Assembly (NCBI GenBank): GCA_017309115.1
Contig: JAFLEF010000022.1
Location: 1 to 64,000 of the forward strand
DNA: 64,000 nucleotides
Direction: 5' to 3'
DNA from: Verrucomicrobiota bacterium
Lineage (GTDB): Bacteria > Verrucomicrobiota > Verrucomicrobiia > Limisphaerales > UBA9464
The position numbers and the translations under genes are program-made. The notes under the pieces are model-generated. The model worked only from the letters and a program-made list of their open reading frames with translations, did not search any database and had not been told where the DNA came from. Below, one piece after another: positions 1-64,000 of this stretch (position 1 is its first letter; each line of letters opens with the position of its first letter).

Positions 1-169
1 ACTCCCAAGAAGAACCAACCGGAAGAAGGAAGAAGAGATTTAGCTCGAAGAGGTCGAAGAAAACGCCCCGGAAGAATACGGATTTTCAAACCGCCACTTT
101 CACACCACTTCCATTCCGCCGCTCACAACCCGCGTACGGCTCCGCGGAGCGTCGCCCCAGCAAGCGGGT
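1..169. other. Repeat-containing intergenic edge
   Basis: No gene is visible. The first 80 bases are rich in AAG/GAAG triplets. Bases 133-160 carry the short palindromic motif CGGCTCCGCGGAGCGTCGCC, which recurs near 21100-21190 and, diverged, at 55150-55170. It lies just beyond the stop of the neighbouring minus-strand gene. Confidence 0.5.
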
Positions 170-3100
170 TTACTCCGGGAAGATTTGGCGCAGGCGCCAG
201 TAGGCGTTGGGGCCTACTACCGGCTGGGGCAGGGTAATCGATACCGGCAGTCCCAACCCGATGATCGTTTCGCCGTAGGCGTCTGCCCAAGGGCCATTCA
301 GGGAGCTGCTGTGCTCCAAGAGGTATTGATGGTCAAATCCGGGGGTGAACTCGAAAACGAGTTCGGCGTTCGCTCCCTGAAACGGCTTGAGGGTCAGGTT
401 GGGAATGGGCGCCAGGAGTCCGCTGACCCTGACTTCGGTGCGGTTGTTGGCGGGCTCGGGGTCGGGCGCCGGGGATCCAACGAGCGCGGAGACCCAAAGT
501 TCTCCCAACGCATAAGTCGGGATCGCCGAGAGACGCAGTCGGACCTCACGGACGTCGCCAGGAGCGAGGGTTCCCAGGAGATATCGGTTTCCGCCCAGGG
601 GAGTCCGGTCCAGAGGATACGTCGGAGGCATCATTTCGAACGCAGGACGGCTCAGTTGATCCCATCCGTAAGGGAGTCCCAAACTCACCGTGACGTTTTC
701 CACCGGCTGATTCCCGGAGTGGGTCACTCGAAACACCACCTCTGCCTGCGAGAGCGACAGATCGCGGGCCACAATCTCACCCGTCACCGCCAAATCGCTC
801 GGAGCTTCGAGCGAAGGCGGGGGAGAATAGATTAGTCGCAGCCGGTTCCGGTTAATCCAAAGCCACCGACTTGGTCCAGCGGGCGCGAGATGAAACGTGC
901 GCGCGTCCAGCGCTTCTGACAGCGGCATTTCTGCCAAAACGTGAAGCGAAAGCGGGGATAGGAGGCGAAGTTTCGGTCGGACATCTGGCGCGATCCAACC
1001 CACCCAATCCCGAACCGGATCGAATCCAAACAGATGGTCATCAAATCCAAGGAGTCCCGGACCAAACTCCCCGCCCAATAGCGGATCCATCTGCTGGCCA
1101 CGAAGGGTCAAGATCGTGTCGTGAACCTGGACAGCGGTTCCCGCTTCCGGCCCGAGGTCGAGTCCGAGGAAGGTTGGACGCAGGTTCGGCTCCGCGGCGA
1201 CGCCCAGCGGCCCGAGCCGATAGGACTGGAGTCGGTTCCGCTCCACCAAGGAAACCCACTGGCCATCGTCAGCAACGACCACAGTTGAACCCAAGAAGTT
1301 TCCGACTTCAAACTGGACGCGGTTGGGTCGGAGTTGGGTGCCGTCGAAGACCGCCAGATCAAACAGGCGTTCGGGTTCCGGACCCGAGTTCGGGCGTTGA
1401 TATCGGCGGGCGACCACCACCGCCTGCGGTTGACCCGGAACGGTGGCCAAGCTGTCTACGCGGAGGGGAGTTCCGTCGGCTGTTCCCACATCCCAGTCGG
1501 CTTCGAGGGCTAGGGTCGCAAGATTAAACCGAGCGAGCCGTCGGAGATCCGAATGAGCGACGTACAGGAATTGTCCGTCGTGGGAAATCCGGAAGACATC
1601 CACCGGCGGAATCGCGGATGCGAAATCCGTTCGAGCTCCGGTGGCGACGTCGAGAGCGAAGAGGGCTCCGGCGAGATCCACGACGACAAGGCGGTCCCGA
1701 ACGGAATCGTAGGATGCCCATCGCACTCCCGTGGCGGTGGGCTGAGGCCAAATGGGGAAGGGCTCGGATTCGACCGAGAGCCCCAGGGCTTCCACGTGGA
1801 GCCGGGCGTTGGTGCTGGCTTCCTTGGCCACCACGGAAACCCATCGATAGTCATCCACGGCGACCGGAGCTACGGCATCGAACCGGAGCGGGTTGGGGGA
1901 TCGTAGTGTGGTTACCGTTCCGCTGAGATCGGCATTGGGCAGAGGATCTCCGTCAATGGTCAGAGCTCGCAATCGCGCCCCCACTTCCTGGCCGACGGCG
2001 AAGGGGCCGACCGGCAACGCGAGGGACAGGCGACCTGGCTCGTTGTCGAGCAGGACCAGGGTCGTGCGTCCGGTTTGGTAGCCGGGCAGGGACACTTCCA
2101 CGACGACCTCTTCCCGGCCGGTGACTTGGGAATCGTCCAGCAGTTGGAGGGAGGTATTGATGCCCAATCCCAAGGCGGGGAACTCCGGATAGTCCGGCGT
2201 CTGCACCCGGTCGGGCCGCGACACGGTAATGGTCATTGGCAGGTTGGTGGGAGAGGCTCCGCCTACACTGATCGCGAGATCCACGGTCTGACCTTCCGAT
2301 GCCGGTTGGTTGAAATTGACGGACACCTGGATGGTGTTGGTGTCGTTGTCGAGGAGGGAGACGGGCAGTCGAGCCGGAGCCCAGCCCGCGAACGTTGCTT
2401 CGACCTCAACGGTGGTTGAGTCGCCGAACAGCGGGTTGTTCAACGCCGACCACGTAGCTGTGCCACGATTGGTGCCGGCGGGAATGTTCACGAAGGGAGC
2501 GACGGCCAATCGCGATGGGTTACTGCTGGTCAAGGGAATTCGAAGGGGCGCATCGGCCGGGCGATCCAGGACCAAGGACGCTGAAGCGGAATCTCCTTCG
2601 AGGACCGTCGCCTCTCCTTCCCACCGCAGCGTCGCGACCTCGTCGTCGTTGAGGACCAAGGAATGGGACGCGGGGCTGTATCCGGGCGCGGTCACCTGCA
2701 GTTGGGCGGTGACGGGCCCGGTGAGCAAAGAGTCGTTGGCGACACTCAGGTCAGTGACGAACTCCGAAGATCCCGCGGGAATCTCGAAGGTTTCCGGAAT
2801 GAGCAACCGGCTTTGGTCCGACACCAGCCGCAGAGTGAGGTTGGTGGGAGTGGGTTGGGCCAAAGTGATTCGAATCCCTTGGGCCAGGGTGCCGGCGCCT
2901 TCCGTGACTTCGGCGGGAGCGCTGAGCGTAAGGCAGGTGGTCGGATCCACCCGGAACACCGGACTCTCGGCGGTTTTGATCGCCAGCGAATTCAACGTCC
3001 TCAAGCGGGCCTGCACTTGGACGGGATCGGCGCCGGTGGCGATGGTGAAGGGAAACTGAACCCAGCCGTCCAGGTCGGTGCGGACATTGGTCAGGCCGGA

Positions 3101-4612
3101 GGGTTGGGCCGGGTAGGTACCGAATCCGGGGAGGAACAGACTGCTGAGTTCGACGTTGGTCAGATCGAAACTTCCCGCGGCCACCCGCCAGTCGGAAGCA
3201 TCGTTGTGATCCTGATTGCCGAAGCGTTGATAGGTTTCGCCGGCGACGCCGGTGAGGGCGAGGGGAAGGGTGCGCCAATCCGTCTGAGGGACCGTGCCAC
3301 TCTGGCGGGGCAGGGTTTCGCCATTGATCACTCGGGGTTGGACCTCAATGAAGACGGCGTCCCGAATCTGGCCAGACTCGTCCCGCAGGACGACCCCGGC
3401 CGTGAGCGTTGCCCCCGGTTGGTCGCCCCAGTTCAAAGGTCCGGGCATGCCCAAGGCTGGCCAGGCCGAAGTGACCGGACGATTTTCGGCAATGGTGAAT
3501 CGCCCACCCGGAGGTAGGGTGGAACCTGCCGGCACTTTGATCTTGATGCTGGCCGAGGTGTCGGTGGAACGGAACAAGTCAACCTGCCAGCCGGAGACAT
3601 CGATCGGTTGAGCGGAGAGATTTTGCAGTTCGACGCCATCGACGCTGCCAGGATCCACCTCTGTGATGAGCACTCCGGCGGGGTTGGCGGTCATTCCCTG
3701 GGCATTCAGGGAGAAGGTGACGGGGGTGTTTGGAGCCGGGAATCCCCGTTCATCTGTCACCCGAAGGCGGGTCGGGAAGGGTTGTCCGGGACAGGCCAAC
3801 TCCGGAACGATGATTTCCTGGATCGTTTCCGCGCCGCCCGAATGCGCGGTGGTGAAGGATTGCGTCGCTCCTGGGATCACGGAACCTTGATAGTGAACAT
3901 CCACTCTCCATTCGTAGCGGAGGATCGTCGCCAACCCGGGGAGGAGTCGGGAGGGGTTGGGCGATCGGCCCAACGATGCAAATTGGGCGACCCGGCTGCT
4001 TTTCCACCACACTTCGAATTCTGCCCCGACCGGCACCGGCACGAGCCGAACATCGTCGAGCAACCAGGCCTGATTGACGGTGTCGGCCCGGGGATTGGTC
4101 CAAGTGAGTCGCACGGGACGACCACCGAAGGCCGACAGATCCACGGTCATGACACTCCACGAGCCCGTGGCGACAAACTCCGTCACGGAAAATTTCCGGG
4201 TCGGCACGGTGCCTTCCAAATCGACGACTTCGAGCCAACCGGAATCCGGCACTTGGGGCAGTCCGCGAAGCGCAAAGGACAGCGTCGTGGCCTGGGGGGC
4301 CGCGGGGAGCGTGACCTCGCGGCTCACTGAACCCCGCAGAATTCGCAAGGCCTTGGTTCCTTCGGCCGCGTTCGGAAAGATCATGGTCGCCAGCGTGCCC
4401 CCGGTGACCGCCCAGCCATTGGTGCCGTCCTCAAACCCGGGATTAGTGAGCAGGTTCTCCGTTCCAAACGACCACGCCACGGTGGGACGCGCCGGCAGGA
4501 GGCTGGATCCACTGGGGGGAGAGAACCGTTCCAAGACTTGAGCCAATGTGGAGACGCTGAAAGCCAGCAGACCCACCAGGAGCCACGGGAGACGAGGGTG
4601 AGCGGAATTCAC
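170..4612 (-). CDS. Very large secreted multidomain protein (lamin-tail, Calx-beta-like, propeller, C-terminal beta module)
   Basis: A 1480-residue exported protein of unknown specific function. The GTG start gives a short basic N-terminus, a hydrophobic core and an AQ cleavage region, which is a Sec signal peptide. After it come a carbohydrate-binding-like beta domain (NPGFEDG around residue 60), a lamin-tail-like domain around 310-430 (ITEVDPGSVDGVELQN), then Calx-beta-like repeats around 560-860 that each contain an EG or EGDS turn and end in LLDNE or LNDDE. A seven-bladed-propeller-like region covers about 990-1260, followed by a DUF11-like domain and the C-terminal module with YLLEHSSSLNGPW and a YWRLR ending that other secreted proteins here also carry. 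It is transcribed divergently from the phospholipase. An adhesion or surface role is inference. There is no obvious ribosome binding site at the GTG. Confidence 0.85.
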   Translation of the reverse strand: MNSAHPRLPWLLVGLLAFSVSTLAQVLERFSPPSGSSLLPARPTVAWSFGTENLLTNPGFEDGTNGWAVTGGTLATMIFPNAAEGTKALRILRGSVSREVTLPAAPQATTLSFALRGLPQVPDSGWLEVVDLEGTVPTRKFSVTEFVATGSWSVMTVDLSAFGGRPVRLTWTNPRADTVNQAWLLDDVRLVPVPVGAEFEVWWKSSRVAQFASLGRSPNPSRLLPGLATILRYEWRVDVHYQGSVIPGATQSFTTAHSGGAETIQEIIVPELACPGQPFPTRLRVTDERGFPAPNTPVTFSLNAQGMTANPAGVLITEVDPGSVDGVELQNLSAQPIDVSGWQVDLFRSTDTSASIKIKVPAGSTLPPGGRFTIAENRPVTSAWPALGMPGPLNWGDQPGATLTAGVVLRDESGQIRDAVFIEVQPRVINGETLPRQSGTVPQTDWRTLPLALTGVAGETYQRFGNQDHNDASDWRVAAGSFDLTNVELSSLFLPGFGTYPAQPSGLTNVRTDLDGWVQFPFTIATGADPVQVQARLRTLNSLAIKTAESPVFRVDPTTCLTLSAPAEVTEGAGTLAQGIRITLAQPTPTNLTLRLVSDQSRLLIPETFEIPAGSSEFVTDLSVANDSLLTGPVTAQLQVTAPGYSPASHSLVLNDDEVATLRWEGEATVLEGDSASASLVLDRPADAPLRIPLTSSNPSRLAVAPFVNIPAGTNRGTATWSALNNPLFGDSTTVEVEATFAGWAPARLPVSLLDNDTNTIQVSVNFNQPASEGQTVDLAISVGGASPTNLPMTITVSRPDRVQTPDYPEFPALGLGINTSLQLLDDSQVTGREEVVVEVSLPGYQTGRTTLVLLDNEPGRLSLALPVGPFAVGQEVGARLRALTIDGDPLPNADLSGTVTTLRSPNPLRFDAVAPVAVDDYRWVSVVAKEASTNARLHVEALGLSVESEPFPIWPQPTATGVRWASYDSVRDRLVVVDLAGALFALDVATGARTDFASAIPPVDVFRISHDGQFLYVAHSDLRRLARFNLATLALEADWDVGTADGTPLRVDSLATVPGQPQAVVVARRYQRPNSGPEPERLFDLAVFDGTQLRPNRVQFEVGNFLGSTVVVADDGQWVSLVERNRLQSYRLGPLGVAAEPNLRPTFLGLDLGPEAGTAVQVHDTILTLRGQQMDPLLGGEFGPGLLGFDDHLFGFDPVRDWVGWIAPDVRPKLRLLSPLSLHVLAEMPLSEALDARTFHLAPAGPSRWLWINRNRLRLIYSPPPSLEAPSDLAVTGEIVARDLSLSQAEVVFRVTHSGNQPVENVTVSLGLPYGWDQLSRPAFEMMPPTYPLDRTPLGGNRYLLGTLAPGDVREVRLRLSAIPTYALGELWVSALVGSPAPDPEPANNRTEVRVSGLLAPIPNLTLKPFQGANAELVFEFTPGFDHQYLLEHSSSLNGPWADAYGETIIGLGLPVSITLPQPVVGPNAYWRLRQIFPE

Positions 4613-4791
4613 AGGGATGAATTAGGCTGCCTACCGCCTCGCTCCCCGTCAATCCAGGTCCCCGAAACAGGGGTGGATTGGCGGCTTTATTCGGAATTTC
4701 ACGGGTTCGTTGCGCGAAATCCCTGTTCCGGAGAATCCCGCGCGTGAAGATTTCCACCGTTCGTTCCGTCGGCACGGTTCCGAACCGCATT

Positions 4792-7317
4792 ATGGATTCA
4801 CGACGCGATTTTCTGAAGAAGGCGGCTCTGATGGCGGCCGGTGGCAGTGTGGCGGGTGGGTTTCCCGCCGTGATTCAACGAGCGCTCGCCATCGATCCGG
4901 TGCCCGGCAGCACCTGGCTGGACGCCGAGCACGTCGTTATTCTGATGCAGGAGAATCGGTCGTTCGACCACTGCTACGGGACTCTCCGCGGTGTGCGGGG
5001 ATTCAACGACCCACGGGCGTTGACCCTGCCCAATGGGAATTCGGTCTGGCTGCAATCCAATCGGGCCGGCGAAACGTATGCTCCGTTCCGACTCAACATT
5101 CGGGACACCAAGGCCACCTGGATGAGTGCGTTGCCTCATTCGTGGGTGGACCAGACCGATGCGCTCCACGGTGGACTTCAAGACGGGTGGCTTGATGCCA
5201 AGCGCTCCGGTAATCGCGACTACGCGAAGCTGCCGCTGACGCTAGGGTATTACGACCGGCAAGATCTGCCCTTTTACTACGCTCTCGCCGATGCCTTCAC
5301 CGTCTGCGACCAGAACTTCTGTTCCTCTCTCACCGGCACCACGCCCAACCGGTTGCATCTGTGGACGGGCACCGTTCGGGAGCGTCCGTCGATCGAAGCG
5401 AAGGCCAACGTACGCAACGAGGATGTGGACTACGGCAGCGAGGCGCATTGGACGACCTTCCCGGAGCGACTCGAGGCCAATGGCATTTCGTGGCGCATCT
5501 ATCAGAACGAAATCTCGCTCGCGTCGGGATTAAAAGGCGAAGCCGACGCCTGGCTGGCTAACTTCACCGACAATCCCATTGAGTGGTTTAAACAGTACCA
5601 CGTTCGTTATGCGCCCACCCATCGCGAGTATTTGGCGGAACGTGAGAAGTTGTTGCCGGGAGAAATCGCGGCCCTCGAAGGCCAGGCTGCTTCTGCGGAC
5701 CGGGACAAGAAGTTGGCGGCGCTCCGGGCGGAACTGAAATCGGTTCAGCAGGAGCGGAAGGAGTATACCGAGGCCGGTTTCGCCGCTTTACCGGCAGTGG
5801 CGCGCAGTCTTCATGAGCGGGCGTTCACCACCAATGTGGGGGATTCGGACTACCGGGAGCTCACCACGTTGACCTATCAGGACGGCGGCGTGGAACGGAC
5901 GATGCAAGTACCCAAGGGCGATGTGCTCCATCGCTTCCGCGAGGATGTGGCGTCGGGGAAACTGCCCAAGGTGTCGTGGATCGTGGCCCCCGAGAATTTT
6001 TCCGATCATCCCGGTGCTCCCTGGTACGGCGCCTGGTACCTGTCCGAATGCCTCGACATTCTCACAAAGAATCCCGAGGTGTGGCGCAAGACGATCTTCG
6101 TTCTGTGTTACGACGAAAACGATGGGTACTTCGATCACGTGCCGCCGTTCGTTCCACCGGAACCCGGAGTTGCCGACGCCGGCAAGGTATCGCCGGAGAT
6201 CGATCCTTCGGTGGAATGGGTCCGCATGCAGCAAGAGGACGAGCGGGTCAAAACACATCCCGGCGCAGCGAAACGGGCGGGGCCAATTGGGTTGGGTTTC
6301 CGGGTGCCGCTGGTGATTGCTTCGCCCTGGAGTCGGGGCGGCTATGTCAACTCCGAGGTGTGTGACCACACCTCCATCCTGCAGATGCTGGAGACGCTCC
6401 TCAGCCATCAGACGGGGCGGCCGATTCGGGAGACCAACATCAGCGCCTGGCGTCGGGCCGTCTGCGGAAATCTGAGTTCCGTCTTCCGCCCCTACCATGG
6501 GGAGAAGCTTGGTCTGCCGCGGCCGGTGGAACGCGAAGCATTCCTGGAATCGATTCACCAGGCCCAGTACCGACCGTTGCCGAATGGATATCGGAAATTG
6601 TCGTCGGCGGACTTGGAGCTTGCCCGAAGCAATCCGGCTAAAGCGAATTGGCTGCCCCGACAGGAACCCGGCACCCGTCCGTCCTCTCCGCTGCCCTACG
6701 AGCTATCCGCGGATGGATTTATCAGTGCGGATACCCGCCACCTGGAGCTGCGGTTTTCTGCGGATCGAACGCTCTTCGGCGAGCGATCCGCTGGTGCGCC
6801 GTTCTTGGTGCATCCCCGGCGAGCGGTGCGAACGGCCGAGGGCGGCTACGCGGTGGGCCGGCCGCGATCCTATGCCGTGGTAGCGGGTGGTTCCCTGACC
6901 GACGCGTGGGACCTGAAGGATTTCGAGAATGGGCAGTACCATTTGGAAGTTCGCGGCCCCAACGGGTTTTATCGCGAACTACAAGGCGGGGCGGGCGATC
7001 CGCGAATCGAAGTGACCTTGGTGGCCGCGCGCGACGGGAAATCAGCCACCGGGGATGCGGTGCTGCAACTGCACAATCGCGAGACGCGGGCGCGGGTCGT
7101 GCAACTGGCAGATCTGTCCTACGGTCGGCCGTCCCAGGAAATCCGCGTGAACGCCGGCCAAACCGTGTCGATCCCCTGGCGGCTCGACGGCAGCGGTGGT
7201 TGGTATGATCTGGAACTGCGGGTTGTGGAGTCGCCGGAATTCCGGCGTCAGTATGCCGGGCGCATCGAAACCGGTCGGGAGAGTATCACTGACCCGAAGA
7301 TGGGTGGGAAAGGGTAA
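4792..7317 (+). CDS. Phosphocholine-specific phospholipase C, Tat-exported
   Basis: Hydrolyses phosphatidylcholine or sphingomyelin-type headgroups outside the cytoplasm, by family (bacterial PLC/acid phosphatase family, PF04185). The start at 4792 puts a twin-arginine motif SRRDFLKK at residues 3-10 before a hydrophobic stretch ending ALA; the frame is open further upstream (GTG at 4744), but that would bury the Tat signal. The catalytic region contains ENRSFDHCYGTLRGVRGF near residue 50, VSWIVAPENFSDHPGAPWYG in the middle and YDENDGYFDHVPPF, the usual metal and phosphate-binding blocks. The C-terminus (about 630-830) has the two beta domains typical of phosphocholine-specific members (DUF756). 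At 841 residues it is longer than the Pseudomonas enzymes. The long insertion before LHERAFTTN resembles Bacteroidota-type homologues. It stands alone, divergent from the large secreted gene. Confidence 0.9.
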   Translation: MDSRRDFLKKAALMAAGGSVAGGFPAVIQRALAIDPVPGSTWLDAEHVVILMQENRSFDHCYGTLRGVRGFNDPRALTLPNGNSVWLQSNRAGETYAPFRLNIRDTKATWMSALPHSWVDQTDALHGGLQDGWLDAKRSGNRDYAKLPLTLGYYDRQDLPFYYALADAFTVCDQNFCSSLTGTTPNRLHLWTGTVRERPSIEAKANVRNEDVDYGSEAHWTTFPERLEANGISWRIYQNEISLASGLKGEADAWLANFTDNPIEWFKQYHVRYAPTHREYLAEREKLLPGEIAALEGQAASADRDKKLAALRAELKSVQQERKEYTEAGFAALPAVARSLHERAFTTNVGDSDYRELTTLTYQDGGVERTMQVPKGDVLHRFREDVASGKLPKVSWIVAPENFSDHPGAPWYGAWYLSECLDILTKNPEVWRKTIFVLCYDENDGYFDHVPPFVPPEPGVADAGKVSPEIDPSVEWVRMQQEDERVKTHPGAAKRAGPIGLGFRVPLVIASPWSRGGYVNSEVCDHTSILQMLETLLSHQTGRPIRETNISAWRRAVCGNLSSVFRPYHGEKLGLPRPVEREAFLESIHQAQYRPLPNGYRKLSSADLELARSNPAKANWLPRQEPGTRPSSPLPYELSADGFISADTRHLELRFSADRTLFGERSAGAPFLVHPRRAVRTAEGGYAVGRPRSYAVVAGGSLTDAWDLKDFENGQYHLEVRGPNGFYRELQGGAGDPRIEVTLVAARDGKSATGDAVLQLHNRETRARVVQLADLSYGRPSQEIRVNAGQTVSIPWRLDGSGGWYDLELRVVESPEFRRQYAGRIETGRESITDPKMGGKG

Positions 7318-7432
7318 GCGGTAAGCGGTAAGCGGTAAGTTCGGAGTTCCGCCTTTATTGGTCCGAGGCTGAGCCGCAAATGCCGGGCGGTCGGTTGGCC
7401 CGGTCCAAACGGGGCGGCCCAACGATTCAACC
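7318..7432. repeat. Short tandem repeat GTAAGCG
   Basis: Directly after the phospholipase stop the 7-base unit GTAAGCG occurs about four times in tandem (7313-7340). The rest of the gap shows no gene. Similar GGAAGCG tandem units occur near 21080. Confidence 0.6.
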
Positions 7433-7807
7433 CTACTCGAAGGTCGGTCCTGTGGCCGCTGGCGAGGCACCTTTCATCAGGTCCACCAGCTGATAGAGCT
7501 CATCCTTACTGACACAGCTGATGACCCCGGCTTCCCGGGCTTCGGCGGCGATGGCCGGAGAATTGAAGTGGGTGACGAGAAGAACCTTGGAAGCCGGCCA
7601 GCAGGCGCGAACCGCGCGGGCGGCGTTGAGTCCATCCAGCCGAGGCATGCGCAAATCCATGATGATCCAATCAGGCTGGCATTCCGACGATCGGGCAATG
7701 CACTCCAATCCATTGCCGCATTCGACAATCGATTGGGTCAAGGGCGAGATGAGATCGCGAAGCAGTTCCCGCATCTCAGCGGAATCATCGACAATCATTA
7801 CGTTCAT
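7433..7807 (-). CDS. Stand-alone response-regulator receiver domain (CheY-like)
   Basis: A 124-residue protein made only of a receiver domain. The acidic pair D7-D8, phospho-acceptor D51 in the block IIMDLRMP, a conserved Thr in LLVTHF and Lys in SCVSKDE give the full phosphorylation site. There is no output domain. It probably acts as a phosphate sink or protein-protein switch. It lies 64 bases downstream of the LuxR-type regulator and reads in the same direction, so it is probably co-transcribed with the kinase and regulator. A GGAG lies about 10 bases before the ATG. The last 10 residues are proline/alanine-rich and look unstructured. Confidence 0.88.
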   Translation of the reverse strand: MNVMIVDDSAEMRELLRDLISPLTQSIVECGNGLECIARSSECQPDWIIMDLRMPRLDGLNAARAVRACWPASKVLLVTHFNSPAIAAEAREAGVISCVSKDELYQLVDLMKGASPAATGPTFE

Positions 7808-7871
7808 GGGAGTAGATCTCCAACATATCCGGGGACGAAAGAGATATAGCGGTGTGGGGTTGGGGTGGGGT

Positions 7872-8513
7872 TCAAAGCTGGGTGCCTCGTTCCTGGGCGT
7901 ATTGATCCAGGGTAGATTTGTCCGGCAGATCGAGTCGGTCGCGGAGGCGGTCGCGATAGGCCTCCACTTCCTTGGGACTCACGCAGAGTTCCTGGGCGAT
8001 CTCCTTGGTGGACCTGCGCGTACTGATCAGTCGGAGGACCCGACGCTCGGTGGGCGAGAGCCGCTTGAGGCGATCATTGGCCGCGATTGAAGCCGCTCGG
8101 GCCTGACGGCGTTCTTCAAATTCCTGAAGGCTTTGCGTAAGAAAGAGCTGACCTGACATCGCGGCGCGAATTGCCGCCGGGAGGTCCTCATTGGTGTGTT
8201 CCTTGAGCACGTAAGCAGCCGCCCCGTTTCGCAGGGCGGCGTCGTAGGTGCTTTCTTCCCGATGCAACGTCAGAACCACCGGCGCCGGCGAAGGCTTTAG
8301 AGTCCGACAAAGGCGGATCAGGTCCAATCCAGAGCCGGTGCCCAAATTGAGGTCGATGATGGCGACATCGGGACGCAAGGTCGTTAGTTGAACGGCGGCG
8401 GTGGCGTAGTCGCCGGCCTCACCAATCAGCTGAAAATCAGGATGGCTGCCGATTAGCAGTCGGAGTCCTTCACGCACGTCGGGATGATCGTCGACCAGGG
8501 TGATGCGAATCAT
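7872..8513 (-). CDS. NarL/FixJ-type response regulator
   Basis: A DNA-binding transcriptional regulator of 213 residues. The receiver domain (1-120) has the acidic pair D8-D9, phospho-acceptor D54 (AIIDLNLG), Thr in LTLHR and Lys in YVLKEHT. A LuxR-type helix-turn-helix covers about 145-205 (LSPTERRVLRLIS, then STKEIAQELCVSPKEVEAYR). Its ATG overlaps the stop codon of the upstream kinase by four bases (ATGA), which indicates translational coupling and makes the pair a cognate two-component system. Confidence 0.92.
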   Translation of the reverse strand: MIRITLVDDHPDVREGLRLLIGSHPDFQLIGEAGDYATAAVQLTTLRPDVAIIDLNLGTGSGLDLIRLCRTLKPSPAPVVLTLHREESTYDAALRNGAAAYVLKEHTNEDLPAAIRAAMSGQLFLTQSLQEFEERRQARAASIAANDRLKRLSPTERRVLRLISTRRSTKEIAQELCVSPKEVEAYRDRLRDRLDLPDKSTLDQYAQERGTQL

Positions 8514-11500
8514 GCGTTGACGGCCTCCGAATTGACGACGGGCACCTTCAAGGTGAGCCGAGTGCCCTTGCCGAGTTCACTGCGAACCTCGAGGTCCCCA
8601 TGCAGCATGGCGGCTCTTTCGCGCATGGTTTTCATTCCGGAACCGGCGGCCTCGGATTCAGGATCCCGCTTCAGCCCGCGACCGTTGTCGAAAACGGACA
8701 GCTGAATGCGGTCTCCTTGCCGGTCTACTTCGTAAGTGATTTCGGTAGCGCCGGAATGTTTGAGCGAATTGGTCAGGGCCTCTTGCGCGATTCGATAGAA
8801 GTCCACCTCGGCGGGCTGGGGCAGGAGTTTGTCCACGTTGTCGATGCGGGTTTCCAACGTGCCGCCGTAGGCCTCGGCGACGTTCTGGCCGAGCCAGCGC
8901 AGGGCTTGAGTAAGGCCCAATTGATCCAATTCAGGAGGGCGCAATCCCCGGGAGAGGGCGCGAACACCGTTGATGGCCCGAGAAGCGGTGAGGGAAATGG
9001 AGTCGAGCTCTTTGGCGAGATCCGCCGGCGGGGTGTGTCGGCGCAGGGCGAGTTCGGCCCGGTTGCGAATGAGTTGGAGTTCCTGGCCGAGGCCGTCGTG
9101 GAGTTCCCCGGCGAGGCGGGCCCGTTCCTGTTCTTGGGAGCGGAGCAACTGACGGGAGAATTCTTCGGCGAGATCGCTTTCCCGCTGCAATTGGCGCACG
9201 CGGATTTGATAGAGGAGGCCGATGCAGCCCAATACGAGCACGGCACCGAGGACGCGGACCTCGGTGCGTTGCCACCAGAACGGCGTCACGATGACTTCGA
9301 GGCTGGCGCCGGGTTCGCTGACGATGCCGTCTTCCGTGCGAGCCTGAACCCGCAGGGTATAGCGACCGGGCGGCACGCGCGTGTAGTAAGCGGCATTACG
9401 TTTTCCGGCTTCAACCCACCAGTTGTCGAAACCCTCGAGCAGATACCGGAACTCCAGGTCCTGGGGGGAGATGAAGGTGGGGCAGACAAACTGAAAATCG
9501 AGGCGTTCCAGCCCCGGTGGGATCAGTACTGTCTTAACTCCCTCGGGCGAAAACACGGTCCGACGTTGGCCCGCGGGCGCAGGCGTGCTGCCGAGTTCGC
9601 GGGTCGGGGTTAAGAGCATTTCGACATCGTTTTCGGCGTGGCGAGCGGGAAGGGACTCGAGCTTTTTGGGGGCTTCCAGGGCCAGTTGCTCGATTCGGAC
9701 CAAGGGATTCCGGTCATTCTTAGGGATTCGGTTGGGATGAAGACTGGCGACTCCTTCCGCCGTGGCGAACCAGAGCTGGCCGCTGGCATCACGTGCCGCG
9801 GTGGGTTGGACGGTTCCATTGAACTCTTCATTGCGAAGGCCGTCGGATCGCCCGAGGACCAGCGGACTGATCTTTTGCCCACCGGCGGCGGCGTCCCGTT
9901 CCTCCGGGGTCAGACGAAGTAGCCCCCGGGCGGTGCCGATCCAGAGGTTGGCCTCCCCATCTTCGATGATGCTGTAGATCGTGGCGCTGGGAAGTCCGTT
10001 GCTGACCGACAGATGAGAAAAGCCATCCTTTCGGTATCGATAGAGGCCTTGGGACATCGTGCCGATCCAGAGGTCTCCGCGGCGATCTTGGTGTAATGAA
10101 ATCCCGACTTCCAACTGGGGCAGGTTGCCCAGACTGGTGAAGCTGGTGAGGCCCGTTGCATCCAATCGATTCAGGCCGAAGGAAGTCCCGATCCAAACAA
10201 TTCCGGTGCCGTCGTCCCAGATTGAGCGGACGTCATTGTTGGAGAGTCCATCGCGGACGATTCGAACGACGCTGCCCTTGCGAATCTGGTAGGCACCATC
10301 GGTGGTTCCCGCCCAGATTGATCCCTGGGCTCCGGGTGCGAGGCACCAAATGATGGGTTCACTTGAGTCTGATAAGGGTACCGGTTGGAAGCGTCGGCCA
10401 TCCCAGCGGGTAAGTCCGCCCCGGCGGGTGGAAACCCAGATTGTACCGGTCGTGTCCTGCTGTACGGCATAGACAAAATGGTCTGGAAGTCCGTCGGCGG
10501 CGCTAAACTGTCGATTGGCCGAATCGTCAATGCGGTGCAGCCCCAGAGTGGTGCCAACCCAGAGACTGCCATCCTGGGCGCTGAGTACGCTGGTGACCTC
10601 ATTGCCGGCCAGTCCTTCTTCGATGCCCCAGGTAAACGCCGGCGTCGGTCGCAATTGTATTAATCCGCCGCCCTCCGTGCCGAACCAAACGGAGTGCTCC
10701 TGATCGATCCAGAACCCGCCAGCCGTCCGGGCGGAGATAGCGCTGCGGGTGGGGTAAGCCGCCCACCGGCCGTCCTTCCAGTGAATCATACTCTGGTCGG
10801 TCCCCAGCCAGAATTCATTGCTGGCCACCTGCCACGCCGCCAAGGCCTTCTCGCCCTTCAGCTCCTGTGCGGGTGCCCATGGCAGGAACTCCCGTCCTTG
10901 GAGGCGATAAATCCCATGGCTTCCACCCAGCCAGATGTGTCCGTCGAATCCGCGGGTGATAATGAGAGAGGCCTCCTTGGGCGGGGGCGGTTGAATCGTG
11001 AGCGGGACGAATCGATCGCCTTCCAATCGCCAGGCGCTCTCGCGTTTGGCGAGAACCACCGGTCGATCCTGTTCGTCGAGGAGTACGGTGGAGGTGTGCA
11101 GACCGGGCAGTCCGTCGTTGGTTCCGAAGAACTGAAACCGACCCTCCGGATGCCGAACAAAAACCCCACCCCCGTCAGTGGCGATCCAGAGACGATCGTG
11201 TTGGTCCAAGGCGAGTGACTTCACCTGACCATTGGTGAGGCCCTCATTGCCTCCGAAAGTGGTGAACCTTCCCTGATGATGACGGATCAAGCCCCCGCCT
11301 GCGGTTCCGACCCAGAGACTGTCATCTCGGGCCGGTAACACCGAGGTCACAAACCCAGTGGGAAAGCCCGGGGTGTTGCCGGGGTGAAAAACTTCCAGGT
11401 TGTTCCCGTCGAACCGTCCCAAGCCGTGATTCATGGCGAGCCACAGAAAGCCATCCCGAGTCTGGGTAATACCTTCCACGGCGGTCAGGTTGAGTTCCGG

Positions 11501-11659
11501 GGTGGCCGCCCAGCGACGAAGCGAGTAACCCGTGGGCAACTGGGGTGCGGCCTGCAGCAGCAACGTCGCCATCCACCAAACCCCCCAGGCAATCCCCGCC
11601 CAGAGAGGGTGGGACCGTTGGGTCCGGCGGCGAATCCAGGCGGAGGTGCCTTGGTGCAT
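8510..11659 (-). CDS. Hybrid-sensor-type histidine kinase with periplasmic propeller
   Basis: Membrane sensor kinase, 1049 residues. A signal/anchor helix at about 20-40 is followed by two seven-bladed propellers built from repeats such as SLWVGTAGGGL, RLWIATDGGG and NLWIGTARGL (about 45-620), a Y_Y_Y domain (about 690-760), a second transmembrane helix, and a cytoplasmic kinase of the HisKA_3/HATPase type. The phospho-acceptor is H854 in LAGELHDGLGQE. The ATP-binding N box EALTNSLKHS and DNGRG box are intact. There is no receiver domain in the chain, unlike the Bacteroides hybrid systems. By family it senses an extracellular ligand, often a glycan fragment; the ligand here is unknown. It forms an operon with the two response regulators downstream. 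Confidence 0.93.
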   Translation of the reverse strand: MHQGTSAWIRRRTQRSHPLWAGIAWGVWWMATLLLQAAPQLPTGYSLRRWAATPELNLTAVEGITQTRDGFLWLAMNHGLGRFDGNNLEVFHPGNTPGFPTGFVTSVLPARDDSLWVGTAGGGLIRHHQGRFTTFGGNEGLTNGQVKSLALDQHDRLWIATDGGGVFVRHPEGRFQFFGTNDGLPGLHTSTVLLDEQDRPVVLAKRESAWRLEGDRFVPLTIQPPPPKEASLIITRGFDGHIWLGGSHGIYRLQGREFLPWAPAQELKGEKALAAWQVASNEFWLGTDQSMIHWKDGRWAAYPTRSAISARTAGGFWIDQEHSVWFGTEGGGLIQLRPTPAFTWGIEEGLAGNEVTSVLSAQDGSLWVGTTLGLHRIDDSANRQFSAADGLPDHFVYAVQQDTTGTIWVSTRRGGLTRWDGRRFQPVPLSDSSEPIIWCLAPGAQGSIWAGTTDGAYQIRKGSVVRIVRDGLSNNDVRSIWDDGTGIVWIGTSFGLNRLDATGLTSFTSLGNLPQLEVGISLHQDRRGDLWIGTMSQGLYRYRKDGFSHLSVSNGLPSATIYSIIEDGEANLWIGTARGLLRLTPEERDAAAGGQKISPLVLGRSDGLRNEEFNGTVQPTAARDASGQLWFATAEGVASLHPNRIPKNDRNPLVRIEQLALEAPKKLESLPARHAENDVEMLLTPTRELGSTPAPAGQRRTVFSPEGVKTVLIPPGLERLDFQFVCPTFISPQDLEFRYLLEGFDNWWVEAGKRNAAYYTRVPPGRYTLRVQARTEDGIVSEPGASLEVIVTPFWWQRTEVRVLGAVLVLGCIGLLYQIRVRQLQRESDLAEEFSRQLLRSQEQERARLAGELHDGLGQELQLIRNRAELALRRHTPPADLAKELDSISLTASRAINGVRALSRGLRPPELDQLGLTQALRWLGQNVAEAYGGTLETRIDNVDKLLPQPAEVDFYRIAQEALTNSLKHSGATEITYEVDRQGDRIQLSVFDNGRGLKRDPESEAAGSGMKTMRERAAMLHGDLEVRSELGKGTRLTLKVPVVNSEAVNA

Positions 11660-11849
11660 TTGGGAACCCCACCCTCTCCCACCAGGACCGCAATCGCAAC
11701 CTCGGAGAGCAGGGAACCCACGAACCGATTTGTCGCCTTGCCGGGCAGATGCCGGGCTGATCGGATCTCCGCGTAAGCTCCTTCCAGATCATGAACCCGA
11801 TGACGATCCAGGTCAGACCGCTGCCGACGCTAAAGTGGAAAAACCGGCG

Positions 11850-12347
11850 GGCGATGGAACAACTCGCGTCCGCTCTGACGGCTCTGGGATCGTAGTGGTC
11901 CCAGGTGTTCCCGTCGGGGAGAGCCTGAAGGTTGTTCTGCGGGCCTGGCGCGACGGAAACACCTATGAGGAGGCAGCCGGACGTTCCCAAGTTCATTTTA
12001 CGGTTCAGTCCCTGGTGGCGACGGAATTCGGACCTGACTATACCCTAAGGGACACTGGCGCCTTCGGGGGAATGAGCCTCATGTGGCGAACTCCGGCGGG
12101 CGGGTTCCAGTTGCAAACGCCGACCCGAAGTCCTGGAGGAACCTGGAGTATTCCCGTGGCATTGGTCGTTCAGCAGGGGCTGGTTTTCCAGCCTACCCAT
12201 GCCCAGCTTTGGAGCTCCACCAATCTCACTCATTGGACGCGAGTTGAACGCCGCTGGTTCTATGCGGAACCGGGGGAACCTTGGCCGGTGCAGTTGCTGA
12301 CCGCTCCCGATACCGGCCAGAAGCAATGGTTCAAGTTGGAGTGGTAA
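11850..12347 (+). pseudogene. Remnant of a secreted protein (5'-truncated)
   Basis: The plus-strand frame through this region reads as real protein only in its later part. It contains VPGVPVGESLKVVLRAW, then ATEFGPDYTLRDTG, and ends with LWSSTNLTHWTRV and WFKLEW, the pattern of the C-terminal module of the neighbouring secreted proteins. No signal peptide or believable start exists; upstream the frame merely runs antisense to the kinase gene. I infer a 5'-truncated remnant of a secreted beta protein. It could also be a misread fragment with no function. Confidence 0.4.
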
Positions 12348-12371
12348 GGCGGCGGCTGCGACCGCTCGGAC

Positions 12372-13016
12372 TTACCGGACGGCTGCTTCGCTCTTTCGTT
12401 CCCGCAACGGAACCTGCCGGACTTTTCGCCACAGCTTGAGTCGCTGGTAATCCGGCGACTCCTCCGCGTCATAGCCCAGGGGAATCTCCTCGCAGAGTCC
12501 ACAGTACGTGGCGACCCGAGTGCCCAGCGGAGCCCGCGCCAGTTGTCCGGCGACATACTCGATATATTCGTCGTACAGCTCGTCCCGCAGCGACAGGCTG
12601 TCGTCGATCCTCATCAGGGTCTCCAGATTCTCCTCGAACGGATTGTACAGGTAGAACGCATCGAAGGGGGCGAACTCCACTTGAGTGATGTTGCCGCAGT
12701 GGAAGGTAATCTGATCGGAGGGCGCGAAGGCGGCGGTGGACTGGGCGACTTGATGCAGGTGCGGGCGCTGTTCGATTCCGGTGAAATGGCCCGGGGACGT
12801 CAGGGCTCCCGCCAAACAGAATTTTCCGGGGCCGCAACCGATGTCCAAGACGCGTGTGCCGGGGGACTGCACGAGAAATTCCGCCGCCAGCCGGGCCACT
12901 CGCAACGGTGTCCAATGCGAGCGGGAGAGTTCTTGGATGCGCTGCGGATACAGCCGGTCCCAGAGTTCATCCCGGTCGCCCTGCAAGGCTTCCCGAAGTC
13001 GTTCGACGGTCATCAT
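12372..13016 (-). CDS. Class I SAM-dependent methyltransferase
   Basis: A 214-residue Rossmann-fold methyltransferase. The SAM-binding motif I is RVLDIGCGPGKF (about residues 54-65), followed by an acidic motif II (GIEQ) and the motif IV block YLYNPF, which resembles the N-methyltransferase [D/N]P-x-[F/Y] signature. The substrate cannot be told from sequence. The gene lies 27 bases downstream of the RtcR-type activator in the same direction and is probably in its operon, so an RNA or nucleotide substrate is possible, but that is inference. The start has two adjacent ATGs. Confidence 0.8.
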   Translation of the reverse strand: MMTVERLREALQGDRDELWDRLYPQRIQELSRSHWTPLRVARLAAEFLVQSPGTRVLDIGCGPGKFCLAGALTSPGHFTGIEQRPHLHQVAQSTAAFAPSDQITFHCGNITQVEFAPFDAFYLYNPFEENLETLMRIDDSLSLRDELYDEYIEYVAGQLARAPLGTRVATYCGLCEEIPLGYDAEESPDYQRLKLWRKVRQVPLRERKSEAAVR

Positions 13017-13043
13017 GTCGCGATCAGTCTGGACGGTTCCGGG

Positions 13044-14651
13044 TCAATCCGGGCTCCGGAGGTCGGCCCAAGTGAGTCCGAATCGGGCCAGGTACTTACC
13101 GAGCCGATCGGCGTCATTGGTCTTCTGGCGTTGGTTGCGGGATACTGCGAAGAGAGTACGCCCAGCTTCGGAAAGGGTGTGGGAATCGCGGCAGACCCGG
13201 ACTACGTACGCGAGTTGGATCTGATCGAACGGATCCAGTTCCGCCAGGCGTTCAGGACCCAGAGTTGCGCGCAGTTGGGTGAGATCATCCGACGCATCCG
13301 CAGGCCGTGACCACGAGGCGCGCAGGCGGTCCAACTCCTCTTGCAGCACGGAAGTGGTGATGCGACCGCCCACCGCGAGCGTGGCCATGCGGGTGACGGC
13401 GGCATTGAGATCGCGGAAGTTGGCGCTCCAGCGGGCTTCCGGGCTGAGGGCGAATTTGAGGAATGACGCGCGAACTTCCTTGCTCAGCGTGACCCGGGTG
13501 CCGTGTTTGCGGGCGAACTGATCCAGTTCGTAATCGAGGTTGGGTTCGATGTCCTCGGCCCGTTCGCGCAATCCGGGCAAACGAAACGTCCACAAGTTGA
13601 GCCGGGCCAGGAGATCCTCGCGAAATGTTCCGGTCTGCACCCGTTCCAGCAGATCACGGTTCGTCCCGGTGATGAGTTGGAAATCGGTGGTGACGTCCCG
13701 ATCGCCGCCGAAGGGAGGGAACCGTTTGTCCTCCAGGGCGCGTAGGAGCAGGGCCTGTTCGTCGAGTCCGAGTTCGCCCACTTCGTCCAGGAACAGAAGT
13801 CCGCCGTCGGCCGCTCGCAGCAGACCCGGCCGATCCCGGAGCGCTCCGGTGAAGGCGCCTTTGACGTGTCCGAACAGGGCGCTCATGGCGGAGTCGCCCC
13901 GGAGTGTGGCGCAGTTCACCTCCACAAAGGATCCCGCCAACTGATGCCGTGCCTTCTTGAGCTCGTAGATTCGTTTGGCGAGTTGGGATTTGCCGGCGCC
14001 GGTCGGACCCATGAGCAGGACTGGATCCCGCGAGTGCACTGCCACATGCTCGATCTGCTCGATCAGATGATTAAAGCGTTCGTTGCGGGTCTCGATGCCG
14101 GACTTGAGGAACGAGCGGGCCTCCTTGGCTTCCTTTCCAAAGCGGGCGGCGATGCGGTCGTAACGCGATAAGTCCAGGTCGATGATCGCATAGGTGCCCT
14201 CGGCGGATCGGTTCTTGGGATCCCGCGGAGAGGTCTGCACCAGCCGTCCGGGCAGATGCCGGGATTCCGTGAGCAGGAACAGGCAGATCTGCTGGACGTG
14301 GGTGCCGGTGGTGATGTGAATCAGGTAGTCCTCGTGGTCGGGATCAAACGAGTACTGTCGGGCGAACTCATGGAGCGAGGCGAAGACCTCCTCGAAGTCC
14401 CAGGGATTCCGTAATTCCTGCGGATGCAGGTGAACCTCGGTCTTGGGCGAAACGCGCGTCAGGTCGGCGGCCACGCAGCGGGCGAGGTCGAGGTGGCTGG
14501 GTTGATGCAACAGTTCGAAGCGGTCGATGAGCAGGTCGTCGTGTCGGGCCAGGGAAACGGTGGGTCGCCATTTCTGCCACCGTTCCTGATGAAACCCGGC
14601 GTCCAGAACGCTGCCGAGGGTTCCCAGGACCACTGTCTTGCGGTTCTTCAT
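13044..14651 (-). CDS. rtcR: RtcR-type sigma-54-dependent activator
   Basis: Transcription activator that in other bacteria senses RNA damage products and turns on rtcBA RNA-repair genes from a sigma-54 promoter. Residues 1-180 are the CARF-like sensor domain typical of RtcR (starting KTVVLGTLGSVLDAG, with ITTGTHVQQICLFLLTE). The AAA+ domain has Walker A GPTGAGKSQLAKR near 213, the sigma-54 contact motif GAFTGA near 264, and Walker B GGLLFLDEVGEL. The C-terminus ends with the family HTH region (AGRTLFAVSR, NDADRLGKYLARFGL). At 535 residues it matches full-length RtcR. No rtcA, rtcB or Ro60 gene lies nearby; the only co-oriented neighbour is the methyltransferase downstream. Confidence 0.93.
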   Translation of the reverse strand: MKNRKTVVLGTLGSVLDAGFHQERWQKWRPTVSLARHDDLLIDRFELLHQPSHLDLARCVAADLTRVSPKTEVHLHPQELRNPWDFEEVFASLHEFARQYSFDPDHEDYLIHITTGTHVQQICLFLLTESRHLPGRLVQTSPRDPKNRSAEGTYAIIDLDLSRYDRIAARFGKEAKEARSFLKSGIETRNERFNHLIEQIEHVAVHSRDPVLLMGPTGAGKSQLAKRIYELKKARHQLAGSFVEVNCATLRGDSAMSALFGHVKGAFTGALRDRPGLLRAADGGLLFLDEVGELGLDEQALLLRALEDKRFPPFGGDRDVTTDFQLITGTNRDLLERVQTGTFREDLLARLNLWTFRLPGLRERAEDIEPNLDYELDQFARKHGTRVTLSKEVRASFLKFALSPEARWSANFRDLNAAVTRMATLAVGGRITTSVLQEELDRLRASWSRPADASDDLTQLRATLGPERLAELDPFDQIQLAYVVRVCRDSHTLSEAGRTLFAVSRNQRQKTNDADRLGKYLARFGLTWADLRSPD

Positions 14652-14993
14652 CGCGTCTTGGCCAGCACCTTGGTGATGGGGCGCGGGGCGGCGAGAAAAA
14701 TCCCCACATCTGACCGGATGGGGAACAAGTGCGGGCCGGGATCAGCGTGCGATTCTGAGAGCAGAGGTGGCGGATCTGGAAAACAAGAAAACAAGAAAGG
14801 GGGAGCGGGTAAGGCCGGTGGGGCGACGATCAACGGAGACGTACGTCCGTGGAATTACGAAGCGATGAATGGGCGTGGGCCGGTGAGAAAAATCCACACG
14901 CAGGCCGGACTGGAAGCCTGATGGAAGCGCGTTCCGCTGGGCTAACTGCATCCGATCCGGCCTGCGAGGCGTTGTAGAAGTGATCATGAGATT

Positions 14994-15019
14994 GGATCAA
15001 CTCTCGTATCAGTTGACCC
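14994..15019 (+). promoter_or_regulatory. Imperfect inverted repeat in the receptor leader
   Basis: GGATCAACT and AGTTGACCC face each other across eight bases, with one mismatch. It lies about 140 bases before the TonB-receptor ATG and directly before a second hairpin. It could be an operator or part of a leader RNA structure; the sequence does not say which. Confidence 0.3.
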
Positions 15020-15046
15020 GGATTCGTCCCGAATCCTACGGTTTTT
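15020..15046 (+). terminator. Hairpin with T-tract, terminator or attenuator candidate
   Basis: Perfect 7-base arms GGATTCG / CGAATCC with a three-base loop, followed six bases later by five Ts (15042-15046). The position, about 110 bases before the TonB-receptor start and on its strand, would suit an attenuator or the end of a small leader transcript. The stem is short, so the call is tentative. Confidence 0.35.
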
Positions 15047-15158
15047 CCAGCCACCCGGCGCAGCCATGGCGGAGAACATCCGTAGCTGTGCAGCCCGGTG
15101 GCGTTTCGTTGTCGGGAAGGGGTGATCTGACGGCTCACACAGACACTGAATTCTCGAC

Positions 15159-17195
15159 ATGAAAACCTTGGTGCACATCACCGCCGGACTCGGCTGCCTC
15201 TTGTTGTCGACACCGATTTTGGCTCACGAACCAGAGCAGATCGAACGCGTCATCATCAATGGTCGCGCCGACTCCCTTTTGGATATCGCCAATGCCGCGA
15301 GCGAGGGGTACGTCGGACGAGATCATTTTGAGTACCGCCCTCTGCTGCGCCCGGGCGAGTTGCTGGAAACGGTGCCGGGATTGATCGCCACCCAACACAG
15401 TGGCAACGGGAAGGCCAACCAGTATTTCCTCCGGGGCTTCAACCTGGATCACGGCACGGACTTCGCGACGTTTGTGGATGGAGTGCCCATCAACCTGCCG
15501 ACCCATGCTCACGGCCAGGGCTACACAGATATCAACTTCCTGATTCCCGAACTCGTCGAACGGATCCACTTTCGCAAGGGGCCTTACTACGCCGATCTAG
15601 GCGACTTCAGTTCGGTGGGCGCAGTGGACATGAAGTACTCCCGTTCGCTCAATCACTCCCTCGCGGATGTCGAGGGTGGTATGTACGGCTATGCCCGGGG
15701 CCTCTTCATTTCATCGCCTGCCGTTGGACCGGGGAATCTGCTCTATGCGGCGGAGTACCAGCACGACAACGGTCCGTGGGAATTGCCCTCCAATTACAAC
15801 AAGGCCAATGGCGTGGTGAGCTACAATCAGGGCGACGACGACAGTGGCTTCAGCGCCACCGCCATGGGTTACTTCGGTCGCTGGAATTCAACGGACCAGA
15901 TTCCGCGGCGGGCGGTCGAAGAGGGGCGGATTGGCCGGTTTGGGAACATCGATGACAGTGATGGCGGTGAATCGAAACGGTTTAGCTTGTCGGCGGAATG
16001 GCATCGCGACACCGAGGATGGGCACACCCAAGTGCTGGTCTATGGGGTGTACTACGACCTCGATCTGTATTCGAACTTCACGTATTTCTTGGATGATCCG
16101 GTCAACGGCGATCAGTTCCAACAGTTTGATCAGCGCGGTTACGGCGGGTTGATGGCGCATCACACCTGGGATCACGAGTTGTTTGGGCTGACGAGCGCGA
16201 CTACTGCGGGCCTGCAGGTTCGCGGTGACGCCATTCAGGTGGAACTCAACCATACCCGGCGTCGGGAGTTCTTGGAAACGACCCGCGCCGACGACGTGGG
16301 GGAGGTGTACGTATCGCCATATGTGCAGAATCAGACCCGCTGGACTGACTGGATACGATCTGAGGTCGGTGTTCGGCTCGACAACTACCACTTTGGAGTT
16401 CAGTCGGAATTACCTGAGGACACCGGCAACGTGGGTGCCTCGATTGTGAGTCCCAAGGGAAGCGTGGTCTTTGGACCGTGGGCCAACACCGAGATCAACC
16501 TAAGTGCCGGCCTCGGGTTCCACAGCAACGACGCCCGTGGAGTGACCAGTCAGATCGATCCAGCCGATCCCCTGGTGCGGACTACTGGGGCGGAGACCGG
16601 AGTCCGCACGCTTTGGGTGAAGGGCCTGCAAAGCACCCTCACCTTCTGGTGGCTGCAAAGTGATTCGGAACTTGTGTTCATTGGAGACGCGGGAAACACG
16701 GAACCTACCCGACCCAGTGAGAGGTACGGCGTGGAGTTCGCCAACTACTACACGCCGATACCGTGGCTGACTTTTGATCTCGACTACGCCTGGTCCCACG
16801 CGCGCTATCAGGACGTCGTGCCCGGCGAGGGAAACTTCATTCCGGGGGCGATCGAGAACGTCCTCAGCGCGGGCGTGACCGTGCATGATGTGCCGAGCCT
16901 GGGTGGATTCTTCTCCAGCTTACGGCTGCGGTACTTTGGGCCCCGCCCGCTGGTGGAGAACGATGAGTTCCGTTCCGACGGAACCGCCATCGTGAATCTC
17001 CAGGCGGGCTATCGATTCAATGCGCGATGGAAGCTAACGGTGGATGTCTTCAACCTGTTCAACACGAAAGGCGACGACATCACCTATTACTACACCTCCC
17101 GCTTGCCCGGTGAACCCGATGCGGGGGTTGACGACTACCACTTCCACCCGGTGGAACCGATTCAAGTCCGGGCGGGCATCAGTGCCCAGTTCTGA
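15159..17195 (+). CDS. TonB-dependent outer-membrane receptor
   Basis: Outer-membrane beta-barrel for TonB-driven uptake, 678 residues. The signal peptide ends at about residue 22 (PILAHEPEQ). The plug domain (about 45-160) has the typical PGELLETVPGLIATQHSG and YFLRGFNLDHGTDFATFVDG blocks. The rest is a barrel of alternating strands, with the TonB-C end DVFNLFNTKGDD and a final RAGISAQF; the C-terminal Phe is the usual barrel-assembly signal. No SusD-like partner, TonB or transporter gene adjoins, and the substrate is unknown. The gene converges on the VPDSG-tail gene with only eight bases between stops. Confidence 0.92.
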   Translation: MKTLVHITAGLGCLLLSTPILAHEPEQIERVIINGRADSLLDIANAASEGYVGRDHFEYRPLLRPGELLETVPGLIATQHSGNGKANQYFLRGFNLDHGTDFATFVDGVPINLPTHAHGQGYTDINFLIPELVERIHFRKGPYYADLGDFSSVGAVDMKYSRSLNHSLADVEGGMYGYARGLFISSPAVGPGNLLYAAEYQHDNGPWELPSNYNKANGVVSYNQGDDDSGFSATAMGYFGRWNSTDQIPRRAVEEGRIGRFGNIDDSDGGESKRFSLSAEWHRDTEDGHTQVLVYGVYYDLDLYSNFTYFLDDPVNGDQFQQFDQRGYGGLMAHHTWDHELFGLTSATTAGLQVRGDAIQVELNHTRRREFLETTRADDVGEVYVSPYVQNQTRWTDWIRSEVGVRLDNYHFGVQSELPEDTGNVGASIVSPKGSVVFGPWANTEINLSAGLGFHSNDARGVTSQIDPADPLVRTTGAETGVRTLWVKGLQSTLTFWWLQSDSELVFIGDAGNTEPTRPSERYGVEFANYYTPIPWLTFDLDYAWSHARYQDVVPGEGNFIPGAIENVLSAGVTVHDVPSLGGFFSSLRLRYFGPRPLVENDEFRSDGTAIVNLQAGYRFNARWKLTVDVFNLFNTKGDDITYYYTSRLPGEPDAGVDDYHFHPVEPIQVRAGISAQF

Positions 17196-17203
17196 TTCGG
17201 CGA

Positions 17204-17938
17204 TCAACGGGCCTGACGGCGCCACAAGAGGGCGGTGGCCAGGGCCGAACCCAACAAGACAAGGGTGCTGCCGGTATCGGGCGTCGGAGTCGGAACACCC
17301 TTGTTGCGGAAGACGAATCCGAAACTGGGCACCTCATCGCTCTGGGATCCGGTGAAGTCGAACTCGCCTGTAATCAGGAGGTCGCCGAAATAGCCGCCGC
17401 CCTGACGTCCAAAATAGGCATGGGTGTAGTTGGCGCCGTTGGAGTCGTAGGGACCCTGGCTCGTACCATCCACTACCAGATCCTTGATTTTGGCGTCCTT
17501 GCCCGCGGTTCCGCGGTAGAAGAGGTCGATGTATTGGAAGCTGTACCCGTCGGTGCCGAAATCGTACGTCAGCGTTTCCGATGTGGTGTTGACCAGTCCG
17601 AACGATCCGTCGTCATTCGCATCGACCTTCAAGGTCAGCTCGCCGGTCAAAACGGAATAACTGACCTCAAATTTGCGCCAATCACCGGTGATCAAAGCGC
17701 CACCCGAAGAGCTGCCTCCCGGAAAGTTGCGGTCTACGACTTTGGTGCCGGCGCTGTAAAGGGCGGCCTCGAAACCGGTCCGGCCGTTGCGGACGCGGGC
17801 TTCGGTCACTCCCGTGGCGGCTCCGGCAGCCGCGATATCGGTGGCACTCGTGAGGGCGATCGATCCGGCTGAAAGTGTGGTTAAGCCAGCGCTGGCGACC
17901 GTGAGGGTGAGAAGGGACAGGGATTTCTTTGAGAGCAT
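17204..17938 (-). CDS. Exported protein with VPDSG-CTERM-like sorting tail
   Basis: A 244-residue secreted protein. It has an N-terminal signal peptide (MLSKKSLSLLTLTVASAGL) and a C-terminal tripartite tail: TPTPDTGSTLVLLG, a hydrophobic helix, and RRQAR. This is the exosortase-sorting layout of the VPDSG-CTERM family, with PDTG in place of VPDSG. The middle is a beta-rich domain (about 45-200) with no recognised catalytic motif. By family the tail is cut by an exosortase and the protein goes to the envelope or matrix. No exosortase gene lies in this window. The gene is divergent from the 881-residue secreted protein. Confidence 0.8.
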   Translation of the reverse strand: MLSKKSLSLLTLTVASAGLTTLSAGSIALTSATDIAAAGAATGVTEARVRNGRTGFEAALYSAGTKVVDRNFPGGSSSGGALITGDWRKFEVSYSVLTGELTLKVDANDDGSFGLVNTTSETLTYDFGTDGYSFQYIDLFYRGTAGKDAKIKDLVVDGTSQGPYDSNGANYTHAYFGRQGGGYFGDLLITGEFDFTGSQSDEVPSFGFVFRNKGVPTPTPDTGSTLVLLGSALATALLWRRQAR

Positions 17939-18394
17939 TGGTGGCGACTAAACGAACCTGCGCGAAATCCTTAAAAGCAGACCTTGTGCCGGGATTGAAT
18001 TCAGGCGGGGCTCCTCCGTGGGATGATCCCTAACTCATTGAAAATAAACCTCACGACCGGGGACTCAGCGGCTCGCCCCAGTGAGAAGGTTGGTCCCGGA
18101 AGTGTCGCCCATTCCGACACTGTCGGAATTTCGAACAGCTAGGACCCGGCTGGGCAACGGGTGGGGTTCCCGATCGATACCACTAGCTAGTCCCCATGCA
18201 GTGGTGGTGGTGGTAACGTTTCGTCATGCACTGCTTGCCGAGAACTTTGGTGCGGCCAATGATGGCCAAGATTTCTCAGGTGAGATTGGTTTCCTGGCTT
18301 GAGCCAACCGGGACAGGCTTCGCTCCCGGTCGCCTCGGAAAAGGTTCCTGTGAGCTCGAATCAAAGGCGGAATTCCTCTAAATCTGGTCCCTCA
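17939..18394. other. 456-base divergent intergenic region
   Basis: No gene supported; the short frames inside have no ribosome binding site and odd composition. It should hold the promoters of the two divergent secreted-protein genes. The one clear structure is the palindrome at 18111-18129. A second small palindrome ACTAGCTAGT lies near 18182. Confidence 0.5.
18111..18129. promoter_or_regulatory. Perfect 9+9 palindrome, operator candidate
   Basis: ATTCCGACA and TGTCGGAAT are perfect inverted repeats around a single C, lying between two divergent genes. The near-absent loop favours a dimeric DNA-binding protein site over an RNA hairpin. No regulator next to it suggests which protein would bind. 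Confidence 0.4.
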
Positions 18395-21040
18395 ATGACG
18401 CGTCACTTTCTCCTCGGATGGGCCTTGAGTGGTTGGTTGATGGCGCTGGCGTGGGCGGCCGAGCCCGGACTAGGGGCAGCTGACCGCGATCAGGATGGCC
18501 TGCCGGATTCCCTTGAAGACGCCAACGGCAACGGCCGCCGGGATCCCAAGGAGACGGATCTGGCCAACGCCGACACGGATGCGGACGGTTTGTTGGATGG
18601 CGAAGAAGTGGCGAATCACACGGACCCGCTGAATCCGGCGAGCTGGTTTCCGAAACGGCTGGCGGCCTGGTGGTGGGATAATTCTTCGGGAACCTGGCGG
18701 AACGAAGCCTCTGGTCAGCCGCCCCTGAGTCCACCGGGAACCGAGACTCAGGTTCCGGGCATCGTCGGGAAGGGAGTTCAGCTGATCCCTTCGCCGGGCG
18801 GAGGCCTGCGGTTTCCCGTCGTCGACGCCCGGGGTCGGCTGAATCTGCGGCTGGATCAGGGCAGTGTGCGCCTGTGGTTCAAGCCGGATTGGTCGCTGCC
18901 GAATCCGCCGGAATGGAGCGCGCCCTTGGTGGAGGTGGGTCGATTCAACGACGACGCGCTGGGGTGGTGGTCCTGGTATCTCCAGTTCGATGCTCGCGGG
19001 GAGTTCTGGTCCAAGTTCAGTTACGGCCGAGGCAACGATTTTCCCTTGTCCCGCTTCGACAGTCGGTTCGATCGCGCGACCTGGGGATCCCCTCCGGCCT
19101 GGCACGAACTGGTGTTGAGCTACGGGGCTGCGGCCACCCGGTTGTTTCACAACGGCACCTTGAACCTGTGGACCGATGCCAATAAGACGATTTGGAATCA
19201 TGGCCCTGGAGTGGCGCCGGCGCTGTTGCCCACCGAGGCTGGTCGCGCTCGCGGACTTCAATTTGGTGTCAATGCCGGGGGCGATCGCGCGATCCGGGGA
19301 ACGTTGGATAGCATCGAAACCTTCAACTACGCGCTGGGCTATACCGAGACCTTCCGCAATCAGCAGCTCACCCTTCGGATCGTCACCAACGGAAGCCAAC
19401 CGGCGCTCCAGTTCACTCGCAACCTCGAAGGGTATCCCAGCAAGTCCGGAATCACCTATCCGAACTATCCCGACCCTTGGCCCATCACCATCCAGCGGCG
19501 AATGCTGGGTCAGACCAACTGGGGCGAACCGATTCTCCAGCGGTCCACCAATGAACTCTGGGTGGACTCCTCGGTGATTCCGGGAACGACCTACGAATAT
19601 CTGGTTCGCACCGGGAATGGCGTCGTAGGCAAGCAGGTTCGACACTGGGTGGCGGGCATTGATCGGCCGGCGATTCATCAACGAGGCAATGTATTGTTGC
19701 TGGTGGATCGAACGGTGGCCTCCGGCTTGAAGGCGGAGCTGGCGCAATTGCGCACGCATTTGGCAGGTGACGGGTGGAAGCTGAAGGAATGGCTGCAGGC
19801 GCCGCGCCATGACGACGATTCCTTTGCGCCGAACCGTGCGAACCGAGCCAAGGTCACCGAATGGATCGCTTCCCAGTTCGTCCCCGGCGAGACCAACGTG
19901 GTGTTCCTACTGGGTCATGTGACCATTCCGTACAGCGGATCGGCGGCAATGGATGGGCATGGCGACCATGCCGGTGGTTGGGTGTGCGACAGCCATTACG
20001 GATACTCGCCCGCCCTGGCGGGATTATGGACCGATACGCGGCAAGCAGGCACGGCCGTGGCGGGAGACGGCATCTTCGATCAGAATCAGTTGCCTCGCGC
20101 ACCTGAGTTCGCCGTGGGTCGAGTGGACTTTGCGGGACTCCCGGACTTGGGGCGGGGCGCGGAGGTCGAGCTGTTGCGAAAATACCTGGCGAAGTCCTTT
20201 CGCTATCGGGTCCACGCGATTCCCACGTTTGGCCGGGTGTCCTGTCTGGGGGCCAATCCGCTGGGCCAAAATGCCGTGATGTCGGCGCAGACGTTTTCCG
20301 GGGGCAGTTTTGGAGTGACCCCGGGCACCTTGTTTGATGGCTACAACCTTCGAGAATTGGTGCCGACTGATCTCGGGGTGCACTTCCAGTATGCCAGTGC
20401 CAATGATACCGGAGTGTTTGACGGCTTGGGGGGAAGTCACACGGCCAAGGCGTTTGCGGATCCGCGTCAGGAAGTGCCGGTGGTGTTTCGTCAGGTGTGG
20501 TTTTCGTATGCGCCGGATTGGGCCCGATTGGATTCCTCGGGTCGCCTGCCGCCCCGCAACAACTGGCTACTGGCATCCCTGGCTTCGCCCAACTACGGGC
20601 TGGCCACATTCGGAGGACCGCGCTGGGATTTCACGGTGCTCGGAGCCGGCGCGCCGCTGGCGGATCTGATGGTTCGCGGGTGGTCGACCGTGGGAAATTT
20701 GCTCCCGGCGTTTCAGAGCATCTTGGGTGATCCAACGCTTCGATTGTTTCGAGTGACACCGCCTGGGCCGCTGGAGGTGAAGCGTTCCGGAACGACGTCG
20801 ACGCTGACCTGGAAGGCCTCGCCAGACCCCGGGTGTCGCTACTTTGTGTATCGCAGTCGGGATGGGTTGAATGGCTTTGGCGAACCCCTGAATGGCGGAC
20901 AGGCGGTCGATGGTTTGACCTTTAAGGACTCGGAATCCGCCCGGGGCGTGCAGTACCAAGTTCGAGCGACTCGATTGCAAGTAACCGGCTCCGGATCATT
21001 CTGGAACACCAGTCAGGGTGTCTTTGCCACGGCACCGTGA
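18395..21040 (+). CDS. Secreted thrombospondin-3/LamG protein with gingipain-like core
   Basis: An 881-residue exported protein. The ATG at 18395 gives a clean signal peptide (MTRHFLLGWALSGWLMALAW); an upstream GTG at 18350 would hide it. Calcium-binding type-3 repeats follow (DRDQDGLPDSLEDANGNGRR, TDADGLLDGEE), then a LamG-like domain (about 90-320), a beta stretch, and a region at about 420-790 with the layout of C25 (gingipain-like) peptidases: VVFLLGHVTIPYSG near 505, GHGDHAGGWVCDSHYGY near 521-537, PEFAVGRVDF near 570 and ILGDPTLRLF near 777. I cannot assign a catalytic Cys-His pair with confidence, so it may be an inactive homologue. The C-terminus is a fibronectin-like fold. Confidence 0.8.
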   Translation: MTRHFLLGWALSGWLMALAWAAEPGLGAADRDQDGLPDSLEDANGNGRRDPKETDLANADTDADGLLDGEEVANHTDPLNPASWFPKRLAAWWWDNSSGTWRNEASGQPPLSPPGTETQVPGIVGKGVQLIPSPGGGLRFPVVDARGRLNLRLDQGSVRLWFKPDWSLPNPPEWSAPLVEVGRFNDDALGWWSWYLQFDARGEFWSKFSYGRGNDFPLSRFDSRFDRATWGSPPAWHELVLSYGAAATRLFHNGTLNLWTDANKTIWNHGPGVAPALLPTEAGRARGLQFGVNAGGDRAIRGTLDSIETFNYALGYTETFRNQQLTLRIVTNGSQPALQFTRNLEGYPSKSGITYPNYPDPWPITIQRRMLGQTNWGEPILQRSTNELWVDSSVIPGTTYEYLVRTGNGVVGKQVRHWVAGIDRPAIHQRGNVLLLVDRTVASGLKAELAQLRTHLAGDGWKLKEWLQAPRHDDDSFAPNRANRAKVTEWIASQFVPGETNVVFLLGHVTIPYSGSAAMDGHGDHAGGWVCDSHYGYSPALAGLWTDTRQAGTAVAGDGIFDQNQLPRAPEFAVGRVDFAGLPDLGRGAEVELLRKYLAKSFRYRVHAIPTFGRVSCLGANPLGQNAVMSAQTFSGGSFGVTPGTLFDGYNLRELVPTDLGVHFQYASANDTGVFDGLGGSHTAKAFADPRQEVPVVFRQVWFSYAPDWARLDSSGRLPPRNNWLLASLASPNYGLATFGGPRWDFTVLGAGAPLADLMVRGWSTVGNLLPAFQSILGDPTLRLFRVTPPGPLEVKRSGTTSTLTWKASPDPGCRYFVYRSRDGLNGFGEPLNGGQAVDGLTFKDSESARGVQYQVRATRLQVTGSGSFWNTSQGVFATAP

Positions 21041-21333
21041 CTGATTCGAGCTGAGAGCTGAGAGCTGAGAGCTGAGAGGGAAGCGGGAAGCGGGAAGCGG
21101 TAGGGCGACGCTCCGGGGAGCCGTCCGTATCTCGGCGAAATAGCTCGTCACCTGTCCACACGCGCACGGCTCCGCGGAGCGTCGCCCCACCGGGGGACTC
21201 GCGAAGCTATGGAGTACGGTAGCCATAGTGACGCGGGAGTGACCACTACCACCTCGCCCGTGGGAAAGCGGCAAAAAGTTTGCCGCACTCCATAGCTTTC
21301 GGGCTCTGCCTCTCAGCTCTCAGCTCTCAGCTC
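21041..21333. repeat. Composite inverted-repeat element
   Basis: Four GAGAGCT-type units (21050-21078) and their reverse complement CTCAGCT (21311-21337) flank about 230 bases, so the whole segment could fold back on itself. Inside, GGGCGACGCTCCGGGGAGCCGT (21103-21125) faces its near-perfect inverse at 21168-21189, and a third pair, ACTCCATAGC against GCTATGGAGT, spans 21206-21297. No open reading frame and no transposase. It sits between convergent genes, where it might act as a terminator for both. Its origin is unknown; a non-autonomous mobile element is possible. Confidence 0.6.
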
Positions 21334-22074
21334 TCAGATTGCTTGCAGCCCTTGCCAAATCTTGCGGGCCGCCTCCGCGGGATTTGGGGCGGCGTAAATG
21401 GGCCGGCCGATGACCAGCCAGGAGGCGCCCGCGGCTAAGGCCTCCTGCGGACTGAGGGTGCGCTTCTGGTCGTCGGCCTTTTCCTCACCGGTTCGAATCC
21501 CTGGGGTCACCAATTGAATTTCGGGCGGCAGAATTTGCCGCAGACGGGGTAATTCGAGCGGGGAACAGACCAATCCGCGCAACCCGGAGGTTACGGCCAA
21601 GCGGGCGAGACGTTCGACCTGCTGGGCGGGATCAGCCTCAATCCCGAGTTCCTGAAGGGCCGCCTGATCCATGCTCGTGAGCACCGTAACACCCAAAACC
21701 AGTGGGGTAGGCTGTTTAAGTTCTGCCGCCGTCTTCTGGGCGGCTTGCTCGGCCGCGCGCATCATGGCTGACGCTCCGCTGCAATGCAGAGTCAGCATCT
21801 GCACATCCAGACGCACCGCGGCGGCGACGGCCTTGGCTACGGTGTTCGGAATGTCGTGGAACTTCAGATCGAGAAACACGGCGGCTCCGGTGTCTCGCAA
21901 ACGCCGAACGATGTCGGGCCCGGCGGAGACGAAGAGTTCCTTGCCAACCTTGAATGCACCGACAAACGGTGCGACGTCCTGAGCGAGCTGAACCGCAGCG
22001 TCTGCCGACGGAACATCAAGGGCGACGATGATGGGATTTTTCAAAGGGTAAGACGGAATCAACGTCGCCACCAA
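21334..22074 (-). CDS. pyrF: Orotidine 5'-phosphate decarboxylase
   Basis: Last step of de novo UMP synthesis: decarboxylates orotidine monophosphate in the cytoplasm. The catalytic block FLDLKFHDIPNTV (about residues 69-81) holds the Asp-Lys-Asp residues of the active site; the N-terminal IIVALDVPS strand and the C-terminal VTPGIRTGEE phosphate-binding loop are present. The 246-residue length is normal for the family. No ATG is available; the start is a TTG at 22074 or a GTG at 22071, so the gene overlaps the upstream kinase stop by 13-16 bases, which implies coupled translation. Confidence 0.95.
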   Translation of the reverse strand: MVATLIPSYPLKNPIIVALDVPSADAAVQLAQDVAPFVGAFKVGKELFVSAGPDIVRRLRDTGAAVFLDLKFHDIPNTVAKAVAAAVRLDVQMLTLHCSGASAMMRAAEQAAQKTAAELKQPTPLVLGVTVLTSMDQAALQELGIEADPAQQVERLARLAVTSGLRGLVCSPLELPRLRQILPPEIQLVTPGIRTGEEKADDQKRTLSPQEALAAGASWLVIGRPIYAAPNPAEAARKIWQGLQAI

Positions 22075-23114
22075 CGGCGGGCCTCGGCGGGAGCGGCGGC
22101 CGGGGCTGGCTGACCCGTGAATTGACGGATGAGGAGCTGGCTGCGGGCCGCTTCCAGAGCCATGCGGAATTCCTCATAACTCGGGAACCGCTGGGCCGGA
22201 TCCTTGGCCATAGCCCGGACCAGAACATCACTGGTCGGCTGGGTGATGTCGGGCGCCGCGGAAATGGGTGGGACGAGCGGAGTGTGAACCTGGGCCGAAA
22301 TGACTTCCTCGACCGTGGTGGCCTCGAATGGCACATGGCCCACCAACGCGTGATAAAGCGTTCCCGCCAGCGAATACTCGTCGCTCAGAAAACTCTCGCC
22401 GGTCTGCTGTACCCGTTCCGGCGCGATGTAGTACGGCGTGCCGTACACCGGAGCGTAGTAGTCCTTGTCGGCATCGGTTTTTCGGGACAGACCGAAATCC
22501 ACCAGCTTGGGCTCGCCATCGGCATTGAACAGGATGTTGCCGGGCTTGATGTCCAAGTGCAGCAGACCGTGCTTGAGGGCGGTGGCCAAAGCGCTGGAAA
22601 CCTTGATCCCGATGTCGAGGACCTCGAGTTCGGAAACCCGCCGATGCGTCTCAATCTTGCCGTCGAGGCTGCCCGCGTCAGCCAGTTCCATCACCAGATA
22701 CCGATATGTCCCTTCCTGATCGAAGGTGTAAACGTGGATGATATTGGTGTGGTTGAGCTGGGCGCAGGCTCGGGACTCGGCGGCAAAGGCGTTGACCGCG
22801 TTCTCGTCGTTTACCAATTCCTGCTTCATCAACTTGACCGCCACTTCGCGGCCCAACGTGTTGTCCCACGCCCGGTACACCGTGCCCATGCCACCGGAGG
22901 CGATCTCCGAGCGCAGTTCGAACTGCCGCAGGTTCATCGGCATCATGACCGCCCCGTTACACTTGACGCAGGTGGTCTGCTCCAAGGGAGCGAGCGTGCC
23001 GGGGATGAACACCTTCGATCCGCAGTGCGGACAGGCGACCATCTTCAGTGATTTGCTCAACGATGACATCGGGCGGCGCGAAAATGTAGCGATGACGGCA
23101 CCGGGAACAAGCAT
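22059..23114 (-). CDS. Ser/Thr protein kinase with N-terminal zinc ribbon
   Basis: A soluble Hanks-type kinase of up to 351 residues. A zinc ribbon (CPHC and CVKC, about 28-55) precedes the kinase domain (about 70-330). The glycine loop is IASGGMGTVYRA, the ATP lysine is in EVAVKLM, the catalytic loop reads HLDIKPGNIL and the Mg loop DFGLSR, with GTPYYIAPE and DEYSLAGTLYHALVG after it. The Arg of the usual HRD is Leu, so this is a non-RD kinase that may not need activation-loop phosphorylation. No transmembrane helix is seen, unlike PknB. Starts at 23114 or 23069 are both possible. It is transcribed just ahead of pyrF and overlaps it. Its substrates are unknown. Confidence 0.92.
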   Translation of the reverse strand: MLVPGAVIATFSRRPMSSLSKSLKMVACPHCGSKVFIPGTLAPLEQTTCVKCNGAVMMPMNLRQFELRSEIASGGMGTVYRAWDNTLGREVAVKLMKQELVNDENAVNAFAAESRACAQLNHTNIIHVYTFDQEGTYRYLVMELADAGSLDGKIETHRRVSELEVLDIGIKVSSALATALKHGLLHLDIKPGNILFNADGEPKLVDFGLSRKTDADKDYYAPVYGTPYYIAPERVQQTGESFLSDEYSLAGTLYHALVGHVPFEATTVEEVISAQVHTPLVPPISAAPDITQPTSDVLVRAMAKDPAQRFPSYEEFRMALEAARSQLLIRQFTGQPAPAAAPAEARRWWRR

Positions 23115-23164
23115 CTGCTGCGCTTGATTGTACCGGGCCGACCCGACGGTTACTCTGTTCCCTC

Positions 23165-24724
23165 ATGAAGTCATCGGGAATCGTCTATCTCGTGGGCGCC
23201 GGTCCAGGGGATGCCGGGTTGCTCACCGTACGGGGAGCGGAACTGTTGGGTCGCGCCGAAGTGGTCGTTTACGACGCTCTGGTGAACCCCGATTTGCTGC
23301 GCCGCGCTCCGGCGGGGGCGGAGGTCATCTACGCCGGGAAACGGTCCCGCGACCATGCGCTGCCGCAGGAGGATCTAAACCAGCTGCTGGTGGCCAAGGC
23401 CAAGGAGGGCCGAACGGTGGTTCGCTTGAAGGGCGGAGATCCGTATGTTTTCGGCCGGGGCGGAGAAGAAGCTCAGGAACTCCGGGAAGCCGGAGTGGCG
23501 TTTGAGGTCGTTCCAGGAATTTCCTCCGTGGTCGCCGCGCCCGCCTACGCCGGCATTCCGCTGACGCATCGGGACTTTTGCTCGAGTTTTCATGTGTTCA
23601 CCGGTCACGAGGATCCCACCCGACCGGAGTCACGATTGGATTGGGCGCAAATTGCCCGGTTAAACGGGACTCGGGTCATTCTGATGGGGATTGAGCGTTT
23701 GCCGCAGATCGTGAGGGAGTTGAAGCAGCACGGGGCGCCGGGCGAAACTCCGGTGGCGTTGGTCCGCTGGGGAACGACCGGCCGTCAGCAGACTTTGGTC
23801 GGCACCCTCGAGTCCATTGCCGGGCAGGCGGAACAGGCGGAGTTTGCCGCTCCGGCGGTGGTGGTGATTGGCGGCGTGGTGGGGTTGCGTCGAGAATTGG
23901 ACTGGTTCGAGCATCGACCGCTCTTCGGACAACGCATCGTGGTGACCCGCACTCGCGATCAGGCCAGCCAGTTGAGCCGGCAGTTGTTGGAGCGGGGAGC
24001 CGAGGTTCTGGAAATCCCGACCATCAAAATAGTGCCGCCGGATCAGTTGGGGCCGCTGATTGAGTGCCTGACCGGCCTGGGCGAGTACGACTGGATCATT
24101 TTCACCAGCCCGAATGGCGTGACCTCGTTCTTTGAGTACTTCTTCAAGGCGTATGACGACGTTCGCGCCTTGGGAATGCTTCGGTTCGCCGCAGTTGGAC
24201 CGGCCACAGCGGCCAAGCTCAAGGAGTATCATCTCCGGGTGGACGCCATGCCCGAAGAATACGTGGCTCGTAAGGTGGCCAGTGCCATTAGCGCTCAGGA
24301 GACGGTCGAAAACTTACGAATTCTGTGTTTGCGCGCGCAGGTGGCGAGTCCGGAGTTGGTGCGCGAGTTGGAGGACTTGGGCGGAATCGTGGACGATGTG
24401 GCCTGCTATCAGACTGTCCCGGAGACGGAGGATCTCAATGGTGCGGCGGCCCGCCTGCGGGAAACGGGTGCCGATTGGGTGACGTTCACCAGCGCTTCTA
24501 CGGTCGAAAATTTCCACGCTCGATTTGATCTGAAGGCCCTGCGCACCCAGTGGCCGGAGATCCGGTTTGCTTCCATCGGCCCGGAAACCTCGAAGGCGCT
24601 GGCTGCCCTCGGATTCACTCCCGACGTCGAAGCGCGTCCGCACAATCTCGAAGGCTTGGTCAAGGGACTCGAGACCGCCGTGCGCAAGGCAGCCAAGAAG
24701 GCTCCTAAATCCGAATCTCAGTAG
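23165..24724 (+). CDS. cobA-hemD: Uroporphyrinogen-III methyltransferase / uroporphyrinogen-III synthase fusion
   Basis: A 519-residue bifunctional tetrapyrrole enzyme. Residues 1-245 are the SAM-dependent uroporphyrinogen-III C-methyltransferase (VYLVGAGPGDAGLLTVRGAE, then RLKGGDPYVFGRGGEEA and VVPGISSVVAAPAYAGIPLT), which leads to precorrin-2 and so to siroheme or cobalamin. Residues about 255-510 are uroporphyrinogen-III synthase (GQRIVVTRTRDQASQL, IIFTSPNGVTSFFEYF, VTFTSASTVENF). The fusion order is common in several phyla. The gene is divergent from the Ser/Thr kinase and its stop overlaps the convergent transporter gene by seven bases. No other heme genes are in the window. Confidence 0.95.
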   Translation: MKSSGIVYLVGAGPGDAGLLTVRGAELLGRAEVVVYDALVNPDLLRRAPAGAEVIYAGKRSRDHALPQEDLNQLLVAKAKEGRTVVRLKGGDPYVFGRGGEEAQELREAGVAFEVVPGISSVVAAPAYAGIPLTHRDFCSSFHVFTGHEDPTRPESRLDWAQIARLNGTRVILMGIERLPQIVRELKQHGAPGETPVALVRWGTTGRQQTLVGTLESIAGQAEQAEFAAPAVVVIGGVVGLRRELDWFEHRPLFGQRIVVTRTRDQASQLSRQLLERGAEVLEIPTIKIVPPDQLGPLIECLTGLGEYDWIIFTSPNGVTSFFEYFFKAYDDVRALGMLRFAAVGPATAAKLKEYHLRVDAMPEEYVARKVASAISAQETVENLRILCLRAQVASPELVRELEDLGGIVDDVACYQTVPETEDLNGAAARLRETGADWVTFTSASTVENFHARFDLKALRTQWPEIRFASIGPETSKALAALGFTPDVEARPHNLEGLVKGLETAVRKAAKKAPKSESQ

Positions 24725-25662
24725 TCGAGCAGGCGAAGGCCGAGCTTTAGCCAGAAGGGAATGGTGAGGAATCCGAGCAAACTGGTTCCCACCACGATGC
24801 GCACAGCGGTGAGCGGATCACCGCCGTAGAGCCGTGCCAGCACTACCGGGAACACCGCGACGGGCATGGCGGCTTGGACCATCAGGACCTGCTTGAGCTC
24901 CTTGGCCACTGGCAGCAGCCAGGCCAGTCCCAGAATGAAGATCGGCATGATTCCCACCCGGACGAGGGAGGCCCAGGCGACGGTGCGCAGATCGAAATGT
25001 CGCCGGAGTTCCGCGATGGAATCCGAAATCGTCGCGCCAATCAGGATGATGCCGAGCGGGAAGGCGCAGGCTCCCAGCATGTCGGCGGTCGTCAGCAGGA
25101 ACTTCGGCATCCAGTATTCGGCGCCCGCGACGTTCAGGCCGACGGCAATGAAGATGGAGAGGATGGGCGGGTTGAGCAGATGTCGCCATTCCCGCAGGCT
25201 ACCGTGCCCCAAGGCCACCAGGCAGACCGTCCACATCGCAATATCGACGCCCAGATTGTGGACGAACAACACGCCAGCCGTATCCCCGGGAAAGAGCGTT
25301 AGAATGAGGGGCAGGGGAACATAGCCGTAGTTCTGAATCCCGGTCTGTGCGGCGAACGTTCGCTGACTTTTCTCGTTCTTCAGGCCGCTGCGCCGGCGCA
25401 ACAGCCAGGCCAAACCCACGCCCGCAGAGACCACCAGAAATCCCAGCAGGGGGGCGAGGAACAGGTTCTCGGCCTTGCGCAGCGCGGCGTTGCCCAGCAC
25501 GACGTCCAGAATCAGGGCGGGCGTCAGCACGTTGACGACCACTCGCATCAGACTGGCATCGGCCTCCTGTGTTAGCCAGCGCGCTTGGCGTAGTGCGACG
25601 CCGGTGCCGGCGAGGCAAAAGACCGGCAGGACGGCGGAAAGGACGGTGAGAAGTTGATTCAC
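24718..25662 (-). CDS. AEC (auxin efflux carrier) family transporter
   Basis: Inner-membrane permease of about 314 residues with roughly ten transmembrane helices in the 5+5 layout of the AEC family. Helical stretches include VLPVFCLAGTGVAL near the N-terminus and VGTSLLGFLTIPFWLKLGL at the end. Bacterial members export or import organic acids such as malonate or malate; the substrate here is unknown. I chose the GTG at 25662 because the longer frame begins at a TTG and adds a proline-rich, implausible leader. It converges on cobA-hemD with overlapping ends. Confidence 0.88.
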   Translation of the reverse strand: MNQLLTVLSAVLPVFCLAGTGVALRQARWLTQEADASLMRVVVNVLTPALILDVVLGNAALRKAENLFLAPLLGFLVVSAGVGLAWLLRRRSGLKNEKSQRTFAAQTGIQNYGYVPLPLILTLFPGDTAGVLFVHNLGVDIAMWTVCLVALGHGSLREWRHLLNPPILSIFIAVGLNVAGAEYWMPKFLLTTADMLGACAFPLGIILIGATISDSIAELRRHFDLRTVAWASLVRVGIMPIFILGLAWLLPVAKELKQVLMVQAAMPVAVFPVVLARLYGGDPLTAVRIVVGTSLLGFLTIPFWLKLGLRLLDY

Positions 25663-25731
25663 AGACGGACGGGCCGGAGCCCGCCCCAAAGAACCGGCAA
25701 GAAGGCGCCGGCGACAAGCCTGTTCTCCCGA

Positions 25732-26361
25732 TCAAGGTCGGACGAGGAAATTGACCAATTCCTCGAATTCGGCGTGCTGAACCTCCCGCAACCACAGAAC
25801 TGTTGGGTGGAGAGCCGGACTTCGTTCGACCGATTCGCACAGGTCTACAAAAGCGAACGGTTCAAAGGCGCCAGGCAGGGTGAGCTGACGAACTAGTTCG
25901 GTTTGTTCCGGATTCCGAGCCAGTGCGGGCAGCCGACGTCCCAGGGCTAGATAGACGGGATGAGCGTCGAAGCGACGGAACCAATACTTGGCGTTCCAGT
26001 AGTCGGGTTCGCGTCGATGCAGGATGGCGTGGATGATGGCCGCCTCGACGTCGGCTAGATCCTGCACGATGTCGTGGGCCGGATCGTGCTGATCATGATA
26101 CAGCAGTGCGGTGGCTTTCAGGCGGAGCGCGGCGTCCGGGGACAATTCGTGTTCGGTGGCGAAGAGATCTGTCCGCGCCTCGACCTCTCGCCGGGTCAGG
26201 ACATGCCGGCGCGGCCCGGGTCCCAGTTCGGGAACTTCCGGGGTGGCGGCCCATTTCCAAAAGGCGGAGCTACGGCTAGCCAGGGGTGGCAAACTCATGA
26301 CGGGAGCGCGGGCAGCATTTGCAGGAGACGGGCCGGCGTCAACGCGCGGCGACAGATTCAT
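25732..26361 (-). CDS. Conserved hypothetical protein (DYWNAKYWFRR type)
   Basis: About 209 residues, cytoplasmic, no signal peptide. The middle is helical, with YHDQHDPAHDIVQDL followed by HAILHRREPDYWNAKYWFRR and DAHPVY, a pattern I have seen in unnamed proteins of Verrucomicrobiota and Planctomycetota; the function is unknown. The ATG at 26361 has GGAAGG four bases upstream; the ATG at 26298 is an alternative, and the longest frame would run into the divergent nadD gene. The conserved His/Glu/Asp residues could form a metal site, but that is a guess. Confidence 0.75.
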   Translation of the reverse strand: MNLSPRVDAGPSPANAARAPVMSLPPLASRSSAFWKWAATPEVPELGPGPRRHVLTRREVEARTDLFATEHELSPDAALRLKATALLYHDQHDPAHDIVQDLADVEAAIIHAILHRREPDYWNAKYWFRRFDAHPVYLALGRRLPALARNPEQTELVRQLTLPGAFEPFAFVDLCESVERSPALHPTVLWLREVQHAEFEELVNFLVRP

Positions 26362-26430
26362 GCGCCTTCCGACGTGGGTTCGACAACGTTCTTCATTCCG
26401 TCGCTCCATTCCGCCACATAGTCTTCGGGC

Positions 26431-27012
26431 ATGCGAATCGGCCTCTACGGAGGTTCCTTTGATCCTGTTCATCGGGGACACCTGCTCGTCGCCCAGGCGG
26501 CTCTGGAGGAGTTGGCTCTGGACCGTCTGCTGTTCATTCCCGCGGCCCAGTCACCCTTCAAGCCGGGTCAGACACCTACGCCGGCAGCGCTGCGCCTGCG
26601 GTGGTTGCGGCTGGCGTTGGCCGGGCAGACGCAGTTTTCGGTGGAGTCCCTGGAGGTGGAGCGGGGCGGGGTGAGCTACTCGATCGAGACGGTCCGGACG
26701 TTTCAAAGTCGGTTCCCCGAGGCACACCTGTTCTGGCTGATTGGTGCCGATCACGTGACGAAGCTGCCATTGTGGCGGGAGTCGGAAGCCTTGGCGCGAA
26801 GCGTGGAATTCGTTGTCATTCCGCGGCCGGGTGAAGCCCCGGCGACCCTGCCCGAGCTCTACCGGTTGCATCAGCTCGCCGGTTGGCCTCTGAAGGTGTC
26901 GGCCTCGGAGATTCGGGAGCGCGTCCGCCGCGGCCAGACCATTCGCCACTTGGTGCCCGATGCCGTCGCGGATTCGGTGGAGGAATCGGGCGTGTATCGG
27001 GGAGTCAATTGA
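26431..27012 (+). CDS. nadD: Nicotinate-nucleotide adenylyltransferase
   Basis: Transfers AMP from ATP to nicotinate mononucleotide in NAD biosynthesis. The N-terminal nucleotidyltransferase signature GLYGGSFDPVHRGH (residues 4-17), the middle LIGADHVTKLPLW and the C-terminal ISSTxIR-like SASEIRERVRRG are all present. The length of 193 residues is normal. The gene is divergent from the conserved hypothetical; rsfS and other usual downstream partners are absent. Confidence 0.95.
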   Translation: MRIGLYGGSFDPVHRGHLLVAQAALEELALDRLLFIPAAQSPFKPGQTPTPAALRLRWLRLALAGQTQFSVESLEVERGGVSYSIETVRTFQSRFPEAHLFWLIGADHVTKLPLWRESEALARSVEFVVIPRPGEAPATLPELYRLHQLAGWPLKVSASEIRERVRRGQTIRHLVPDAVADSVEESGVYRGVN

Positions 27013-27323
27013 GGGGAGCCACAGCCGGTGACCCGGGAGAGGAGCTTTTCTGTGGAGTACGGTTGACCTTCTACCGGTTTCCCACGGGACGCATGAGATC
27101 GCAATCTCACCTCGACCACGTCCCGGTGAAGAGTATTTCCCGCGGAGGACGCGGAGATCGCGGAGGGGGGAAGGGCGAATCTGGAAAACCGGAAAACAGG
27201 AAAGGGAGCAGCCGTTTTCTTCAACTCCATAGGAAGCCCGTTTACTGCGTTTGGAAGCTGCGGTGCGAATAATCGTTCGACAGACGCCCTGCCGGTAAAT
27301 CAAATGCCGACGGCTTTGCGCGC
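27013..27323. other. 311-base gap with dispersed repeats
   Basis: No gene supported. It contains CCGCGGAGGACGCGGAGATC (27142-27165), a member of the CGCAGAGGCGCAGAG family that dominates 29270-29760, and CTGGAAAACCGGAAAACAGG (27178-27200), which resembles 14772-14800. Confidence 0.5.
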
Positions 27324-27656
27324 ATGGAATCAGAACCACCAGACCCAAGTTGGAAGGCTCAGCTTCATTACGCGAAGATTCAGACGTCTTTCCATCATTT
27401 CACGGCGTTAGCTGAGGGGGTTGTTGGAGAGTTGGCCGAAGGGTTTGAGTGTCCGCCGGGCAGCGCGTTTATGGGCATGAAGACTTGGGCGTCGTCAGCG
27501 GATGAGTCCGCTGACATGATCCGCGTTATTGGCAGACAAATTGGATTCTCGGTCACTGGCGAAATTAAGATTTACAAGACCGAGCCTCAGCAGTCGCCTC
27601 GAGATAAACCGTATGGATACGACATCACGTTTACACCATTCGACCCAGCCGCCTGA
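27324..27656 (+). CDS. Small hypothetical protein
   Basis: A 110-residue soluble protein beginning at an ATG. No family recognised. It has aromatic and charged residues spread evenly (for example LHYAKIQTSFHHFTALAE, GSAFMGMKTWASSADE) and ends with PYGYDITFTPFDP, which reads as genuine coding sequence. Base composition is lower in GC than the neighbours, and gene-free stretches lie on both sides, which suggests an acquired or relic small locus. A toxin-immunity type protein is possible on size and style only; no toxin gene is visible next to it. Confidence 0.6.
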   Translation: MESEPPDPSWKAQLHYAKIQTSFHHFTALAEGVVGELAEGFECPPGSAFMGMKTWASSADESADMIRVIGRQIGFSVTGEIKIYKTEPQQSPRDKPYGYDITFTPFDPAA

Positions 27657-28179
27657 AGGCCAGATCGCTGGACCGAACTCGGGCGGTTTGCGCAGTTTTC
27701 TGATTCAAATATCGCTCACAACCTCATTTTGGTCAGTTGTGGCGTTAGCTGACGTTGAGTGCCTCGCGCCATGAAATTGTGTTTGGCGCCGTTTCAGAGC
27801 GCACGGAGTAATCATCACCTACGCTGGGCATCGGATTCCTCGTCACCAGCGTCTGGTTTTGGCAGGTGGCAGGCTTCTCATTTGCCACCGTCTTCTCGAA
27901 TAAGTTCCAACTACGAAGGTAATGCTGCCACCCGAATAATTCGTGGTCTCAAGTCTCATTCGAGATTTCACGTGAGATAGGTGGGCCGATGTCTCGAACC
28001 AATTGGACCGTTGAGGAGTCGTCCGATAACCGGTCGCTTCTACTCCGTCCGGAACGGCTGTTTACGAGGGTTCGGCGCTGCGGTTCAAAAAATGCCCGAA
28101 GACCTGGCGGGTCGGATGTTTTCCCTTGCCGCGGGGGCACCGGGTGCCCGCAACCTTTCCACGCACTCGAGCCATCAAA
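27657..28179. other. 523-base gene-free stretch, lower GC
   Basis: No complete gene. Short open fragments exist, such as one reading RWTELGRFAQFSDSNIAHN at about 27664-27730 and another containing TLSASRHEIVFGAVSERTE, each closed by a stop, which could be decayed coding sequence. Composition is less GC-rich than the surroundings. Confidence 0.4.
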
Positions 28180-29223
28180 ATGAAAGACACCCGATCCCTG
28201 GTCTACGGTGCCGTGCTGCTGGTGAGCGGCGGCTGGGTGTTGTATGTCGGCAAGACGGTCCTTGTTCCGGCCGTGATTGGCGCTCTGATCATGTACGTGA
28301 TCGTGGGGTTGGCACAGGCGCTGGGTCGATTGCCCGGACTGGGGAGCCGCTTACCGCTGCGTCTGAGGTATGTGTTTTCTGTTTCAGTCATCGGACTGTT
28401 GTTCTTCAGCTTGATCCTCTTGGTCATTGCCAACAAGGAGAAGGCCATGACCCTGGCACCCCAGTATCAGCAGTCGCTGCTGGCTGCCATCCAACGCGCG
28501 GCCGTTTTCCTGCGCATCGAAACCGAGCCTACCTGGGCGACGCTGCGTCAGGATCTGCTGGCACTGATCAATCTCCAGCGTCTCTTCGGTTCGTTGCTGG
28601 CGTCGCTCTCGTCGTTACTGGTGAGTTTCGTGGTGGTGTTCCTGTACGCGACGTTCCTCCTCATCGAACAGCGCGCGTTCGGCACCAAACTGAACAACCT
28701 GTCGGCCGATCCGGCCCGCGTGGCGCGAATCCGCGATGTCATCAAGGCGATCAATGCGCGCATCGGTTCCTACCTGGCGCTCAAGTCGCTCCTGAGCCTC
28801 CTGCTGGGTGCTGTGAGCTGGGTGATTATGTCCCTGTTCGGCTTGGAGTTTGCCGCGTTGTGGGCGGTTCTGACCGGCGTTCTGAACTTCGTTCCCTATC
28901 TTGGGTCGTTCTTTGCGGTCTTGCTGCCGGTGTTGATGACGATCCTTCAGTTTGGAGAGCCGGGCATTATTCTCGGAATGCTGCTGGCGTTGACGTCGGT
29001 GCAGTTTGTGATTGGGAACTTTCTGGACCCCTATGTCATGGGCAGTTCCTTAAATCTGAGCCCTTTTGCCATCCTGCTCAGCCTGGCGGTCTGGTCTGAA
29101 GTTTGGGGCATCCCCGGAGCGTTCCTCGCAGTGCCTATCACGGCGATCATGACCATTGTCTTCTCGGAGTTTGCCGGCACTCGACCGCTGGCGGTGCTGC
29201 TCTCCAAGTCCGGTCGGGTGTAG
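28180..29223 (+). CDS. AI-2E family transporter (PerM/TqsA-like)
   Basis: A 347-residue inner-membrane protein with about eight transmembrane segments. It begins MKDTRSLVYGAVLLVSGGW; the ATG at 28180 puts the first helix at the N-terminus. The family-conserved features are the long soluble loop after the second and third helices (about 80-150), the SFVVVFLYATFLLIEQ helix, and the C-terminal GVLNFVPYLGSFFAVLLP and FLDPYVMGSSLNLSPFAILL blocks. Family members export autoinducer-2 or act as ion antiporters; the role here is not determined. It stands alone. Confidence 0.9.
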   Translation: MKDTRSLVYGAVLLVSGGWVLYVGKTVLVPAVIGALIMYVIVGLAQALGRLPGLGSRLPLRLRYVFSVSVIGLLFFSLILLVIANKEKAMTLAPQYQQSLLAAIQRAAVFLRIETEPTWATLRQDLLALINLQRLFGSLLASLSSLLVSFVVVFLYATFLLIEQRAFGTKLNNLSADPARVARIRDVIKAINARIGSYLALKSLLSLLLGAVSWVIMSLFGLEFAALWAVLTGVLNFVPYLGSFFAVLLPVLMTILQFGEPGIILGMLLALTSVQFVIGNFLDPYVMGSSLNLSPFAILLSLAVWSEVWGIPGAFLAVPITAIMTIVFSEFAGTRPLAVLLSKSGRV

Positions 29224-29417
29224 CGGAGCAACAGCGGATTCTCCCGCGGATGCGGTGAGACGCAGAGAAGAAGGGGTTTCTCCCGCAGAGGCGCAGAGGC
29301 GCAGAGAAGAAGAAGTTTGGAACTCTGGGGCATCGTCTCCGCGGAGTGTTTCACCCCCGCGAGTTGCCGCGGTTTCAATTAGGAGATTCTCCCGCAGAGG
29401 CGCGGAGAGGGAGCTTC
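29224..29417. repeat. CGCAGAGGCGCAGAG-type repeats
   Basis: Several copies of a 9-15 base purine-rich unit (TCTCCCGCAGAGGCGCAGAG and variants) at 29241-29310 and 29390-29408. The family continues inside and after the GxxExxY remnant (29434-29455, 29551-29566, 29690-29760). No gene in this part. Confidence 0.7.
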
Positions 29418-29678
29418 TTAAATCTCTGCGTCTCTGCGCCTCAGCGGGACAACTTCTTCGAGGCGATTCACGCAGCGGGTGATGCCGTCTTTCAGCACCG
29501 CTTCGCCATTGTTGAGCAGGTAGCCCAGCTTGAGGCCGGTGTCTCAGCGTCTCTGCGGGAGACAATTGGAGGTGCCAGGAGATGTTGCGCGTCTGGGTTG
29601 GTGCGCATCGGGACTCAGTTCGCGATGAACCTCGATGGCCGCGGCGAGGACTTGCGTGCCGAATTCGTTCTCGGTCAT
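29418..29678 (-). pseudogene. GxxExxY-family remnant, internally deleted
   Basis: The minus-strand frame starts with MTENEFGTQVLAAAIEVHRE, the classic GxxExxY N-terminus, then runs into repeat-derived sequence and a TGA at codon 45. In the same frame it resumes as KLGYLLNNGEAVLKDGITRC, the family C-terminus, and stops at 29418. About 75 residues of the middle, including the GxxExxY segment itself, are gone, so the gene is dead. Family members are small proteins of unclear role that often sit in such repeats. Both halves stay in one frame, which argues for one original gene. Confidence 0.75.
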
Positions 29679-29773
29679 GAGGAAATTCTCCCGCAGAGTC
29701 GCGGGGGCGCAGAGAGGATCTTCCACTGCTTCGCTTTCTCAGCGCCTCAGCGTCTCAGCGGGAGACAACATTC
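29679..29773. repeat. Repeat tail before LamG gene
   Basis: CTCCCGCAGAGTCGCGGGGGCGCAGAG (29688-29715) and CTCAGCGCCTCAGCGTCTCAG (29739-29760) belong to the same dispersed unit as the stretch at 29241-29310, in the opposite orientation at the end. Confidence 0.5.
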
Positions 29774-30718
29774 CTACAGGACCGGAGTGAGCCGCCAATA
29801 GGTACCCGTCAGGCCATCCAACGCGACGAAGGTCGTGTACTCCTGGCCCGTTCCCAGGACCACGGTTCCTTCCGCCACCCAGCGTTTCAGATCGCTGGAT
29901 CGTTCCAATTGGTACTTCTTTCCGAACACCGTCTGGAACGTCAATTGGACCGCCGGCGCGACTCGCAGGCGTTCGTCGACCGCCATTAGTGCAGGAATTA
30001 ACTCCGGCGCCAGGGCAGCGTCGAAAATCAACACGTCGTCCAGTGCACCCCGAAACTGGTACTGCGGCTGACTGCCGAGGAACGCCCCAATGTTGTTGCC
30101 GAAGGCAAACTGGTTCACTCGCGCCCGCCAGTCGGTCGCCTTCAGCATCGGCAATGAGCCTGAGGCCACCGGGAGTCCATCGAGGTAGATGGTGCAAACC
30201 CCCACGGTGCTGTCCGACGGGGCCAGATAGGTCGCGGTCAAATGCTGCCAGACATTCGGTCGGATCACATTGGTGGCCTCGACGGTGCTCCAGCCGCCGG
30301 TGTCCTCATTCCACAGCGAAACCTGGATGGATCCGTTGAAGAGGGTGATCCCACCGGCGACGCCATTGTTGCCCTCCGAGTACAGGCTGCCCGGATTCGG
30401 ACCGGGATGCAGGTCATCGGCGAAAAACCAAGCCGACCACGTCCAGGCCCGGCGGTTCTTGAAGTAATCCCGCGACGGCGATCCCACGAAGCCACTGTCC
30501 AGTGCCCGCAGCGCCCGATTCGGGTTGCCCAACCGGTCGTCGGTGAATTTGGCGCGTGTCGACGTCAGCCCCGGATTGGGCAGGGCGGCATCCTGCACAA
30601 ATCCGTTGAAGCGGAATTCCGCCACCAGGTTGGTGTCCAGCGGTCCCGCTTGAGCCCCAAACCATCCGAGGGAGAACAGAATCGTTATCACCCTCAGCAA
30701 TCCACGCGCCCTAGACAT
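29774..30718 (-). CDS. Secreted LamG-domain protein
   Basis: A 314-residue exported protein. The ATG at 30718 begins a signal peptide (MSRARGLLRVITILFSLGW, then AQAG). Residues about 30-235 form a concanavalin/LamG jelly roll: LVAEFRFNGF, WTWSAWFFADD, WQHLTATYL and FRGALDDVLIFDAALAPE are the usual landmarks. The C-terminus (about 250-314) is the shared beta module, with YQLERSSDLKRW and a TYWRL ending. Likely binds a glycan or cell-surface polymer; the ligand is unknown. It is in line with the next large secreted gene upstream, about 100 bases away. Confidence 0.88.
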   Translation of the reverse strand: MSRARGLLRVITILFSLGWFGAQAGPLDTNLVAEFRFNGFVQDAALPNPGLTSTRAKFTDDRLGNPNRALRALDSGFVGSPSRDYFKNRRAWTWSAWFFADDLHPGPNPGSLYSEGNNGVAGGITLFNGSIQVSLWNEDTGGWSTVEATNVIRPNVWQHLTATYLAPSDSTVGVCTIYLDGLPVASGSLPMLKATDWRARVNQFAFGNNIGAFLGSQPQYQFRGALDDVLIFDAALAPELIPALMAVDERLRVAPAVQLTFQTVFGKKYQLERSSDLKRWVAEGTVVLGTGQEYTTFVALDGLTGTYWRLTPVL

Positions 30719-30815
30719 GATCAGCAACCCTGTTGAACCGGTGCCCCGAAGTCAAAGGCGCTTCCGGAAACTGACGTGAGTCACAGATTCATGACCTTGC
30801 GCCGCCGGGAGGAGA

Positions 30816-33809
30816 TCATTCGGAGTCAACAAGTGGGCCGACCCGGAAGAACCGATTCTCCCAACTCACGGGATAGGGGCCCAGCCAGAAGGAACCCGTC
30901 TGCTCAATCTCGAGGGTTTCCGACCAGTTCCAATCCGTCAGGTTCTCGGAACTTTCCACGGCAATTCGATTCCCAGCCGAAGCAGAATACGGAAACCAAA
31001 ACACGGTGCCCGACCAGTGGTCGACCTTCAGCGGGCGTCCCACGGATCCGGGAAGGGGGTTGGGAATGAACTCCAGTCGGGCGGAGATGGCTGAATTGGT
31101 GCCATACCACATCGTGCCGGCAATGTTGACCGGCACCCCGGCCTCGACTCGGAAGGCGGCACTTGAGTCCCTGGCTTGATCGAACTGCAGGTCCAGGGAG
31201 GGCAAGGGGCGAAGATTAGCCAGCTCCGTTCCGGTAAACGCACGCCACTTCGGAGAGTGGATAAACGGTGCGGCATGTTGCGGGCGCCCGCGCAGTAACA
31301 GAGTGCCCGATTCGGGAGGCGTCCACGTCCACCACAGGGACGGGGACGGATAGCCGTTCTCTCCCTGGGGTTCTCCCGGTTCGGCGGAGGAGGGACCGAT
31401 CGGTACCTGAAATGGACCGTCCGCAGCGGGCAAGGGCTGTCGGTTGGCGAAATCGTCCCCGGGCAAAGGCGCCTGCAGCGTGATCTTGATTCGCTGGGGC
31501 AAGATGGTTCCTTCCACGGGCGTCACCCGGAAGGACAGAGGCACGCCGGCCTGGGTGGCGATCCGGACTCCAGCGGACTGCGAGCGGCCCAGTGGGCGGA
31601 GCGCGGCCATTTCCGTGCCTTCAAATACCTCCAGAGTGCCCTGCTCGGCGCGCGCGACGATCACGCCATTGAAGGGTGGATTCCAAGTCCACCAGACGCT
31701 GTTGGTGGAGATGGCCTCAGGTCCCGAAGGTTCCCCCGGATCCGACCCTGAACCCGCCAGGGAAACCGGCGGACTGGACCAGGGAAATATGGGGATGGGG
31801 ATTGCCTCGGTCAGCTTGTCGTTCGAAGGAGGGAACCGGACCACCACCGGTGGAAGCCGAATGAGCCGTCGATACTCGTTGGTCAACGTGAGGTTGAGTC
31901 TCCACACACCGGTGGGCATGCCCGTCCACGTCGCGCGATCGAGGGAGATCTGCGAACTCTCCGGAAAGGGATTCTCCGGTGGCGCGATAAAGTCACTCGT
32001 CAGCGGCCATAACTGGGCGTGGGCACCCAGGATGTCTGCCTCGTCCGGGCTGGCGGCCGGACTGAGTTCGGCGACCAACTCGCGGACGTCCTCGGGAAAG
32101 ACCATTCCATGGGTCGGACGCACGAGTCGTCGACTGGTAAAGTCTGCGAATAGTTCCACCGCATCGGGCAGGTTGGACCCGGCCAGCAGGGAGATGAGAT
32201 AGGTCGTCTGCCCGGTCACCGGAACGGTGATGCCCGAAGAGAGCGAGCCACAGCAGGTGAGATTCTGGGAGGCAACGTCCGCCTCGGATCCGACTGCCAC
32301 CGCCACGAGTCCGCTGGACGCCGCAGTCAGGGACAAATGGCCATCGGCGGGTGCCCGCCAGCGCATCCAGACGCTCCGTTTCAGATTGGTCGGCACGACC
32401 CACGGTTCCGCCGCGGACACGCTGGCACCCGCCAGGGAAATCCGGATCGAAGACGCACCGGTTTGAATCTCCAAAGGAGCACTTGGGTCGTCATACTGGG
32501 TTGCAGGTAGAATCCGGAAGCCGGCATCCATGGTTCCAGTAAATGAGGTGAAATTCTCGGGCCCATCGAGCGAGATGAGGTACGACTTCCCGACCTCAGC
32601 CCGGAATCGCACCTGCCACTCGTTTGGTGGCACCTCCGCCACCAGTGACAGATCGGTGACTTGCGTCCCCAGCCAAACGCGGGTTTTCAGGGAAGGAGAG
32701 GAAACGATCGCCCAGTCGCCGCTGGTGGGCGGGCTCCATCGCCACCAGACCGAACGGTCGGCGTCAGGTGCCTCGCCAAGTTCCGGCGTGGCACCACGGA
32801 GATTCGCTTCGCCTCGAAAAACCTCCGATCCGGGGAGGTTGGTGGCGAGGAGAGCGTTCGACAGATCATCGTTGGGAGGAGGAACCAGCGGCCGAAACTG
32901 GAATCCGATGGCGACATTGCTGGCCCCGTTCCTGAGCGAGTCGCCGCGAATGGCCAATACTTCGCCGGCGCGGGCTGAGAAGGTGGGGGCGGGCGATGAA
33001 CCTCCGGCGAAGATCACCGGCGGGACCACGGCGCGCTCGGTGATCCGTTCCAGTTGATCCAGTCGGTCACCTCGAAACAGGCCGACGGAACTCGCGTTGT
33101 TGGTGGTGGTCATCGCGAAGCGGGCCGTCTGAGGAACGGTCCAGGACCACCAGACGGAACGGCCGGCGCCGATGGAGGTTTCGGGTTCGCCGGGCTCCGT
33201 AGTCGCGTGGTCGTTTCGGTCAAAAACGAACTCTCGCTCTGGGAAGACACTTTGCCGACCGGCAAAGGAATCGCTCGCTCCCGGATGGGTGAACAATTGC
33301 ATCCACAGATTGGTACCAATCCCCTGACAGAGGAATCCCGGCCTGATCGGCCGAAAGGCGCATTCTTCGGTATCGAGACGGAAATGGTAGACCGAGCCTG
33401 CCTTTACGGACAACAGGCGGTTTATCCAGTACGCGGGAAGATCGGTTCGATTCTTTGGGAGATCACGCAGCCACTGTTGTTGCAGATCCGTCAAGGAATC
33501 GAGCGAGTCGCCTTGGTGAACGCTGATGATTCCCCGACCGGCGAGTCGAATCAGGCCCGTCTCGGCGGCGGTCCAGGTCCACCAGACGCTGCGGCCCGCG
33601 CTTCCGGGAATCTGGGATTCCCCCGGATCTAAAGTCGCGGCGGTGACGTCGATGATTCCGGTAAAGCCGTCCGAAGGAAGGGACACCCGGTCGGCGAACC
33701 GGTCATTGGCCGGCGCCACCTGTCCGTTGGCCACCAAGACCAACGCCACAGTCAGGCTGACCATGAGCGAGGCGCGTCGCCATATAAGCCACTGAATGCA
33801 ATCTTTCAT
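30816..33809 (-). CDS. Secreted protein of six SVWWTW beta repeats
   Basis: A 997-residue exported protein (ATG at 33809; the upstream TTG adds only a basic leader). After a signal peptide (LMVSLTVALVLVANGQ) it has six copies of a 110-170 residue beta domain. Each begins ND(R/D) or similar, then has a PGE and S(V/L)W(W/M)xW core: near 33580, 33150, 32745, 32360, 31695 and 31330. A domain without the core lies between the fourth and fifth. The C-terminus is the shared module, with VESSENLTDWNW and RFFRVG. The repeats look like a pre-peptidase-type beta sandwich used for surface binding. No enzyme motif was found. Function unknown. Confidence 0.85.
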   Translation of the reverse strand: MKDCIQWLIWRRASLMVSLTVALVLVANGQVAPANDRFADRVSLPSDGFTGIIDVTAATLDPGESQIPGSAGRSVWWTWTAAETGLIRLAGRGIISVHQGDSLDSLTDLQQQWLRDLPKNRTDLPAYWINRLLSVKAGSVYHFRLDTEECAFRPIRPGFLCQGIGTNLWMQLFTHPGASDSFAGRQSVFPEREFVFDRNDHATTEPGEPETSIGAGRSVWWSWTVPQTARFAMTTTNNASSVGLFRGDRLDQLERITERAVVPPVIFAGGSSPAPTFSARAGEVLAIRGDSLRNGASNVAIGFQFRPLVPPPNDDLSNALLATNLPGSEVFRGEANLRGATPELGEAPDADRSVWWRWSPPTSGDWAIVSSPSLKTRVWLGTQVTDLSLVAEVPPNEWQVRFRAEVGKSYLISLDGPENFTSFTGTMDAGFRILPATQYDDPSAPLEIQTGASSIRISLAGASVSAAEPWVVPTNLKRSVWMRWRAPADGHLSLTAASSGLVAVAVGSEADVASQNLTCCGSLSSGITVPVTGQTTYLISLLAGSNLPDAVELFADFTSRRLVRPTHGMVFPEDVRELVAELSPAASPDEADILGAHAQLWPLTSDFIAPPENPFPESSQISLDRATWTGMPTGVWRLNLTLTNEYRRLIRLPPVVVRFPPSNDKLTEAIPIPIFPWSSPPVSLAGSGSDPGEPSGPEAISTNSVWWTWNPPFNGVIVARAEQGTLEVFEGTEMAALRPLGRSQSAGVRIATQAGVPLSFRVTPVEGTILPQRIKITLQAPLPGDDFANRQPLPAADGPFQVPIGPSSAEPGEPQGENGYPSPSLWWTWTPPESGTLLLRGRPQHAAPFIHSPKWRAFTGTELANLRPLPSLDLQFDQARDSSAAFRVEAGVPVNIAGTMWYGTNSAISARLEFIPNPLPGSVGRPLKVDHWSGTVFWFPYSASAGNRIAVESSENLTDWNWSETLEIEQTGSFWLGPYPVSWENRFFRVGPLVDSE

Positions 33810-34088
33810 CCCATCTTCGAGTGGGACACTTGTCTTTTGTCTTCGCCTTGGCCATCGCAAATCGAGGGTGGGAGAAACTCCGCAACGGTCATCAAGTTCT
33901 GGGCATTCTCGGCATTCAGTCGGTGGGTTTTCATTCGATGTTGGCTGCGCACGGTGCGGTCAGGGCAAAGGGGGCAAAGGCTAGATGCTCCGAAGAGACC
34001 GAGGTAACAAAACTCTCCCGCAACCCTACCCCCAGGGTGGCCCAGGGCGCGGGCAAGTTTCCGGCACCGGAACTGCTTTTTGCAGTGC
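33810..34088. other. Intergenic region with first copy of an 80-base dispersed repeat
   Basis: Between two divergent genes. Bases 33941-34021 hold a segment that recurs at 36376-36447: TTGGCTGCGCAC then GCGGTC and a core GGCTAGATGCTCCGAAGAGA, followed by CTCCCGC. No gene is supported in the gap. Confidence 0.6.
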
Positions 34089-34784
34089 ATGAAGCCCCTC
34101 ATTGCCTCCGGCCACCGCGGGCTCACGATTTTGGAGGTACTCGTGGTGCTGATCATCCTCCTGCTTCTTGCGGCCTTTCTCCTTCCGCCGAGCGTCGGCG
34201 GAAAGGTGAAGGCGTCCCGCATTCAGTGTGTCAACAACCTGAAGAACATCGGCCTAGCGATGCGAATCTTTGCTCACGATCACGGGGAAAACTTTCCGAT
34301 GGCCCTTCCCGTCAACCAGGGGGGCACCCGGGAGTTGGCCGATATCCCCAGCCAGCTGTGGCGACAATTCTTGGTGCTCACCAACGACCTAGCCACGCCC
34401 AAGCTGCTTTGGTGCCCCGACGACACGCAGCGCCAGCCAGCCACGACCTTTGATCCAAGCCCGACCAACCGCCCAGCCGTGGTCTTCGCCGGCAACCGGC
34501 ACTTAAGCTACTTCCTTGGCCTGAACGCCAACGAAGTTCAGCCGCAGACCATTGTCGCCGGGGACCGGAATCTCACTACCAATGGCATTCCGCTTGGTGC
34601 CGGCCGTCATGTTCTTTCCGCTGGCACCCAGCTCGGCTTCACCGACCAAATTCACAAAACAGCCGGCAACATCCTGCTCGGCGACGGCAGCGTGCAGCAG
34701 GTCACCGGCAGCCGTTTCACCTACCAGTTCCGCGATGCCCTGACCGATTCCGGCATCACAACCAACCTCTGGCTCGTGCCGTGA
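34089..34784 (+). CDS. Type II secretion/prepilin-like protein, H-X9-DG type
   Basis: A 231-residue pseudopilin-like protein. Start at the ATG 34089 (the TTG at 34080 is less likely). The class III leader ends HRG and is followed by LTILEVLVVLIILLLLAAFL, with Glu at position +5, the prepilin-peptidase pattern. The C-terminal part has H-x9-DG (HKTAGNILLGDG), which marks the Planctomycetota/Verrucomicrobiota prepilin-like family. Pilin-like export and membrane anchoring are inferred from the family; these proteins are numerous in such genomes and their roles are unknown. It is followed after 15 bases by a Wzz-like gene in the same direction, so the two are probably one operon. Confidence 0.88.
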   Translation: MKPLIASGHRGLTILEVLVVLIILLLLAAFLLPPSVGGKVKASRIQCVNNLKNIGLAMRIFAHDHGENFPMALPVNQGGTRELADIPSQLWRQFLVLTNDLATPKLLWCPDDTQRQPATTFDPSPTNRPAVVFAGNRHLSYFLGLNANEVQPQTIVAGDRNLTTNGIPLGAGRHVLSAGTQLGFTDQIHKTAGNILLGDGSVQQVTGSRFTYQFRDALTDSGITTNLWLVP

Positions 34785-34799
34785 GTGGCCTGACTGCAC

Positions 34800-35603
34800 A
34801 TGGAAAAACTTCCTTGGAACCTCGGACGAAAGGGACTTGTCCTCGGCCTGATCGGCCTTATCACCCTTGTTTCGCTCGTTCTGATGGGTAGTCGCTCCGC
34901 TCAGGTCCGACTCTTCCAATCAACCGCGACCTGTCAGTTCTCCTCCGTTCCTTACGAGACCGGATTCCCGGATGAGCCGCAAGTCTACGGGTCAGCATAT
35001 TTTTTGTTGCTTGAGTTCGAAGTCGTCAGGTCACAAATGATTCTGGATCCGGTCATCCATCAGTTGGACCTCACGAGTCAGCTTGCGGGACGATTCAATC
35101 GCGGCCAGAAACTCACACCTGACCAGGCCCGGGAAGTCCTGCTACGTCGCTTAAAGGTTTCACTACCGCCGGGTCTGAATTCGCACAAACTTGAGGTGAC
35201 CGTAGCGAGCGAACAACCCAACGAAGCTTCAACCATCGCCAATGCCATTGTTTTGCGGTATCAGAACTATCGTCGGGAGACTCTTCAGCAACGCTATCTG
35301 TGGAGCATACAGCAAATTGAGCAGAAGATTACCCTCGCGAGGACTAATCCCCAGGAATTTGCCAAGTCCCTCCGCGGTCGACCTTCGATCGAACAGCAGC
35401 AGGCGTATCTTCAAGAGCTCGTTCGGAAATTGGAGAGTTTTCGGGAGGAGAGCGCCTCCCCCGTTGAGGTCGTCAAGATACTCCAATCGGCGACACCAGC
35501 GGCCGAACGGCGCTGGTGGCGACTTGAGCGATCGTGGTTCTCAGAAATTGCCTCCCAGCTGTCCGAAGGCCTAGGAATCGGGGATTCTTTCACCCCGCCC
35601 TGA
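34800..35603 (+). CDS. Wzz/GumC-like membrane protein, short form
   Basis: A 267-residue protein. An N-terminal transmembrane helix (GLVLGLIGLITLVSLVLMG, about 13-31) is followed by a periplasmic alpha/beta domain with EFEVVRSQMILDPVIHQL, the mark of polysaccharide chain-length regulators (Wzz/GumC), then a coiled-coil-like stretch (QQIEQKITLARTNPQEFAKS) and VVKILQSATPAAE near the end. Full Wzz proteins have a second transmembrane helix here; this one has none, and ends 30 residues later. It may be a degenerate or specialised form. No polysaccharide gene lies nearby. Confidence 0.75.
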   Translation: MEKLPWNLGRKGLVLGLIGLITLVSLVLMGSRSAQVRLFQSTATCQFSSVPYETGFPDEPQVYGSAYFLLLEFEVVRSQMILDPVIHQLDLTSQLAGRFNRGQKLTPDQAREVLLRRLKVSLPPGLNSHKLEVTVASEQPNEASTIANAIVLRYQNYRRETLQQRYLWSIQQIEQKITLARTNPQEFAKSLRGRPSIEQQQAYLQELVRKLESFREESASPVEVVKILQSATPAAERRWWRLERSWFSEIASQLSEGLGIGDSFTPP

Positions 35604-35617
35604 GTCGCAGTAGGACC

Positions 35618-36313
35618 TCAAACCCCGGCTCGTTCCAGTTCGGCGTAGGCGCTGTTCAGCCACATCTTGACGCGTTGCCGTTCGAGGATGCCCAGACCCT
35701 TGCCGTCGGTTTCACTGCGGTGTTTGGCCGCCCAAAAGCTCGTGCTGCCGGCATCGATCTTGTTGATCACCGGCTCGTGCAGCCGCTTCAACGTGATCAC
35801 CGGCGACCCGAGTTCGGCCAGTTGCTCCCGGGCACCGGATTGTTCGAAGAGGTCAAAGTTGTCTCCCCGCAGTTGATTGAGAACGACCACGTAGTTCAAA
35901 CGGGACCCAAAGCGCTCGAGCAGCTTCTTGAGCAAGTCCACCGAGTCCTTGCCGGAATCCATAACGTGCCAGTAGGTCAACGAGTAGCCGGTCTCCTCGG
36001 CCAGTTCGAGCACACCGGATTCGTCCAGCCATTTCACCAGGGGCTCATGAGTCTGGGCGGCCAGATCCACGAGAATGCGCTTGTCCGGATTCGCGATCGC
36101 CGACTCCACAATCAAATCCAGGCTTTCGTAACGATCGACGACCACCGGCGAGGCGTAGTCGGCATAAAAGCGGAGCAGCGCGCCGTGGGACCGGTCGGTA
36201 TCGAAACCGAGAAAGGGAGTGGACTGGTCAATGAGGTACTGGGCGACCACGCGGGCCACCACCGACTTGCCAACGCCGCCTTTTTCGCCGCCGATCAGAT
36301 GAATTTTTGCCAT
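35618..36313 (-). CDS. ParA/MinD-type ATPase
   Basis: A 231-residue cytoplasmic P-loop ATPase. The ATG at 36313 starts MAKIHLIGGEKGGVGKS; the deviant Walker A GEKGGVGKS is the hallmark of ParA/MinD proteins. The switch-like block LVDLAAQTHEPLVKWLDE has Walker-B-like acidic residues, and VVVLNQLRGDNF is the adenine-region equivalent. There is no ParB gene and no centromere-like site beside it, so a plasmid-partition role is unlikely; such orphans often position or control other complexes. It converges on the Wzz-like gene with 14 bases between stops. Confidence 0.85.
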   Translation of the reverse strand: MAKIHLIGGEKGGVGKSVVARVVAQYLIDQSTPFLGFDTDRSHGALLRFYADYASPVVVDRYESLDLIVESAIANPDKRILVDLAAQTHEPLVKWLDESGVLELAEETGYSLTYWHVMDSGKDSVDLLKKLLERFGSRLNYVVVLNQLRGDNFDLFEQSGAREQLAELGSPVITLKRLHEPVINKIDAGSTSFWAAKHRSETDGKGLGILERQRVKMWLNSAYAELERAGV

Positions 36314-36767
36314 GAGAGTTCTTAGCTTGAGGGGGAGATTGAACCGCCGTCCGAAGTAGGAGCAGCCGGGGGATCTTGGCTGCACACTGTGCGGTCGAGA
36401 GAAAGGCTAGATGCTCCGAAGAGATCGAGGCGACGAAATTCTCCCGCTTTTCTGCCTCGCGGTGGTGGGTGAGGAGAGTTGAAACCAACGTGCGGCGAGA
36501 CTTGGGGTGACGCAGCATCGTTTCGACGAGCCAGTTTGAAAGTTTGGGCGTGGCGACGGGTTCGAGAGCCGCGAGTGCGGTGGAGGCGGCCCCATTGGAT
36601 TTCCAGCGGATCACCTCATTCTGGAGATACGTCGTGTCTTCCGCGCAGACCAAGGCTTTAACGATCTCCCGGAGAGTATGCTGATTAATTAGAGGATTGC
36701 TCGTGCGTTGCCATCGTCCGCTCGTCCGCCCATTCTGAACCCTCGTCCGCCAAGCCCGGTATGCCAT
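36314..36767 (-). pseudogene. Possible fragment of a helical protein ended by a dispersed repeat
   Basis: A minus-strand frame from an ATG at 36767 reads as plausible helical protein from about 36700 to 36450 (QHTLREIVKALVCAEDTTYL, then KLSNWLVETMLRHPKSRRT). It then passes through the 80-base dispersed repeat (36376-36447) and on into the ParA-like gene in another frame, stopping at 36228. This suggests an older gene whose end was replaced by the repeat. I cannot assign a family, and no ribosome binding site is clear. The whole frame may be chance. Confidence 0.3.
36376..36447. repeat. Second copy of the 80-base dispersed repeat
   Basis: Matches 33941-34021: TTGGCTGCACAC, GCGGTC, then GGCTAGATGCTCCGAAGAGA and CTCCCGC, with a few substitutions and one short deletion. 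Both copies are upstream of minus-strand starts. Confidence 0.65.
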
Positions 36768-38821
36768 CCCCTGATTCCCTCCGCCCCCACCCGCTTTACT
36801 GGCTGGTTTTTCTGCTCCTTGGAATCGGCGTTGGCTCGGGAACGGTCCGGGCCTCCTTCACACTGACTTCGCCGGTCACACGTCTGATCCTTCAACGGGA
36901 CGACACGGATCACGCAACTCTTCCGATTCAGGGCACTTGGTCAGGCGCCCCCGCCCGACTGGAGGTTCGGTTGCTCGTGATGCCCGGGAATACCAACCAG
37001 GGAACTCCCACTGACTGGAGCTTGCTTGCCCACGTCACCGGACCTGGCCCCTTCAGTGGCCTGCTCCCTCAGGTCGCCGCTGGGGGTTGGTACTCCCTCC
37101 AAATTCGGGCACTGGATGCACAATCCCAGGAGCTAGCGTCAGCCACCGTAGAGCGGATCGGAGTGGGTGACGTCTTCATCACCGCCGGCCAATCCAATGC
37201 AGGCTGCTTCGGCAGTCCCACCCAACGACCCACTGATGACCGGGTCAGCGCCTACACCCTTTCCACGCGAACGTGGCGTTGGGCGGTCGATCCCCAGCCC
37301 GACATCTCGGGAGCCATGGGAAGCGGAGGCTCACCCTGGCCCCGCTTGGGCAGCCTCCTCGTCCAGTCCAATGGCGTCCCCGTTGCCTTCATCGGCCTCG
37401 CGGCGGGGGCCACCACCGTCAATCAATGGGCTCCCGGCACGCCCCTCTACCGGAACCTCACCAATACCCTCGTCCGATTTGGCCCCCGAGGCGTTCGGGC
37501 CGTGCTGTGGCATCAGGGGGAATCGGATTCGCTGGAATCCACCTCGGCCATTCTTTACGCCCAACGGCTCAGCAACGTCGTCGCCCGAGCTCGCGCGGCC
37601 GCTGGTTGGTCCGTGCCGTGGGGCATCGCCGAAGCTTCGTTCCATCCCTCAGCCACCCGGGCCCAGGAGGAAGCCGTGGCCGCCGGTCAACGTCGATTCC
37701 TGGCCCTGACCCCGGACTGCTTCCGCGGAGCCCGCACCGACGATTTTCATCTCGAGGGAAAACTGTCCGACACGGTCCACTTCAATGCCCAGGGCCTCGC
37801 CGAACACGCCCTTGGCTGGGCTCAGGCTCTGGGCAACTTTGAGGATCTGACTCCGAAAAATGCCGCCTTCGAGGACGATCTCGACCTGGCGGATGGTGCG
37901 TCGGCCACCACCCGACAGGTGATTGGTTGGAACCGACTGAATGCGGCCGGTACCGGAATTGCCCTTGGCTCCAACGGGGTCTTCAACCCGGATGACCGCA
38001 CCTATCCCGGCTCCGCGGACAGCCTGAATGGGGGCCTCATGCCCAATCTGAACGGGCGTCACGTCGGCACTTTGGGCTCCACCCAAACCAACGTCAGTTT
38101 TCTCCAGACCCTCTCTGCCCGACTCCAGCCCAGCACCGTATACACGATGACCGTGGCGGTGGGGGTGCGCACCAACCCTGCCAGCTTCGGCGGATACCGC
38201 CTCGATATACTCGCCCAGGGTCAACCTCTGGGAACCGGAGCCAGCGGCACCTTTGCCAGCCTGAATGCACTCGCGGGAGGCCATGCGGCCGGGGCCTTCA
38301 CCCCGGTCAGTTGCGTGGTCACCAGTGCGGTGTCAGTCGCGCCTAATCAACCCCTCGCCCTCCGCATTACCAAGCCGGACGGCGGGGATACCTACCTCGA
38401 GTTTGACGACGTCCGGCTTTCCAGCCGATTGACGTCCTACGGAACCTGGCAGCGACTCCATTGGGGGCGGCTGACCGATCCCGACTCCCTGCCGGACGCT
38501 GATCCGGATGGGGATGGCTTTCCCAACCTGGTGGAATCCTTGCTGGTGGGGGCGAATCCCCGGAGCGCCGATCCCGTGACCCGGCCGGAAATCATCGTTC
38601 AGGACGGCGAGGAGTACCTCCAGTTCCAATGGGCGACTCAGTCGGATAACGAACGAGGCCAACTCGGCGTGAGCGTTTCTTCCGATTTACTCCAGTGGTC
38701 TCGTTCAGAGCCTTCACCGACTGGGGAGGTGCGGGTCATCCGAAGCCCCGGCCGACTTGCCGTCCAGTTCCGCTACCGGACCTTGCCAATTGGATTCCTT
38801 CGCCTCGAGGCCAGCCCTTGA
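36761..38821 (+). CDS. Secreted sialate O-acetylesterase (SASA, SGNH-type)
   Basis: A 686-residue exported esterase. The signal peptide is YWLVFLLLGIGVGSG and the cleavage is likely after VRA. The SASA domain has the block ITAGQSN near residue 141 (nucleophile Ser of the SGNH fold), HQGESD near 251 and SDTVHFN near 336, the catalytic His. By family it removes O-acetyl groups from sialic acid or other sugars. After the esterase come a beta domain (about 370-560) and a short thrombospondin-3-like element (DADPDGDGFPNLVESLL), ending with a module like that of the other secreted proteins (SVSSDLLQWSRSE, GFLRLE). It overlaps the doubtful minus-strand frame at its start. Confidence 0.9.
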   Translation: MPSPDSLRPHPLYWLVFLLLGIGVGSGTVRASFTLTSPVTRLILQRDDTDHATLPIQGTWSGAPARLEVRLLVMPGNTNQGTPTDWSLLAHVTGPGPFSGLLPQVAAGGWYSLQIRALDAQSQELASATVERIGVGDVFITAGQSNAGCFGSPTQRPTDDRVSAYTLSTRTWRWAVDPQPDISGAMGSGGSPWPRLGSLLVQSNGVPVAFIGLAAGATTVNQWAPGTPLYRNLTNTLVRFGPRGVRAVLWHQGESDSLESTSAILYAQRLSNVVARARAAAGWSVPWGIAEASFHPSATRAQEEAVAAGQRRFLALTPDCFRGARTDDFHLEGKLSDTVHFNAQGLAEHALGWAQALGNFEDLTPKNAAFEDDLDLADGASATTRQVIGWNRLNAAGTGIALGSNGVFNPDDRTYPGSADSLNGGLMPNLNGRHVGTLGSTQTNVSFLQTLSARLQPSTVYTMTVAVGVRTNPASFGGYRLDILAQGQPLGTGASGTFASLNALAGGHAAGAFTPVSCVVTSAVSVAPNQPLALRITKPDGGDTYLEFDDVRLSSRLTSYGTWQRLHWGRLTDPDSLPDADPDGDGFPNLVESLLVGANPRSADPVTRPEIIVQDGEEYLQFQWATQSDNERGQLGVSVSSDLLQWSRSEPSPTGEVRVIRSPGRLAVQFRYRTLPIGFLRLEASP

Positions 38822-38935
38822 AACGAAGAGCCAACGGCAGCGGCGGTAGGAAAGCGCGGGCGGCACTGTCCTTGGTGAAGGCTTTCTCCGCTGGCCGTGA
38901 GGGAATGGGAGTCTCGAGCGTCGGAGTTCCCCAGC
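38822..38935. other. Convergent intergenic gap
   Basis: 114 bases between the esterase and CotH stop codons. I see no gene and no strong terminator. Confidence 0.5.
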
Positions 38936-41900
38936 CTACGGGCCGTCGCTGAGCTTCAGGTAGCTGGCGGGGTCCTCGCCCAGCGGCAGCAGGAACGAAA
39001 CGGTCCGACGAAGCGCTTGCATTGGCTCCGCTTGGACGGTGCGCCAGGTGGGGGCGTCGAGGGCTTCGGCGCGCTGAATCAGCACGGTCTGACCCGGGGC
39101 AAGTTCGAAACTCAGGCGCACACCGTTGGCCTCGGCGGTCGCGGAGAGAATCGGGGGTAACACCTGTGAGCTGACTCCAGGGGTTCCACCGCGGAGTTCG
39201 CCAGCCTGCCACGTCGTGGGGAGATTCAGGTTGGCTTGCGGATCCAGCAGTTCCAGCGCCCGGCCGGCTCCATCCGTCAGGGGAAACCATCCGTCATCAA
39301 AGGCCAGGCTCAGCCAGCGGTTGCCAAAGGAATCCTGAAGTTCCAGGAGTTCCCCACTGTTGCTGAGCTGGGAGTCCTGGGTGGGATCCGTGCGGTGCCC
39401 AAATTCGCCGGCGATGCGCGGTCGCGTCCCATAACGATTCTCGAAGGCAGCGCGGTTTCGCACGAGGACCACCCGTTCCAAGGGGGCCAGTTCCAGCGCG
39501 CCAAACGTGTACCGAATGCCCTGGGTGAAGGTGAAGCCCGCAAGGTTCAACGTCCGCGTCCCGCTCAGGTTTTGCAGCTCCAGGAATTCGTAGTCGTCCT
39601 CCGCAAAGACACGTCCGCCCGCCCGTTGCCGTTCCTCGGCGGTCTGCGGCGCCGGATGATACATCAGTTCGGTGAGCGCCAAGGAGGCCGAAGTCGGAAC
39701 GACAAAAGCGGCCTCGGTCAGGGCGCTCCACGTGGTTCCCGAAAGCACGCGGGCCTTGATCCGGCGGGTTTCGGTCACGGTGAACCCCAGGGAGTTCTGG
39801 CCGGAAAGCGCGGTGGTGGTCGGGGTGCCATTCGGCCGGCGCGGATCGGATCCATCCAGGGTGCAATAGATGGTTCCGGCCGGAGCGGTGACGGTGATGC
39901 TTCCGTCGGGACCGAGCGGGCCCCCGTGCTGACTGAACGTCGGGGCGACGACGGGTGGATAGAGACCCACGCGCCGAAAGCGGCCCAAGGCGAGGGCGTG
40001 GTTCTTGGGCCAGAACTCGTCCTGCATCCAGCGATGGTTCGCCAGCCATTCCACTTCGCGTCGGTAGGGAACCGTCCGCTGCGCGTCCCCCCAGCGGGCG
40101 GATTCCGCGACGATGGCTTGATCCAACTCGGCCACGCGGGCTTTCCACCGGGCATCATTGGCCGCCGGGCTTAGGGCGCCACCATTGAAGAAATGACGAT
40201 GAACGTGATCGGCGAAGCGCAGACGGAAGTCCGGATTGGCGCGGAGCCGCGCATAAAGATAGGTCGGTGTTCCCGGAACATTGACCTCCTCGTAACGACC
40301 GCCCCAGGACGTCTGGGTTCGTTGGAGCGAGTTGTTGCTGATTTCCTGATCCCACGGGAAGAAACGAAAGCCTTCGCTCAAGGTTCCGCGCCGCCGCGCT
40401 GCCCACCAGTTGTGATTGGGCCAATCATCGGCGCCGATGGCTATATGAAGAATCATGTAATCAATGAGGTTCTCCACGTGGAGCAGTTTGGGATAAGTCG
40501 GATTGGGCGTGCCATCAGGAAAGTTGCCTTCGATTCGCTGGGCGGCGGCGGTGCTGGTCAGACCGGCGTCCGCCTGAGCCATCATGGCGTCCCAAGCGTC
40601 GGTGGTGCCGCTGTCGAGTTCGGTGAAGTCTTTGAAGGCATCGTATTCGTCCCGGGCGCCTCCGAAGTGTCCGGCTTGAAACGAAGAGCTCGGGTGCTCG
40701 GTCAGGTTGTAAATGCCCCAGTAGAGACCGTTCAGGAAGAGGTGGACGAACCGGCCGCGGCATCCGGTCTGGCCCATGTCGGTAAACGCATCCCGAACCC
40801 ATTGATCCCGGAGGTAACTCGCCTCCCGGCGGGTCCAGCGGATGTAGCCTTCCTGATTCGGTCCCCATTCGACACAGGGCCAGGAATCCGTCGAGAGACC
40901 CTTGAGCACGACCTCGTCAAATCTCGTCGGACCAGGACCGGCGAAGAGCGGATATTCCAGGTCGCCCGGACCGTAGGATCGGCGGAAAACGAGGCGGAAC
41001 GAATGTTTGGGCGTGAAGTCATTTTGCCGACTGATGTTTCCGTGGATGTGAATTCCGCAGTTCACCTGAAAGCCCGGTTGGCCGTCAGGGTTGATCAATT
41101 CCGCCGAGGCGGGTCGTTCCCAGTCGTCGCCGCGGGGGAGGGGGTTGGAATAAATTCCGGTCGTGCGGTCCCAAAGATCGCGAGGATCCGCCACGACGCT
41201 GAGGGTTGGAAGCGCCGCCAAGGCTTCGGTGAAGCTGTAACCGGGCTTCGTTTGGTTCACCACCTCGGGATCCACCTCGAAATCGGTGCGATATCCGTCC
41301 GACCAAGTACTGGGTAGTCCGGCGGGGCGGGCCGGTTGCCGGGCGACGGCGGCCGGGAAGACATAGGAACGGGTGACAGCTGGAGACGGTTGGAAGCCGG
41401 CCCGAATCGCGGCAGCTCGAATAACCGTCGTGGTGCTGACATTGAGCGTGATGTTGGCCCGCGGGAAGGTGGGCGTTGGGGAAATCACCGCCCCGTTGGT
41501 GAGAGAGGGCGGTGAACCATTGGTCGTGTAGATCAAGAGCGCCTCCGGTGAAGGACTCTGAAGGGAGAGGCTGAAGGGATCTGTGAAGTGTCCGGCGCCG
41601 ACCGAGAACTGGGGTTCTTCGAGAAACCCGAGGACACCCGCCTGGTTGGGTTGGCCAGGGGTGGCTTCGGGAAGAAACTGACTCGGGCGTTGCGCCAAGC
41701 CGAGCAGCTCGGGACGGATCAGAAAACTGGCGTTCTCGCTGGTTTCATTGAGTCCGTGGATGGCGAGGACGTTGTTCCCGACCCGGAGCCATTGGGCGGC
41801 GCCGGTCAGATCGATTTCTTCAAATCGCCGGGTGTCGGCGCGCGAGCGGGCCGCGGTGGCCGTGGCGTTCCAGGCGAGAGACGCCGCCTGACGCCGCGCC

Positions 41901-43390
41901 ACTTCCACTCCGTTCAGATACGCGACAAAGCCGGCGTCATATTGGATTCGCAACTGGAGGGAATTGAACTCGGGGAGCGTGGTGATCGTGAAGGGAATCC
42001 GCAGGAAGGCCGAGGCGTTTTTACCCGGCATCACTGGGCTGAGATCGGTGCCGATCAGGCTGGAGAATCCGCCCAAGGCCAGAGGCGAAGATCCGGCTGC
42101 GAGCGCTTCAATCTCCTCGGGACTCAGGGCGCGATCCCAGATCGCAACCTCATCCATCAATCCAACATAACCGAATCCGCCGCTGGGTTGAGCTCCCAAA
42201 GTGAGTTGGTGGAGGTTCGCGAGGGGATAGCTGCCGCCGGCGTGATGGAAGAGGGAGCCATTCTGCCAAATCTCCTTTTCCTCCCCACGCTTGAGAAAGA
42301 CGTAGTGGTTCCAACGACCGCGCCAGCGGGTGGCGTCGGGCTCGGGCTTGGAAATTCGCGCGGCGGGACTACAGCAATCGTCGCCCTGGCCGGTGTCCCA
42401 ATAGATAACGGCGTCACTCCACGGCACGTGAGCCTGGGCCGCGCGGGTGCCGGACCCATCGGCGTTCTCCTGAAACCAGAACACGGACGATGGGGCGGGC
42501 TGACCGGCTCCTCCCCAGATCCACAGGCTTACGGTCAGGGCATTATTGCGCGTGGCGGAGTCAAAGACGCCCTTCGCTGCGGCTGGGATCGCGACCCGCC
42601 CGCCTCCCGTACCAAAATCCAAAGCGCGATCGCCCGCCCGGCCGGAGAACCCACCTTGGTCGGCCGTGAACGTGGCGCCGCTAACCTGTCCGTGATGCCC
42701 GAGACCACTGACGTCCTCGGCCTGGGCCGCGTTGGCCACCGAATTGAAATCCCAGTAGCCAAGTAGCCCCAAGGGATCAGATCCGGCGGCGACATCAAAA
42801 CCCACGCCCGTCGTACCAGAAATCCAACCGGCGGCAGGTGAGTCGTCGAAGGGTTCGGCGCCCCCGGTCCAACGAACCCCCAGGGAATCGTCCTGCGGGA
42901 CCCAGGCGCGAACCGGTGCATTCAGGGGCACGATCCGCGTTGGGTTCACCGTTCGGCCGACACCAAAGGCGACATCGGGTAACTGGGCGGGGAATTGCGG
43001 TGGGAAGGCGGAGGCGATGGTGTTTTGCGGGGTCAGCAAGGCCAGATGCTCGCCCGCGGCGGAGAGTCGGAACGTCGTATGAAGTTCGGTCCCGGAGATC
43101 GTGCGGTTCTTTCCCGAAGCGAAGAGGAGGAGGAAACCGCCGGGCGGAAGGTTGGTGGCAGGGAAGGTCCAGAATTCCTGGTGCGTCGGATCGTCGGTCA
43201 ATCGCCAGCCCGCCAGGTTGACCGCCGTGGAGGAGACATTCTGGAGTTCAATCCAGTCCGAGAAGTCCCCGTCCGCATCGGGGAGCGTGTGGGTGTTGTC
43301 GGCCATGAATTCCGAAATGATCACCGCCGGATCCGCCTGCGCCTGGGCGAACAGCAGCAGGCCGAGGGCAAGGAGGGCGCGGAATCTCAT
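38936..43390 (-). CDS. Giant secreted CotH-kinase-domain protein
   Basis: A 1484-residue exported protein with a signal peptide ending AQAQA. Domains in order: lamin-tail domain (25-105, IISEFMADNTHTLPDADGDF), LamG (about 215-425), a beta domain, a chitobiase-like stretch (IYTTNGSPPSLTNG near 620), the CotH domain (about 720-1070: TLSVVADPRDLWD, HIHGNISRQNDFTPK, LKGLSTDSW, LFLNGLYWGIYNLTEH, FRFFPWDQE), another chitobiase-like stretch (IYCTLDGSDPRRP), a second lamin-tail (LALTELMYHPAP) and the shared C-terminal module (VLIQRAEAL, YLKLSDGP). CotH proteins are atypical kinases that phosphorylate secreted proteins in spore-formers; here a surface role is inference. Confidence 0.9.
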   Translation of the reverse strand: MRFRALLALGLLLFAQAQADPAVIISEFMADNTHTLPDADGDFSDWIELQNVSSTAVNLAGWRLTDDPTHQEFWTFPATNLPPGGFLLLFASGKNRTISGTELHTTFRLSAAGEHLALLTPQNTIASAFPPQFPAQLPDVAFGVGRTVNPTRIVPLNAPVRAWVPQDDSLGVRWTGGAEPFDDSPAAGWISGTTGVGFDVAAGSDPLGLLGYWDFNSVANAAQAEDVSGLGHHGQVSGATFTADQGGFSGRAGDRALDFGTGGGRVAIPAAAKGVFDSATRNNALTVSLWIWGGAGQPAPSSVFWFQENADGSGTRAAQAHVPWSDAVIYWDTGQGDDCCSPAARISKPEPDATRWRGRWNHYVFLKRGEEKEIWQNGSLFHHAGGSYPLANLHQLTLGAQPSGGFGYVGLMDEVAIWDRALSPEEIEALAAGSSPLALGGFSSLIGTDLSPVMPGKNASAFLRIPFTITTLPEFNSLQLRIQYDAGFVAYLNGVEVARRQAASLAWNATATAARSRADTRRFEEIDLTGAAQWLRVGNNVLAIHGLNETSENASFLIRPELLGLAQRPSQFLPEATPGQPNQAGVLGFLEEPQFSVGAGHFTDPFSLSLQSPSPEALLIYTTNGSPPSLTNGAVISPTPTFPRANITLNVSTTTVIRAAAIRAGFQPSPAVTRSYVFPAAVARQPARPAGLPSTWSDGYRTDFEVDPEVVNQTKPGYSFTEALAALPTLSVVADPRDLWDRTTGIYSNPLPRGDDWERPASAELINPDGQPGFQVNCGIHIHGNISRQNDFTPKHSFRLVFRRSYGPGDLEYPLFAGPGPTRFDEVVLKGLSTDSWPCVEWGPNQEGYIRWTRREASYLRDQWVRDAFTDMGQTGCRGRFVHLFLNGLYWGIYNLTEHPSSSFQAGHFGGARDEYDAFKDFTELDSGTTDAWDAMMAQADAGLTSTAAAQRIEGNFPDGTPNPTYPKLLHVENLIDYMILHIAIGADDWPNHNWWAARRRGTLSEGFRFFPWDQEISNNSLQRTQTSWGGRYEEVNVPGTPTYLYARLRANPDFRLRFADHVHRHFFNGGALSPAANDARWKARVAELDQAIVAESARWGDAQRTVPYRREVEWLANHRWMQDEFWPKNHALALGRFRRVGLYPPVVAPTFSQHGGPLGPDGSITVTAPAGTIYCTLDGSDPRRPNGTPTTTALSGQNSLGFTVTETRRIKARVLSGTTWSALTEAAFVVPTSASLALTELMYHPAPQTAEERQRAGGRVFAEDDYEFLELQNLSGTRTLNLAGFTFTQGIRYTFGALELAPLERVVLVRNRAAFENRYGTRPRIAGEFGHRTDPTQDSQLSNSGELLELQDSFGNRWLSLAFDDGWFPLTDGAGRALELLDPQANLNLPTTWQAGELRGGTPGVSSQVLPPILSATAEANGVRLSFELAPGQTVLIQRAEALDAPTWRTVQAEPMQALRRTVSFLLPLGEDPASYLKLSDGP

Positions 43391-43455
43391 GGAAGAACGG
43401 AATCGTTCCGGGGAACGTCGACCAGGGCAAGTGTGGTTCTGGTCTTTAGCAGTAC

Positions 43456-44330
43456 GGAGTCCCGGCTTTAGCCGGCGGAGCTGTAGAACGAGCTGGGCGT
43501 TCAGGACTCCTCAGGCGTGAGGTCGAGGCCACGGTTCCGCCGCCTGAAGGCGGGACTCCGAGCGGGGAGCTCCGAACGGGGGAATTCGGCACGGTCTTCG
43601 GTATGGAGTCCCGGCTTTAGCCGGTGGAGCGGTGGGAGGAGCTGGGCGTTTAGGACTCCTCAGGCGTGAGATCGAGGCCACGGTTCCGCCGCCTGAAGGC
43701 GGGACTCCGAACGAAGAGCTCCGAGCGGGGAAATTCGGCACGGTCTTCGGTACGGAGTCCCGGCTCTAGCCGGTGGAGCTGTGGAACGAGCTGGGCGTTC
43801 AGAACTCCACCGGTGTGAGATCGGGGTTACGGTTCCGCCGCCTAAAGGCGGGACTCCGAACGAGGAGCTCCGAGCGGGGAAATTCGGCACGGTCTTCGGT
43901 ACGGAGTCCCGGCTTTAGCCGGTGGAGCGGTGGGAGGAGCTGGGCGTTCAGGACTCCTCAGGCGCGAGGTCGGGGTGACGTTTCCGCCGCCTGAAGGCGC
44001 GACTCCGAACGAAGAGCTCCGAGCGGGGAAATTCGGCACGGTCTTCGGTACGGAGTCCCGGCTTTAGCCGGTGGAGTTGTGGAACGAGCTGGGCGTTCAG
44101 GACTCCACCGGTGTGAGATCGAGGTTACGGTTCCGCCGCCTAAAGGCGGGACTCCGAACGAGGAGCTCCGAGCGGGGGAATTCGGCACGGTCTTCGGTAC
44201 GGAGTCCCGGCTTTAGCCGGTGGAGTTGTGGAACGAGCTGGGCGTTCAGGACTCCTCAGGCGTGAGATCGAGGCCACGGTTCCGCCGCCTGAAGGCGGGA
44301 CTCCGAACGGGAAGCTCCGAACGATATTTG
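43456..44330. repeat. Tandem array of six 149-base hairpin repeats
   Basis: Six copies with exact 149-base spacing begin at 43456, 43605, 43754, 43903, 44052 and 44201; the last is cut short by the hydrolase stop. Each unit has GGAGTCCCGGCTTTAGCCGG, which is a hairpin, and CCGCCTGAAGGCGGGACTCC, whose end is the reverse complement of its start (GGAGTCCCG / CGGGACTCC). Copies 3 and 5 share a variant middle (CTCCACCGGTGTGAG). Reading frames through the array are artefacts. It is not a CRISPR: there are no unique spacers. Confidence 0.95.
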
Positions 44331-44340
44331 CGCTCAGGTA

Positions 44341-45393
44341 TCACTTCTTTGTTTGTTCGGTGATCCACTCGGAAATCAACCGGAGCGCTGCGGATGAAAA
44401 GGCCCCGCCGCCCGGTGGGACGTGGGGTGGTGAGTTCGTGGACCGGACGACGAACTCGTGGTCCAGACCGGGCAGTTCGAGGGCCTTGATCTGCGGATTG
44501 CCGCTGCTCCTCAGTTCGGTAACCACACTGGCGAGATTGCTGGCGGAGGAGACCTGCTGGTCCGCCGAACCGTGCAGGGCGAGCACTGGACAGCGCACGC
44601 GGCGCAGGGTGGGACGTGGATCGTACGCGAGGAACTGCCGGTACGCCGCGTCTCCGGCCTGTTTCACGAACACCTCGATCTGCGCGTCGGTTAGCCCCAG
44701 TTGGGTTCGTTCCTCGGCGGTGAACTGGGCCAAATGATCAGTTGCCGTTTTGCGGGCGCGCTGTGTGGCGTCAGCGTCGTCCTTCGCTGCCAGGATTCCT
44801 TGGAAGAGTTCCCGCTGAAAAGCGACCAGCTTGGCGGCGGTTGTTGGATTCACTCCGAGCGATTGGGCGACATCGGAGATCTGCTGAAGTTGCCATTCCA
44901 TTACCGGCACTCCGATGGCCGCGAGCAGGACAACGAAAGCTACTTCGTTCGTGGCTTGGGCGGCAACGACGGCCGCGGCCACGCCGCCCTGGCTATGGCC
45001 GATCAGGCCAAGGCGAGCGCGGTCGATGTCCGGGCGCTTTTGCAACCAACGGATCCACGACAACGCATCACTAGCCATCACTTCGGGTGCCCATGAGGAG
45101 AACGTGCCGGTGGACTGACCCGAACCCCGCAGATCATAGGTCACCACGGCGACTCCCTGGCCGGTCAATGCTTCCTTCAGGGCCCGGCTTCCATCGTCAA
45201 GTCCGCCCAGAATCACGACTGCGGGATGCGGGCCAGGACCCTGGGGCAGGGCCAGTTGACCGGCCAGGGTGACGCCGGCTTCTGGGAGGGCCAGTCGGAG
45301 GTTTGACTGGACTCGTGCGGACAGGTTGGTTGGACCGGCCGTCGCTGGGCCCATCAGGAACCATATAGCGAAGAAAGCCAGAACGGCACGCAC
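44341..45393 (-). CDS. Exported alpha/beta hydrolase (dienelactone-hydrolase-like)
   Basis: About 350 residues. A GTG at 45393 gives a signal peptide (VRAVLAFFAIWFLMGPATAG); any longer frame reads through repeat DNA and is not credible. The alpha/beta hydrolase fold shows the oxyanion strand HPAVVILGG, nucleophile elbow GHSQGG, acid in LHGSADQQV and His in LDHEFV. A long helical lid (about 190-270) separates nucleophile and acid. Likely an esterase or peptidase; the substrate is unknown. The gene is bracketed by two repeat arrays with ends 11 bases and about 58 bases away, an odd setting for an intact gene. Confidence 0.85.
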   Translation of the reverse strand: MRAVLAFFAIWFLMGPATAGPTNLSARVQSNLRLALPEAGVTLAGQLALPQGPGPHPAVVILGGLDDGSRALKEALTGQGVAVVTYDLRGSGQSTGTFSSWAPEVMASDALSWIRWLQKRPDIDRARLGLIGHSQGGVAAAVVAAQATNEVAFVVLLAAIGVPVMEWQLQQISDVAQSLGVNPTTAAKLVAFQRELFQGILAAKDDADATQRARKTATDHLAQFTAEERTQLGLTDAQIEVFVKQAGDAAYRQFLAYDPRPTLRRVRCPVLALHGSADQQVSSASNLASVVTELRSSGNPQIKALELPGLDHEFVVRSTNSPPHVPPGGGAFSSAALRLISEWITEQTKK

Positions 45394-45450
45394 GTTGGGG
45401 AGCTTCGGTATTGTTGCCCAGGAGGCCACCCAATTCTTGGCCCGAATCGT

Positions 45451-45910
45451 TCGGAGTCCCGGCTTTAGCCGGCGGAGCTGTGGAACGAGCTGGGCGTTCA
45501 GGACTCCACAGGCGTGAAGTCGTGGTGACGGTTCCGCCGCCTGAAGGCGGGACTCCGAACGGGGAAATTCGAACGGGTAACTTCGGCACGGTCTTCGGCA
45601 CGGTCTTCGGCACGGTCTTCGGCACGGTCTTCGGCATGGAGTCCCGGCTTTAGCCGGTGGAACTGTGGAACGAGCTGGGCGTTCAGGACTCCACGGGCGT
45701 GAGGTCGTGGTGACGGTTCCGCCGCCTGAAGGCGGGACTCCGAGCGGGGGAACTCCGAACGAGGAGCTCCGAGCGGGGAACTTCGGCACGGTCTTCGGTA
45801 CGGAGTCCCGGCTTCAGCCGGTGGAGCGGTGGGAGGAGCTGGGAGTTCAGGACTCCTCAGGCGTGAGATCGAGGCCACGGTTCCGCCGCCTGAAGGCGGG
45901 ACTCCGAACG
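45451..45910. repeat. Second array of the hairpin repeat, three copies plus a 12-base microsatellite
   Basis: Copies begin at 45451, 45638 and 45802, so the period is uneven (187 and 164). The first gap is lengthened by four exact copies of GGCACGGTCTTC (45585-45632). The unit is the same as in 43456-44330, in the same orientation. Frames through it are artefacts. Confidence 0.93.
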
Positions 45911-45924
45911 CGTCAGGAGATAGA

Positions 45925-46064
45925 ATGGCGCCTCCTTCCGTCGTCGGCTACGCAGCTTCTGGTAGGGCGAGGTTCCACCGAGCCGTTCGCGTCTCGGCGA
46001 AGTGACGCGTCGGGAGTCCACAAGGGTACGGCTCAGCAGAAGCTTCGCCCTACCGGCTTTTTTT
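45925..46064. repeat. Dispersed inverted-repeat element ending in a T-tract
   Basis: GGTAGGGCGA (45961-45970) faces TCGCCCTACC (46045-46054), and seven Ts follow (46058-46064). Just before it is GGCGCCTCCTTCCGTCGTCG, related to 55260-55283 and, inverted, to 53252-53272. It could terminate transcription. No gene in 45911-46179. Confidence 0.55.
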
Positions 46065-46179
46065 CTCTCTCACCTTCAACGATCAACTCTCAACTACCTC
46101 CCGAGAGAGAATTCATGCCGATTCCGATCGGCGTCGGTCTGAAGCAGGGGAATGATTACTCCCAACGAACTTCAACGAT

Positions 46180-47463
46180 ATGGCCTTAGCTGAGCGTGAG
46201 CTTCCTCCTTCAACTCCGAAACCGTGGGGTCGGCGAATCGGATTCGGTGCAGTTTTGCTGGCTGTGATCGTGGGCTGGCTCCTGTGGCGCCAAGGCACGC
46301 CCAAAGGGTTGGTGGAGCTCCCGGCGGGGCCGCTGACCCCGATGCTCAGTCTGGGGCGAAATCATGGAGTGGTCGTGGCTCCGGACGGAACTCTATGGTC
46401 GTGGGGCGGTGAACATCTCGGCTGGCCCGTGTTGGGACGCGGATCGACCAACGGAGCTAACTTCAGCCCGAATTTGGGCCGAATTGGATCTGACCAGGAC
46501 TGGGTTCAAGTGTCCGCCGGGCAGGATCACAACCTCGCGGTGAAGTCCGATGGAAGCATCTGGGCCTGGGGCGCCAATTACCGAGGTCAGTTGGGGAACG
46601 GTAGTCCGGGCGTCGCCCGAACTCAGCCTCGTCCGGTACGTTCCGTGGAAGGCACGGATTGGAAGCAGGTCGAAGCCGGTTCGGTCTGCAGCTATGCCCT
46701 GAAGACCAACGGCACGCTGTGGGCGTGGGGTCTGAACAATTTTTCCCAACTGGGAATCGGCTCCTGGGTCGATAGTTCGAGCCCGGTGCAGGTGGGAACG
46801 GCGAGCAATTGGGTCACGGTGCGGGCGGGAGGCGTGAGCGCGGGGGGAATCCAGTCGGACGGCAGCCTGTGGATTTGGGGAGGCAGTCCGGCCTTGGGCA
46901 ACACCACTCCCCAAAGCCCAGAAAATCTGTTGGTTCCGACCCGTGTATCGTCGGGGACCAACTGGGTGGATGTGGCCGTCACATATCGTCTCTGGGCGGC
47001 GATCCAAGCTGACGGGACCCTCTGGGTGTGGGGACTGGACGCACCCCAATACACCGGGGCTGCGGAGGCCACCGGCGAAGTGCCGACACTCCTGGGCGCG
47101 GACCGCGATTGGCAATCGGTCTCCGCGTCAACGGGACATCTGCTCCTGCGGAAACGCGATGGCTCCTGGTGGCTGATGACTCCGTCGAGTCCGGGGCGAA
47201 ACGGTGCGGGGTTGGTGCGGTTGGATCTGCCGCCGGAAGCGAGGGAGGGCGATACCGCCCTGGGGTCGGTGGCGGTCATCCACGATCGGACAATCTGGGG
47301 GTGGGGGACGGTGCTGGGGGAACGTCCGGTCAAGGATCGGGTCGTCGCATTCCTGGCCGAACGAGTTCGTCGGATGGGCTGGAAGGTGGGTTGGGACGAC
47401 ACACCGGACGGACGGGTCCTGCGCTATCAACCATGGCCGATTCGCTCGACTCCGCCGAAGTAG
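46180..47463 (+). CDS. Membrane-anchored RCC1-repeat propeller protein
   Basis: A 427-residue protein with one N-terminal transmembrane helix (RIGFGAVLLAVIVGWLLW, about 19-36) and the rest outside the cytoplasm. The RCC1 repeats are clear: HGVVVAPDGTLWSWGGEH, HNLAVKSDGSIWAWGANY, SYALKTNGTLWAWGLNNF, SAGGIQSDGSLWIWGG, AAIQADGTLWVWGL and two weaker ones, making about seven blades. In bacteria such proteins are of unknown role, probably binding partners. Start at the ATG, three bases after a poorly matched ribosome site. It is followed at a distance by a prepilin gene on the same strand. Confidence 0.9.
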   Translation: MALAERELPPSTPKPWGRRIGFGAVLLAVIVGWLLWRQGTPKGLVELPAGPLTPMLSLGRNHGVVVAPDGTLWSWGGEHLGWPVLGRGSTNGANFSPNLGRIGSDQDWVQVSAGQDHNLAVKSDGSIWAWGANYRGQLGNGSPGVARTQPRPVRSVEGTDWKQVEAGSVCSYALKTNGTLWAWGLNNFSQLGIGSWVDSSSPVQVGTASNWVTVRAGGVSAGGIQSDGSLWIWGGSPALGNTTPQSPENLLVPTRVSSGTNWVDVAVTYRLWAAIQADGTLWVWGLDAPQYTGAAEATGEVPTLLGADRDWQSVSASTGHLLLRKRDGSWWLMTPSSPGRNGAGLVRLDLPPEAREGDTALGSVAVIHDRTIWGWGTVLGERPVKDRVVAFLAERVRRMGWKVGWDDTPDGRVLRYQPWPIRSTPPK

Positions 47464-47510
47464 TCTGGGGACTGCCGGATGCCGCTGGGGGAGTTGAAAG
47501 CGGGGGAAGG

Positions 47511-47547
47511 TTAACCGCAGATTAAACGCCGATTATCGCAGATTTTT
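47511..47547. repeat. AACCGCAGATT dispersed repeat, copy 1
   Basis: TTAACCGCAGATTAAACGCC then GATTATCGCAGATTTT. Related copies stand at 52045-52084 and 63323-63360, each in an intergenic region on the plus strand. Confidence 0.7.
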
Positions 47548-47652
47548 CGGAAGGAGGTGGGTTGATTGAGGTTGTTTCAATTTCCAATTGAGGTTTCAGT
47601 CCAATATCAGCTTGGCGAGCACTTTCAGACCGACTGCTCAGAATTGGTAGGA

Positions 47653-48519
47653 ATGACAACTGGACCTCATCAACGGCAGCCCATAATGGGGATAAATTCC
47701 CGGCTTGGTCGGAAACCAAGCGCTGCGCCTCTTCGGCGTGGAAAATCGCGCGGAATGACCTTGGTCGAATTGCTGGTGGTCATGGGTACTATCGCCATTC
47801 TCATTGGAATCGCACTCCCTGGGATGGCCTATGCGCGCTTTTCTTCTCGAGTTTCTCTCTGTGGCAATAACTTCAGGCAAATTGGGATCGCAAGTCACAG
47901 CTATGCCACAGAGGATAGTTTGGGGCGCTGGCCGTCCTTCACACTTCCTATCGCCTCGTCACCACTTACGGGGTACCCAGGAATTCGTCCCACCTATGTG
48001 GCAGGGGAAATGATCGTACCCATGGAACGTTTAGGTGTGGCCCCAAAGTTATGGTTTTGTCCGCTGAGGCCCTACTGGGAGATCTCCAATGCCAACTTTC
48101 GTCGCACCTTCGATCGAGACATATCGATGGGCGCTGACCTTGTGGAGTCGTTCAAACGCGGGACAGGGTCAATCGTCGTAGCCTTGGACACTTTTTGGTG
48201 GGTGCCCAGACCATTAGAGGGGGTGGCTCAGGCTACGTTCCCGGATACAACCGCTTCCGTTATTCGCAGGAGCGATCCATGGCCGGAACGATTGGATCAA
48301 TCCAGCACGGCCGGTCGGCCGTTAGCGTCAGATGACACCGTAGGCGGTGGCATTAGTCCTGAAGGTAAAGCCGCAACTATCAGTGGTGGGCATCGATTTT
48401 CTGGACGCGTTCGCAGTAGCAATGCCCTCTTTCCAGATGGCCATATTGAAACGAAGCCAGTCGGGGGACTGACATGGGAGGTTTGTAACCCAAGTCGGGA
48501 GTTTGGTTACATGTACTAG
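47653..48519 (+). CDS. Prepilin-like protein with N-terminal methylation motif
   Basis: About 288 residues. The leader ends KSRG, followed by MTLVELLVVMGTIAILIGIA, the prepilin-peptidase pattern with Glu at +5. The C-terminal part has SNALFPDGHIETK, a DG motif like the other two prepilin-like proteins here but with a longer His-to-DG spacing. ATGs at 47653 and 47686 are both possible; 47653 has an AGGA immediately before it, 47686 has no site. It is preceded by a dispersed AACCGCAGATT repeat. Role unknown. Confidence 0.8.
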   Translation: MTTGPHQRQPIMGINSRLGRKPSAAPLRRGKSRGMTLVELLVVMGTIAILIGIALPGMAYARFSSRVSLCGNNFRQIGIASHSYATEDSLGRWPSFTLPIASSPLTGYPGIRPTYVAGEMIVPMERLGVAPKLWFCPLRPYWEISNANFRRTFDRDISMGADLVESFKRGTGSIVVALDTFWWVPRPLEGVAQATFPDTTASVIRRSDPWPERLDQSSTAGRPLASDDTVGGGISPEGKAATISGGHRFSGRVRSSNALFPDGHIETKPVGGLTWEVCNPSREFGYMY

Positions 48520-48645
48520 GGTTGCTTGGTTTAAAGTCGCGCGAGAGGAAAGACGAATAAAACGGTTAGAAACCACTGCTACATTCGTTCGGCGATCCAG
48601 TCCTAGGTCAACCGACTCATTCGGCTGTTGGATCAGTGGTATCTC

Positions 48646-51600
48646 CTACAGTTGGCGGCGGTGGATTTTTAGTTCCACGTCGCCGAGGTCGAGGGGGGCA
48701 CTGGTCGGAGAATCGTTGGGGTCGGGCTCGGGAATAATGACGCTTTTGGCGGTCTCACCCCGCCAGTCGGCTGCGCGCACATTCCCGGGCCAGGGATACT
48801 TGTGAACCACTTCGGCGGGCAGGGCGGTGAGGAGGAGTTGATATTCGCCAGGGGGTACACCCCGCACTGTAAAGCGGCCGTCGGCCTCCACGACTACGGT
48901 GTAATTGGCGTGTTGTCGGGTCTGGGCACGTCCGGCGGCCGATTGGTGCCAGGTTACCCACCACAGTTGACGGGCTTCCTCCGACAAGCCGGCGGGTGGT
49001 TCGACGACGGGAAGCCTTCGGCTGAGATTTCGGGCGGCGATGTGTTGGCGCCAATCGGTCACGGGGATTGCTTCGGAAGACTTCAGCCGGCCCACCACCT
49101 GGCGACCGTGGGGATCAGGTTCGCCCATGACCCCGCGGGTTAACTCTCCGGCGGAAACGCTGACCTTGGTTTCCTCGGAGAAGGGAATACCCGGACCGGA
49201 ATTGAGATAGAGGCGGAAGTCGCCCTCGGGAACACGGTCGATTCGGAACTGACCTTCGGAGTCGGTCTTCGCTTGGAACGCGGCAACGTCCAAAGACACG
49301 GCGCCGGAATAGTAGCTATAACTGGGATCTGACAATTGGACGATCTTTGCCGCCTGCGGTTGGCCTTCGTGGAGCAGGACACCCTCGATGGCTCCAAAGG
49401 GCTGCAATCGAATCATGGCCGGCGCGTTGCTGCGAACGGAAGTGCGGCCGAATCCGTGCGGTGAGACCGCCGCCACGGTGTGAGGCGTTAGGACGACGGG
49501 GAACGCAAACCGGCCCTGGCCATCTGCGTTAGTGACGAAACTGTCGCTGTGCCTCAGAAATCGTTCGCGGCCGAGCATCGCGGACTTCTCCAAAGTGCAC
49601 AGGACGACCTCCGCCCCGCCGGCGGGCGAGCCGTCCGGGTTGAACACAACGCCGCGCACGCCGCCCTGGGGATTCGCTCGGCGGAGCTGGAAGTCGCAGC
49701 GGGGTTCCCCGTTGGGTCCGGGTTCCGGATAGCCCACCTCGGTTTCGTAACCCTCGGCCTCCAACCGGATGACCGGTTCACCCGCTTCGCTGAACCGGAG
49801 CTGATAAACGCCGTTGGTGCCATAATGCAATTCACTGCGATCAAAGTTGGGATGCTCCCGACTCTGTCCGGGAATGGCTTTGAATCGTCCGACGGGTTGG
49901 CCGTTGTCCGCATCGACTACGCGGCCGGTGACTCGCAGGGCGGGCTCGAGCATGATGGTGTGTTCGACCTCCGGATCGATCGCGAGCGGGAATTGACGAC
50001 GATATCGGTAGTCGGGCGCATAGGCGGTAAACGTGAAGGTGCGGTCGGGCGGCGCACTGCGCCACGTGACGCGTCCGTCGTCGTCGGTTTTGCCATCCCA
50101 GCCCAGCGCGCCGTCGCCGAAGCCGTCCTCCAAAACGAGGGTGGCTCCGGGGATTGGTTCGCCCTGGGGGTTCACGAGACGGGCGCGGAGAACGCCTCCC
50201 GGGTCCAGTTGCACCCGCGCGGCCGCACCGCCGGCTTGGACGCGAAATTTTCGAGGGGCATAACCGTCCGCGCTAGCAATGCACATGACTTCGCCGGGAG
50301 GCAGGGAACCCAAGCCAAACTGCCCCAGGGTATCAGTGAAGACTGCCCGCTCATGCCAGGAGGTTCCGATGCGTGCGCCGGCGATCGGTTCACCGAGGCC
50401 ATCCACGACCTGTCCCAAGGCGAGCGTACCCAAGCGCAGCGGGGTGACGATCTTCCGAGAACGCAGCCCGGCGAATCGTTCCCGGCCGGCGGCGGTATCA
50501 TCGTCCCGCGAAACCGAGAGCATGGTCTTCACGTAATCCGGATGTTCGAACTCGAAGGAAAAATACCCCCGGTCCGGCGGGATCGTGGAACACAACCAGC
50601 GTCCCTGGTCGTCCGTTGTGGCCAGCCGAAAACGGCGCATGAAGCCCAGCCGTTCGCGGTCCTCCTCCGGTTCCCGCGCCGTACTGTCGCCCACGCCGTA
50701 CGCGAGCCAGACGGTGACTCCGGCGAGTGGCTGCTGCTGCTCGTTCACGACCTGTCCTCCCACGGTTTCTGCACGTCCGAGCGCAAGGGTATGAGCATCC
50801 GGCCGCGGATATTGCCAGTCTGAGCGCCACGTGAAGAAGCGGTTCTCGTAACCCGGGAAATGCGCTCCGGCATCCAGGCGCATCAGGGTGCCGCGGGGCA
50901 GGGGAATCACGCACTCGCCGTTGGCATCGGTCTCCCGGTCGTCGGGGGTGAGCCACTCGCCGTTAGAAACGAGGTTCAGCAGGACCTTGGCGCTGGGAAG
51001 GGGCAAGCCGGTGTCGGCGGCGACGACCCGCAGGCGGAAGGATTCCGTGCCGTTCAATCGAGGGGCCAATCCCGAGGTTTGGGTCATGGCCGGCGAATCG
51101 GAAGATGCCAGGTCGGCGACGGGTGTCGGGTTGGTTGGAGTTTCTTTCGGGGACAGGAAGACGAACACGAAGGCCGCGATCAACGCCGCACTGCCGACCA
51201 GCGCGGCGGTCCAGATTCGTTGGGTTCGGCGCCACGCCTCCAGTGTCTGCTTGGCGAGTCCAGCGGCCACACCCGCGGGCGCCCCGCCGGCGACTACGCC
51301 TTCCGTGATGCTGGCCGCCAAGCCCGCGGGCGGCGCCGCGCTGAGGCGGTCGGCAAGTTGCACGGCCAGTAGAGCGACGGTCAGGGTGACGCCGTGGTGA
51401 GCCAGAAGGCTACGGAGCTTCTCCAGAGCCCGGTTCACCCGCTTTTTGGCCGCCTCTTCGTTCAGACCTAGGGCCAAACCGACTTCGCGATGGTTCCGTC
51501 CTTCGGCGAAGCGGAGCAGTAGGGCGTTGCGGTCGGATTCGCCCAGTCGGGCGAGTGCTTCATCGAGTTCGGGAGCGATTCGGCTCCAGTGGGGATCGGC

Positions 51601-51915
51601 GGCCTGAAGTTGCTGCATAGCGAGGGCTTCCTGTTCCCGTCGCTGCCGCCGGATCTCGGCCCGCAAGGCGCGGGTGGCGATGAACCGGGTGGTGCGGAAG
51701 AGCCAGCCGGCAAGCACGAGCTTCGGACCAAACGAACCCGCCTTGCGGGCCAGCAGGAGGAACACGGCCTGGGCCACGTCGGCGGCGAGGGCGTCGTTGT
51801 TCACCTGACGGCGGGCGGCGGCGTGGACGAGCCCGAGGTGGCGTTCGACCAGTTGGGCAAACGCGGCCTCCGAGCCGGTCCGGGCGTAAGTGTCGAGCAG
51901 TTGCCAGTCTTCCAT
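48646..51915 (-). CDS. ECF sigma factor fused to a transmembrane helix and carboxypeptidase-like extracytoplasmic repeats
   Basis: A 1089-residue chain. Residues 1-97 are sigma region 2 (LLDTYARTGSEAAFAQLVER, NNDALAADVAQAVFLLLARK), and about 115-174 are region 4 (LGESDRNALLLRFAEGRNHR, GLNEEAAKKRVNRALEKLR). A hydrophobic segment lies at 176-195. A clear transmembrane helix at about 236-256 (IWTAALVGSAALIAAFVFVF) follows. The remaining 800 residues are about seven carboxypeptidase-regulatory-like beta domains (VGGQVVNEQQQPLAGVTVWL, LGQVVDGLGEPIAGARIG, VTGRVVDADNGQPVG). So a sigma factor is tethered to a periplasmic sensor or binding part. There is no separate anti-sigma gene. Function is inference from layout. 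Confidence 0.9.
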   Translation of the reverse strand: MEDWQLLDTYARTGSEAAFAQLVERHLGLVHAAARRQVNNDALAADVAQAVFLLLARKAGSFGPKLVLAGWLFRTTRFIATRALRAEIRRQRREQEALAMQQLQAADPHWSRIAPELDEALARLGESDRNALLLRFAEGRNHREVGLALGLNEEAAKKRVNRALEKLRSLLAHHGVTLTVALLAVQLADRLSAAPPAGLAASITEGVVAGGAPAGVAAGLAKQTLEAWRRTQRIWTAALVGSAALIAAFVFVFLSPKETPTNPTPVADLASSDSPAMTQTSGLAPRLNGTESFRLRVVAADTGLPLPSAKVLLNLVSNGEWLTPDDRETDANGECVIPLPRGTLMRLDAGAHFPGYENRFFTWRSDWQYPRPDAHTLALGRAETVGGQVVNEQQQPLAGVTVWLAYGVGDSTAREPEEDRERLGFMRRFRLATTDDQGRWLCSTIPPDRGYFSFEFEHPDYVKTMLSVSRDDDTAAGRERFAGLRSRKIVTPLRLGTLALGQVVDGLGEPIAGARIGTSWHERAVFTDTLGQFGLGSLPPGEVMCIASADGYAPRKFRVQAGGAAARVQLDPGGVLRARLVNPQGEPIPGATLVLEDGFGDGALGWDGKTDDDGRVTWRSAPPDRTFTFTAYAPDYRYRRQFPLAIDPEVEHTIMLEPALRVTGRVVDADNGQPVGRFKAIPGQSREHPNFDRSELHYGTNGVYQLRFSEAGEPVIRLEAEGYETEVGYPEPGPNGEPRCDFQLRRANPQGGVRGVVFNPDGSPAGGAEVVLCTLEKSAMLGRERFLRHSDSFVTNADGQGRFAFPVVLTPHTVAAVSPHGFGRTSVRSNAPAMIRLQPFGAIEGVLLHEGQPQAAKIVQLSDPSYSYYSGAVSLDVAAFQAKTDSEGQFRIDRVPEGDFRLYLNSGPGIPFSEETKVSVSAGELTRGVMGEPDPHGRQVVGRLKSSEAIPVTDWRQHIAARNLSRRLPVVEPPAGLSEEARQLWWVTWHQSAAGRAQTRQHANYTVVVEADGRFTVRGVPPGEYQLLLTALPAEVVHKYPWPGNVRAADWRGETAKSVIIPEPDPNDSPTSAPLDLGDVELKIHRRQL

Positions 51916-52322
51916 AACAGCGAGGCGGTTTCCCGATAGTCCCCGCCGCGGTTCGGATTCGGGACATTGAATTTGCTGGCCCGCCTGCGGAGGGAACTCC
52001 GAGATCCTCGGTTCCGCTGTGCGGGGATGAAGAAAGCGGCGGGAGTTTAACCGCAGATTGACGCCGATTCGCGCAGATTTTTTTGGGGATAGTTGGAAGG
52101 GTGAGACTGCGTGAGAGGGGCGGGACCGGCGCGGGGATCGCGTCGGCAGGTGCTGTTCAGGACTCGTTCAGGAACGAGAAAATCGGCCTATCTTTTCTCT
52201 GGTCCAAGGGGGTCATCGGCCTTCTTCTGCGCAGAAGCGGGCCCGTTTGCGATTTACCTCATCCCGCCCTTTGCTAGAACCGTTGCAGCGGCTGACGTTC
52301 CCGCGTAGCGGCTTACCCAGAC
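51916..52322. other. 407-base divergent intergenic region with AACCGCAGATT repeat, copy 2
   Basis: Between the divergent sigma-fusion and hydrolase genes. It holds TTTAACCGCAGATTGACGCC and the continuation to a poly-T (52045-52084), a copy of the repeat at 47511 and 63323. No gene is supported. Promoters for both genes must lie here, but no clear -10/-35 pair stands out. Confidence 0.6.
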
Positions 52323-53225
52323 ATGAAACGACTTCTCATCGCCTTCATTGCAGTTTTGTTGTGCGCCGGCTCAGTGGCTCCGGTTCGGGCCCAATTCAAA
52401 CCTGAAGTTCAGTTTGCGCAGGTGGGGCAGATCAAGATGGCCTACTACAAACGCGGCCAGGGCGAACCCTTGCTCATGATCAACGGATTTCTTTCCACCA
52501 TGAGCCTGTGGGATCCGTTGATGATCGAGGTCCTGGCCCAGCAGCACCAATTGATCCTGTTCGATAATCGGGGCGTTGGCCTGTCCACAGATACCCAGGA
52601 GAACCTCACGACCATTCCGCAAATGGCCGATGACGCCGCCGGATTGATCAAGGCTCTGGGGTACAAGAAGGTTAACGTCCTCGCTTACTCCATGGGCGCG
52701 CGGATCGGTCAGCAACTGCTCATTCGTCACCCCGAGTTGGTAAACAAGGCCGTGCTGTGCGCCGCGGACCCGGGAGGCAGTCACCACGACCCGGCGGCGG
52801 CCGATGTGGAGGCCAAGCTCAACAACCCCAACACGCCCGAACTGGAGAAGATCGCGTTGACCTTCACGAATGACGAGGCCGGACGGCAGGCAGCGAAGGA
52901 GGCTTTGAGTCGGATCAAATCCGCCGTCGCGGCGGGGACCATGCCCAATGACTTCCAAGTCTCGAAGGAAACCATCGCGCGTCAGGACCGCGCTCGAACG
53001 GTTCTTTGGAACAAGGACAACCAGAACTTCGAGGGCCTGAAAAACATCAAGGTTCCGGTGTTGGTGACGGACGGCCGTTCCGACGTCATTGATCGGCCCA
53101 AGAACTCACTGATCATTGCTAATCAGATTCCCTTTGCTTGGCTGGCGTTTTTCGAGGGCGGCCACGCGTTCCTTTACCAATCCCCCAAGAAATTTGCCGA
53201 TACGGTCAACGTCTTTCTGCAGTAG
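52323..53225 (+). CDS. Exported alpha/beta hydrolase
   Basis: A 300-residue exported hydrolase with a signal peptide (LLIAFIAVLLCAGSVAPVRA). The fold shows the oxyanion block PLLMINGFLSTMSLW, LFDNRGVGLS, nucleophile elbow AYSMGAR, acid in TDGRSDVI and His in GGHAFL. The pattern is that of the small hydrolase/peroxidase group. The substrate is unknown. It stands alone, divergent from the sigma fusion and convergent with the LuxR regulator. Confidence 0.9.
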   Translation: MKRLLIAFIAVLLCAGSVAPVRAQFKPEVQFAQVGQIKMAYYKRGQGEPLLMINGFLSTMSLWDPLMIEVLAQQHQLILFDNRGVGLSTDTQENLTTIPQMADDAAGLIKALGYKKVNVLAYSMGARIGQQLLIRHPELVNKAVLCAADPGGSHHDPAAADVEAKLNNPNTPELEKIALTFTNDEAGRQAAKEALSRIKSAVAAGTMPNDFQVSKETIARQDRARTVLWNKDNQNFEGLKNIKVPVLVTDGRSDVIDRPKNSLIIANQIPFAWLAFFEGGHAFLYQSPKKFADTVNVFLQ

Positions 53226-53341
53226 AACGAACGTCGGAGAAGGCTGGAGCCGACGGCGGGAGGCGCCGTGGGTCAGTGACGCTTTGGTGGTCGACTTGGG
53301 CGTGAAGTAATTCCGAGACAGTTGGCGCCTCGTTCCCTCGG
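53226..53341. repeat. Dispersed GGCGCCTC..GTCGGCT repeat between convergent genes
   Basis: GAGCCGACGGCGGGAGGCGC (53247-53267) and GGCGCCTCGTTCCCTCGGCTAC (53325-53346) belong to the family seen at 45926-45951 and 55160-55283. They lie inverted to each other, so this gap could fold as a stem and end both convergent transcripts. Confidence 0.5.
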
Positions 53342-54103
53342 CTACGTAACGATTTCCGCGGCGTTCCGGCGGTTTTCCTCGAGCCAGCGGACGGCGTGGA
53401 TCATCAGGCTGGTGTTGTCAGGAACCCGAAGCTTCTGACGCAAGCGCGCGCGATGGCTTTCCAGGGTCTTGGTGTCGAGACAGAGTTGGCGGGCGATCTC
53501 CCGGGAGCTGAGTCCTTCGCCGATGAAGCGATAGAGGCGTTGCTCCACCAGGGTGAGCGAATTCTCGGTCGGCTCGGGTCGTCCGGTCGCCGGGGACGAC
53601 CGGGACATTTTGGAGCTGAGGTAGACCTCACCGCTAAGGACTCGGCGGATCGCGATGAGCAATTCTTCGGCCCCAGCGTCCTTCATAATGTATCCGCGGG
53701 CGCGAGCGCGCAGGACCGGTTCGGCGAACTGCTGTTCCTCGTGCATCGAGTTGATGAGGATCGTCAGCGTCGGATGAATCCGGAGAAGATCTTCGATGAA
53801 CTCGGTTCCGCTTCGGCCGGGCATCGACAAGTCGGTCAGCAAGAGATCTGGCTTTAGACTGGCCAGGGCGGCGAAGGCCTCCTCCGGGTTGCTGACCTGG
53901 GCGCACACCTCGAGATCGGGTTGCTGATTGATGACCAGGGTGAGGACCTGACGCATCACCGGATGATCGTCGACCAAGAGAATCCGGAACCGGCGCGGTG
54001 GGGTTTCGGAGGCGGGCGAAGCAGCGGCCGGCGGCGAGGAGAGTTCGGCGGCCGGCTCTGCGGGAGAGGCGGAAGAAATTCCGGTATGACTGCGGTGAAT
54101 CAT
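53342..54103 (-). CDS. LuxR-family response regulator
   Basis: A 253-residue transcription regulator. A disordered leader of about 38 residues rich in Ala, Pro and Ser precedes the receiver domain, which has D46 (RILLVDDHPVM) and phospho-acceptor D91 (LLLTDLSMPG), Ser in LINSMH and Lys in YIMKDAG. The C-terminal LuxR-type helix-turn-helix is at about 185-240 (LTLVEQRLYRFI, SSREIARQLCLDTKTLESHR). No kinase gene adjoins, so it is an orphan in this window. It is divergent from the prepilin-like gene. Confidence 0.9.
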   Translation of the reverse strand: MIHRSHTGISSASPAEPAAELSSPPAAASPASETPPRRFRILLVDDHPVMRQVLTLVINQQPDLEVCAQVSNPEEAFAALASLKPDLLLTDLSMPGRSGTEFIEDLLRIHPTLTILINSMHEEQQFAEPVLRARARGYIMKDAGAEELLIAIRRVLSGEVYLSSKMSRSSPATGRPEPTENSLTLVEQRLYRFIGEGLSSREIARQLCLDTKTLESHRARLRQKLRVPDNTSLMIHAVRWLEENRRNAAEIVT

Positions 54104-54224
54104 TCAGGGCGGCTTGGGTTCCGGGCGCGATTGGATAGCAGGAGGCGACGGCGACTGGCCAGTGGAATAAGGCCGAAAGGAAGGGTTTGCAGCGATTGTG
54201 GAGGCCGAGTACACCGCTGGCAGC

Positions 54225-55091
54225 ATGAGTCCAAGCCTACCTCTCAATCGGCGACGGCGGAACGACGCCAGGACTCGCCGGGGAGCACATCGCGGATTCA
54301 CGCTGATCGAACTGCTCGTGGTCATCGCGATCATCGCAATTCTGGCCGGAATGCTCTTGCCGGCGCTCGGCAAGGCCAAGACCAAGGCCCAGGGGATTCA
54401 ATGCCTCAGCAATCAGCGTCAGCTCACGCTGGCCTGGACGCTCTATGCCGGCGATCACGCGGACAATTTGGTCTGGAATGACCTGACCGATACCGGCGCG
54501 GGCTGGGTGCGGGGACGCCTGGATTACAATCCAGCCAACCCGCACAACACGAATTTCGCCAATCTGCGCGACCCGGAATACGCCAAGTTGGCACCGTACT
54601 CCGGGGGCGCTGTGGGCATTTACAAGTGTCCCGCAGACCGAAGCTACGTGGTGTCGGGCGGACGGAAGGCGGAGCGGGTTCGCAGTCTGTCCCTGAGTCA
54701 GGCCATGAACTCGCGGGACGACTGGCTGAGCTTCGTCACCAAGAAGAAGTATGTGGTCTTCCGGAAGCTGACCGATCTGGCCCGCAAGGGAGCGTCGGAG
54801 GCGTACGTGTTCATTGATGAACATCCCGACAGTCTGAACTTTGGCGACTTCGCGGTTTCGATGAATGACGGCGCGCCCGCTTCGGCGATCTACATCATCG
54901 ATTATCCGGCCAGTAGCCACAACCGGGCGGGCGGACTTAGCTTTGGCGATGGTCATGCCGAAGTGCATCGCTGGGTGGATTCCCGGACGGTGAAGCCGGT
55001 GTTGCGAAAGGAAATGGCGCTCGTCGTACCCTCCGCCGGGAATCGCGACATGATGTACCTCTCCGATCACGCCTCGGTTCGGTTGGAGTGA
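54225..55091 (+). CDS. Prepilin-like protein, H-X9-DG type
   Basis: A 288-residue pseudopilin-like protein. A basic leader ends HRG, followed by [20 protein letters not shown] with Glu at +5, the classic prepilin pattern. The C-terminal [12 protein letters not shown] is a perfect H-x9-DG motif. The middle has the DUF1559-like layout ([19 protein letters not shown]). The ATG at 54225 is chosen over a GTG at 54198, which would lengthen the leader. The gene is divergent from the orphan LuxR-type regulator, so shared control is possible. Confidence 0.9.
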
Positions 55092-55314
55092 ATCAGTTGA
55101 GAGTTGAGAGTTGAGAGGTAAAGCCGGAAAGCGGCAAGCGAAGCTCGGTAGGGCGACGCTCTGCGGAGCCGGGCGTAGCCGCCGAGGGAACGAGGCGCTG
55201 ACTCACCGGAGCCACTCCACGCGTGGAATTGCGGAGACACGTCGGGAAGGAACCGGAATGGCGCCTCCTCCCGTCGTCGGCTACAAGGCTCAACAGAGTT
55301 TCTTCGAATTCCCG
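55092..55314. repeat. Intergenic cluster of dispersed repeats
   Basis: GAGAGTTGAGAGTTGAGAG (55098-55117), then GGTAGGGCGACGCTCTGCGG (55148-55167), then CCGCCGAGGGAACGAGGCGC (55170-55189) and TGGCGCCTCCTCCCGTCGTC (55258-55278). Each matches elements at 21100, 45961, 53325 and 45926. No gene in the gap between convergent genes. Confidence 0.6.
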
Positions 55315-55785
55315 TCAAACCCGGGCGGAAAAGGCCAGTTGTTGCAGGGCGGCGGCGGGAAGGGCGCCGGAGCGCCGGTTCATCTCCTGACCGTTGCGGA
55401 TCACGACGAAAGTAGGGATCGAGGCAATCCGGAACGTTTGGGCGATCCGCGGAAACTCTTCGGTATTGAGTTTCACCACCAGCAAACGGCCGGCGGTGGC
55501 ACTGGCGAAACGTTCCACCTCGGGAGCCACGCTGCGGCAGGGCCCGCACCACGGCGCCCAGAAGTCCACCAGCACCGGCAGCGGTGACGACTGGGTCAGG
55601 GCCGTCCAGGCGGCTTCGTCCCGGGGTTCCACGGGTTGTCCGGGACCACCCGTAGGCGCGAGGGCGTGCTGGCACTGACCACAACGGAACGGTTGGCCAA
55701 GTTGGGAATAGCGGAGCCGGTTGGTCTGACCGCAGGCGGGGCAGGGCAGGTGGACCCCGCGTTCGTCGGCTGAGAGGGCGCTCAT
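55315..55785 (-). CDS. trxC: Thioredoxin 2-type protein with zinc ribbon
   Basis: A 156-residue cytoplasmic thioredoxin. The N-terminal zinc ribbon has CPAC and CGQC, as in thioredoxin 2. The active site is W79-C80-G-P-C83 (VDFWAPWCGPCRSVAPE), and the cis-Pro block is ASIPTFVVI. Known members reduce protein disulfides and are often linked to oxidative stress. The ATG at 55785 overlaps the stop of the upstream unknown gene by four bases (ATGA), so it is translationally coupled as the last gene of the redox operon. A much longer open frame upstream is the shadow of that gene. Confidence 0.92.
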   Translation of the reverse strand: MSALSADERGVHLPCPACGQTNRLRYSQLGQPFRCGQCQHALAPTGGPGQPVEPRDEAAWTALTQSSPLPVLVDFWAPWCGPCRSVAPEVERFASATAGRLLVVKLNTEEFPRIAQTFRIASIPTFVVIRNGQEMNRRSGALPAAALQQLAFSARV

Positions 55786-56210
55786 GGGTTGGGAGGAATG
55801 ACGGGTGCTTGGGGATGCCGCCGCCGCAGGTCGTCCCACAGGGCGCGGCCGGTCTGATCGGTCTCGGCGGGGGTGAATCCAGACTGATGAATCAGCTCGG
55901 GCAAGGTCAGCGCATCCTCGACCACGGGGGTTCCGGTCAGGGCGGCCGCACAGGTCATCGCTGCGGCGCTGCTGTCGAACTGGGCGCAATGGCGACGGAC
56001 GGATTCCGGCAACGCGAGGAACAAATAGTAGTGCAGCCAGGTCCCGCGGCGGGTCAGGACGAACGAGCAGTTGCGGGCCTGGGGATCGTGCGGGGCAATA
56101 CCGTCCTGAACCCACATGTACGGCCCACGGCCGGCGGCATTTCCGGTGAGTTGACCCAACTCCAGCAATTGGAAGTCGCGATAGTCGTTGGTCAGCGTGC
56201 GGGCATTCAT
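55782..56210 (-). CDS. Hypothetical protein in redox operon
   Basis: A 142-residue cytoplasmic protein I do not recognise. It starts MNARTLTNDYRDFQLLELGQ, with no signal peptide, followed by a beta-like part (GPYMWVQDG, CSFVLTRRGTWLHYYLFLAL) and a helical end. Its ATG overlaps the upstream reductase stop (ATGA), and its own stop overlaps the thioredoxin start, so it is tightly coupled in the operon. A role in sulfur or disulfide chemistry is inferred from location. It has several Cys residues but no CxxC pair. Confidence 0.7.
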   Translation of the reverse strand: MNARTLTNDYRDFQLLELGQLTGNAAGRGPYMWVQDGIAPHDPQARNCSFVLTRRGTWLHYYLFLALPESVRRHCAQFDSSAAAMTCAAALTGTPVVEDALTLPELIHQSGFTPAETDQTGRALWDDLRRRHPQAPVIPPNP

Positions 56211-57904
56211 GCGGCGGCAACCGTCGGCAGCAAACCCGCGTCGGTGACCGTTTTCCAGGTCAGATACGCGCCGGACAGGTTGGCAACCCGATACCCGTGT
56301 TGCTGCAGGACTTGGCAGGCGTAGTAGGACCGTTGGCCGGAGGCGCAGTACACGACCCAATCCCGAGACGGATCCAGTTGAGCGAAGTGTTCCCGCAGTT
56401 CAGGGAGGGGAATGTGAACCGATCCCGGCACGGCGCCCCGGGCGCGTTCTTCGGGGGAGCGGACATCCAGCAACCCCACACCCGCAGCCAGTCGCGCGGG
56501 CAGTTCGTGCCATTGGACGACGGCGACGCGATGTTCCTGCAGGTTTTGGGCGGCCATCCCGATGAGATTCACCGGATCCTTCGCGGAGCTAAAGGACGGC
56601 GCATAGGCCAGTTCGAGTTCAGCCAGATCATCAACGGTCAGTCCGGCCTGCAGAGCCGTGGCGAGAACGTCGATGCGCTTGTCGACGCCGGCGGGACCGA
56701 CGCCTTGCGCGCCTAGCAGACGTCCCGTGTCCGGATCGAAATGAATCTTGAGCGTCATTCGTTCCGCGCCGGGGAAGTATCCGGCATGGGAACCAGAGTA
56801 AATCTGGACGGATTGGTGGGCTCGGCCGACGCGCTGCAGGGCGCGTTCGTTGGCGCCAGTGCACGCGGCGGTCAGGGAAAATAGCCGAAGGATGGCGGTG
56901 CCCCAGGTACCTCGATAGGAATCCACCCGGCCGAAGATGGAATCGGCGGCGAGGCGTCCCTGACGATTGGCCGGGCCGGCGAGCGGAATGAGCGCCAGCT
57001 GGTCCGTCACCGGATCCTGGACTTCCACGGCATCGCCAACGGCCCAGATATGCGGGTCGCTGGTGCGCATGTGGGCATCGACGGCGATGCCGCCGGTAGT
57101 TCCGAGACGAAGACCGGCGGCGCGCGCCAGCGGAACGTCCGGACGCACGCCCAGACCGAGAATCACCAGGTCGGCGGGGAGACGTTGACCGCCCTTCAGG
57201 ACGACCATCGAGGCTCGGGCCTCCGACTCGCTGGCGGGCGCTTCAAACGCCGCCACTCCGTTGTTCAAATGCAGGCTGACTCCCTGTTGTTTCAGCTCCG
57301 CTTGAAGTAGGGCGGCCAACTCCGGGTCGAGCGGCGCCATGATTTGGGCCTGCGCTTCGACCACGGTTACGGCCAGACCGCGCCGGTGCAATTGCTCGGC
57401 CATTTCCAGTCCGATGTAGCCGCCACCGACCACCACGGCCCGGCGGACTTTGGGGTCCTGGAGCCACGTTTGAATTTGGTCGGCGTCGCCCAGGTTCCGG
57501 ACGACAAAGTGGCCGGCTCGGTCAATGCCGGGAATGGGTGGCCGCAGCGGGGCGGCGCCGGTGGCGAGGATGAGGGAGTCGTAGCGCTCGGTGAACGTGT
57601 CGCCGGTGGCGAGTTGGCGAACGACGATCTCCTGCCGGTCGGGATGAACGGACACCACTTCGTGGCGCGGGCGGACATCCAGATTGAAGCGGGCGTGGAG
57701 GCTGGCGGGAGTTTGAACCACCAGATTTTCCCGTTCCTCGATTTCGCCGCCGACGAAGTAGGGCAGACCACAATTGGCGAAGGAGACATCCGGTCCGCGC
57801 TCGAACACGACGATCTCGGCTGTTTCGGAGAGGCGCCGGGCGCGAGCGGCGGCACTGGCGCCACCGGCCACGCCACCCACGATCAAGAGTCGGTGCGGTT
57901 TCAT
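56207..57904 (-). CDS. CoA-disulfide-reductase-type flavoprotein with C-terminal rhodanese domain
   Basis: A 565-residue NAD(P)H:disulfide/persulfide reductase. The FAD site is LLIVGGVAGGASAAARARRL, redox-active C45 lies in SFANCGLPYFVGG, the NAD(P)H site is AVVVGGGYIGLEMAEQL and the second FAD contact is IWAVGDAVEV. The C-terminal rhodanese domain (about 465-560) has its active Cys at C520 (VYCASGQRS). The layout is that of CoADR-RHD enzymes, which reduce CoA-disulfides, CoA-persulfides or polysulfide. The ATG lies 18 bases after the DUF2892 stop, and the stop overlaps the next gene, so it is the centre of a four-gene operon. Confidence 0.92.
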   Translation of the reverse strand: MKPHRLLIVGGVAGGASAAARARRLSETAEIVVFERGPDVSFANCGLPYFVGGEIEERENLVVQTPASLHARFNLDVRPRHEVVSVHPDRQEIVVRQLATGDTFTERYDSLILATGAAPLRPPIPGIDRAGHFVVRNLGDADQIQTWLQDPKVRRAVVVGGGYIGLEMAEQLHRRGLAVTVVEAQAQIMAPLDPELAALLQAELKQQGVSLHLNNGVAAFEAPASESEARASMVVLKGGQRLPADLVILGLGVRPDVPLARAAGLRLGTTGGIAVDAHMRTSDPHIWAVGDAVEVQDPVTDQLALIPLAGPANRQGRLAADSIFGRVDSYRGTWGTAILRLFSLTAACTGANERALQRVGRAHQSVQIYSGSHAGYFPGAERMTLKIHFDPDTGRLLGAQGVGPAGVDKRIDVLATALQAGLTVDDLAELELAYAPSFSSAKDPVNLIGMAAQNLQEHRVAVVQWHELPARLAAGVGLLDVRSPEERARGAVPGSVHIPLPELREHFAQLDPSRDWVVYCASGQRSYYACQVLQQHGYRVANLSGAYLTWKTVTDAGLLPTVAAA

Positions 57905-57922
57905 GAGAGAGCAGGCGAAAGG

Positions 57923-58123
57923 TTAACCACAACACGAGCCGCCAACCCCCAGTTTGCGGAGGATTTTCTCCGCCGGACAAAATCCGGTGAAGGCGGACTG
58001 GATCAGGTTGAACCCGACGAAGGCGCAGAGGAACAGCCAGCGCGGATCGACAAAGTGACCGAGAGCCAAGCCGACGAAAACGAGAGTGCCGGCGAGGACG
58101 CGAATGACGTTTTCCATGCTCAT
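57923..58123 (-). CDS. Small DUF2892 (YgaP-type membrane) protein
   Basis: A 66-residue inner-membrane protein. It starts MSMENVIRVLAGTLVFVGLA, has two short transmembrane helices and ends GFCPAEKILRKLGV with a CC near the end. This is the DUF2892 domain, which in YgaP is fused to a rhodanese. Here it is a separate gene 18 bases upstream of a reductase that carries the rhodanese domain, so the two parts are divided differently. It is the first gene of the operon, about 40 bases after a palindromic operator. Confidence 0.88.
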   Translation of the reverse strand: MSMENVIRVLAGTLVFVGLALGHFVDPRWLFLCAFVGFNLIQSAFTGFCPAEKILRKLGVGGSCCG

Positions 58124-58164
58124 GGTTCGAATGGGGTCGAAAGTTTCAGAGGGGTTCTTGGCTA

Positions 58165-58182
58165 CGCATATGAGTATATGCG
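58165..58182 (-). promoter_or_regulatory. Operator-like palindrome overlapping a -10 box
   Basis: CGCATAT and ATATGCG are perfect 7-base inverted repeats around GAGT, about 42 bases before the DUF2892 ATG. On the gene's strand the same region contains TATACT, a good -10 box, with a possible TTGCCC -35 box 15 bases upstream. ATAT-containing palindromes are typical for ArsR-type sulfur-responsive repressors such as BigR or YgaV. The repressor gene is not in the window. Confidence 0.5.
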
Positions 58183-58236
58183 CATTTAATGGCGGGCAAG
58201 GAGAAACCGCCGTTGTAGTGGTTCGGATTGCCTCGC

Positions 58237-58710
58237 TCAGGTGGGGTTGGGTGGCTGGAAGCCGGGCAGGCGGGGCAGGAATCGACCGGTATGTCGGGCG
58301 TAATTGGCGTAGTCGGGAAAGCGCTGACGGAGCAGGCGTTCTTCCAGTCGGGATTTGGCTCCGAAGAATCCTCCCAGAACGACCAATCCCAATCCGGCCA
58401 GCCCACTTTGCCAGTACAGGGCCCAGGCGGCGGCGCCCAGCCAGACGCAACCGTACATCGGGTGGCGGATGTATCGGTAAACCCCGGTGCAAACCAGTTG
58501 GCCGCCTGCCCGGGGAACGGGGGACGGTGTGGTGGAACGGCCCAAAGCCAGGGTGGCGGCGATGCCCAATCCGGCTGAAACCAGTCCCAAGGCGACGGCC
58601 AATCCAGTGGTGACCGGGCGGGGTTCGCCCCGGAAGGCGAGCGGGGCGGCGGCGATCCCGGTCAGCAGGATCAATTGACCAAGCACCCAGAGCCACGGAC
58701 GCGTCTGCAC
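58237..58710 (-). CDS. Membrane methyltransferase of the isoprenylcysteine/phospholipid type
   Basis: About 157 residues, inner membrane, with four to five helices. A GTG at 58710 begins just before the first helix (WLWVLGQLILLTGIAAAPL). Family marks are GVYRYIRHPMYGCV, which binds SAM, and the end EERLLRQRFPDYANYARHTG. The substrate is unknown. It ends 113 bases before the redox operon's first gene on the same strand. Its start is one base from the start of the divergent fusion gene as conventionally read, so one of the two starts must be further in. Confidence 0.82.
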   Translation of the reverse strand: MQTRPWLWVLGQLILLTGIAAAPLAFRGEPRPVTTGLAVALGLVSAGLGIAATLALGRSTTPSPVPRAGGQLVCTGVYRYIRHPMYGCVWLGAAAWALYWQSGLAGLGLVVLGGFFGAKSRLEERLLRQRFPDYANYARHTGRFLPRLPGFQPPNPT

Positions 58711-58711
58711 A

Positions 58712-61700
58712 ATGGACCGTGGCGCCGAGGCGGACCGAAGAACAAGCCGCGAATCCACCGTGAAATTTGACAAAACGACAACCAACAGGTTGGGAACCGG
58801 TGACGTTTCCCCTTCCGCGACGGCTTCGTTTCCGGCAGGCTTGGCAGCCGTGGATTCCGCTTTGGCTGCCCACTCGGGTCGGGCCGCCGCCAACGGGCAT
58901 TTGTCCGTCGGCGGCCGCTTAAACGTGCCCCAATCTCTCGCGCTTTACCGGTCGATGTTCATGGCCCGGATGGTGGACCGGGTGGAGATGGAACTGGTCA
59001 ATCGCGGCGAGGCCTTCTTTCACGTCGGCGGCGCCGGTCATGAAGCTTCGGCCGTGCTGCAACACTTCCTGCGGCCGGATGACTGGCTGCATCTGCACTA
59101 CCGGGACAAGGCGCTCATGCTCGCCCGGGGCATTCCGCCCGAGCAGTTTTTCCACAGCTTGATTTGTACCGCGGCGTCCCACTCGGCGGGCCGCCAGATG
59201 AGCGCGCATCTGAGCGCTCCCGAGCTGCACATCCTCAGCCTCGTCGGTCCCGTGGGGAACAACGCCCTCCAGGCGGTGGGCGTGGCGCATGAACTGCGAA
59301 GCCAGTCCCCGGAATCCACGTCGGTGGTGGTTTGCGCAGTGGGCGATGGGACGAGTCAGCAGGGCGAATTTCTGGAAGCGATAGCCGAAGCGGTGCGAGC
59401 CCGGCTGCCGGTGTTGTTTTGGATTGAGGACAATCGCCTGGCCATCTCCACCAGCACGGCAGGACGCACGTTTTACGATTTGCCGGACGGGGCGGCGACG
59501 GAGTTCTACGGGCTGCCCATCCACCGGCTGGATGGTCGCGAAGCCCTGGAGTGCGAACGTCAGTTGGCGCCGGTGATGCGCGGACTGCGCGAAGGGAAGG
59601 GGCCGGCCTTGGTGGTGTTCGAGGTGGATCGACTGACCCATCACACCAACGCCGACGACGAACGGATCTATCGGGGCGAATCGGAACTCAAACGCGTCCG
59701 CGGCACGAGCGATCCGGTCGAGATTTTAGCGGCCCAATTGCGCGAGGCGGGTGTCGCTGAGAGCGTATTGCGGGACTTGCACCAGGCGGTGGAGCAGGAG
59801 GTTCGCGCCGCGGCCGACCGTGCCCTGGCGGCCCCCAATCCGGAGTCCAATCGGGAGGCGCGGATGCCGCTGCCGCCGGGACTGGCGGAGCTCGCCGAAC
59901 ATCGAGGAAGTTCCGAAGGCCCCCGCTACACGATGCTAGAGGCGCTGCGGGAAACCTTGCGGAGCTGGCTGGAGGCGGAATCGCGGGTGAGTTTGTTTGG
60001 TCAGGATTTGGAGGATCCCAAGGGGGATGTGTTTGGGCTGACGCGTGGCCTGTCGACTGCCTTCCCGGGTCGGGTGACGAATTCCCCGCTGGCGGAGAGC
60101 ACCATTGCCGGCGTGGGCATCGGTCGGGCCCTGGCGGGAGGTCGGCCGGTCTCTTGTTTGCAGTTCGCCGACTTTCTGCCCATCGCGTTCAACCAGATTG
60201 CCAGTGAACTGGGATCGCTGGGATGGCGCACGGACGGCGGATGGAAGGCCCCGGTGATTCTGCTGGCGCCGTGCGGTGGGTATCGGCCGGGACTGGGACC
60301 GTTCCACGCGCAAACGTTTGAAAGTCTGCTGACGCATGTTCCGGGTATCGACGTGGTCATGCCCAGCACCGCGGGCGACGCGGCGGGATTGCTCAACGCC
60401 GCCTTTCGCAGTCAGCGACCCACGGTGTTCCTGTATCCGAAGGTGTGCTTGAACGACCCGGCCGTGGGCACCAGCCGGGATGTCGCCGCCCATTGGGTTT
60501 TGCCGGGCAAGGCCCGTTGGATCACCCGGGGCGAGGCGCTGACCCTGGTGACGTGGGGCGGCACCGTTCCGCTGTGCCAGCGCGTGGTCACCGCGTTGCA
60601 GAGCGTCGGAGTCGCGGTGGATTTCCTGGATCTGCGTTCGCTGAGCCCGTGGGATTCCGAGGCGGTTTGTTCCAGCGTGGGCAAGACGGGTCGGTTGCTG
60701 GTGGTGCACGAGGACAATCTGACCTGCGGGTTTGGCGCCGAGATTCTCGCGACCGTGGCGGAACGAGTGTCCACTCCCGTTCGCGCCCGGCGAGTCACCC
60801 GGCCGGATACGTATGTGCCGTGCAACTACGTGAACCAGTTGGACGTGTTGCCGAGCTTCCGTCGGATTTTGGACACCGCCGCTGAGTTGTGTGGCGTTGA
60901 CGTCAGTTGGCCCGAGGAAGCCGCCGCCGATGCGAGTGTGTTCGTATTGGAAGCCGTGGGCTCGAGTCCGGCCGACCAATCCGTGGCGGTGGTCGAATGG
61001 AAGGTGGCCGAAGGGGATCGCATTCAGGCGGGTGATCTGATTGCCGACTGCGAGGCGGACAAGGCGACGTTCGAGTTGCGTGCTCCGGTGGGCGGCGTGA
61101 TTCGGGATCTGAGAGCGCCGGATGAAAAGGTCGCGGTGGGAACGCCTCTGGCCCGCATCCTCACCAATCGGGCGGCGCCGGTCTTGCCGAAGCGCATTCC
61201 CGTCGAGACCAAGCCGGTGCTCAAGGCCCGGACGCCTGAACGAACTGGTCTCCGCGCTCCGTTCGTTCAAGCCAATCCCATTCGCAGTCGGGAAGGTCGG
61301 GCGGTGGTGGCGCTGTCTTCCATTACGGCGGCGCCGGCCGGTCGGGTGGTCACCAATGAGGAGTTGGTGAAGCGCTTCGCCGGACGGTCCAGTCACGACA
61401 TTCTGCAGCGCACGGGAATCGAATCCCGACGACTGCTGGCGCCCGGGGAATCGGCGCTCACGCTGGCCGCGAAGGCCGCCCGCGCGGCGCTCAAGTCGTC
61501 CGGGCTCGCCCTGGCGGATCTTGACGCGATCCTGGTCAGCACCAGCTCACCGTTGTCGATCAGCCCGAGTCTGGCGTGTCTGCTGCATCATGAGTTGAGT
61601 CAGGACGGTCCCACTCGGGATCTGCCGGCCAGCGACATCCTGGCGGCCTGCACCGGATACTTGTACGCCTTGCAGTCGGCCTTCGACTTCTGCCGCTCGG

Positions 61701-62272
61701 AACCGGACGCGAACATCCTGGTGGTGACGGCCGAAGCGATGAGCACGTTCACCAATCACGACGACTTCGACACGGCGATCGTGTTTGCCGATGCCGCCAC
61801 GGCGACCCTGGTGCATGGGCCCGAGTCACCGCACTTCCACCAAAGCCGCGCTTGGCTGCATCGTCCGGTGTTGAGCGCCCGAGGCGAGGACGGAACGATC
61901 CTGCATCACGGCCGGCGGGGTGATCCCAACGTGAACATGGACGGCCTGAAAGTCTTCCCGATGGCCGTTCGACAGTTGATTGCGTTGCTGAAACAAGCCT
62001 GTGCCGAGAGCGAGCTGTCGGTGGACGGACTCGATTACATCGTTCCGCATCAGGCCAACGGCCGCATCCTGGAAGCGGTCGATCAACGTCTGAAGCTACC
62101 CAAGGGCCGCCTTCTGAATCGGGTGAAGCACAGCGGCAACACCAGCAGCAGCTCCATTCCGCTGGTCTTGGCCGAGTTGCTGGCGGAGACGCCAAAGCCC
62201 AGCGGCACCGCCGGCCTGTGCGCCTTCGGCGGCGGCTTCACCTTCGGCGCGGCGGTGATGGAGTTTACCTGA
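58712..62272 (+). CDS. 2-oxoacid dehydrogenase E1 alpha-beta / lipoyl / ketoacyl-ACP synthase III fusion
   Basis: A 1186-residue four-part enzyme. Residues 64-400 are the thiamine-diphosphate E1 alpha (GDG at 211-213, EDNRLAIS as the second half of the motif, HLHYRDKALMLARG). Residues 405-725 are E1 beta (LFGQDLEDPKGDVFG, APCGGYRPGLGPFHAQTFE, LRSLSPWD). Residues 741-820 are a lipoyl domain with acceptor K784 in EADKATFE. Residues about 863-1186 are a ketoacyl-ACP synthase III with the full triad C980 (AACTGYLYAL), H1113 (PHQANGR) and N1143 (SGNTSSSSIP). There is no E2 catalytic domain. The first 60 residues are low-complexity; a GTG at 58760 is an alternative start. Lipoyl-borne acyl transfer to the synthase is inference. 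Confidence 0.93.
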   Translation: MDRGAEADRRTSRESTVKFDKTTTNRLGTGDVSPSATASFPAGLAAVDSALAAHSGRAAANGHLSVGGRLNVPQSLALYRSMFMARMVDRVEMELVNRGEAFFHVGGAGHEASAVLQHFLRPDDWLHLHYRDKALMLARGIPPEQFFHSLICTAASHSAGRQMSAHLSAPELHILSLVGPVGNNALQAVGVAHELRSQSPESTSVVVCAVGDGTSQQGEFLEAIAEAVRARLPVLFWIEDNRLAISTSTAGRTFYDLPDGAATEFYGLPIHRLDGREALECERQLAPVMRGLREGKGPALVVFEVDRLTHHTNADDERIYRGESELKRVRGTSDPVEILAAQLREAGVAESVLRDLHQAVEQEVRAAADRALAAPNPESNREARMPLPPGLAELAEHRGSSEGPRYTMLEALRETLRSWLEAESRVSLFGQDLEDPKGDVFGLTRGLSTAFPGRVTNSPLAESTIAGVGIGRALAGGRPVSCLQFADFLPIAFNQIASELGSLGWRTDGGWKAPVILLAPCGGYRPGLGPFHAQTFESLLTHVPGIDVVMPSTAGDAAGLLNAAFRSQRPTVFLYPKVCLNDPAVGTSRDVAAHWVLPGKARWITRGEALTLVTWGGTVPLCQRVVTALQSVGVAVDFLDLRSLSPWDSEAVCSSVGKTGRLLVVHEDNLTCGFGAEILATVAERVSTPVRARRVTRPDTYVPCNYVNQLDVLPSFRRILDTAAELCGVDVSWPEEAAADASVFVLEAVGSSPADQSVAVVEWKVAEGDRIQAGDLIADCEADKATFELRAPVGGVIRDLRAPDEKVAVGTPLARILTNRAAPVLPKRIPVETKPVLKARTPERTGLRAPFVQANPIRSREGRAVVALSSITAAPAGRVVTNEELVKRFAGRSSHDILQRTGIESRRLLAPGESALTLAAKAARAALKSSGLALADLDAILVSTSSPLSISPSLACLLHHELSQDGPTRDLPASDILAACTGYLYALQSAFDFCRSEPDANILVVTAEAMSTFTNHDDFDTAIVFADAATATLVHGPESPHFHQSRAWLHRPVLSARGEDGTILHHGRRGDPNVNMDGLKVFPMAVRQLIALLKQACAESELSVDGLDYIVPHQANGRILEAVDQRLKLPKGRLLNRVKHSGNTSSSSIPLVLAELLAETPKPSGTAGLCAFGGGFTFGAAVMEFT

Positions 62273-62280
62273 GTCATTCG

Positions 62281-63186
62281 ATGAGGCCCCAGAGACCCAA
62301 GCTGAGATCATCCGAGCATGACCTGCTTGGAGCCGCCAAGGCTGGGAGCCTCAAAGAACTTCAGCGTGCATTGGCTCGGGGAGCAGCGGTGGATGCAACC
62401 GACAGGGACAAAGCTACCCCGCTGGTTCATGCCAGCGCCGGAGGACATCTGGCGCTGGTCCGACTACTCTTGGAAAGAGGCGCTCAAGCAAATCACAAGT
62501 GTCTTGGGGGAAACACCGCGCTGAGTTTTGCCGCCTACAACGGCCATGAGGAAGTTGTTCGCGAGTTGCTGGAAGCGGGCGCGCAAGTGAATGCCACCAT
62601 CATGACTCCGGCGGGAAATGTGCCGGTGCTGGTTTACGCGGCTGCGAAAGGCTACCGAGGAGTCGTCGAACTGTTCCTGAAGCACGGTGCCACATTGAAC
62701 CCAAAGAAGGCAGAAGTACTGCCGCTGCAGATGACGGCAGAGACAACAAATATGGAGATGGTAAGCTACCTCTTGTCGGCGGGGGCTGATGTGAACGCCC
62801 GCCAAGATCTGTGTGGCTATACCTCCCTCATAAAGGCCGCGAGCAAGTCAACTGTAGAGATGGTTCGCCTGCTCATTGAGGCTGGGGCAGATGTGGATGC
62901 ACGGGACAAAATCGGCATGACGGCGTTGATGATCGCAGCGCGGCGCGGTGATCAGGAGATCGTCAAGGAGTTATTGGCTTCCGGCGCTGACGCCCGGATC
63001 GCCTACGAAGATCCGAATGGCAAACGGACCGCCTTAGACATGGCTCGGGAGTGTGATCGTTCTAAAGTCGCTAGGCTCCTGGAGAAATGGCAGGAAGTGA
63101 CACCCCGTCAGACACCTGTGGCGGCACGAGCGTCAGTTGTGGTCGCACAACCTGGAGCAGGACGTGGACGACGGACTGGTGTTTGA
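62281..63186 (+). CDS. Ankyrin-repeat protein
   Basis: A 301-residue soluble protein made of seven or eight ankyrin repeats (TPLVHASAGGHLALVRLLLE, TALSFAAYNGHEEVVRELLE, TSLIKAASKSTVEMVRLLIE, TALMIAARRGDQEIVKELLA). The ATG at 62281 lies eight bases after the fusion gene's stop, so it may be co-transcribed with it. No other domain is present. Partner unknown. The C-terminal 35 residues are Ala/Val/Arg-rich, unlike the repeats, and a second open frame just below suggests a possible frameshift there. Confidence 0.9.
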   Translation: MRPQRPKLRSSEHDLLGAAKAGSLKELQRALARGAAVDATDRDKATPLVHASAGGHLALVRLLLERGAQANHKCLGGNTALSFAAYNGHEEVVRELLEAGAQVNATIMTPAGNVPVLVYAAAKGYRGVVELFLKHGATLNPKKAEVLPLQMTAETTNMEMVSYLLSAGADVNARQDLCGYTSLIKAASKSTVEMVRLLIEAGADVDARDKIGMTALMIAARRGDQEIVKELLASGADARIAYEDPNGKRTALDMARECDRSKVARLLEKWQEVTPRQTPVAARASVVVAQPGAGRGRRTGV

Positions 63187-63277
63187 AGGAGGCAGCCAAG
63201 GCAGGGTGATAACCATCCACAATGAAGCGCCCGTAGCCATCAAGTCTGGGGAGTCTTTAAATGTGAAAAAGTTCTAA
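63101..63277 (+). other. Possible frameshifted C-terminus of the ankyrin gene or coding remnant
   Basis: An open frame starting just after a TGA at 63098 reads WRHERQLWSHNLEQDVDDG and VFEGGSQGRVITIHNEAP to a TAA at 63275. It looks more like protein than the low-complexity tail of the ankyrin frame it overlaps. No start codon of its own is convincing. A one-base frameshift or a remnant of another gene are both possible. Confidence 0.3.
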
Positions 63278-63322
63278 AGAGCGATAAATAATGCAGGGAT
63301 TAAGCGGGGTATACACTTCTCG

Positions 63323-63360
63323 TTTAAACCGCAGATTAAGCACAGATTAACGCAGATTTA
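63323..63360. repeat. AACCGCAGATT dispersed repeat, copy 3
   Basis: TTTAAACCGCAGATTAAGCA then CAGATTAACGCAGATTTA, related to 47511-47547 and 52045-52084. It lies in the gap between the two ankyrin genes; the rest of 63278-63398 shows no gene. Confidence 0.7.
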
Positions 63361-63398
63361 GGGGAGGAAGTTGGCAAGTATAGTCGAGTAAAGAGCGT

Positions 63399-64000
63399 AT
63401 GGCGCGAATACCTGGCAATACTGACTTCGAGTTCGAGTTGGCCGTTAAAGCCGGCAATACGAAACGAATACGAACATTAGTACGTCATAAAGCGCGCCCG
63501 CCCACGCTCTTGATGCTATATGCGTTGCTCAACAATCACCCGGAGTTGCTTCCCATCCTCAAGGAAGCCGGCTGTGATCCCAACGACAAAGATGGGTTCT
63601 CCATGACAGCTCTGGGCTGCGCCATGGATCGCTATCCCATCGCTTTGGTTGAGCAGCTCCTTGATCTCGGAGCTGATCCTAATCAAGAGGCAACTCAGCT
63701 GCTGCCGCTGGTTACGGCAGCAGACGACGGCGAACTGGAGTTGCTTGAGGTTCTGCTGAAGGCGGGCGCCGATCCCAATAAGGCCCAGTGGAACGGGCTG
63801 CGTCCAATCCAGTCAGCCGCCATGCTGGGTTATCCTAAAGCACTCCGAAGACTCATTGAAGCGGGTGCCGATCCCTTGCTGTCCGGTCCAGCTGGCAAAG
63901 ACGTTTTCTACTTCGCTGCTCAGTCAAAGAATCCAGAGGTCATGGCGATTCTCGAGCCGTACCAGGCCAAGGTCGCCAAACCGAAGAAGCGACCCAGCTC
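63399..64000 (+). CDS. Ankyrin-repeat protein, cut by the window end
   Basis: At least 200 residues from an ATG at 63399 with GGGGAGG about 30 bases upstream, and no stop before the window end. It begins MARIPGNTDFEFELAVKAGN and has five or so ankyrin repeats (FSMTALGCAMDRYPIALVEQ, LLDLGADPNQEA, LLKAGADPNKAQWNGLRPIQ, RLIEAGADPLLSGP), followed by a lysine-rich end of the visible part (AKVAKPKKRPSS). It is probably a paralogue of the ankyrin gene upstream. Partner and role are unknown. Confidence 0.85.
   Translation, partial: MARIPGNTDFEFELAVKAGNTKRIRTLVRHKARPPTLLMLYALLNNHPELLPILKEAGCDPNDKDGFSMTALGCAMDRYPIALVEQLLDLGADPNQEATQLLPLVTAADDGELELLEVLLKAGADPNKAQWNGLRPIQSAAMLGYPKALRRLIEAGADPLLSGPAGKDVFYFAAQSKNPEVMAILEPYQAKVAKPKKRPS

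Follow-up and report, generated by a model that had tools for sequence, protein, structure and literature searches.

A four-part chain in one reading frame

The window, a stretch of 64,000 nucleotides at positions 1 to 64,000 of contig JAFLEF010000022.1 from a Verrucomicrobiota bacterium, contains at 58712-62272 on the forward strand a single stop-free open reading frame of 1186 amino acids. All features below lie on the same strand. Six Pfam families, each scoring above its gathering cut-off, divide the chain into an E1 alpha part, an E1 beta part, a lipoyl domain and a FabH-like ketoacyl-ACP synthase III (KAS III). E1 alpha (E1_dh, residues 79-378; 58946-59845) carries the GDG..N thiamine diphosphate (ThDP) motif at 211-241, the H129-Y130-R131 triplet and the loop histidine H311, and E1 beta (Transket_pyr 407-577 and Transketolase_C 599-710; 59930-60841) carries E462 and H532. 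The lipoyl domain spans about residues 743-817 (60938-61162; Biotin_lipoyl 758-816), with the lipoyl lysine K784 at 61061-61063. A variable linker rich in Ala, Pro and Arg (residues 818-866; 61163-61309) leads to KAS III (residues 867-1186; 61310-62269; ACP_syn_III 975-1040 and ACP_syn_III_C 1097-1184), which is identified by Pfam, NCBIfam and Foldseek matches to FabH and by its triad C980 (61649-61651), H1113 (62048-62050) and N1143 (62138-62140).

The start codon is ambiguous. Residues 1-70 are unconserved and have low confidence in the AlphaFold2 model of the chain (mean pLDDT 79.2, pTM 0.66), and the true start may be a GTG at codon 17 (58760). In the same model, pLDDT falls below 50 at linker residues 841-862.

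A Pfam search at E 0.001 detected neither an E2 core (2-oxoacid_dh, PF00198) nor an E3_binding domain in the chain, and KAS III occupies the position that the E2 core holds in a 2-oxoacid dehydrogenase complex. A preliminary description of this locus had claimed the four-part order, the missing E2 core, a lipoyl-to-KAS linker of about 45 residues, and K784, C980, H1113, N1143 and the GDG at 211-213. The order and the absence of the E2 core are borne out, every residue sits in the translation where it had been placed, and the linker measures 49 residues here; over the 60 copies compared, its length ranges from 39 to 77 with a median of 46.

Catalytic residues are conserved across copies

To assess conservation, we used 60 distinct full-length copies of the four-part chain from three phyla. 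None of the 60 varies at the lipoyl lysine K784, at the three triad positions of KAS III or at H311 and H532, the histidines of E1. E1 alpha also retains H129, Y130, R131, G211 and N241 in every copy, as E1 beta does E462; D212 is kept in 56 (Glu in 4) and G213 in 53 (Ser in 7). The linker has a consensus of 0.33, versus 0.62-0.72 in E1 alpha, E1 beta, the lipoyl domain and KAS III.

These patterns point to a ThDP-dependent E1 of the 2-oxoacid dehydrogenase type, with probable catalytic histidines in the E1 alpha loop and in E1 beta. They likewise suggest a lipoyl domain with a modifiable lysine, whose lipoylation is predicted; LipA is present in the window genome and in 36/36 other four-part genomes. 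The C-terminal part, judged by Pfam, Foldseek and the Cys-His-Asn triad in 60/60 copies, has the thiolase fold of a KAS III.

The CoA-adenine clamp is lost from the fused KAS III

When E. coli CoA complexes are superposed on Y. pestis FabH, the adenine is stacked between Trp32 and Arg151, as described in the part of the source available (PMC4606726). This clamp is absent from 60/60 fused KAS III domains, whereas 21/21 distinct FabH genes that stand alone, taken from these genomes and their relatives, have it. In the window the equivalents are D896 (61397-61399) for W32 and F1019 (61766-61768) for R151. Across the 60 copies, the W32 equivalent is D in 48, A in 6, E in 4 and K in 2, and the R151 equivalent is F in 43, P in 6, Y in 4, Q in 4, A in 2 and T in 1. 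The stand-alone alignment has W and R, respectively, in 22/22 rows (21 distinct genes), and the solved FabHs have both in 5/5 with an alignment displayed. C112, H244, N274 and R249 (E. coli FabH numbering) are unchanged in all 60 fused and all 22 stand-alone rows. Thus, by alignment, the fused domain appears to lack the acyl-CoA donor site of FabH as defined by the W32/R151 clamp; the comparison set comprises stand-alone and solved FabHs, with KAS III enzymes known to use other donors lying outside it, so the loss is uncalibrated against those. A literature search for CoA-site mutants of mtFabH found no relevant paper.

One residue counts against a CoA-free reading: R36, which touches the pantetheine arm of CoA, is retained in 56/60 fused domains. 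The ACP docking surface, which we take to be formed by R249, K214 and K256, gives a mixed picture, with R at the R249 equivalent in 60/60, but K or R at the K214 equivalent in only 10/60 and at the K256 equivalent in 16/60. Position 87, presumably a residue of the acyl pocket (F87 in FabH), is Ser or Thr in 60/60; it is Thr in M. tuberculosis FabH and Phe in B. subtilis FabHA. Ser or Thr at this position seems to give no pointer toward a short branched primer.

Distribution and history of the chain

The chain is found in Verrucomicrobiota, in Thermoleophilia (Actinomycetota) and in Spirochaetales. The preliminary description had suggested a domain search over Verrucomicrobiota, and the same architecture was recovered: 35/387 genomes of the phylum, the window genome included, have it as a single match, and two more have it split or cut by contig ends. 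In the related-genome set it occurs in 25/59 genomes, again with the window genome included, as a single match from E1 to KAS III in 23 and as pieces ending at contig ends in two (G023 and G026). Its presence is patchy in the window's family (24/36 genomes, several of them incomplete). Two matches that first showed TGA stops (L097 and L098) are each an uninterrupted frame of 1136 amino acids with all four parts.

Other Verrucomicrobiota contain a sister single chain, E1 alpha-E1 beta-lipoyl-E2, at 11/11 loci fetched from the 27 such matches in the 387-genome scan; Pfam was run on 2 of these 11, and 8 of the 11 entered the E1 tree. An HxxxNG motif is present in the E2-type domain of all 11. In the E1 tree, the 8 sister chains and a polyketide synthase-linked E1 form the sister group of the KAS III-fused E1s (SH-aLRT 99), and the KAS III-bearing E1s form one group (28/28 rows picked from the 60; SH-aLRT 100). 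For the same 28, the E1 and KAS III trees have 17 and 12 starred splits, of which 7 are common and 0 conflict, which suggests a congruent history of the two parts with no supported tree conflict. The fused KAS III domains lie on a branch of their own, separate from the sampled stand-alone genes.

Clustering the gene neighbours of the window and 52 further loci (53 sources) detected no conserved operon around the chain in Verrucomicrobiota, and the context is therefore silent on the product. The four conserved Actinomycetota neighbours scanned are two luciferase-like proteins, NAGPA and DUF302, which we read as shared synteny rather than a pathway. A related E1 (L123) adjoins a polyketide synthase that includes a lipoyl, an E2-type and an ACP domain.

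Other E1, E2 and E3 genes in the same genomes

The window genome, 95.3% complete, has a single E2 core (C13), which carries its own lipoyl and E3-binding domains. An E3 gene adjoins it (lipoamide_DH, 502.8 bits against a cut-off of 408.8), yet the four-part chain is without an E3-binding domain. An AceE-type E1 lies at C20, and a protein search of this genome for other E1 alpha/beta proteins gave nothing but a weak match of the transketolase type. We infer that the genome's E2 belongs to a pyruvate dehydrogenase, given its own lipoyl and E3-binding domains, the adjoining E3 and the AceE at C20. The neighbour of stand-alone FabH is one that we take to be plsX.

Beyond the window's family, every four-part genome tested (36/36) has an E2 core, as do 23/25 chain-carrying genomes of the related-genome set, so a route via free acyl-CoA exists in these cells. 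Two same-genus genomes, G001 (90% complete) and G002 (79%), have the chain without an E2 being found, both being incomplete. The idea that four-part genomes lack any E2 is thus rejected by the 36/36. So is the notion that these genomes as a rule have no E1 besides the chain, since 10 of the 16 four-part genomes checked for paralogues (G139 included) have another E1-like match at E 1e-12 and 6 do not.

A proposed CoA-free initiation mechanism and its alternatives

We propose, with a probability of roughly two in three, that the protein is a single-chain initiator of fatty-acid-type synthesis, in which a 2-oxoacid would be the source of the primer and the lipoyl arm would load C980 directly, free of CoA. 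The proposal draws on the domains, the active-site residues, the clamp loss, the lipoylation and E3 genes and the congruent history, from which we infer five steps. E1 alpha/beta would bind thiamine diphosphate and decarboxylate the 2-oxoacid, and would then reductively acylate the lipoyl group on K784. The lipoyl domain would swing on flexible linkers so that C980 takes the acyl group directly, a step that would replace the E2 core and CoA of the ordinary complex. KAS III would condense the acyl group with malonyl-ACP, giving a 3-oxoacyl-ACP that would pass to the cell's fatty acid synthase, and dihydrolipoyl dehydrogenase would reoxidise the lipoyl arm. Because KAS III and E1 are normally oligomeric, the lipoyl arm of a neighbouring chain could serve in place of the chain's own.

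The preliminary description had already suggested that lipoyl-lysine may hand its acyl group to C980 and so prime fatty acid or polyketide synthesis without free acyl-CoA. The contrast between clamp loss in the fused domains and its retention in stand-alone genes lends support to this suggestion. It is also backed by the invariant catalytic residues, by the E2-type domain that the sister chain has at the KAS III position, by the domain make-up of the window genome's lone E2 and by the dearth of other E1 alpha/beta matches there.

Given the rest of the mechanism, we regard a branched primer, with 2-oxoisovalerate yielding isobutyryl, as an even call. Among solved structures, E1 alpha is best matched by the Thermus branched-chain E1. 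For E1 beta, 1ik6, named a pyruvate dehydrogenase, scores 179 bits and the Thermus branched-chain protein 178. The chain is present in four genomes (G139, G093, G461 and G463) that we take, from inferred identities, to be Tichowtungia aerotolerans and three Pontiella species. The portions available of two sources give the major acids of Tichowtungia aerotolerans and Pontiella species as C18:0 plus at least one of i-C12:0, i-C14:0, i-C16:0 and i-C18:0 (PMC10880615; PMC7356697). A branched primer is plausible because genomes taken as four cultured Kiritimatiellota with even iso-fatty acids carry the chain. Of the genomes listed, none was recognised as Kiritimatiella glycovorans (i-C14:0), a possible counter-example.

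Instead of membrane fatty acids, the chain could start a signalling molecule or a polyketide-like product from a special primer, such as an aromatic one; we consider this somewhat unlikely. The patchy presence in the window's family would fit it, as would the polyketide synthase beside the related E1 and a Ser/Thr at position 87, which, on the presumed role of that residue, suggests a roomy acyl pocket. Against it, the Verrucomicrobiota neighbours are unconserved and the scanned Actinomycetota neighbours form no pathway.

It is unlikely that E1 uses pyruvate, so that acetoacetyl-ACP and ordinary straight-chain acids would form with acetyl-CoA bypassed at initiation. In NCBIfam, the E1 parts match models of pyruvate dehydrogenase, far under their cut-offs, and the best E1 beta match, 1ik6, points the same way, but E1 alpha is closest to the Thermus branched-chain E1, and straight-chain initiation is covered by a W32/R151 stand-alone FabH in all 21 genomes where one aligned.

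Could KAS III act simply as a substitute E2, moving acyl groups from the lipoyl arm to ACP or CoA with no condensation? Its place in the chain is that of the sister chain's E2-type domain, and KAS III enzymes have a known transacylase side activity. However, 60/60 copies keep the His and Asn with which the triad supports decarboxylation and which pure transfer should not require, and the clamp loss speaks against CoA as acceptor, which makes this quite doubtful.

Alternatively, the lipoyl arm may serve a separate E2 in trans, with the attached KAS III using the resulting free acyl-CoA and the fusion only raising local concentration. The E2 core at C13 and those in the other four-part genomes would make this feasible, but C13 has lipoyl and E3-binding domains of its own beside an E3, with an AceE-type E1 in the same genome; no E2 was found in the incomplete G001 and G002; and the CoA-adenine clamp is gone throughout, so that we judge the arrangement improbable. 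The preliminary description had named both a separate E2 and a chimera as possible objections: separate E2 cores do exist, in 36/36 four-part genomes outside the family, and the chimera is ruled out. An assembly chimera, a chance event or a decayed fusion has a negligible likelihood, since many genomes (25/59; 35/387) carry the same chain, it recurs in three phyla with the lipoyl lysine and KAS III triad invariant in 60 distinct full-length copies, and we found no point in favour.

Evolutionary reading and significance

A wider proposal, to which we give even odds as a whole, is that the E2 acyltransferase of a 2-oxoacid dehydrogenase was exchanged for a ketosynthase, making acyl-dihydrolipoyl a donor for C-C bond formation and the start CoA-free; the chain would be old in Verrucomicrobiota, would have reached Thermoleophilia and spirochaetes by transfer, and would supply the even iso-fatty acids of Kiritimatiellota. 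In textbook bacterial fatty acid initiation, a free short acyl-CoA is required. If lipoyl-to-ketosynthase transfer is true, a lipoyl thioester would be a direct substrate for a C-C bond, initiation would no longer depend on the CoA pool, and one enzyme could determine membrane branching in a set of bacteria that are mostly uncultured. Exchange at the E2 position would have turned a catabolic complex to biosynthesis through one domain swap. As a tool, this single gene should then enable a host that lacks BCKDH to make branched fatty acids.

Comparison with known systems

Among titles and abstract starts, with most subscription journals outside the search, we found no description of the four-part architecture or of lipoyl-to-ketosynthase transfer. 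Tetronate clusters have an E2-like acyltransferase and a KAS-type enzyme (AbmA4/AbmA1) in one pathway, at least in the passages available (PMC5819245). The likeness is that an acyltransferase of the 2-oxoacid dehydrogenase type shares a pathway with a ketoacyl-ACP synthase; in contrast to our chain, they are separate proteins acting at different steps, the E2-like protein acetylates the tetronate, and those passages mention no E1 (PMC5819245).

Stand-alone FabH shares the fold, the Cys-His-Asn triad and R249 with the fused KAS III, which is about 28-39% identical to the solved FabHs and the genes that stand alone. It differs in that the fused domain is joined to its donor system and has the W32, R151 and F87 equivalents replaced in 60/60.

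The sister E1 alpha-E1 beta-lipoyl-E2 chain has an identical order up to the lipoyl domain and a sister E1 group, but its C-terminal end is an E2-type domain where here it is KAS III.

In the canonical flow, as given in the available part of one account, a branched-chain 2-oxoacid dehydrogenase makes acyl-CoA, which FabH then uses (PMC10026030). The four-part chain resembles the combination of that complex and FabH in its ThDP-type E1 alpha/beta, its lipoyl arm and a KAS III whose primer would come from a 2-oxoacid. Unlike that combination, it is a single polypeptide without an E2 core or E3-binding domain and with KAS III attached. As KAS III is attached and has lost its CoA-adenine clamp, the chain appears to bypass the CoA thioester.

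Architecture and distribution of the four-part chain

The four-part gene at 58712-62272 (+) is a stop-free frame of 1186 residues, in which Pfam places E1_dh at residues 79-378, Transket_pyr at 407-577, Transketolase_C at 599-710, Biotin_lipoyl at 758-816 and ACP_syn_III in two halves at 975-1040 and 1097-1184. An AlphaFold2 model of the 1186-residue chain (mean pLDDT 79.2, pTM 0.66; low confidence at residues 1-68 and across linker residues 841-862) gave E1 beta chains and FabH structures as its top Foldseek matches. The positions assigned to K784, C980, H1113 and N1143 in the preliminary description all agree with the translation of the frame. Nearby, a pyridine nucleotide-disulphide oxidoreductase fused to a rhodanese domain (56207-57904 (-)) adjoins a thioredoxin with an N-terminal extension (55315-56220 (-)); 3' of the four-part gene lie two ORFs, 62218-63186 (+) and 63399-63998 (+), by eye putative ankyrin-repeat proteins.

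The four-part chain is real and old. Its proposed architecture is confirmed and widespread, with relatives in many genomes, and its active sites are conserved among 60 distinct aligned copies. With each species represented by one genome, a scan confirmed 91 relatives; among the 80 of them listed, 42 loci (43 with the window) hold an open frame of this family longer than 1050 aa and belong, per record titles, to Verrucomicrobiota, Thermoleophilia/Actinomycetota and Spirochaetales. Three titles look doubtful: L031 and L050, titled Bifidobacterium breve, share neighbours with Thermoleophilia-type loci, and L049, titled Akkermansia muciniphila (60% identity to the window protein), shares neighbours with L027 of Verrucomicrobiales.

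Among 59 close genomes, several of them incomplete, the chain was found in 25 (24/36 in the window's family, 1/23 in others), counting two in which contig ends cut it (G023 and G026). Phylum-wide, 64 of 387 genomes match it at E 1e-100: 35 as a single four-part chain, 2 split or cut by a contig end, and 27 in E1 or E1 plus lipoyl only. In the class of genome G139, 88 genomes at least 93% complete yielded a single match in 25 and a split or cut one in 2, with family counts of 12/12 (f54), 6/6 (f47), 4/4 (f49), 0/7 (f53) and 0/8 (f60). One of these 25, G466:C79:36379-39717, is reported with two in-frame TAA stops in the aligned stretch.

The 60 distinct full-length copies form 51 clusters at 90% identity. 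Invariant in all 60 are H129, Y130, R131, G211, N241 and H311 of E1 alpha, E462 and H532 of E1 beta, the lipoyl K784, and C980, H1113, N1143 and R1118 of KAS III. At residue 212, 56 copies have Asp and 4 have Glu; at residue 213, 53 have Gly and 7 have Ser.

Sister chains ending in an E2-type domain

We fetched 11 of the 27 phylum matches that are not four-part. By our own profiles, each of the 11 joins E1 alpha, E1 beta, lipoyl and E2-type domains in a single chain, and Pfam confirmed PF00198 in both of the two scanned. These chains (L164-L173 and L179) span 1009-1129 aa, with L166 and L167 longer if read from the first start, and all 11 carry the E2 motif HxxxNG instead of HxxxDG. At E 1e-100, KAS III-ending and E2-ending chains occur together in no genome of the 387, a pattern that phylogeny confounds.

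A tree was built from E1 alpha plus E1 beta for 57 rows: 28 four-part chains out of the 60, 8 E1-E2 chains out of the 11, and 21 others. In it the chains that bear KAS III group together (28/28, SH-aLRT 100), and their sister group comprises the E1-E2 chains and locus L123. For these 28 four-part chains, the E1 tree and the KAS III tree have 7 starred splits in common and 0 starred conflicts, so the two parts travel together; the tree method was quick and raised long-branch warnings, which permits no further reading.

L123 (G034:C48; 3-4193 (-) and 4197-6266 (-)) encodes an E1 alpha-E1 beta fusion, then a chain made up of a lipoyl domain, an E2-type domain (HRLIQG motif), ACP, ketosynthase and the start of a KR. 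The locus, truncated at the contig end, reads as a putative polyketide synthase whose loading module would be a 2-oxoacid dehydrogenase. At L125 (7563-9197 (+)) and L110 (1-1263 (-)), an E1 alpha-E1 beta fusion adjoins a lipoyl, E3_binding and PfkB-kinase chain, in which the sugar-kinase domain occupies the place of the E2 core; L111 has a similar E1.

Candidate primer and other routes to it

Four genomes carrying the chain (4/4) fit described Kiritimatiellota: G139 (one contig of 3,882,676 bp; 53.5% G+C in 17 kb fetched), G093 (4.4 Mb, about 10 contigs), G461 (7.4 Mb) and G463 (8.7 Mb) are putatively Tichowtungia aerotolerans (3.88 Mbp, 53.1%), Pontiella agarivorans (4.44 Mbp, 12 contigs), P. 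sulfatireligans (7.40) and P. desulfatans (8.66), respectively, by values in excerpts of PMC10880615. In cultured Kiritimatiellota the major acids include, besides C18:0, i-C12:0, i-C14:0, i-C16:0 or i-C18:0, according to excerpts of PMC7356697 and PMC10880615. Because genomes fitting these iso-fatty-acid makers carry the chain, 2-oxoisovalerate is a good first candidate substrate, at about even odds. Isobutyryl could instead come from other sources, such as ferredoxin-dependent oxidoreductases, and G139 has another E1-like gene.

LipA is encoded in the window genome (95.3% complete), as are an AceE-type E1 domain, a single E2 core that carries lipoyl and E3-binding domains of its own, a dihydrolipoyl dehydrogenase directly 3' of that core, and a stand-alone FabH whose gene is presumably next to plsX. 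A protein search of this genome found no other E1 alpha/beta beyond a weak transketolase-type match. Ordinary PDH and ordinary initiation are probably covered by these other genes, so the four-part chain would be an extra route. Two findings count against a strict reading in which these cells lack any other route to acyl-CoA: LipA and one or more E2 cores occur in all 36 other four-part genomes tested, and 10 of the 16 among them that were checked for paralogues have another E1-like match at E 1e-12 (none at that threshold in G093, G441, G090, G264, G215 and G378).

CoA site of the fused KAS III

Direct hand-over of the acyl group from lipoyl-lysine to the ketosynthase would best explain the four-part chain, with a probability of roughly two in three judging from sequence. 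The literature searched for it (titles and abstract starts) yielded no description of this architecture or of such a transfer.

In E. coli CoA complexes superposed on Y. pestis FabH, adenine is stacked between Trp32 and Arg151, and pantetheine is held by Arg36 and others (PMC4606726, in excerpt). Numbered by E. coli FabH (NC_000913), the 60 fused domains have D 48, A 6, E 4 and K 2 at position 32, and F 43, P 6, Y 4, Q 4, A 2 and T 1 at position 151. C112, H244, N274 and R249 are kept in 60/60. Since the triad and R249 are unchanged while W32 and R151 are replaced, the condensing machinery is retained and the adenine clamp is gone. Equivalents of K214 and K256, which we take with R249 to be ACP-docking residues, are basic in only 10/60 and 16/60, respectively. 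Against a non-CoA donor, R36, the pantetheine contact, remains in 56/60. W32 and R151 are both present in 5/5 solved FabHs aligned and in 22/22 rows for stand-alone FabH (21 distinct genes), drawn from the window genome and 20 relatives. By comparison with these enzymes, loss of the clamp beside a retained condensing machinery is the chief new evidence, though not proof, that the donor is something other than acyl-CoA.
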